Source: a virus
Direction: 5' to 3' (one strand)
Virus record (IMG/VR): IMGVR_UViG_3300025655_000330
Location: 1 to 22,055 of that record
DNA: 22,055 nucleotides
Part shown: positions 1-22,055 of the stretch, in pieces
Position numbering within the stretch: position 1 is the first letter of the stretch
How the letters are laid out: every line of letters starts with the position of its first letter
Notes under the pieces: generated by a model
Database searches by the model: none
Seen by the model: the letters and a program-made list of their open reading frames with translations, nothing else
What the model was told of the DNA's origin: nothing
Translations under genes and position numbers: made by a program

Positions 1-57
1 ATGCCCTCAAGATCTCTTGACGTGTCTCTTTAATACTATGATGTCGATGAGAATGTG

Positions 58-315
58 TCATGATCTCAATCTCTCGATCTCGCGGTTCAAGTACCATAGC
101 GCTTTTTTTAGGTCTTCGATCTCGCGCGTAGGGTCTTTGAGTCCTGCCCGAGAAAGGTATTTCACGCAGTTACCGCGATTAAAATTAAGACCCCATGCCT
201 CAATCACATCTATAGCTTCTATTGTATCAGCGTGATAGTGTGCAGGATGGTTCACTCTTTCCTGTTCCGGCTCTTGCATTTCCTCAAGCGCTTCAATGAA
301 TTTACTTTTACTCAT
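58..315 (-). CDS. DUF3310 family phage protein
   Basis: An 85-residue protein with the DUF3310 pattern: V-NHPAHY near residue 21, then a segment with ID-IEAW, NRGN-VKYLSRAG and a C-terminal helix E-DLKKALWYL. This small domain is common in phage replication and nucleotide-metabolism regions, sometimes annotated as a nucleotide kinase, but its biochemical role is not settled. Two in-frame ATGs lie at 321 and 315. I chose 315 because the AAGAGG ribosome site is only 1 nt from the first ATG but 7 nt from the second. It is divergent from the primase gene, sharing the 322-442 control region. The family assignment is from motif memory; the length is typical. Confidence 0.85.
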   Translation of the reverse strand: MSKSKFIEALEEMQEPEQERVNHPAHYHADTIEAIDVIEAWGLNFNRGNCVKYLSRAGLKDPTREIEDLKKALWYLNREIERLRS

Positions 316-377
316 TCTCATGCCTCTTGGTTAGTAGATTGTAAAATAGGATATGTATCAGATCTGTGAAAATAGCA

Positions 378-407
378 CTTGACAACCCGCGCGTCAAGTC
401 TCTATTT
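378..407 (+). promoter_or_regulatory. Candidate promoter with overlapping inverted repeat
   Basis: TTGACA at 379-384 matches a -35 box. The -10 about 16-17 bp downstream (around 401-407, TCTATTT) is weak. A perfect 6-bp inverted repeat, CTTGAC (378-383) and GTCAAG (393-398) spaced by 9 nt, covers the -35 box and would suit a repressor or activator site. It lies upstream of the primase gene, whose ribosome site is A8-GGAG at about 426-436. Confidence 0.35.
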
Positions 408-442
408 CTGAGTCTCTCTTTCTCAAAAAAAAGGAGTATCAC

Positions 443-3025
443 ATGATCATCAGCGCTCTACCCGTGAGCTATTACAACGGGCGCTACTCGACCCCTAGCG
501 CGTGGAAGGTTGGCGAACCTCACCCTAACCAACTGAAACCAATGAACTTTCGAGAGGCGCTTTCTCTTGATTGGTGCACTGTCACAAGAAACAATCAAGA
601 GGCATGGCTATATCCTATCGCCGCACAAGGTGGACAACCGCTCCGGCCATCGCGCGAAGGGCGAGGGCTCAACACTGATCTCATTAAACGTGAGCTTGAT
701 ATTGATCTCTTCACGAGTGGTATCTTTATTGATCTCGATGACAAAGACGCACACAAGAGCCCGGAAGCGCGCTCAGGCCAAGACTTCTTTGAGCTTGTAG
801 AGCGTATCATTGAACCCTTTAAAAATATGCAAGGTGCCTTCTATTATCGCACCTTGCGGGGCGCGCGAATCGGCCTCATCTTTGAGATTCCTGTAGATCT
901 AGCCTTAGGAGACCGCGCGCGCCGCGCCTTCTTTTTACAGCTTGAGCAGATGTTCAGCGAGTATGATCGGGTCGATGTTGATAAAGGCTCAACTCAGATC
1001 ACGCGAGGATTCGCAGCGCCTCATATCTATAAAAAAGGTGAGCGCGTCACCGCTGACTTTGCGCAACTCTTCATTCACCCTGAAGACATGAGTATTGAGT
1101 TTATCAATATCCTCGCGGACAGATGGACTACACACTTAAAATCAGTAGGAGACAGCGCAAGCGCGGCAGACAGTGAGCGCAGACCGCAGGCGTCCCAAAG
1201 CGCGACAGCGCGGGAGGGCGCCGAAGGTCAAGCATCACGCGCGCCGAAAAATAAAAAGCCCACACTTATCATCCCTCACGATCTACAGACACGCGAGCTG
1301 GACGGCACGCAGCGCCATGATCTCTTCAGAGGCGCAGTGTTCAAGCTCTCTCATTGGGTACAAGATGAGGCCCTGCTCAGAGAACTAGGCGCAGTGTTAG
1401 ACCGTCATTTATGCAACGGTAGACGCGCCCAGAAAGGCGAGCTCATACGCTATGTAGATCAAGCGCTAGAGCTCGCGACCATTCACGATGATGTAGAGAT
1501 CGCGGAAGGGATCGCACCACCAGCCCCTGTTGACCTGCTCGATTTCCCTGAACTTAAACCCCTACGCCGCACTTTTACAGCGCCCCTCGATGATCTTAAA
1601 ATTGCACAAGCGGTACTCGAATCAATGGGAGATGAACCCGCGCCGATATGGCACGGCGAAGGATTGCGACGCTACAGACATGAGACAGGCGTATGGGAAC
1701 TTTACAGACCTTCCAAGCTTGAGCGGATATTTCTTAAATTAGAGGGCGCACAGTATGAAAATGATAAAGGCGAGTGGCGCCCCATCCCGATCAAACATGC
1801 GACCGTAACAACGGGCGTTAAAATGCTCGCGAGCGTCACAGGCGCGGGAGAGATCGAGACACCATTTGACACCGCCCCGATGGGTGTTGTTCTCGGTCAA
1901 CATTTCATCTGCGCAGGCCTCGCAGGCCTCAAAGTGCAACCGCGCGGACCCGCTTTTTATGCTATCCACGCGCTTGATTATGAGCTCTCACCTCAACTGC
2001 TCATGTATTGGGAGGATGAGGACACAGGACACGCGCCCAAAGCGCCACCTGTATTTACTCGCTCATTCCTCGCGCGCTCGCTCTATCATACACCTGAGTT
2101 TGACGAGACAGAGGAGACAATCAAACAAGAGATTGAGGCGAAGATCATCACAATCGGTGAATGGTTAGGGCTCGCTTTACTCGGTCTCTGTACTCGCGAA
2201 GCAACAGCTTTAGTTGCACACGGTCCCGGCTCCAACGGCAAGAGCGTGTTGGCCGCACTCATCACTGATCTTTTCGGCGCAGAGCGCACCGCGCACCTTG
2301 CACCCCAAGCCATGAAAGAGCGCTTTAGTAGAGCTCAGTTATTCGGCGCAGCCGTAAACGTGGTCTCAGAAATGCCCGAGAGCGATCTGTTAGAGAGCGA
2401 CACCATCAAGGCGATGATCTCAGGGGATGCAATCACGGTAGAGAACAAGGGCGAGAAACCCTTTAGAATGATCCCACGCGCCGCACACTTTTTCGCCGCT
2501 AACACCCTGCCCGCCTCAAGAGATCGATCTCACGGACTATGGCGCCGCTTGATTCCGATTGAATTTCATCACATCTTCACGCGCGAGGACAGAGACCCTG
2601 AGCTACTCGATAAGCTACGCGCTGAGTATGATATCCTTGTGCCTTGGGCCTTAGACCTCGCGAGGCAGTACATCGAGCGCGGAGGTTATAGACACCAAAA
2701 GATGATCGATCAATGGCGCGGATCATGGCGCGTAGAGACTGACTCTCTCGCTGCCTTCATCGATTCGCAATGTGAGCTTGTGGACATCGACCAAGGCACA
2801 TCAGCGCGGGATTTGTGGGGAGCGTTTAAAATGTGGGCTGAAGATGTTGGACAATCAGGCGCTGCAAAAATGAGTCTAACAGCGTTTACTCGGTCGGTTT
2901 CTGCTCAACCCAACGTGAAAAAGACAAGAAAAAGACCTGCAGGTAAAGTGACAAATCCTATCGCTCACTTTAGTCTAAAACTCATCCAAGAAGAAAAGAC
3001 CATGAATCAGTGGAACATCAAATGA
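443..3025 (+). CDS. Primase-helicase, D5/P4-like superfamily 3 helicase
   Basis: An 860-residue replication protein. The C-terminal half is a superfamily 3 helicase: Walker A GPGSNGKS at 594-601, Walker B-like VVSEMPES around 640-647, and sensor motif FAANT with N687, followed by LWRRLIPIEF. This is the arrangement of the phage/plasmid D5/P4-type primase family. The N-terminal third has IFIDLDDKD (about 93-101) and YYRTLRGARIGLIFEI (about 133-148), resembling primase-polymerase domains with an acidic metal site, so it probably makes primers as well as unwinding DNA. A linker near 235-275 is Ala/Ser/charged and likely disordered. The start has a strong A-rich GGAG site 7 nt upstream. It leads an operon with thyX, which overlaps its stop codon. 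The helicase call is firm; the primase domain is an inference from two motifs. Confidence 0.9.
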   Translation: MIISALPVSYYNGRYSTPSAWKVGEPHPNQLKPMNFREALSLDWCTVTRNNQEAWLYPIAAQGGQPLRPSREGRGLNTDLIKRELDIDLFTSGIFIDLDDKDAHKSPEARSGQDFFELVERIIEPFKNMQGAFYYRTLRGARIGLIFEIPVDLALGDRARRAFFLQLEQMFSEYDRVDVDKGSTQITRGFAAPHIYKKGERVTADFAQLFIHPEDMSIEFINILADRWTTHLKSVGDSASAADSERRPQASQSATAREGAEGQASRAPKNKKPTLIIPHDLQTRELDGTQRHDLFRGAVFKLSHWVQDEALLRELGAVLDRHLCNGRRAQKGELIRYVDQALELATIHDDVEIAEGIAPPAPVDLLDFPELKPLRRTFTAPLDDLKIAQAVLESMGDEPAPIWHGEGLRRYRHETGVWELYRPSKLERIFLKLEGAQYENDKGEWRPIPIKHATVTTGVKMLASVTGAGEIETPFDTAPMGVVLGQHFICAGLAGLKVQPRGPAFYAIHALDYELSPQLLMYWEDEDTGHAPKAPPVFTRSFLARSLYHTPEFDETEETIKQEIEAKIITIGEWLGLALLGLCTREATALVAHGPGSNGKSVLAALITDLFGAERTAHLAPQAMKERFSRAQLFGAAVNVVSEMPESDLLESDTIKAMISGDAITVENKGEKPFRMIPRAAHFFAANTLPASRDRSHGLWRRLIPIEFHHIFTREDRDPELLDKLRAEYDILVPWALDLARQYIERGGYRHQKMIDQWRGSWRVETDSLAAFIDSQCELVDIDQGTSARDLWGAFKMWAEDVGQSGAAKMSLTAFTRSVSAQPNVKKTRKRPAGKVTNPIAHFSLKLIQEEKTMNQWNIK

Positions 3026-3714
3026 ATCAAAATATTTCCGTGACATATATTGATCACTACGGTGATGATCATACACCCATTCGAGCCGCGCGAGTGAGCA
3101 CCCTAACAGACAGCTATGAGCCCGACCCAAAGCGCGATCTTAAACTCGCTCGATATTTGCTCAAGAATGGGCACACCTCGCCTTTTGAGCACGCGGGCGC
3201 AACGTTCCTCATCCATTGCCCGCTCTACGTAGCGCGGCAAATCATGAGGCATCGAACGTGCTCTTATAATGAGGTCAGCCGACGCTACACCTCCGGAGAC
3301 ATCACTTTTTACGCGCCACAAGAGCTCCACACCCAACATGAGCGGTTATTACAATGCTCAACAGATCAAATTCACCCTAACAGTGATGAGCTCATTGAGC
3401 GCATCAAGGATCATCAGACACAAAGCCTTGATCTCTATCATGATCTCATTGAATCAGGAGTAGCACGCGAAGAAGCGCGCCTTGTACTCCCTCTCAGCGT
3501 CATGACAAAGTTTTACATGAGCGCTAACCTGTTAAATTGGCTACGCTTCATCAAGATACGCATCGACAGCCACACACAAACAGAGACGCGCACCATCGCC
3601 CACGCGATTCAACTACATCTCTCACTATATTTCCCTCAGATCATGGAGCTCGCTCAAGAGCTTTGGTTTGACTTCGACAACGACCAAAACAGGAAAAAGG
3701 ATAAAGAAAAATGA
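3022..3714 (+). CDS. thyX: Flavin-dependent thymidylate synthase ThyX
   Basis: Converts dUMP to dTMP using FAD, NADPH and methylene-tetrahydrofolate. The signature RHRxxSxNxxSxRY is complete at residues 76-89 (RHRTCSYNEVSRRY), and HTSPFEH at 51-57 is also typical of the family. Its 230 residues match normal ThyX length. The ATG at 3022 overlaps the primase stop as ATGA, which suggests translational coupling. An in-frame GTG at 3010 has better spacing (11 nt) to an AAGAAGAAAAG tract, so the start could be four codons earlier. The lysine-rich C-terminus (KKDKEK) is repeated at the end of the tiny reading frame at 3989-4057. Together with the dCMP deaminase at 7520 it gives the phage its own dTMP supply. 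Confidence 0.95.
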   Translation: MNQNISVTYIDHYGDDHTPIRAARVSTLTDSYEPDPKRDLKLARYLLKNGHTSPFEHAGATFLIHCPLYVARQIMRHRTCSYNEVSRRYTSGDITFYAPQELHTQHERLLQCSTDQIHPNSDELIERIKDHQTQSLDLYHDLIESGVAREEARLVLPLSVMTKFYMSANLLNWLRFIKIRIDSHTQTETRTIAHAIQLHLSLYFPQIMELAQELWFDFDNDQNRKKDKEK

Positions 3715-3992
3715 GAACTGAAAAAGACAGACTATATGCACGTTTATATGCCCGTGCTAGACGTGCAAACATGACTGATGAAGAACGTGAAGCATATCGT
3801 GAATACCAGCGTGAATATCAACGTGAATGGCGTAAAAACTTGTCTCTTGAGAAGAGAGAAGAACGAAAGCGCAAGATAAAAGATGCAACACGCAGATATT
3901 ATGCGAACATGACTGATGAACAACGTGAAGCACACCGTGAATACTGCCGTGAATACCATAAACGCTATTATGCACTCTATTATGCAAAATGA
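3711..3992 (+). CDS. Small Arg/Glu/Tyr repeat protein (STPR-like, 23-residue period)
   Basis: A 93-residue, highly charged, presumably helical protein. It begins in an ATGA overlap with thyX. From about residue 22 it falls into units starting (M)TDEEREAYREY, (L)SLEKREERKRK and (M)TDEQREAHREY. The first two units are each 23 residues; the last runs to the end. The spacing and the T-x-E-x-R-E pattern match the proteins at 4275 and 10717 and resemble the 23-residue STPR repeat known from silkworm FMBP-1, a DNA-binding protein. DNA or RNA binding is therefore plausible but inferred. The following reading frame continues the repeat out of frame (see 3989-4057). No enzyme motif is visible. Confidence 0.7.
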   Translation: MRTEKDRLYARLYARARRANMTDEEREAYREYQREYQREWRKNLSLEKREERKRKIKDATRRYYANMTDEQREAHREYCREYHKRYYALYYAK

Positions 3993-4057
3993 CTGATGGA
4001 CAAAGACAAGCTCGCCTTGATCGCATGTTAGGCACTCGAAAGGATAAAGAAAAATGA
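3989..4057 (+). CDS. Tiny reading frame continuing the repeat, or -1 frame extension
   Basis: A 22-codon frame starting MTDGQRQARLDRM and ending RKDKEK. Its ATG overlaps the stop of the 3711 gene (ATGA), and its stop overlaps the next ATG at 4054 (ATGA), a perfect chain. The product looks like one more unit of the preceding protein's repeat, lying in the -1 frame. It could be a coupled mini-gene, a product of -1 slippage on the AAAA run just before the stop (3986-3989), or the relic of a frameshift mutation. Its last 19 nt (4039-4057) are identical to the junction at the end of thyX (3696-3714). Confidence 0.35.
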   Translation: MTDGQRQARLDRMLGTRKDKEK

Positions 4058-4263
4058 ACCAACACTATTTAAAAAAACGACTGCAATATCATCTCGTTGA
4101 ACTCGGTAAAAACATGGACCCTGAGACACGACAACAAAGTGAAGCGCTCTACACAGAGATCATTCACGCGCTGACAAATGAAACACCCGTTCAGGCACCT
4201 CAAGACATCACACGTCAGCGCAAGATTGAGGCTTTGGCACGTCGTGAAAATCAAAGGGAATAG
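4054..4263 (+). CDS. Hypothetical small protein
   Basis: A 69-residue protein with no family I recognise. It is predicted mostly helical, with a Gln/Arg/Glu-rich C-terminus (ITRQRKIEALARRENQRE). The start sits in the same 19-nt ribosome-site context as the gene at 3711 (AAAGGATAAAGAAAA before ATG), evidently a local duplication. It lies between two repeat proteins in a tightly packed operon, and its basic tail faintly resembles theirs, but no 23-residue period is present. Confidence 0.6.
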   Translation: MNQHYLKKRLQYHLVELGKNMDPETRQQSEALYTEIIHALTNETPVQAPQDITRQRKIEALARRENQRE

Positions 4264-4274
4264 AGACCAAATCG

Positions 4275-4625
4275 ATGAGTGAAGAAACACCCGAACAGCG
4301 CGAGAAAAGACTCAAAAGACAGCGTGAATACAGCGCGAGACCTGAGAATAAAGCACGCGCAAAAAAACTGAGACAAATGAGACGAGCCGTTTTCACCGAA
4401 GCTGAGAAAGAAGATATTAGAAATTTTAACCGATTAAAAGCACAAGCCATCAGAGATGCAGAGACACCTGAGGAGCGCGAAGAAAGACTCAAAAAACAAC
4501 GAATTGCGACAAAAAAAGCACGATTAAAACGACTCGCGAATGAGACGCTAGAAGAGCGCGAGGAAAGACGAAGAAAGAAGCGAGAATGGCAACGTAGGAG
4601 ACGAGAGGAACAAAAGGCTAAATGA
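4275..4625 (+). CDS. STPR-like repeat protein
   Basis: A 116-residue Arg/Lys/Glu-rich protein containing repeat units that start TPEQREKRLKRQREY (residue 5), TEAEKEDIRNFNR (41), TPEEREERLKKQR (64) and TLEEREERRRKKREW (91). One unit (41-63) is exactly 23 residues and the others carry insertions. The consensus T-P-E-E-R-E-E-R-L-x-K-x-R is close to eukaryotic STPR repeats and to the third paralogue at 10717. A role as a nucleic-acid-binding helical protein is inferred. It precedes the methyltransferase with an ATGA overlap at 4622, so the two are probably translated together. The long reverse-strand frame over this gene is a shadow of the repeats. Confidence 0.75.
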   Translation: MSEETPEQREKRLKRQREYSARPENKARAKKLRQMRRAVFTEAEKEDIRNFNRLKAQAIRDAETPEEREERLKKQRIATKKARLKRLANETLEEREERRRKKREWQRRRREEQKAK

Positions 4626-5875
4626 ATGTGGATCATACCAAAGAACTTAAACATATCTCACTCTGTACCGGATACGGAGGCATTGACATCGGACTCTCAA
4701 GAGCTCTCAGAGATGTTAGAACAGTCGCTTATGTGGAGATCGAAGCCTTCGTCATCGAAAACTTGGTCTCAAAGATTGAGAACAACTTGCTCGACGTGGC
4801 GCCTATTTTCACAGACCTCAAAACCTTCCCATGGGAACTCTTTAATGACCGAGTGGATATCCTCTCAGGAGGCTTCCCTTGTCAGCCATTTTCGGGAGCA
4901 GGTAGACGCACAGGAGATGAAGACCCAAGACACTTGTGGCCCTATATTGTTCGAGGAATCAGAGAGTTGGGCAGACCTACCATTGTTTTCTTTGAAAATG
5001 TCGAAGGAATCATCGGCTCTAAGCTCAAATCAAACGAATGGAGTGATCCCGAAGGTACGCCCGTTTTGCTCCATGTCCTCCGCGAGTTGGAGCGATTGGG
5101 TTACGATGCGACGGCGGGAGTATTCTCAGCGCGTGAAATCGGCGCCCCCCATCAACGAAAGCGCGTGTTCATCATGGGTGTGCGCTCCGATCTCAGCGAG
5201 TCAGGACGCAATATTGTTTCATCAATGCTCAGAGACACAGAGTCGAGAGGGTCAGTTTTGGAACACACCACAAGCACGAGACCACAAGGGAGTAGATCAG
5301 GGAAAAGAAGCGCGAGGGTTTTCACCATCCCTACCAAATCAAGTACAAACACAGCATATCCTGCACCAAGAGGCGCAGAACCATATCAATGGGAGCCTCC
5401 AAGGGTTACAATGGGCGACACCAAACACGCTCGATCACCTTGCGCAGAAAAGCAAAAAGGTTCTGATGCGGCAAGCGACAACTGTTCGCAAAGGACGAAC
5501 AGTCCCTTCAAACTTGAGAGAGCAAGTCAATCCCGAAGCGGTGGAGATATATCAAGCTGTAGTACGGGAGCACCAAGAGACAATGACGTGGTCGACACCG
5601 ACAACACGAGATTACAAAGGCAAGCAATCCTCAGGCTACAAGGAGAGGAGATATGGAGCTCTACTACCCGATCAGGTACACGAGGGAACATTCACAGGGA
5701 AACTCAATCCGCGTTGGGTGGAGACGTTGATGGGTTTGCCGATTGGATGGACTATGCCGAGCTGTCAAAATCCGTGGATAATCACACAGACGAGCTTAGA
5801 CTGCTCGGAAACGGAGTCGTGCCCGACACCGCTCAACGAGCATTTAGAGAGCTGTGGCGAGATCTCAACACTTGA
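4622..5875 (+). CDS. DNA (cytosine-5-)-methyltransferase
   Basis: A 417-residue C5 cytosine methyltransferase. Visible motifs: I (SLCTGYGGIDIGL, about 13-25, SAM binding), IV with the catalytic Cys87 in GGFPCQPFSGAG, VI (ENV, 125-127), VIII (QRKR, 178-181), and X near the C-terminus (RLLGNGVVPDTAQRAF, about 393-408). The preceding segment (WMDYAEL...TDELRLLGNG) is also typical of phage members. The variable region between about 195 and 360 is low-complexity Ser/Thr/Arg/Asp-rich, and the same DNA encodes recognisable family motifs in the +1 frame (see 4626-5999). The start overlaps the stop of the previous gene, and a second ATG four bases later opens the other frame. It probably modifies phage DNA against restriction; the target sequence is unknown. 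Confidence 0.88.
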   Translation: MNVDHTKELKHISLCTGYGGIDIGLSRALRDVRTVAYVEIEAFVIENLVSKIENNLLDVAPIFTDLKTFPWELFNDRVDILSGGFPCQPFSGAGRRTGDEDPRHLWPYIVRGIRELGRPTIVFFENVEGIIGSKLKSNEWSDPEGTPVLLHVLRELERLGYDATAGVFSAREIGAPHQRKRVFIMGVRSDLSESGRNIVSSMLRDTESRGSVLEHTTSTRPQGSRSGKRSARVFTIPTKSSTNTAYPAPRGAEPYQWEPPRVTMGDTKHARSPCAEKQKGSDAASDNCSQRTNSPFKLERASQSRSGGDISSCSTGAPRDNDVVDTDNTRLQRQAILRLQGEEIWSSTTRSGTRGNIHRETQSALGGDVDGFADWMDYAELSKSVDNHTDELRLLGNGVVPDTAQRAFRELWRDLNT

Positions 5876-5999
5876 TGAACTGTATGAGATCAACTTAAAA
5901 GCGATCAGGAAATACGCGCCAGACCTACCTTTAGAGACTGTGGAAGAGGAAGCAGCCTATGCAACACTTGAGCAATATCATGATGAGGACGAGATCTGA
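4626..5999 (+). CDS. Overlapping +1-frame gene with methyltransferase-associated WxTP / LNPRWVE motifs
   Basis: A 457-codon open frame over the whole methyltransferase gene, running 124 bp past its end. Its C-terminal half is protein-like. Three units start W-N/A/S-T-P (residues 212, 263, 322), two of them reading W-x-TP-x-x-RD-x-KG, each followed by a PxLPNQV-like or LREQV-like stretch. Then comes LNPRWVETLMGLPIGW (360-375) and an acidic tail. These motifs are the usual C-terminal part of many phage C5 methyltransferases. The first 200 residues are Ser-rich and look non-conserved, so only about 5250-5999 is well supported. It may be a separate overlapping gene with an internal start, or the C-terminus reached by a frame change near 5240-5252. 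The stop is 1 nt before the next promoter. Confidence 0.45.
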   Translation: MWIIPKNLNISHSVPDTEALTSDSQELSEMLEQSLMWRSKPSSSKTWSQRLRTTCSTWRLFSQTSKPSHGNSLMTEWISSQEASLVSHFREQVDAQEMKTQDTCGPILFEESESWADLPLFSLKMSKESSALSSNQTNGVIPKVRPFCSMSSASWSDWVTMRRREYSQRVKSAPPINESACSSWVCAPISASQDAILFHQCSETQSREGQFWNTPQARDHKGVDQGKEARGFSPSLPNQVQTQHILHQEAQNHINGSLQGLQWATPNTLDHLAQKSKKVLMRQATTVRKGRTVPSNLREQVNPEAVEIYQAVVREHQETMTWSTPTTRDYKGKQSSGYKERRYGALLPDQVHEGTFTGKLNPRWVETLMGLPIGWTMPSCQNPWIITQTSLDCSETESCPTPLNEHLESCGEISTLDELYEINLKAIRKYAPDLPLETVEEEAAYATLEQYHDEDEI

Positions 6000-6000
6000 A

Positions 6001-6009
6001 TGATATAAT
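6001..6009 (+). promoter_or_regulatory. Extended -10 promoter
   Basis: TGATATAAT matches the extended -10 consensus TGnTATAAT exactly. No good -35 box lies at the usual distance, which is tolerated by extended -10 promoters. Transcription would start near 6016, giving a leader of about 35 nt with a GAGGAG ribosome site before the cyclase ATG at 6051. Confidence 0.55.
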
Positions 6010-6050
6010 TAGAGCGCCCCACACCCTCACAGACACAGAGGAGCGCGCGC

Positions 6051-6899
6051 ATGATCCCACATATCATCACACCCGACATGAGAGAGCGCCGACTTACTAT
6101 CGTATTACTCGACCTCATCGGCTCGACTCAATTTGTGCAACGGGCAGGACCCCTCAAAGCTGCGAAATGGCTCCAATATCATGACCGCCTGACACGCTCG
6201 CTTATGCACCGATTCAGCGGACGTGAGATTGACCGCTCAGATGGTTTTTTGCTCTCATTTGAGCGCACCATTGACGCGGTAAACTTTGCGCTCCATTATC
6301 AAGCAACAGTGCCTCCAAAGATACGCCTACAAACACGCATAGGGATTCATGTCGGTATCGTTGCAGAGGTTCAGCAGCATGAACTTGATGTGATCGTTGG
6401 CGCTAAGATGATTGAGCTTGAAGGGATCGCTAAAAACATAGCCGCGCGCGCGATGAGTCTCAGTGGAGCCGGTCAGGTACTCTTGACCGAGGCTGCTTTC
6501 AGAGAGGTGAAAGGACGCACTAATGCACACACGCCCAAGCTCACACGATACGCGCTCGCGGGCCTTTATCGATTTAAGGGAGTACGAGAGCCCGTCACGA
6601 TCTACACGGTAGGGATTACAACAGCAAGCCTCCAACCACCGCAAGGATCGGATAAAGTGAAGCGACTAGGAGGACCGCGCAAAGTCAAGAGCCATCTTAG
6701 ACACATGAGAGCGCTAGAGATTAGTACTTGGCTACTTTATCGAGTAGCCTTTATCATTCTCATGATCTTGATCGTCAAGGCTATGATATGGCTCAGTAGA
6801 CCGAGCGCGCGTAGACTATGGGGATTTGATCACGCGCCGTGGATATGGCTTGATCATCTCAGACACTTCATTGAATTCATAAAAGGATCATCATCATGA
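6051..6899 (+). CDS. Class III nucleotide cyclase with C-terminal membrane helix
   Basis: A 282-residue protein whose residues 12-190 form a class III cyclase homology domain. The first metal Asp is D21 in LLDLIGST and the second is D64 in RSDGFLLSF. A RIGIHVGIV strand follows, then the Asn/Arg pair in KNIAARAMSLSGAGQVLLT and the closing strand YRFKGVREPVTIY. The key catalytic residues are therefore present. The residue aligned with the base-selecting Lys/Glu (four before D64) is Ile60, so the nucleotide cannot be assigned. A hydrophobic helix at about 226-248 would anchor it to the membrane with the catalytic part on the N-terminal side. The overall pattern resembles cyclases common in Myxococcota-type bacteria (from memory). 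It is coupled by an ATGA overlap to a membrane protein, a layout also seen in Pycsar-type signalling pairs. Confidence 0.85.
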   Translation: MIPHIITPDMRERRLTIVLLDLIGSTQFVQRAGPLKAAKWLQYHDRLTRSLMHRFSGREIDRSDGFLLSFERTIDAVNFALHYQATVPPKIRLQTRIGIHVGIVAEVQQHELDVIVGAKMIELEGIAKNIAARAMSLSGAGQVLLTEAAFREVKGRTNAHTPKLTRYALAGLYRFKGVREPVTIYTVGITTASLQPPQGSDKVKRLGGPRKVKSHLRHMRALEISTWLLYRVAFIILMILIVKAMIWLSRPSARRLWGFDHAPWIWLDHLRHFIEFIKGSSS

Positions 6900-7390
6900 C
6901 CACCACACAAGAGCAAGAGACCGAACAACAACCCTCTCAACAGCCTTCTCAACAACCCTCTCAACCTCTAACACTCACCGAACTTAAAGCGCGGCGAGGT
7001 TGGCTCTTTTCAGTGATCTATCTCACTCTGATTCTACTCCTGATCCTCTTTCTCAGCTTCGTGGAAATCGTTGAGAAAAACCGTGATGTGTTGGTGGGGA
7101 TCTTGGGAGTGTTGACCGGTTCAATCAGCGCGATGATCGCAGTAGCAAGCGGACGCGATCCCGCAGAAATTGAAGAGCTCAAAGAACAACTCTCTCGACA
7201 AGAGGCCGACCGCGCCGCGCTTATTGCTCGATTAAGAGACGCTCAGATCTCGCTACAACTTAAGAGCGATCAGGTAACTCAGCTTCAGACGCTCATGATC
7301 GCCGAGCTTGCACAGCTCAGAGCAACACATCTCACGGAGCATGATGTTGAGCTCGATAGACACGTCAAAGAATGGCTACCAAACAAATAA
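6896..7390 (+). CDS. Two-helix membrane protein with C-terminal coiled coil
   Basis: A 164-residue protein starting in an ATGA overlap with the cyclase gene. Residues 1-25 are Gln/Ser/Pro-rich with three QPSQ-type repeats. Two hydrophobic helices follow (about 36-58 and 64-86), then a charged heptad-like coiled coil (about 90-148, with EELKEQLSRQEADRAALIA) ending in WLPNK. No enzyme or ligand-binding domain is visible. As cyclase partner it could be a membrane effector or sensor; as a phage protein with two membrane segments and a charged tail it could also be holin-like. The tight coupling favours a function shared with the cyclase. It is the last gene before the hairpin at 7397-7437. Confidence 0.75.
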   Translation: MTTTQEQETEQQPSQQPSQQPSQPLTLTELKARRGWLFSVIYLTLILLLILFLSFVEIVEKNRDVLVGILGVLTGSISAMIAVASGRDPAEIEELKEQLSRQEADRAALIARLRDAQISLQLKSDQVTQLQTLMIAELAQLRATHLTEHDVELDRHVKEWLPNK

Positions 7391-7396
7391 AAAGAA

Positions 7397-7437
7397 GCGC
7401 GCTTGATTCCCCATCAAAGACACTGAATCAAGCGCGC
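7397..7437 (+). terminator. 13-bp perfect hairpin at operon end
   Basis: GCGCGCTTGATTC (7397-7409) pairs perfectly with GAATCAAGCGCGC (7425-7437) around a 15-nt loop, starting 6 nt after the membrane-protein stop codon. No T-run follows on the forward strand, while an A-rich stretch precedes it, so it would resemble an intrinsic terminator only for reverse transcription. It may instead be a Rho-type or mRNA-stabilising end. Confidence 0.5.
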
Positions 7438-7519
7438 AATCTCTAACTCAACAACAAGGAGTAGTGATACACTCTCTACCCTGATCTATCGATTATATGA
7501 CATAAAACAGTAATGTGAA

Positions 7520-7981
7520 ATGAAAATGATAAAATCAAAACAGATACACGCACGTCTTAAACAAGCTCAGGCACTCGCTGAGTTATCTTCATGTACGCGA
7601 CGCAAAGTAGGCGCCCTCATCATTGATCCGGTGACTTTATCCGTTGTGGCGGATGGATACAACGGCCCACCGCGCAAAGGCCCGGATCTATGTGGTGGGG
7701 ATGGATGCCTACGAGATCAACTCAAGATCGAGAGTGGAGACCAACCCGCGATCGGTTGCTATCACGCCGAACAAAACGCAATATACAACGCGGCACGACA
7801 CGGAGCCAGCACTCAAGGCACTGTGATGATTTGCACTACTGCACCATGTTTGAATTGTGCACGGGCCATTTATCATGCAGGCATCAAGACGCTGTATATA
7901 CCCAATGAATCATACACGAGCTCAGAAGGCGTTGAATTTCTCGAAGAATATAGAGTGATGACGTTTAATATATTACCGTAG
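7520..7981 (+). CDS. Deoxycytidylate (dCMP) deaminase
   Basis: A 153-residue zinc-dependent deaminase converting dCMP to dUMP, the substrate for ThyX. Zinc and catalytic residues are in HAE (H82, E84) and PCLNC (C110, C113); C25-TRRKVGA and GYNGPPRK (46-53) are typical of phage and ComEB-type dCMP deaminases. The Cys58/Cys63 pair may bind a second zinc, as in T4-type enzymes. The start ATG has a weak ribosome site; a second ATG lies two codons later. The last codons form one arm of a perfect palindrome (7965-7993), and the 3' end is duplicated downstream (8063-8135). Confidence 0.92.
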   Translation: MKMIKSKQIHARLKQAQALAELSSCTRRKVGALIIDPVTLSVVADGYNGPPRKGPDLCGGDGCLRDQLKIESGDQPAIGCYHAEQNAIYNAARHGASTQGTVMICTTAPCLNCARAIYHAGIKTLYIPNESYTSSEGVEFLEEYRVMTFNILP

Positions 7982-7993
7982 GTAATATATTAA
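7965..7993. repeat. Perfect 13-bp AT-rich palindrome over the deaminase stop codon
   Basis: Arms 7965-7977 and 7981-7993 (TTAATATATTACC and its complement) flank a 3-nt GTA centre. The stop codon TAG lies at the centre. The same palindrome is repeated at 8119-8147 in the duplicated copy. It could be a protein-binding site or a hairpin at the mRNA end; the T-poor 3' flank argues against a standard terminator. Confidence 0.7.
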
Positions 7994-8023
7994 TTTGAAG
8001 AGTTTGTCAAGATGGATGTAAAA

Positions 8024-8625
8024 GGTGTGTCACTTGCAAAAACAAAGTGGCACACATCATGGATCATACACGAGCTCAGAAGGCGTTGGATTTTTCGCAG
8101 AATATAGAGTGATAACGTTTAATATATTACCGTAGGTAATATATTAATTTGAAGAGTTTGTCAAGATGGATGTAAAAGGTGTGTCACTTTGTGCCGTAGG
8201 TGTGTCACTTTGTAAATAAAAGTGGCACACCTTAACTCTATGATATGTAAAAGCTTTTTTTTTCGGTGTGTCACTTGCAAAAACAAAGTGGCACACCTTA
8301 ACTCTATGATATGTAAAGGAAAAAGGACAAGGTGTGTCACTTTATACTCTTTTTTTAATTCTTTACGTGAGAAAAAACAAAAGCGCGCCATGTGCTTATG
8401 ATATTGCATAAGGAAACAGAGGAAAAGTATATACATATATATATAAGGAATAGGGAAAAAACGCGCTAAAGTGACACACCTTGTTATTTTATCCATATAT
8501 ATCATAAGGTTAAGGTGTGCCACTTGCAAAAACCAAAGTGACACACCTTTTTTAATTATTTATATTTATCATAAGGTTAAGGTGTGCCACTTTAAGTGAC
8601 ACAAAGTGACACAAAGTGACACACC
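8024..8625. repeat. Array of 13-bp elements (GGTGTGTCACTTT), many as 33-bp inverted pairs
   Basis: Forward copies of GGTGTG(T/C)CACTT start at 8024, 8178, 8199, 8265, 8331, 8514 and 8581. Reverse copies AAAGTG(A/G)CACACC start at 8044, 8219, 8285, 8468, 8535 and 8613, with shortened ones at 8594 and 8603. Pairs at 8024-8056, 8199-8231, 8265-8297 and 8514-8547 are palindromes of 33-34 bp with an A-rich 8-9 nt centre. The elements at 8199, 8265 and 8331 are exactly 66 bp apart and carry a shared tail (CTTAACTCTATGATATGTAA). The flanks are strongly AT-rich, including a TATATATATA stretch near 8431-8442. This 660-bp region has no credible gene. It is a candidate replication origin (iterons plus AT-rich DNA) or multi-site operator upstream of the VRR-NUC gene. 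Confidence 0.8.
8063..8135 (+). pseudogene. Duplicated 3' fragment of the dCMP deaminase gene
   Basis: The frame encodes SYTSSEGVGFFAEYRVITF-type sequence ending in the same stop as the intact gene. All four differences from the parent change an amino acid (E to G, L to F, E to A, M to I), as expected of an unselected copy. It has no start of its own and none of the catalytic residues. Confidence 0.75.
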
Positions 8626-8642
8626 TCAAAAAAAGGAGCAAT

Positions 8643-9038
8643 ATGATCACCGAAGCAGAGATCCAAAAAGAGTTAGCCCTGATACTCGATGATGCGAATC
8701 TATTGTGGACAGCCACCGCCAACGGAGGCAAGCGAGACAAGAGGACAGCCGCAAGCTTGAAGGCACAAGGTCTCAAACCCGGCGTGCCTGATATCTTGAT
8801 CTTTACCCCCCCACCTTCAGGGATCGGCAGCGGGATGGCTATTGAGCTGAAACGAGATCAGGCAGCAGGCAAACAGCGCGGGCGCTTATCCCCACATCAG
8901 CGGATATGGCTCGAAGAGTTGAGATCACTAGGATGGAGAGCGGAGGTCGCCTATGGGCTCAATCATGCTCTTGAGATTCTTGCTAGTGCGGGCTATATTC
9001 TTCACTCTCACTCGACACAAAAAAAAGGAGATATATGA
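8643..9038 (+). CDS. VRR-NUC domain nuclease
   Basis: A 131-residue protein matching VRR-NUC nucleases of the PD-(D/E)XK superfamily. It shows the GKRDKRTAASLKAQGLKPGVPDILIF segment in two parts (about 30-56), with Asp in PGVPD as a metal ligand, then AIELKRD (E-x-K core, about 68-74) and SPHQRIWLEEL (about 86-96). Stand-alone phage VRR-NUC proteins are thought to be structure-specific DNA nucleases, possibly resolving junctions before packaging. The ATG at 8643 has an A7-GGAG ribosome site 4 nt upstream. An upstream GTG at 8616 lies in the repeat array and is less likely. It overlaps the next gene at 9035. Confidence 0.85.
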   Translation: MITEAEIQKELALILDDANLLWTATANGGKRDKRTAASLKAQGLKPGVPDILIFTPPPSGIGSGMAIELKRDQAAGKQRGRLSPHQRIWLEELRSLGWRAEVAYGLNHALEILASAGYILHSHSTQKKGDI

Positions 9039-9511
9039 TCATCCCTGTCACGATTGAAAGACTCATCAGTTTGCTATGTGCTATCAGTGTACACGCGAGC
9101 GCGTTAGAGACATCTAGTGAATCAGCACGTGAACGCTACCTGAGAACCAGCGCACCCAAAGCACACCGTGTATGCCGCCTAGTAGCTCACAGAGCTCATG
9201 AACACGGCCTAGACATCTATGAGGTGATCGCAGTCAGTCAACATGAGACACGACACCGTACTGATCTCGTGGGCTCATCAGGCGAGCGCGGACCGCTGCA
9301 AGCCATCCCTAAATATTGGAAACGAAAGAGCGACCGAGACGCAATAGATAGCGGTCTCAGAGCGTGGAGCTACTACCGAGCGCGCAGTACATCGACACAA
9401 GAAGCCGCAGGGAAATTTAACGGATCAGGATCAAAAAGCCGTTACGCGCGCGAAGTCGCGGAACACGCGGAGATGCTCAGAGAGAAGACATCATGGATGA
9501 TCGCACGATAA
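9035..9511 (+). CDS. Lytic transglycosylase-like (SLT/lysozyme fold) protein
   Basis: A 158-residue protein with an N-terminal hydrophobic stretch (about 9-24, LISLLCAISVHASA) that looks like a signal peptide. An SLT-type domain follows: VIAVSQHETRH places the catalytic Glu at residue 71, SSGERGPLQAIPKYW at 81-95 is the GExGPxQ motif, and AAGKFNGSG near 132-140 matches the NxG region. It would cleave peptidoglycan during lysis or entry. It starts in an ATGA overlap with the nuclease, after an A8-GGAG ribosome site, and overlaps the next gene by 19 bp. No holin or spanin is next to it in this operon. Confidence 0.8.
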   Translation: MIIPVTIERLISLLCAISVHASALETSSESARERYLRTSAPKAHRVCRLVAHRAHEHGLDIYEVIAVSQHETRHRTDLVGSSGERGPLQAIPKYWKRKSDRDAIDSGLRAWSYYRARSTSTQEAAGKFNGSGSKSRYAREVAEHAEMLREKTSWMIAR

Positions 9512-10617
9512 CACCCCAACGAAGTGAAGAGCTCTTTGATGAGATCAAGAAGATCAAAGGCGCAACGAGAGCGCATCAAGCAATTTGGCAGAGACTTTTG
9601 ACGGCGCAATGGTACGAGGCGCTTGAGCTCGCAAGAGCTAACAGCCTCACAGGCGTAAAGACAGCGCGAGGGCTCAGTCTCATGATGATTGAGATCTATC
9701 GAGCTAGAAAAAATAACACAGCGCGGCTCACTCAGCTCTCTAGCTATATCGAGGACATGACCCACGAAGCTGAGAGCGGGCTCAATATCCGTGAGATCTT
9801 CTCTGAGCTCGCTGATCAGTGGGGATTGATCTCTGAGCCTGATCAGGAAAAGTATAGGGAGACAAGGCGACAGAAGAAGATCAAAGAAGAGAGCGAGGAA
9901 GCTCTAAAACGGTCTTGCGCGACACGCCACCCCACGCCCCTCACACGCACGCGCGAGGAGAGCCCCGCGCCCCCCGAACCGCGCGCACTTGAGCGGGTGA
10001 TCATCGCGCCCGCTTCAGATCCATATTATAGACATCAAGCGCTTGTTGATCTCGCTCAGGAGATCGCGCGGGAGCTCCCTCCGCCCACGCTACCTGATCA
10101 CACTATCGGGAAGGCTTTCACAGGTCGCGCCCCTGCAGACACACGCGCCGAATGGATCAGCTATATTGATCAAGTGGCGCGCAGGTGGCCGGGACCCTTT
10201 AACGCGCAAGACCTCGCAAAGATCACAGGCGCGCCGGTTCGGTGGACACACCAGCTCATAGGTGAGTGGAAGGCGCTATTAGAGAGGGGGATCACAGAAG
10301 AGCAGCGGCGCTCAATGGCCCTCTCACTAGGAGCAGAGGCTGAGGCTATAGCGCGTGAAGCACTAGCGTTAGTGCAGAGCTCAGGAGATGAGCGGATCAA
10401 GGCCGGAGGACTAAAGCTCGCTCTTGATGCACTAGCGCGCCGGCAGAGCCTCATAGGCGCCGACAAGATAGCGCTAGAGGCGCGCATCGAAGTGAGCCAA
10501 GGGAGTTGGACAGAGCACGCAGCAGCAGCAGGATTGACAGGTGATGAGCTCAGGCAGATAGGCGACATAGCAAGCCGCGCTTTAAGTAGACGTGCAGATG
10601 ATGACGATAACGAGTAA
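9493..10617 (+). CDS. Helix-turn-helix phage protein, possible terminase small subunit
   Basis: A 374-residue protein of unclear family. Residues 1-125 are helical with a basic tail (RRQKKIKEE). A Pro/Arg-rich linker (about 145-168) follows. The C-terminal half has a helix-turn-helix-like segment (FNAQDLAKITGAPVRWTHQLI, in two parts at 236-256) and a helical region (about 298-323) with GDERIKAGGLKLALDAL, which resembles the oligomerisation part of small terminase subunits. The tail is acidic (DDDDNE). If correct it would recognise the packaging site for the large terminase at 16024, though the two are 6 kb apart with a reverse-strand block between them, which is unusual. A transcription regulator is the alternative. 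Confidence 0.5.
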   Translation: MDDRTITPQRSEELFDEIKKIKGATRAHQAIWQRLLTAQWYEALELARANSLTGVKTARGLSLMMIEIYRARKNNTARLTQLSSYIEDMTHEAESGLNIREIFSELADQWGLISEPDQEKYRETRRQKKIKEESEEALKRSCATRHPTPLTRTREESPAPPEPRALERVIIAPASDPYYRHQALVDLAQEIARELPPPTLPDHTIGKAFTGRAPADTRAEWISYIDQVARRWPGPFNAQDLAKITGAPVRWTHQLIGEWKALLERGITEEQRRSMALSLGAEAEAIAREALALVQSSGDERIKAGGLKLALDALARRQSLIGADKIALEARIEVSQGSWTEHAAAAGLTGDELRQIGDIASRALSRRADDDDNE

Positions 10618-10663
10618 AGCCCTAAAAACAGGCATCTTTTAAACCTCTAAAAAAAATAAAATC

Positions 10664-10698
10664 CTAACATTCGATAATGGAGAATTACCGAAGGTTAG
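10664..10698. promoter_or_regulatory. Imperfect 35-bp inverted repeat before the AT-hook gene
   Basis: CTAAC/GTTAG, TTCG/CGAA and TAAT/ATTA pair around a GGAGA centre with two single mismatches, giving 13 paired positions out of 15. It ends 18 bp before the ATG at 10717 inside an AT-rich stretch (10640-10716). It is a candidate operator or leader hairpin for that gene. Confidence 0.5.
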
Positions 10699-10716
10699 AA
10701 AAGCAGAGAAAAAAAA

Positions 10717-11142
10717 ATGAAACAAGGCAGAGGAAGACCGCGCAAAGCGCAGACGCAGACACCAGACGAGAGACGCGCATATATGCGCACCTACACCACG
10801 ACAGCGAAATACCGAGCGGAGCGGAGAGAGTACGAGCGCAGACAACGCGCCGAAGAGACACCATCGGAGCGCGAAGAAAGACTCGAATACAGACGCTATA
10901 TTGAAAAGCTCAAACGCGAAGAGGAGACACCATCGGAGCGCGAAGAAAGACTCATAAAACAACGTGCGTACAAAAAAGCGCGGAGAGAAGCCCTCACACC
11001 CACCGAGCGCGAAGAAACACTACGAAAAGAGCGTGAATATAAAAAAGCGCGAAGAGACGCGGAGACACCCACCGAGCGCGAAGAGCGCAAAAAAAAGCAG
11101 CGTGAATACCTTAGAGCTTATCGAGCGCGGCGAAAAGATTAA
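10717..11142 (+). CDS. AT-hook plus STPR-like 23-residue repeat protein
   Basis: A 141-residue, very basic protein. Residues 4-10 (GRGRPRK) form a canonical AT-hook core, which binds the minor groove of AT-rich DNA. A degenerate repeat unit (15-47, TPDERRAYMRTY) is followed by exact 23-residue units at 48-70, 71-93 and 94-116 and a final one at 117-141. Each unit begins TP(S/T)ERE(E)RL or a close variant and ends in a basic helix. This period and consensus resemble STPR repeats, a DNA-binding module described in silkworm FMBP-1. The combination suggests a DNA architectural or regulatory protein, possibly acting on the inverted repeat just upstream. It is related to the proteins at 3711 and 4275. 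Its 3' end overlaps the convergent methyltransferase gene by 32 bp. Confidence 0.8.
   Translation: MKQGRGRPRKAQTQTPDERRAYMRTYTTTAKYRAERREYERRQRAEETPSEREERLEYRRYIEKLKREEETPSEREERLIKQRAYKKARREALTPTEREETLRKEREYKKARRDAETPTEREERKKKQREYLRAYRARRKD
10858..11139 (+). repeat. 69-bp tandem coding repeats (about 4 units)
   Basis: Units begin at 10858, 10927, 10996 and 11065. The first two share an identical 30-bp stretch around the TPSEREERL codons (10855-10884 and 10924-10953), showing recent duplication. The later units have diverged but keep the period. Confidence 0.85.
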
Positions 11143-12184
11143 GCTGATCACCGATCTTTGTTTCCTCACTCTTGGCCTCATGAGTCCAATGAGCTAAACG
11201 AGCGCGCGCGATCTCTACATACTCCGGTTCTCGCTCGATACCAACCACGCGAAAACCCTCTGACACACACGCACAGAGCGTAGACCCTGACCCCGCGAAT
11301 GGATCAAGAATCAATCCATTAGGTGGAGTGATCAAGCGCACTAGGTAACGCATGAGATCGAGAGGTTTGACTGTTGGATGAGTGTTTGCGCGTGGGGTAT
11401 GCTCGAAACCCACTGAGCCCGCTAAACCCGCCTCACGTTCAGTCTTACTTGCTTTCGCACAATAAAAGAAACGTTGCTTGTCACTCAATAAGTCAGCAAT
11501 CTCTTCATCAAGTATCACGTTTGAAGGCCATCGACCTACACACTCACTCGCTTGTGCATCTTGTGGCATACCCCTTTCAGATAAACCTAATGAGTTACCC
11601 CCTGCTTTGTTGCGGGCCCGAGGGTTGACTCTAGCATCATCACCAACACGGCAAGCATCAATGTTGATTACCCCTGTTCCATGCTCAAGTACATTGTCTG
11701 CAACTGTGGATTCAAAGGGCTTGCGTATCAATATGACGGGTTCATAAGCAGGCTTTAACGCTGTACCCCAGCCCGCCCACTGTGCATCACCTGTTGACTT
11801 TTCAACGTTGTGTGACTTTGGGAAACCTGATCCATAGAGCCACTGTAGAGTATCACGTATCTCAAAACCCGCTAATCGTAGCGAGATACTCATGAGATCT
11901 TGAGTACGCGAGCTTGCAAAAACAAGCGCGTGACCTCCGGGCTTGAGCACACGTAGCACCTCGTGCCACAGCTCAGGAGGTGGCACCCACGCATCCCAAC
12001 TCTTGTCCATGAAACCGCGCCCCTTCGGTGTCCACGTCTCACCGCATGACCAAGCGCGCAGACACTCTGCTACGATCTTAGGCGACGTGTCACCAAGACC
12101 ATAAGGGGGGTCAGTGACCACCGCGTCAACTGAACACTCTTCCATAGTCTTTAGAACTTCAATGCTGTCACCATGTAAAATCAT
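11111..12184 (-). CDS. Site-specific DNA methyltransferase (N6-adenine or N4-cytosine, beta type)
   Basis: A 357-residue member of the N6/N4 methyltransferase family. The catalytic motif DPPY is at residues 25-28 and the SAM-binding motif DPFAGSGST at about 294-302. This order (catalytic motif first) is that of the beta class. HPTVKPLDLMRYLV before the SAM motif and VVGIEREPEYVEIARARL after it are typical. Target-recognition residues lie in the variable middle (about 150-265). I chose the ATG at 12184, which has GGAGG 4 nt upstream; a GTG one codon earlier sits too close to it. That ATG overlaps the stop of the preceding reverse-strand gene by 1 nt. The target base and site are not deducible from sequence alone. 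Confidence 0.9.
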   Translation of the reverse strand: MILHGDSIEVLKTMEECSVDAVVTDPPYGLGDTSPKIVAECLRAWSCGETWTPKGRGFMDKSWDAWVPPPELWHEVLRVLKPGGHALVFASSRTQDLMSISLRLAGFEIRDTLQWLYGSGFPKSHNVEKSTGDAQWAGWGTALKPAYEPVILIRKPFESTVADNVLEHGTGVINIDACRVGDDARVNPRARNKAGGNSLGLSERGMPQDAQASECVGRWPSNVILDEEIADLLSDKQRFFYCAKASKTEREAGLAGSVGFEHTPRANTHPTVKPLDLMRYLVRLITPPNGLILDPFAGSGSTLCACVSEGFRVVGIEREPEYVEIARARLAHWTHEAKSEETKIGDQLNLFAALDKL

Positions 12185-12537
12185 CACACCTCCAACGAGT
12201 CAAGCGCAGTGATAATAGCCATTTGAGCAAGATGACGCATCGGCAACCGTCGCGCACAAGCGAGATCATATAGATACTGATCTACCCACTTGGCGACGCG
12301 AAAGGTGGTTGCTCTCCCCATCGTGAGTGTTGGCAGTGTTGCACCTTCCTCGATCAGCACTAACCCGCGAACGAGAAGGACACGGGCGACAGCAGAATCG
12401 GAACGGCACGCGCTAGACGCGATCTCAGGTATCTCATGAGCGCGCTCCCACATGGGATGATCACAAGGCAGTAACACTGCAATGTTGGCGCTCGCTTGCG
12501 AGACATTATCTTTTATTCGTTTCTGTAAACTATTCAT
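12184..12537 (-). CDS. Hypothetical protein, possible ribbon-helix-helix tail
   Basis: A 117-residue protein not matching a family I know. The C-terminal 50 residues, with TLTMGRATTFRVAKWVDQYL and then LACARRLPMRHLAQMAI, look like a short strand followed by two helices, as in ribbon-helix-helix DNA-binding proteins; this is a weak inference. The chosen start (MNSLQKRIK) overlaps the end of the upstream gene by 8 bp. A longer frame from 12576 is open but lies inside that gene. It is directly followed by the DNA methyltransferase, so it may belong to its control or specificity. Confidence 0.55.
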   Translation of the reverse strand: MNSLQKRIKDNVSQASANIAVLLPCDHPMWERAHEIPEIASSACRSDSAVARVLLVRGLVLIEEGATLPTLTMGRATTFRVAKWVDQYLYDLACARRLPMRHLAQMAIITALDSLEV

Positions 12538-12808
12538 CGTGCAGCTCCAAAGCGCGCCGATACCCTTCTTGAGCACCTACGATAGAACACCACCGCTCAC
12601 CATCACGATAAGAGACAGCGCGAGTAGCGGGCCAATTCAGCGCACGGACTTTCTTTGGCATGGGGAGACGATGAATGGACACAGCACAGCGCTCTAAATC
12701 AGTGATGGGAGACGCGAGCCAAGTTAAAAAAAAGCCAATGATGAGGATAGATGCACTAATGCACACCACGAGCGCGAAGAGATCATGTTTCAGGCGTCGA
12801 TCTAACAT
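12530..12808 (-). CDS. Small single-pass membrane protein
   Basis: A 92-residue protein with a short basic N-terminus (MLDRRLKHD) and one hydrophobic helix at about 10-32 (LFALVVCISASILIIGFFL). A soluble basic domain with WPATRAVSYRDGERW follows. The basic N-terminus and single helix suggest an inner-membrane protein with its tail outside, or an uncleaved signal. It overlaps both neighbours by a few bases (ATG inside the end of the upstream gene). The family is unknown. Confidence 0.6.
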   Translation of the reverse strand: MLDRRLKHDLFALVVCISASILIIGFFLTWLASPITDLERCAVSIHRLPMPKKVRALNWPATRAVSYRDGERWCSIVGAQEGYRRALELHDE

Positions 12809-13320
12809 CGTTTTAATTCCTTCCTAATATCGAAGTCAAATAATCGGTTCTCCTCACGCTCATGATCTGATATTTCACGATCAGTATCTTGAGACATCAG
12901 ATCATAGATAGGATCGAGCGAGAGCATGATATGACGACCACAAGGCGCCCATGCCGACCCGCGCCAAATCTTTGATAATGCGATCTCGCTCTCTAAGTCC
13001 CCTCGATTATCGCGTAAAAACTCGATCCACTTACACTCGACGCTATCATATATATCAGAGACATAGATCACCAAGTCATCACGCAAACGATCAGAGAGTG
13101 CAATGACAGAGCGCTCAATGACAGCTTGCTGAGATGGTGAACGGTGACCATCAAGAATCAATTCACCAGCGCGGACAGTGAGAGCGTGAGGCGAAACGTC
13201 CCAAGACCATTTTCGCCCACCGATCAGGTACGCAATAGCATCGACAAAAGCGGAGCGCGCGTTCATTTCATCTTGATACGTCTCGGCGTACACTTTCAGA
13301 GCTCCATTGATTGTTTTCAT
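12802..13320 (-). CDS. Hypothetical protein
   Basis: A 172-residue soluble protein without a recognised domain. It has a Trp-containing segment (GGRKWSWDVSPHALTVRAGELILDG in parts, about 34-58), a helical middle (SQQAVIERSVIALSDRLRDDL) and an acidic/charged C-terminus. The start overlaps the upstream stop as ATGA and its own end overlaps the next gene by 7 bp, so it is part of one reverse-strand operon running towards the methyltransferase. No function can be suggested. Confidence 0.6.
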   Translation of the reverse strand: MKTINGALKVYAETYQDEMNARSAFVDAIAYLIGGRKWSWDVSPHALTVRAGELILDGHRSPSQQAVIERSVIALSDRLRDDLVIYVSDIYDSVECKWIEFLRDNRGDLESEIALSKIWRGSAWAPCGRHIMLSLDPIYDLMSQDTDREISDHEREENRLFDFDIRKELKRC

Positions 13321-13535
13321 TTGGCGGCACCTCGGCGAGCGCGAGCAACAAACGCGACAGCGCGGACAGCACCACGAGCGAGCGAGAAGTGGTTAATGGG
13401 CTCAGAGATCTTTTCAACGAGATCGACAGCGTTAAGCGCGCGTTGCTCAAGATCAGTGATTGATAATGAGGTCGGCTCATCTAAAATGATAGGTTTGAGA
13501 TCATACTGAGTAGGGTATTTATCAGAGAGACACAT
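13317..13535 (-). CDS. Hypothetical small protein with conserved leader
   Basis: A 72-residue protein. The N-terminal half is neutral to acidic (LKPIILDEPTSLSITDLEQ), and the C-terminus is Ala/Arg-rich (ARGAVRAVAFVARARRGAAK) and basic. No family was recognised. The start follows the AACTCAC-AAGGATCTC leader shared by five genes in this block, with the AAGGA core 6 nt before the ATG. It is followed by an ATGA overlap. Confidence 0.55.
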   Translation of the reverse strand: MCLSDKYPTQYDLKPIILDEPTSLSITDLEQRALNAVDLVEKISEPINHFSLARGAVRAVAFVARARRGAAK

Positions 13536-13553
13536 GAGAGATCCTTGTGAGTT
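13536..13553 (-). promoter_or_regulatory. Conserved gene-boundary leader, copy 1
   Basis: Reads AACTCACAAGGATCTCTC on the reverse strand, ending at the ATG of the 13317-13535 gene. AAGGA is the likely ribosome site. Confidence 0.75.
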
Positions 13554-13562
13554 GGAGTAAAT

Positions 13563-13796
13563 TTAAAGATTGACGATCAACCAATCAAGCTTTCCAAAGA
13601 GATCGGAGTTTATGTTGTCGAGGGAGTGATAAGCCTCGGCATCTTGACGCTCGAAAGCGTCATGGAGTTGTATGATATTGTTTTTAATTTGTTTAATGAG
13701 ATCATCAATTTCCGGGGTAGTTGCATCGAGAGCGTTTATCCATTCATTGAGCACGAGAGAGGGACGATCTAATTCTTCTTTAGTTACGAAGTCCAT
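13563..13796 (-). CDS. Hypothetical small acidic helical protein
   Basis: A 77-residue protein starting MDFVTKEELDRPSL, chosen because the shared leader lies directly upstream. A longer open frame to 13892 would run through the leader and part of the next gene. The product is acidic, with a likely long helix (TPEIDDLIKQIKNNIIQL, then HDAFERQDAEAYHSLDNI). No family was recognised. It has the size and charge of many phage accessory or inhibitor proteins, but nothing specific supports that. Confidence 0.55.
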   Translation of the reverse strand: MDFVTKEELDRPSLVLNEWINALDATTPEIDDLIKQIKNNIIQLHDAFERQDAEAYHSLDNINSDLFGKLDWLIVNL

Positions 13797-13799
13797 GAT

Positions 13800-13819
13800 G
13801 AGAGATCCTTGTGTGAGTT
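13800..13819 (-). promoter_or_regulatory. Conserved gene-boundary leader, copy 2
   Basis: Reads AACTCACACAAGGATCTCTC on the reverse strand before the 13563-13796 gene. It has an extra AC dinucleotide compared with copies 1 and 5. Confidence 0.75.
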
Positions 13820-13825
13820 TAAAAT

Positions 13826-14083
13826 TTAAAGACTGACGCGACAGGCCCACCATCCGTGACAGTCTGCCACGACATGATACTGACCATCCCACATGACGAG
13901 ATAACAGTTGGGTGTATTTAAGCGACAGATGACTTGAGCACCTTCCGACTCGGCAGCGGTATAGATGGAATTTTGACAGGCGTGATCATCGGGATCACTG
14001 AAAGCATAGCCATTTCCTGCTCGATTTTCATCGTGCCATTGATCGAGTAGGTCATGATCATCGAAAAAAGGTATACGAGACAT
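13826..14083 (-). CDS. Hypothetical small protein
   Basis: An 85-residue protein starting MSRIPFFDDHDLLDQW, positioned by the conserved leader 7 nt upstream. It is rich in Asp, His, Cys and aromatic residues (four Cys, with NTPNCYLVMWDGQYHVVADC and a terminal HGWWACRVSL). The Cys/His content could bind metal or form disulfides, but the spacing matches no known motif. The second half looks like a small beta-sheet domain. Confidence 0.55.
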   Translation of the reverse strand: MSRIPFFDDHDLLDQWHDENRAGNGYAFSDPDDHACQNSIYTAAESEGAQVICRLNTPNCYLVMWDGQYHVVADCHGWWACRVSL

Positions 14084-14086
14084 AAT

Positions 14087-14104
14087 GAGATCCTTGTGTG
14101 AGTT
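14087..14104 (-). promoter_or_regulatory. Conserved gene-boundary leader, copy 3
   Basis: Reads AACTCACACAAGGATCTC on the reverse strand before the 13826-14083 gene. Confidence 0.75.
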
Positions 14105-14111
14105 GAGTAGG

Positions 14112-14348
14112 CTACTTGACCCAATCGGTTCGGAAACGTGAGCCAAAGACAGGGACGGCGAGCCGATAAGCTGAGGAACCATCTGTCAGAGTGACAGTTT
14201 CGAGCAGAGACGCGCGGCGCACCGCATCAGGATCATGAAAAGTAACAGGCAGTGAATGGATGACAGCGGCCCATACTTGAGCTTTAAGAGATGCGTTTTT
14301 AATGCGTTTTACTTGGTTTTTATGAGGATTAATATTGATGAATTTCAT
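14112..14348 (-). CDS. Hypothetical small protein
   Basis: A 78-residue protein with a basic N-terminus (MKFININPHKNQVKRIKNA) and a C-terminal half that looks beta-rich (LLETVTLTDGSSAYRLAVPV). The shared leader lies upstream, with AAGGA 9 nt before the ATG. No family was recognised. Confidence 0.55.
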   Translation of the reverse strand: MKFININPHKNQVKRIKNASLKAQVWAAVIHSLPVTFHDPDAVRRASLLETVTLTDGSSAYRLAVPVFGSRFRTDWVK

Positions 14349-14353
14349 GATAA

Positions 14354-14371
14354 GAGATCCTTGTGTGAGTT
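14354..14371 (-). promoter_or_regulatory. Conserved gene-boundary leader, copy 4
   Basis: Reads AACTCACACAAGGATCTC on the reverse strand before the 14112-14348 gene. Confidence 0.75.
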
Positions 14372-14384
14372 GGGAGTTGAGAGA

Positions 14385-14600
14385 TTAAGCAAAGAGAGAC
14401 GAGAAAAGTTGATCAAGCTCGGCTTGAGGCGAGCTCTCTTGAGTTTGAGCTTGAGCGGCGAGGGCATCGGCCTGATCGCGTAGCGCTTGGATCTGATCAC
14501 CTGAACTAGCGAAGAGATCACCGAAGAGAGCTTGAGCGGCGAGGGCGTCAGCTTGGGCGCGGAGGTCATGAGCTTGTGAGAGAAGGTCTAGAGTCTGCAT
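14385..14600 (-). CDS. Small coiled-coil protein with internal repeat
   Basis: A 71-residue Ala/Gln/Leu-rich protein. Two near-identical segments, LRAQADALAAQA and LRDQADALAAQA, are each associated with a hydrophobic LF--LFA motif (LFGDLFAS and LFSSLFA), so the protein is an internal duplication. A helical coiled-coil or amphipathic bundle is likely. It is the first gene of the reverse-strand block and carries the shared leader. Function unknown. Confidence 0.55.
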   Translation of the reverse strand: MQTLDLLSQAHDLRAQADALAAQALFGDLFASSGDQIQALRDQADALAAQAQTQESSPQAELDQLFSSLFA

Positions 14601-14603
14601 TGA

Positions 14604-14619
14604 GAGATCCTTGTGAGTT
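14604..14619 (-). promoter_or_regulatory. Conserved gene-boundary leader, copy 5
   Basis: Reads AACTCACAAGGATCTC on the reverse strand before the 14385-14600 gene, the first gene of the block. Confidence 0.75.
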
Positions 14620-14768
14620 GGTCGAGTTACGATATGTAATAATCGTTATGAGATTGTATAATTCAAAAACCCCCCCCACGTCAAATTTTATTTTTAATTT
14701 TTTTCATCGAGCTATATCAAAGAGCGCAGACATGATAATATAACCGCGACTATCTACGAGGAGCGCGT
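14620..14768. promoter_or_regulatory. Divergent AT-rich intergenic region
   Basis: The only divergent space between the reverse block and the late forward genes, so it should hold promoters for both. It contains a run of eight C (14670-14677), a T-rich tract (14687-14705) and a GATAATAT stretch at 14734-14741 that could be a forward -10. No clear -35 was found. The forward gene has a GAGGAGCGC ribosome site. Confidence 0.4.
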
Positions 14769-15002
14769 ATGATCGACTATGACGCAGACGACACTATAGA
14801 GAGCATCGAGAGTTTTATCCTCGATCGCTCATACGCGCATCCATCGGGCGCGCTCACGGTAGAGATGGTGATGAGCGCATATATCGAGATACATGATATC
14901 GAGCCTGATCATGATGAGATATATATGATACTCGCGCACCAATACGAGAGTGATTATGATCATCTCGGACAGTTAATTTTTAGAGCCGTACTCGAATTTT
15001 AA
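14769..15002 (+). CDS. Hypothetical small acidic protein
   Basis: A 77-residue protein very rich in Asp, Glu, Ile and Tyr (MIDYDADDTIESIESF at the start, then IEIHDIEPDHDEIYMI). It is predicted mostly helical with a strongly negative charge. No family was recognised. A DNA-mimic or chaperone-like role is possible from charge alone but not supported by any motif. It opens the forward block leading to the large terminase and has a good ribosome site. Confidence 0.6.
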   Translation: MIDYDADDTIESIESFILDRSYAHPSGALTVEMVMSAYIEIHDIEPDHDEIYMILAHQYESDYDHLGQLIFRAVLEF

Positions 15003-15012
15003 GGAGAGAGAT

Positions 15013-15540
15013 ATGTTTGTAGATCTAATCAAAGGCCGCAAGGCATCAAAGCCCCAAAAACAGCGCATGAGCGCAGACAACGACCGCGACGAGATGAGTG
15101 ATGAGCGACTCGATGAGATTATGGCAGAGCTCTTCGGTACTGCGGACGATGACCGCGGCGACGAGCCATCCGCGCCAAAAAAGATGAAAAAAGGCTCGCG
15201 CTATGATCTTGAGAAGGCGATGGATGAGGATGATGATCTCGACATCGAAGACGATGAAGAAGAAGACATGGAAAAGGGAATGTCACGCCGCGAGATGATG
15301 AATCAGGTCTACTCGATGGTTGATGATTTGAGTGATGAAGAGCTCGATTCTTTCCTCAGCGATCGACAGATCAAGAAGGCGCAAGTGATGGCGATCTTTG
15401 AGCAAATGCCAACGAGCGACCTTAAAGAGCTCGTGAGCGCCCGCGCCGCGAACGGAGCGGAGCCCATGAGCCCACTCGCAATGAGCAAGGGTGATGATAT
15501 GGATTATGATGATGAGATGGATGATGAGGAAGACATCTAA
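15013..15540 (+). CDS. Hypothetical acidic low-complexity protein
   Basis: A 175-residue protein, acidic overall, with basic N-terminal residues (KGRKASKPQKQR), an Asp/Glu run at about 75-87 and a second at the C-terminus. Between them lies a helical Met/Asp-rich segment (MVDDLSDEELDSFLSDRQI). The bipolar composition resembles scaffold-like or structural accessory proteins, but this is inference only. It sits directly upstream of the DUF5824-like gene with no gap (TAA then ATG) and has an AAGGAGAG ribosome site. Confidence 0.6.
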   Translation: MFVDLIKGRKASKPQKQRMSADNDRDEMSDERLDEIMAELFGTADDDRGDEPSAPKKMKKGSRYDLEKAMDEDDDLDIEDDEEEDMEKGMSRREMMNQVYSMVDDLSDEELDSFLSDRQIKKAQVMAIFEQMPTSDLKELVSARAANGAEPMSPLAMSKGDDMDYDDEMDDEEDI

Positions 15541-16014
15541 ATGAGCAAAGCGCGCCGAGACTTGCTCAAGAGCGCGGAGAGTTCGCGCCCGCCTAAAGTG
15601 CCCGCTAAATACCTGAGCGGGCTCAAAGGTGAGGAGAGAGCCCAACGCAAGCGAGAGCTCGAGCGCCGAGCGCGAGACGCCTCACAGCGCACTTATGAAC
15701 CGCTGCCGAGCGATGAGGACGCGAAGACACGCCCGAGCAAATATTCGCGAACGCGGCTAGCTGCTGATGTACGCGAGGCGATGAAAGGTAACAGCGCTAA
15801 AGAGTTTATAGACACCGTAGCGCGCCTCACAGGCATCAAGAGATCGATCATCGAAGAGGTGCATGAGCGAGGCGCGGCCGCGTGGGCTACAGGACACCGC
15901 CCCGGCGCCTCTCAGGTGGCGTGGTCAAGAGCGCGCGTGTATTCTTTCGCGGCCGGTGGCAAGACCCAGCGCACCGCCGACGCGGATTTATGGAGAGAGC
16001 ATAAAGAAGGGTGA
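15541..16014 (+). CDS. DUF5824-like phage protein
   Basis: A 157-residue basic protein. It contains PAKYLSGLKGEER (about 21-33) near the N-terminus and, in the second half, RGAAAWATGHRPGASQVAW followed by RARVYSFAAGGKT and a D-DLW end. From memory this arrangement (YLSGL ... TGxRPGxSxxxWxxARVYSF) is that of the DUF5824 family of phage proteins, whose function is unknown; many members sit near structural genes. It lies immediately upstream of the large terminase. The family call should be confirmed by profile search. Confidence 0.6.
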   Translation: MSKARRDLLKSAESSRPPKVPAKYLSGLKGEERAQRKRELERRARDASQRTYEPLPSDEDAKTRPSKYSRTRLAADVREAMKGNSAKEFIDTVARLTGIKRSIIEEVHERGAAAWATGHRPGASQVAWSRARVYSFAAGGKTQRTADADLWREHKEG

Positions 16015-16023
16015 TCAAGAACA

Positions 16024-17727
16024 ATGGACACTCAACAGCTACTAGCGACAGCGCGAGGGCGCCGGATATTGAGCGCGGCGAGCCCGCAGTTTTTCGATGC
16101 GTACTACTGCGGAATGAGGCGCGCTGATCATCGCGACAGATGGCTAGACACGATGGAGAGCGCCACGGTCCGAGCCAAAGACACAGGCGTAAAAGCAAAA
16201 ACCCTGATCTTAGCGCCGCGTGATCATGGAAAGACAGAGGCCGCGATCACCTACGCGACCCGCGCGCTTTGCCTTGATCGAGATATCAGGATCCTATGGA
16301 TATCGGAGAGTCAAGGACAAGCAGAGAAGCGCATGAGGCGCGTGAGCTCACTACTACAGAGCTCAAGGATCCTTGAAGATTGGGCGAGTGATCCATTAGA
16401 CGGCGCGCCCCCATTTCAAGCCGAGGGGAGCAAGTGGACCAATAACTTGATCTACCTCAACCGATCCCGACAGAGCGTAGACGCCTCTTTAGAGGTGATC
16501 GGCGCGGGGGGATCCGTGACCGGTGGTCACTTTGATCTGATTATCTGTGATGATATCCAAGATGATCGAAACACATATACAGCGGGCGTGAGATCAAAAA
16601 CGCGCGAATGGTGGCGCGGTACTGTGGCGCCTATGCTCTCGCGAGGTGGATCGATACTCGTTATCGGTACGAGGAAACACCACGATGATCTATTTGCTCA
16701 CCTGATCAATGATCCAACCTATCGAGTGATGCATGACAAGGCTATCCCAAATTGGCCTGAGAGCTATAGTTTCATCACGGACACCGATGAGAACGGGCGC
16801 GAGATCATCACGGGCGTAGACATTGAAGGTGGCTCATGTTTATGGCCTGAAGAGAGGCCGTTAGATTATCTCTTACTTGAGCGCCGCGCGGTAGGTTCAC
16901 GGCTTTTCAGTCGTGAGTTTCAGAACGAAGTACAAGATGAATCAAGCGCAGCCTTCAAAATGGCGTGGCTAGAGAGAGCGATGGAGCGTGGTAAACGCTA
17001 TCGACTAGGAGACATACCCGCAGAGGTTGATGATCTCGTTCAAGGTTGGGATTTTAGTTTAGTGACAGATGCACAAGGCGCACAGGAACGAGACACAGAT
17101 TATACCGTGGGGATCACATGGGGGAGGAACTCAAAGACGGGCGACCGCTACTTGATCGATATCTTCCGAAAGCGCGGCATGAGCCCCACCGAGCTACAAG
17201 GGCGTGTTAAAGGCGAGTACGCGAAATTTAGGCGCCCGCCGCGCGTGGTCGCGGTAGAAAAAAACGCTTTCGGCGAGCTCCATTATCTAGGATTGCAGCG
17301 ATCAAGTGATCTACCACTTAAAGCACACATCACCCACGCGCGAAATAAAGCTGATCCTTGGGAAGGTGTGCCGGCGCTCTCAGTCCTATTCGAGAACGAT
17401 AAAATCATCCTTCCAAGCGCCACAGACACAGACCGCGAGCGCTTAGAGCCACTGATCCATGAGCTCTACAATCTCGGTAAAGAGAAACACGATGACACTG
17501 TGATGGCCCTATGGATAGCCGAGACTTGGTTACGTAAAAGCGCGTTTACCTACACGATGGACTTTGGAGGAACGGAGATCCAAGGCACAGCAGATGAGCG
17601 CCTATTTAGCGGAGATGAGAGCGAAATCATGACGCACGATGAATATTCTAATCACGCTACCCGCGCCGCTCATGATACAATATGGAGTGAATTACTACCC
17701 GGCTACACGACAAGCGGAGAGCACTGA
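16024..17727 (+). CDS. terL: Terminase large subunit
   Basis: A 567-residue packaging motor protein. ATPase part: Walker A-type APRDHGKT (64-71), Walker B DLIICDD (171-177), and the coupling segment ILVIGTRKHHDD (211-222). The nuclease part has an RNase H-like fold: D343 in GWDFS, E412 in VAVEKNAFG, and D490/D491 in KHDDTVMALW. All key acids are present, so both domains should be active. It cuts phage concatemers and pumps DNA into the prohead. Length is normal. The candidate small subunit lies far upstream at 9493, and no portal gene follows; the next gene starts at its stop codon (TGATG). Confidence 0.95.
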   Translation: MDTQQLLATARGRRILSAASPQFFDAYYCGMRRADHRDRWLDTMESATVRAKDTGVKAKTLILAPRDHGKTEAAITYATRALCLDRDIRILWISESQGQAEKRMRRVSSLLQSSRILEDWASDPLDGAPPFQAEGSKWTNNLIYLNRSRQSVDASLEVIGAGGSVTGGHFDLIICDDIQDDRNTYTAGVRSKTREWWRGTVAPMLSRGGSILVIGTRKHHDDLFAHLINDPTYRVMHDKAIPNWPESYSFITDTDENGREIITGVDIEGGSCLWPEERPLDYLLLERRAVGSRLFSREFQNEVQDESSAAFKMAWLERAMERGKRYRLGDIPAEVDDLVQGWDFSLVTDAQGAQERDTDYTVGITWGRNSKTGDRYLIDIFRKRGMSPTELQGRVKGEYAKFRRPPRVVAVEKNAFGELHYLGLQRSSDLPLKAHITHARNKADPWEGVPALSVLFENDKIILPSATDTDRERLEPLIHELYNLGKEKHDDTVMALWIAETWLRKSAFTYTMDFGGTEIQGTADERLFSGDESEIMTHDEYSNHATRAAHDTIWSELLPGYTTSGEH

Positions 17728-18053
17728 TGATAGAGACACATATATTCACCTCGGTGGGAGGAGCAGAGCTCATCATCGAGCCAAGCTCATATTTCGGCCA
17801 ACGTTTTAGCGATGGTCATCGAAATGTACAAGTGAGCGCGAAGGATCTAGGGGGGGGATCATTCACGGTATCTTATCGCCCCGTAGGAGCGCCCAACTTC
17901 ATCGAGCACGTCTCAGGAGCACTAGAGACGGACGCTGTGATATTAGTTGATCGCGCGCCTGTATTTGACGCGCTCAAGATCGAGTTCGCGGGCGTCCCCG
18001 TTGCACCCGCAACGCAGACCATCACACTAAACACATGGCCGCGAGGTCTTTGA
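17727..18053 (+). CDS. Small virion-like beta protein, unknown
   Basis: A 108-residue protein starting 1 nt inside the terminase stop. It is Gly/Val/Ser-rich with alternating hydrophobic residues (VQVSAKDLGGGSFTVSYRPV and IKIEFAGV-type segments), so a beta-sandwich is likely. No family was recognised. Its position between the terminase and fibre genes suggests a structural or tail-associated protein. It ends one base before the next ATG. Confidence 0.55.
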   Translation: MIETHIFTSVGGAELIIEPSSYFGQRFSDGHRNVQVSAKDLGGGSFTVSYRPVGAPNFIEHVSGALETDAVILVDRAPVFDALKIEFAGVPVAPATQTITLNTWPRGL

Positions 18054-18054
18054 G

Positions 18055-18330
18055 ATGGCGACATTATCAGGCGATCAATCATCAATGAGCGGAGGCTCGC
18101 AAGGTTGGCAACTTGAGCTTTTCACGGTCACGGCGCCCCAAACTCAGTTCACGATAGGCCAACAGCCCGCAACAGATCTTGACGGCGACGCGCTCGCGAT
18201 CCTCAAGCTCAACGGTGTGACTCAACAGATCAATGTTGAGTATTCGCATAACTATCGCACCTTCACTTGGATCTCCGCAGACGCGCTTGAGACCGGAGAT
18301 GTGATCGAAATCTTCTATCAACCTCGATAA
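18055..18330 (+). CDS. Small fibre-associated protein sharing a C-terminal module
   Basis: A 91-residue beta-rich protein. Its last third (ISADALETGDVIEIFYQPR) parallels the C-terminus of the 433-residue fibre downstream (LETDDIIEIRYNA), and both have an ILVLNG/LKLNG-type strand before it. The two therefore share a small domain of about 60-70 residues. It may be an attachment or capping piece of the same structure. It starts right after the previous stop codon. Confidence 0.6.
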   Translation: MATLSGDQSSMSGGSQGWQLELFTVTAPQTQFTIGQQPATDLDGDALAILKLNGVTQQINVEYSHNYRTFTWISADALETGDVIEIFYQPR

Positions 18331-18358
18331 CCCCCCACCTGATAAGGAGCGCCGAAAC

Positions 18359-19660
18359 ATGGCACAAATCAAGGGAAAACAGATTGCCAACGCGAGCATT
18401 GCGGCGGCAAAGATCGACCTCACAGACAGCTTTGATTTCACATCAGGCTCAGTGAGTGTAGCAACCCCAAGCTCAAACAATGACGCGGCCAATAAGGCCT
18501 ATGTAGACTCTGTAACCACGGGCTCCGCGGCAGGGCTCGATTTTAAGGAGAGCGTAGTAGTCGCGTCAGCGGCAAACTTCGCGGGATCATATAGCGCGAA
18601 TGTTCTCACCGCGAGCTCAACCGGCGCGATCTCGATTGACGGCGTGAGCCTCGCGCTCAATGATCGCGTGCTTTTGAAGGACCAGAGCACCGCATCAAAT
18701 AACGGAATCTACTATGTGAGCGTAGTAGGTGATGGAAGCACCGCCGCAGAGCTCACGCGCGCAACCGACGCCGACAGCTCCGCAGATCTCAACACAGGCG
18801 CTTTCGTCTTCGTCGAGGATGGCTCAACGAATCAAAACCGCGCGTATGTATTACAGGCGAACGGCGACGGCAGCTCACCAACGCTTGACACTGATGATCT
18901 CGTGTTCATTCAGTTTAGCGGAGCAGGGCAGATCACCGCGGGCGACGGTCTCTCAAAGAGCGGCGACACACTCAACCTTGACATCAATGGCCTAACTGCA
19001 GTTGCAGACGCGGCGGCAAGTGGTGATTCAATCGCTGTATACGACGCGAGTGTAAGCGGGCCACGCAAGATCTCAGCGCTCACTTTCTTGAGCGATCTCA
19101 ACAACACAAACGAGTTCACGACAGCATCAAACAAGGTAGCGCTTAATCTCAAGAGTAATGGTGGTCTTGCATCAAGCTCATCCGGTCTTGAGCTCGACGA
19201 CGACAACATGAGCGCGGTACTTGCGGCAGGTCTCGCAAGCACTCACAACTTTGTCATGGTGGACTCGTCAGGAGTCCGAAAGATCACACGAAATGAGCTC
19301 TTAACGGCGCTCGCGGGCGACGGTCTCACAGCGGACACTGCGAACGGACAACTTGACGCATCAGTACCACAGCTCGACAGCGGAAGCGCGGCGAGCTCGA
19401 TTTCATTAGATGGCACGGGAACAGGGATCACTATCTCGGCAACCCCTCTCGATGATAGCGCGGTACTCGTACTTGTGAACGGTGTGGGTATCGAGCTAGG
19501 CGATGGAGTGAAGACAACAGAAGCTTATTTTTCGAGCGACAGTGGCACCACAGCGCGCGCGCTCGCTGATATCGCTTCAGGGGATGAGCTCATTTGGAAC
19601 GGATCGACACACTACACACTAGAGACAGATGATATCATCGAGATCCGCTACAACGCCTAA
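18359..19660 (+). CDS. Tail-fibre-type protein
   Basis: A 433-residue repetitive, Ser/Ala/Asp/Gly-rich protein. The start MAQIKGKQIANASI matches that of many phage fibre proteins, and AANKAYVDS (about 43-51) precedes a widespread fibre domain at about 59-167 (GLDFKESV, DGVSLALNDRVLLKDQ, NGIYYV, GAFVFVEDG, N-RAYVL). Shorter repeats of GDGLSKSGDTLNL and VALNLKSNGGL type follow, then a C-terminal module shared with the 18055 gene. It presumably forms a trimeric beta-rich fibre. The receptor-binding end would be the C-terminal part. A GGAG ribosome site precedes it. Confidence 0.8.
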   Translation: MAQIKGKQIANASIAAAKIDLTDSFDFTSGSVSVATPSSNNDAANKAYVDSVTTGSAAGLDFKESVVVASAANFAGSYSANVLTASSTGAISIDGVSLALNDRVLLKDQSTASNNGIYYVSVVGDGSTAAELTRATDADSSADLNTGAFVFVEDGSTNQNRAYVLQANGDGSSPTLDTDDLVFIQFSGAGQITAGDGLSKSGDTLNLDINGLTAVADAAASGDSIAVYDASVSGPRKISALTFLSDLNNTNEFTTASNKVALNLKSNGGLASSSSGLELDDDNMSAVLAAGLASTHNFVMVDSSGVRKITRNELLTALAGDGLTADTANGQLDASVPQLDSGSAASSISLDGTGTGITISATPLDDSAVLVLVNGVGIELGDGVKTTEAYFSSDSGTTARALADIASGDELIWNGSTHYTLETDDIIEIRYNA

Positions 19661-19694
19661 TCTCGGCAGGTGACATAGAGCCTGAAAAGTGTTA

Positions 19695-19728
19695 CTCTCT
19701 CAGCATAGATAGACACCATGCGAGAGAG
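19695..19728 (+). promoter_or_regulatory. Hairpin covering the ribosome site of the large fibre gene
   Basis: CTCTCTC (19695-19701) and GCAT (19703-19706) pair with ATGC (19718-19721) and GAGAGAG (19722-19728), with a single bulged A and an 11-nt loop. The GAGAG stretch is the only Shine-Dalgarno-like sequence before the ATG at 19737, so the hairpin could limit translation. Confidence 0.45.
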
Positions 19729-19736
19729 AGAATCAT

Positions 19737-21890
19737 ATGCGGATCAAAGGCAAACAGCTAGCAGATATCCTAAGAGATGAGGGCGCGCCATTTAACCGCG
19801 TCTATGCGAGTCAGCTTACAGGCGGACTTGTATTCAAGGCGAAGAACGCGAGCTTGAGCGCGATGACCATTGGCCAGGCGGTCTACATATCAGGTGTCAG
19901 CGGCGATGTGCCAGAGGTGCTATTAGCAGACGCAGATGGCGCGGGGACTATGCCTGCGGCGGGTCTAATCGCGACAGGCGGCAACGCGGGGGCAGATGTG
20001 TGGATCATCTCACTCGGAGAGCTCAAAAATGTGAACACCGCTGCATTTAGCGAGGGAGACACGCTCTATGTAAGCACGACAGCGGGCGCGCTAGTGGCGA
20101 GCCCACCGGCAGGATCTAGCGCCAAGCTTCAAAACATCGGGCGGGTAGTACGCGCGGATTCGGCGGGTGTGATCTTTGTAGGCGGCGCGGGTAGAAGTGC
20201 CGCCACGCCAAATCTTGATCAGGGTAAATTCTTTGTAGGCAACGCGAGTAATCAGAGCTCAACGAGCGTCTATACTCTACCAATCACGGATGGGAACGCG
20301 GGCGACGTACTCACGACAGATGGCGCGGGCGCTGTAACGTTTAGCGCTCCAAGTGGCGGAGCGACAGCACCTACAGTCATTAATAATTCGGCAGTGGTAA
20401 ACCTAAGTGCAAATACAAACTATGTAGTTGACCCTGCTACATCAGGCACGTTGACGGCACGAGTGCCGAACAGTGGCAGCACAGATGGAGACACGATAGA
20501 GATTACAAATCTAAGTTCTCAGTCAGTGATCATCGAGCTTTACGACACAAGTGGACAGGCGAAACTTTACTATGCTGATGGCACACTCGCGCCGACAGTA
20601 GCGACATATAGAGATCAAATTACGGTTGAGTCACAGGGGACAATCAGACTTTATCAAGCGGGCGCAGGGTCACCGGTGGAATGGTATCTATACCACTCGC
20701 CAGCTTTTGAAGTTGAGGCGGCAACATCATCATTGTCAAGCGCGGACACATTAGCATATAGCAGCGTCAAAAAGGCTTTTTTGAGTGCGGGTGAAATTCA
20801 TGGTGACTATGTGTTGACGTCTAATATTTCAAACACTGTACGACCATTTCATCGATATGTGACGACATACGCAGAGACGACAGCCCGAACAATAAGTTTA
20901 CCTGATCGATACAATAATGAGAGCATCATCCAAGATCTCGATGGTAAACGAATTTATTTTGAAAATAGAGGGACATCAAGTTTAACCGTCAATCTATCAA
21001 ATAGTTATTTAAATGTCTCAAGCGTCGCATATAGAGCGTATCTATGGTCATTTGAGAATGTAAACATCTCAAGTATCGCATTAAAGCCCGGGGAGAGCGT
21101 ACAAGTAGAAGTAACTGTTCAAGATGTATCAGGGACAGATAAACGAGTGTATTACCGTCTCGGTCAACATACCCCGACATATGAGACAACAGAGGACAGC
21201 ACAGGCGCAAATGCAACCATCTCACACGGGCGAGAGAAGCACCTAACGTACATTGTCAACACCGCAAACAATGTAACAGTGACACTTCCGACGCTCAGTG
21301 ACTGTAAGCCTGACTATCGAGTCACTGTAAAAAACGCGGGCTCAGGCACAGTGACACTAAACAGAGGATCAACGGATACATTTGACGGCGCGACCTCAAC
21401 GACTCTCGCTCAGTATGACACAATCACATTGAGCAAACGCAGCAGCTCAACATGGTCAACGATCAACCCAATCACACCCTCAACGAGTGATGATCTGACA
21501 GGTAACATCACGCCGACAAATTACACGGCTACGAGCTCAGACACGTTGAGCACGCACTTGAGCGCGATAGATAGTGCACTAGGTAGCGCGGGTGGCGGTG
21601 GTACAAACTATACCTACTCGGCCATAACTTCAGCGTCATCCCCCGTTACTGCTCAAGCATGGTATCATTACTCGGTAGATACTTCAGGCGGAGCAGTAAC
21701 GATCAATCTACCTGCACTCAGCTCTGTAACGGATGGTGATGAGATAAGGGTAAAAGTTCGTAATGCATCAAATAATACAACGATCAACGCGGGTAGTGAT
21801 ACGATTGATGGTGCTGCAACCTTTGTAATGAATGTGGCATATAGCGCAATCACAATCGTAGCGGGCTCAACTGAATGGGAGATTATCTAA
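19737..21890 (+). CDS. Large tail-fibre-type protein
   Basis: A 717-residue protein starting MRIKGKQLADIL, the same kind of N-terminal anchor as the preceding fibre. Residues 25-155 form a domain seen in many phage fibres (AVYISGV, PAAGLIATG, VWIISLGELK, GDTLYVSTTAG, IGRVVRAD, VGGAGRS). The remainder is Ser/Thr/Asn-rich beta-repeat sequence with recurring motifs such as VTLPTL/INLPAL, YRVTVKNAGSGTVTLN and EIRVKVRNASNNTTIN, indicating at least two copies of a similar module near 500-560 and 640-710. The stretch 20761-21205 has a distinctly lower GCGC content and is probably a recombined segment. A role in host recognition is likely. Confidence 0.8.
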   Translation: MRIKGKQLADILRDEGAPFNRVYASQLTGGLVFKAKNASLSAMTIGQAVYISGVSGDVPEVLLADADGAGTMPAAGLIATGGNAGADVWIISLGELKNVNTAAFSEGDTLYVSTTAGALVASPPAGSSAKLQNIGRVVRADSAGVIFVGGAGRSAATPNLDQGKFFVGNASNQSSTSVYTLPITDGNAGDVLTTDGAGAVTFSAPSGGATAPTVINNSAVVNLSANTNYVVDPATSGTLTARVPNSGSTDGDTIEITNLSSQSVIIELYDTSGQAKLYYADGTLAPTVATYRDQITVESQGTIRLYQAGAGSPVEWYLYHSPAFEVEAATSSLSSADTLAYSSVKKAFLSAGEIHGDYVLTSNISNTVRPFHRYVTTYAETTARTISLPDRYNNESIIQDLDGKRIYFENRGTSSLTVNLSNSYLNVSSVAYRAYLWSFENVNISSIALKPGESVQVEVTVQDVSGTDKRVYYRLGQHTPTYETTEDSTGANATISHGREKHLTYIVNTANNVTVTLPTLSDCKPDYRVTVKNAGSGTVTLNRGSTDTFDGATSTTLAQYDTITLSKRSSSTWSTINPITPSTSDDLTGNITPTNYTATSSDTLSTHLSAIDSALGSAGGGGTNYTYSAITSASSPVTAQAWYHYSVDTSGGAVTINLPALSSVTDGDEIRVKVRNASNNTTINAGSDTIDGAATFVMNVAYSAITIVAGSTEWEII

Positions 21891-21917
21891 TATGAGTTAT
21901 AAGCTAAAGTAATAACC

Positions 21918-22055
21918 ATGATGACCACCACACAGAAAAGACTCATGATCATAGGTATATTGATCCTCTGTTATCTTTGCTTTGGTCGAGAGACAGCGGG
22001 CGCGGGCGCCGTGATTGTGGCGGCGGGCGCAGCACATCGAGAGCGCAAGAAAAAA
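21918..22055 (+). CDS. Small membrane protein, truncated by window end
   Basis: The 46 visible codons begin MMTTTQKRLMIIGILI and remain open at the edge. A hydrophobic helix (about 9-23) is followed by a second, Ala/Gly/Val-rich one (about 26-40) and a basic tail (HRERKKK). It could be a holin-, spanin- or virion-associated membrane peptide; nothing decides between them. A six-codon frame (MSYKLK) lies just before it at 21892-21912. Confidence 0.5.
   Translation, partial: MMTTTQKRLMIIGILILCYLCFGRETAGAGAVIVAAGAAHRERKKK

Follow-up and report, generated by a model that had tools for sequence, protein, structure and literature searches.

We characterized a DNA methyltransferase (MTase) locus in a 22,055-nt stretch of viral DNA (IMG/VR record IMGVR_UViG_3300025655_000330; hereafter the window) and found that, in many phages, two overlapping reading frames of its coding region are kept open and constrained at the protein level. 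Comparison of sequences makes it very probable that both chains, alpha and beta, of a split C5-cytosine MTase are translated from this single stretch of DNA, each in its own frame. No frameshift or indel is needed to explain the locus. According to the mechanism that we propose, one ribosome-binding region would feed two start codons separated by only a few bases. Frame 0 would yield alpha, which would provide SAM binding, catalysis and motif X, and the +1 frame would yield beta, with W-x-T-P target-recognition units and motif IX; the chains would then associate, with beta supplying what the disordered middle of alpha lacks. Translation of both chains, their association and the part of beta in specificity are what we infer from the sequences, and the enzyme may serve to shield phage DNA from host restriction.

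Layout of the two-frame locus

An earlier note on this DNA had placed ATGs at 4622 and 4626, opening 417 and 457 codons over the same bases, and these coordinates were confirmed, with stops ending at 5875 (frame 0) and 5999 (+1 frame). The elements it had described, namely C5-MTase motifs I-VIII and a final motif X in frame 0, and three W-x-T-P units, a motif-IX-like element and an acidic tail to 5999 in the +1 frame, were all located:

4622..5875, plus strand: alpha chain, frame 0; 417 aa, with motifs I-VIII, a predicted-disordered middle and a C-terminal motif X
4626..5999, plus strand: beta chain, +1 frame; 457 aa, with an N-terminal part over the catalytic domain, W-x-T-P units, a motif-IX-like element and an acidic helical tail
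4622..4630, plus strand: paired starts ATGAATGTG; alpha ATG 4622, beta ATG 4626, possible alternative alpha GTG 4628
4661-4687, 4868-4894, 4988-5008 and 5150-5173, plus strand: alpha motifs I, IV, ENV and VIII, respectively
5259..5600, plus strand: beta W-x-T-P units (WNTP 5259, WATP 5412, WSTP 5589); putative target-recognition region (TRD)
5703..5753, plus strand: beta motif-IX-like element LNPRWVETLMGLPIGWT; frame 0 of the same DNA is a conserved alpha element, LGGDVDGFADWMDY
5795..5824, plus strand: alpha motif X (LRLLGNGVVP); the helix after it has a model pLDDT of ~96
5876..5996, plus strand: acidic tail of beta only; two helices, pLDDT ~93, absent from most relatives

Alpha matched PF00145 (E=1.8e-35), with motifs I, IV (PCQ), VI (ENV) and VIII in order, and its AlphaFold model has the fold of HaeIII, HhaI and DNMT1 (Foldseek, E ~1e-11). 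Profile, motifs and model together identify it as a C5-MTase chain with motifs I-VIII and X. The catalytic core and the motif X helix were modelled mostly at pLDDT >85, and residues ~220-394 mostly at <50. Motif IX is missing from this chain in the window: the IX-like element (LNPRWVE / LNPRWVETLMGLPIGW, read at 5703) occurs in the +1 frame only, and the variable region of alpha is mostly below pLDDT 50. Within the overlap alpha nonetheless keeps conserved elements of its own, QYxWEPPR, LGGxxxG and motif X.

Several neighbours of the locus were also noted. Directly 3' of it, 6051-6899 may encode a class III nucleotidyl cyclase (PF00211, E=5e-4, falling slightly short of the curated cut-off), which would be unusual in a phage. 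Three short Lys/Arg/Glu-rich ORFs (3711-3992, 4275-4625 and 10717-11142) share similar repeated text such as TPSEREERL; the one at 4275-4625 had no match in a Pfam scan. A second DNA methyltransferase, of the N6_N4_Mtase family (PF01555, E=1.2e-29), is encoded on the minus strand at 11111-12187.

Both frames are open and constrained in many phages

A protein search with alpha recovered one identical contig (L003), seven viral contigs that are divergent, and C75C1, a cultured phage related to it; in C75C1 and all seven divergent contigs the W-x-T-P/IX segment lies in a second frame. Used alone as a query against viral contigs, the beta chain of the window found only the identical contig. Profile-based scans enlarged the set to 250 loci, of which a motif scan yielded 217 distinct ones. 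In 166 of these the motif-IX-like element is in the +1 frame relative to motif IV, and most have motif X in frame 0. Twenty viral loci lack the strict IX pattern, most of them having a variant of it in the +1 frame. Homologues with motif IX in the catalytic frame, for which the earlier note had suggested a search, do exist: nine loci, mostly from Streptomyces and other actinobacteria and one from Paenibacillus, have an IX-like element in frame 0.

It had been suggested that a 2-bp loss in a GA run switched the C-terminus, and more generally a recent indel or an assembly error might have split a gene that was in a single frame. A 2-bp indel would indeed give the same local picture, and such a shift may be seen in L010:2005-3718, where both frames are apparently displaced by one base between motifs IV and VIII, through assembly error or real disruption. 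However, the second contig (L003) is identical to the window, practically every viral relative has the +1 frame open across the catalytic region, and the arrangement is shared by divergent relatives, which refutes this explanation; we regard its probability as negligible.

The openness of the +1 frame was measured against a null in which synonymous alpha codons were permuted within each gene. For the window alone, the expectation was 2.9 stops for the catalytic part and 3.4 for the remainder, giving open-frame probabilities of 0.02 and 0.007; the +1 open frame of the window thus exceeds chance. Across 71 viral loci selected by alpha alone, the +1 frame has a single stop over the catalytic region vs. 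~196 expected, while the third frame of the same loci, as a control, has 519 vs. 535 expected. This alpha-selected set is quoted because the A2-selected loci were found via the +1 frame and so are biased to an open one. Loci with motif IX in frame 0 have 14 +1 stops in the catalytic region vs. 20 expected. In the reverse test, beta codons were permuted over the variable region in 109 relatives: the alpha frame has 17 stops there vs. 572 expected and is open in 108 of the 109 loci (3 expected), and the third frame has 890 vs. 850 expected.

Substitutions between close pairs of loci point the same way, the counts being simple contrasts and not the output of a two-frame likelihood model. In the catalytic region, single changes are mostly silent in alpha, and those that change beta and are silent in alpha are depleted (conditional omega for beta ~0.46); with the corresponding mock frame, 43 neighbouring-gene pairs gave a conditional omega of ~2.4. 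The constraint on beta relative to this control is significant (Fisher P=6e-6 and 4e-8), and the contrast between 0.46 and 2.4 is stable for kappa 1-4 and with transitions only. In the TRD and IX-X regions, substitutions that are silent in beta and change alpha are over-represented 2.5-2.9 fold, and those silent in alpha that change beta are below expectation. In the window itself, the WNTP and WSTP units differ silently at third positions of the +1 frame (CCA/CCG, GAC/GAT, AAG/AAA and GGA/GGC), as the earlier note had described. The close-pair test with its neighbouring-gene control replaced a permutation test of beta N-terminus conservation in distant relatives, which had looked strong and was dropped; this deep-divergence test is not relied on because the third, control frame also exceeded the null.

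These results bear on what had been proposed for the region. That the variable region is read in both frames is supported by the alpha-frame stop counts and by the dominance of beta-silent changes in the TRD and IX regions, and a true overlapping gene, one of the options in the earlier note, is strongly supported by stops, substitutions and paired starts across relatives. The overlap had been thought to run from about 5250; two-frame use holds, but the overlap in fact reaches back to the start codon, and selection acts along all of it. That extent is relevant to another of the proposals, programmed frameshifting near 5240-5252, by which the alpha catalytic domain would be fused to the TRD/IX segment of the +1 frame. 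Such a fusion is conceivable, as the TRD directly follows motif VIII in a single-chain enzyme, L229. The second frame, however, is not confined to the region downstream of a shift site: it is open and constrained upstream, back to its own conserved ATG, and alpha is open and constrained downstream. Motif X, moreover, remains in frame 0 and would be missing from the fused product. We therefore consider frameshifting highly improbable, and prefer independent initiation of both frames.

The paired starts are conserved among relatives. The most conserved 5' feature is ATGTGG, that is, the +1-frame ATG with a frame-0 GTG two bases later, and the cultured Synechococcus cyanophage Ssp-JY39 has the same ATGTG. 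Among 124 full-overlap loci, 65 have within 18 nt only the beta ATG paired with an alpha GTG at +2, and 14 have only an ATG at +5; some of the rest share with the window an alpha ATG shortly before that of beta. In 29 loci a frame-0 stop lies just upstream, which leaves the GTG at +2 as the sole nearby alpha start. Several alphaproteobacterial loci have ATGCATG at the starts. The gap between an SD-like sequence and the beta ATG is most often 5-6 nt, and a single ribosome-binding region presumably serves both starts. In the window the TGA of the upstream gene (4623-4625) overlaps the start pair (ATGA/TGAATG), and termination there may aid coupling.

The beta chain and the movement of motif X

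Comparison of both translations with protein profiles, as had been suggested, was informative for alpha (PF00145); beta matched nothing in Pfam or NCBIfam, but all 89 beta sequences matched PHROG family phrog_1008, "DNA methyltransferase" (best E=2.4e-37). In the PDB, beta had no sequence relative and no fold match, and its AlphaFold model is of low confidence overall (pTM 0.34), with locally confident helices. For these reasons, the target-recognition role proposed for beta is drawn from its sequence motifs and from single-chain relatives. The last W-x-T-P unit and motif IX of beta align to the C-terminus of L229, the single-chain MTase of Paenibacillus alkaliterrae (hhalign 97.9%, E=6e-13), in which the W-x-T-P/IX segment comes directly after motif VIII. 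Motif IX of beta also matches a single-chain Streptomyces enzyme (L209), which continues into motif X. Beta varies in length: in L005:3005-4612, L006:3002-4891 and L008:1422-3095 it extends far past the alpha stop with additional W-x-T-P units, after which, in L006, the motif IX element occurs once more.

In four loci (L030, L054, L088 and L211) motif X is found in beta and is absent from a truncated alpha. L030, L054 and L088, the three that were placed in the tree, stand apart from one another among relatives with motif X in alpha, with modest support, indicating that in at least three lineages motif X has passed from alpha to beta. Such a transfer is most readily understood if both chains form one enzyme and, together with the single-chain relative in which W-x-T-P/IX follows motif VIII, it makes a target-recognition/motif-IX subunit of a split enzyme the most likely identity of beta. 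Alternatively, both frames could be translated with alpha methylating alone, and beta could be a separate overprinted protein, e.g., a regulator or an anti-restriction factor. The conserved elements that alpha keeps in the overlap, as well as the poor model of beta and its want of a fold match, are compatible with such a protein. On the other hand, motif IX of beta is common to single-chain MTases, motif X shifts onto beta in several lineages and the middle of alpha is predicted to be disordered, and we judge a separate protein unlikely.

Relation to known split methyltransferases

The nearest described enzyme is M.EcoHK31I, whose beta chain is encoded within the alpha gene in another frame. 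The window resembles it in that alpha has motifs I-VIII and X and motif IX is on a second chain, read from another frame of the same DNA. Together with M.AquI, M.EcoHK31I is a natural two-chain C5-MTase; it recognizes YGGCCR, and its large chain has motifs I-VIII and X and its small chain only motif IX, with the predicted TRD in the large subunit rather than in that with motif IX (PMC3404938), a point against the recognition role proposed for beta. Unlike M.EcoHK31I, the window has its W-x-T-P units in beta, a beta longer than alpha, a nearly complete overlap with both starts within a few bases, and a phage-borne gene. M.AquI (CYCGRG) has motifs I-VIII on one chain and IX-X on the small chain (PMC3404938). 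The window shares with M.AquI the division of motifs I-VIII and IX between two chains but has motif X on alpha (frame 0), and the four loci with motif X in beta show an AquI-like division; a near-complete overlap is not reported for M.AquI in the literature that we read.

Pairs of MTase genes with less overlap occur in other phages. In Paenibacillus larvae phages such as Leyra, gp61 and gp62 are both annotated as DNA methyltransferase, and W-x-T-P units as well as LNPEWVECLMGFPIGWTD are present in gp62, which is read +1 relative to gp61 and matches beta in a profile comparison (E=2.6e-23). It differs in starting ~184 bases inside gp61, with stops in the +1 frame upstream of that point. Mycobacterium phage Twister (L257) and Gordonia phage Upyo (L259) have two adjacent annotated MTase genes with either an overlap of ~50 bases or none; their motif X is read +1 relative to alpha. 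These pairs suggest a range of architectures. Because all 89 beta sequences match phrog_1008, public sets of phage proteins probably include beta-frame products already; we found no description of this family as the second frame of another MTase gene. Our literature search, whose range did not extend to subscription papers and preprints, found no paper describing the two-frame arrangement in phage MTases. What is new here is the near-total overlap, the paired starts and the breadth across phages.

We think it somewhat probable that the locus belongs to a widespread class of phage split MTases whose two chains are written almost wholly in the same DNA behind one ribosome-binding site, with starts 2-5 bases apart (ATGTG); the start pair would set the ratio of the chains, and the N-terminal region of beta would be a functional domain overprinted on the catalytic one. 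If so, the locus would be an unusually complete and widely conserved instance of two proteins selected together within the same DNA, and its start codons a device for producing two subunits of one enzyme. Ordinary annotation tends to miss half of this design, which many other phages keep. Public records often carry a single frame: only alpha is annotated in that of phage C75C1 (L002:2501-3943), and only beta, as a "hypothetical protein", in that of Synechococcus phage Ssp-JY39 (L255:1484-2599); with one frame annotated, phage MTase calls and specificity predictions may miss a subunit.
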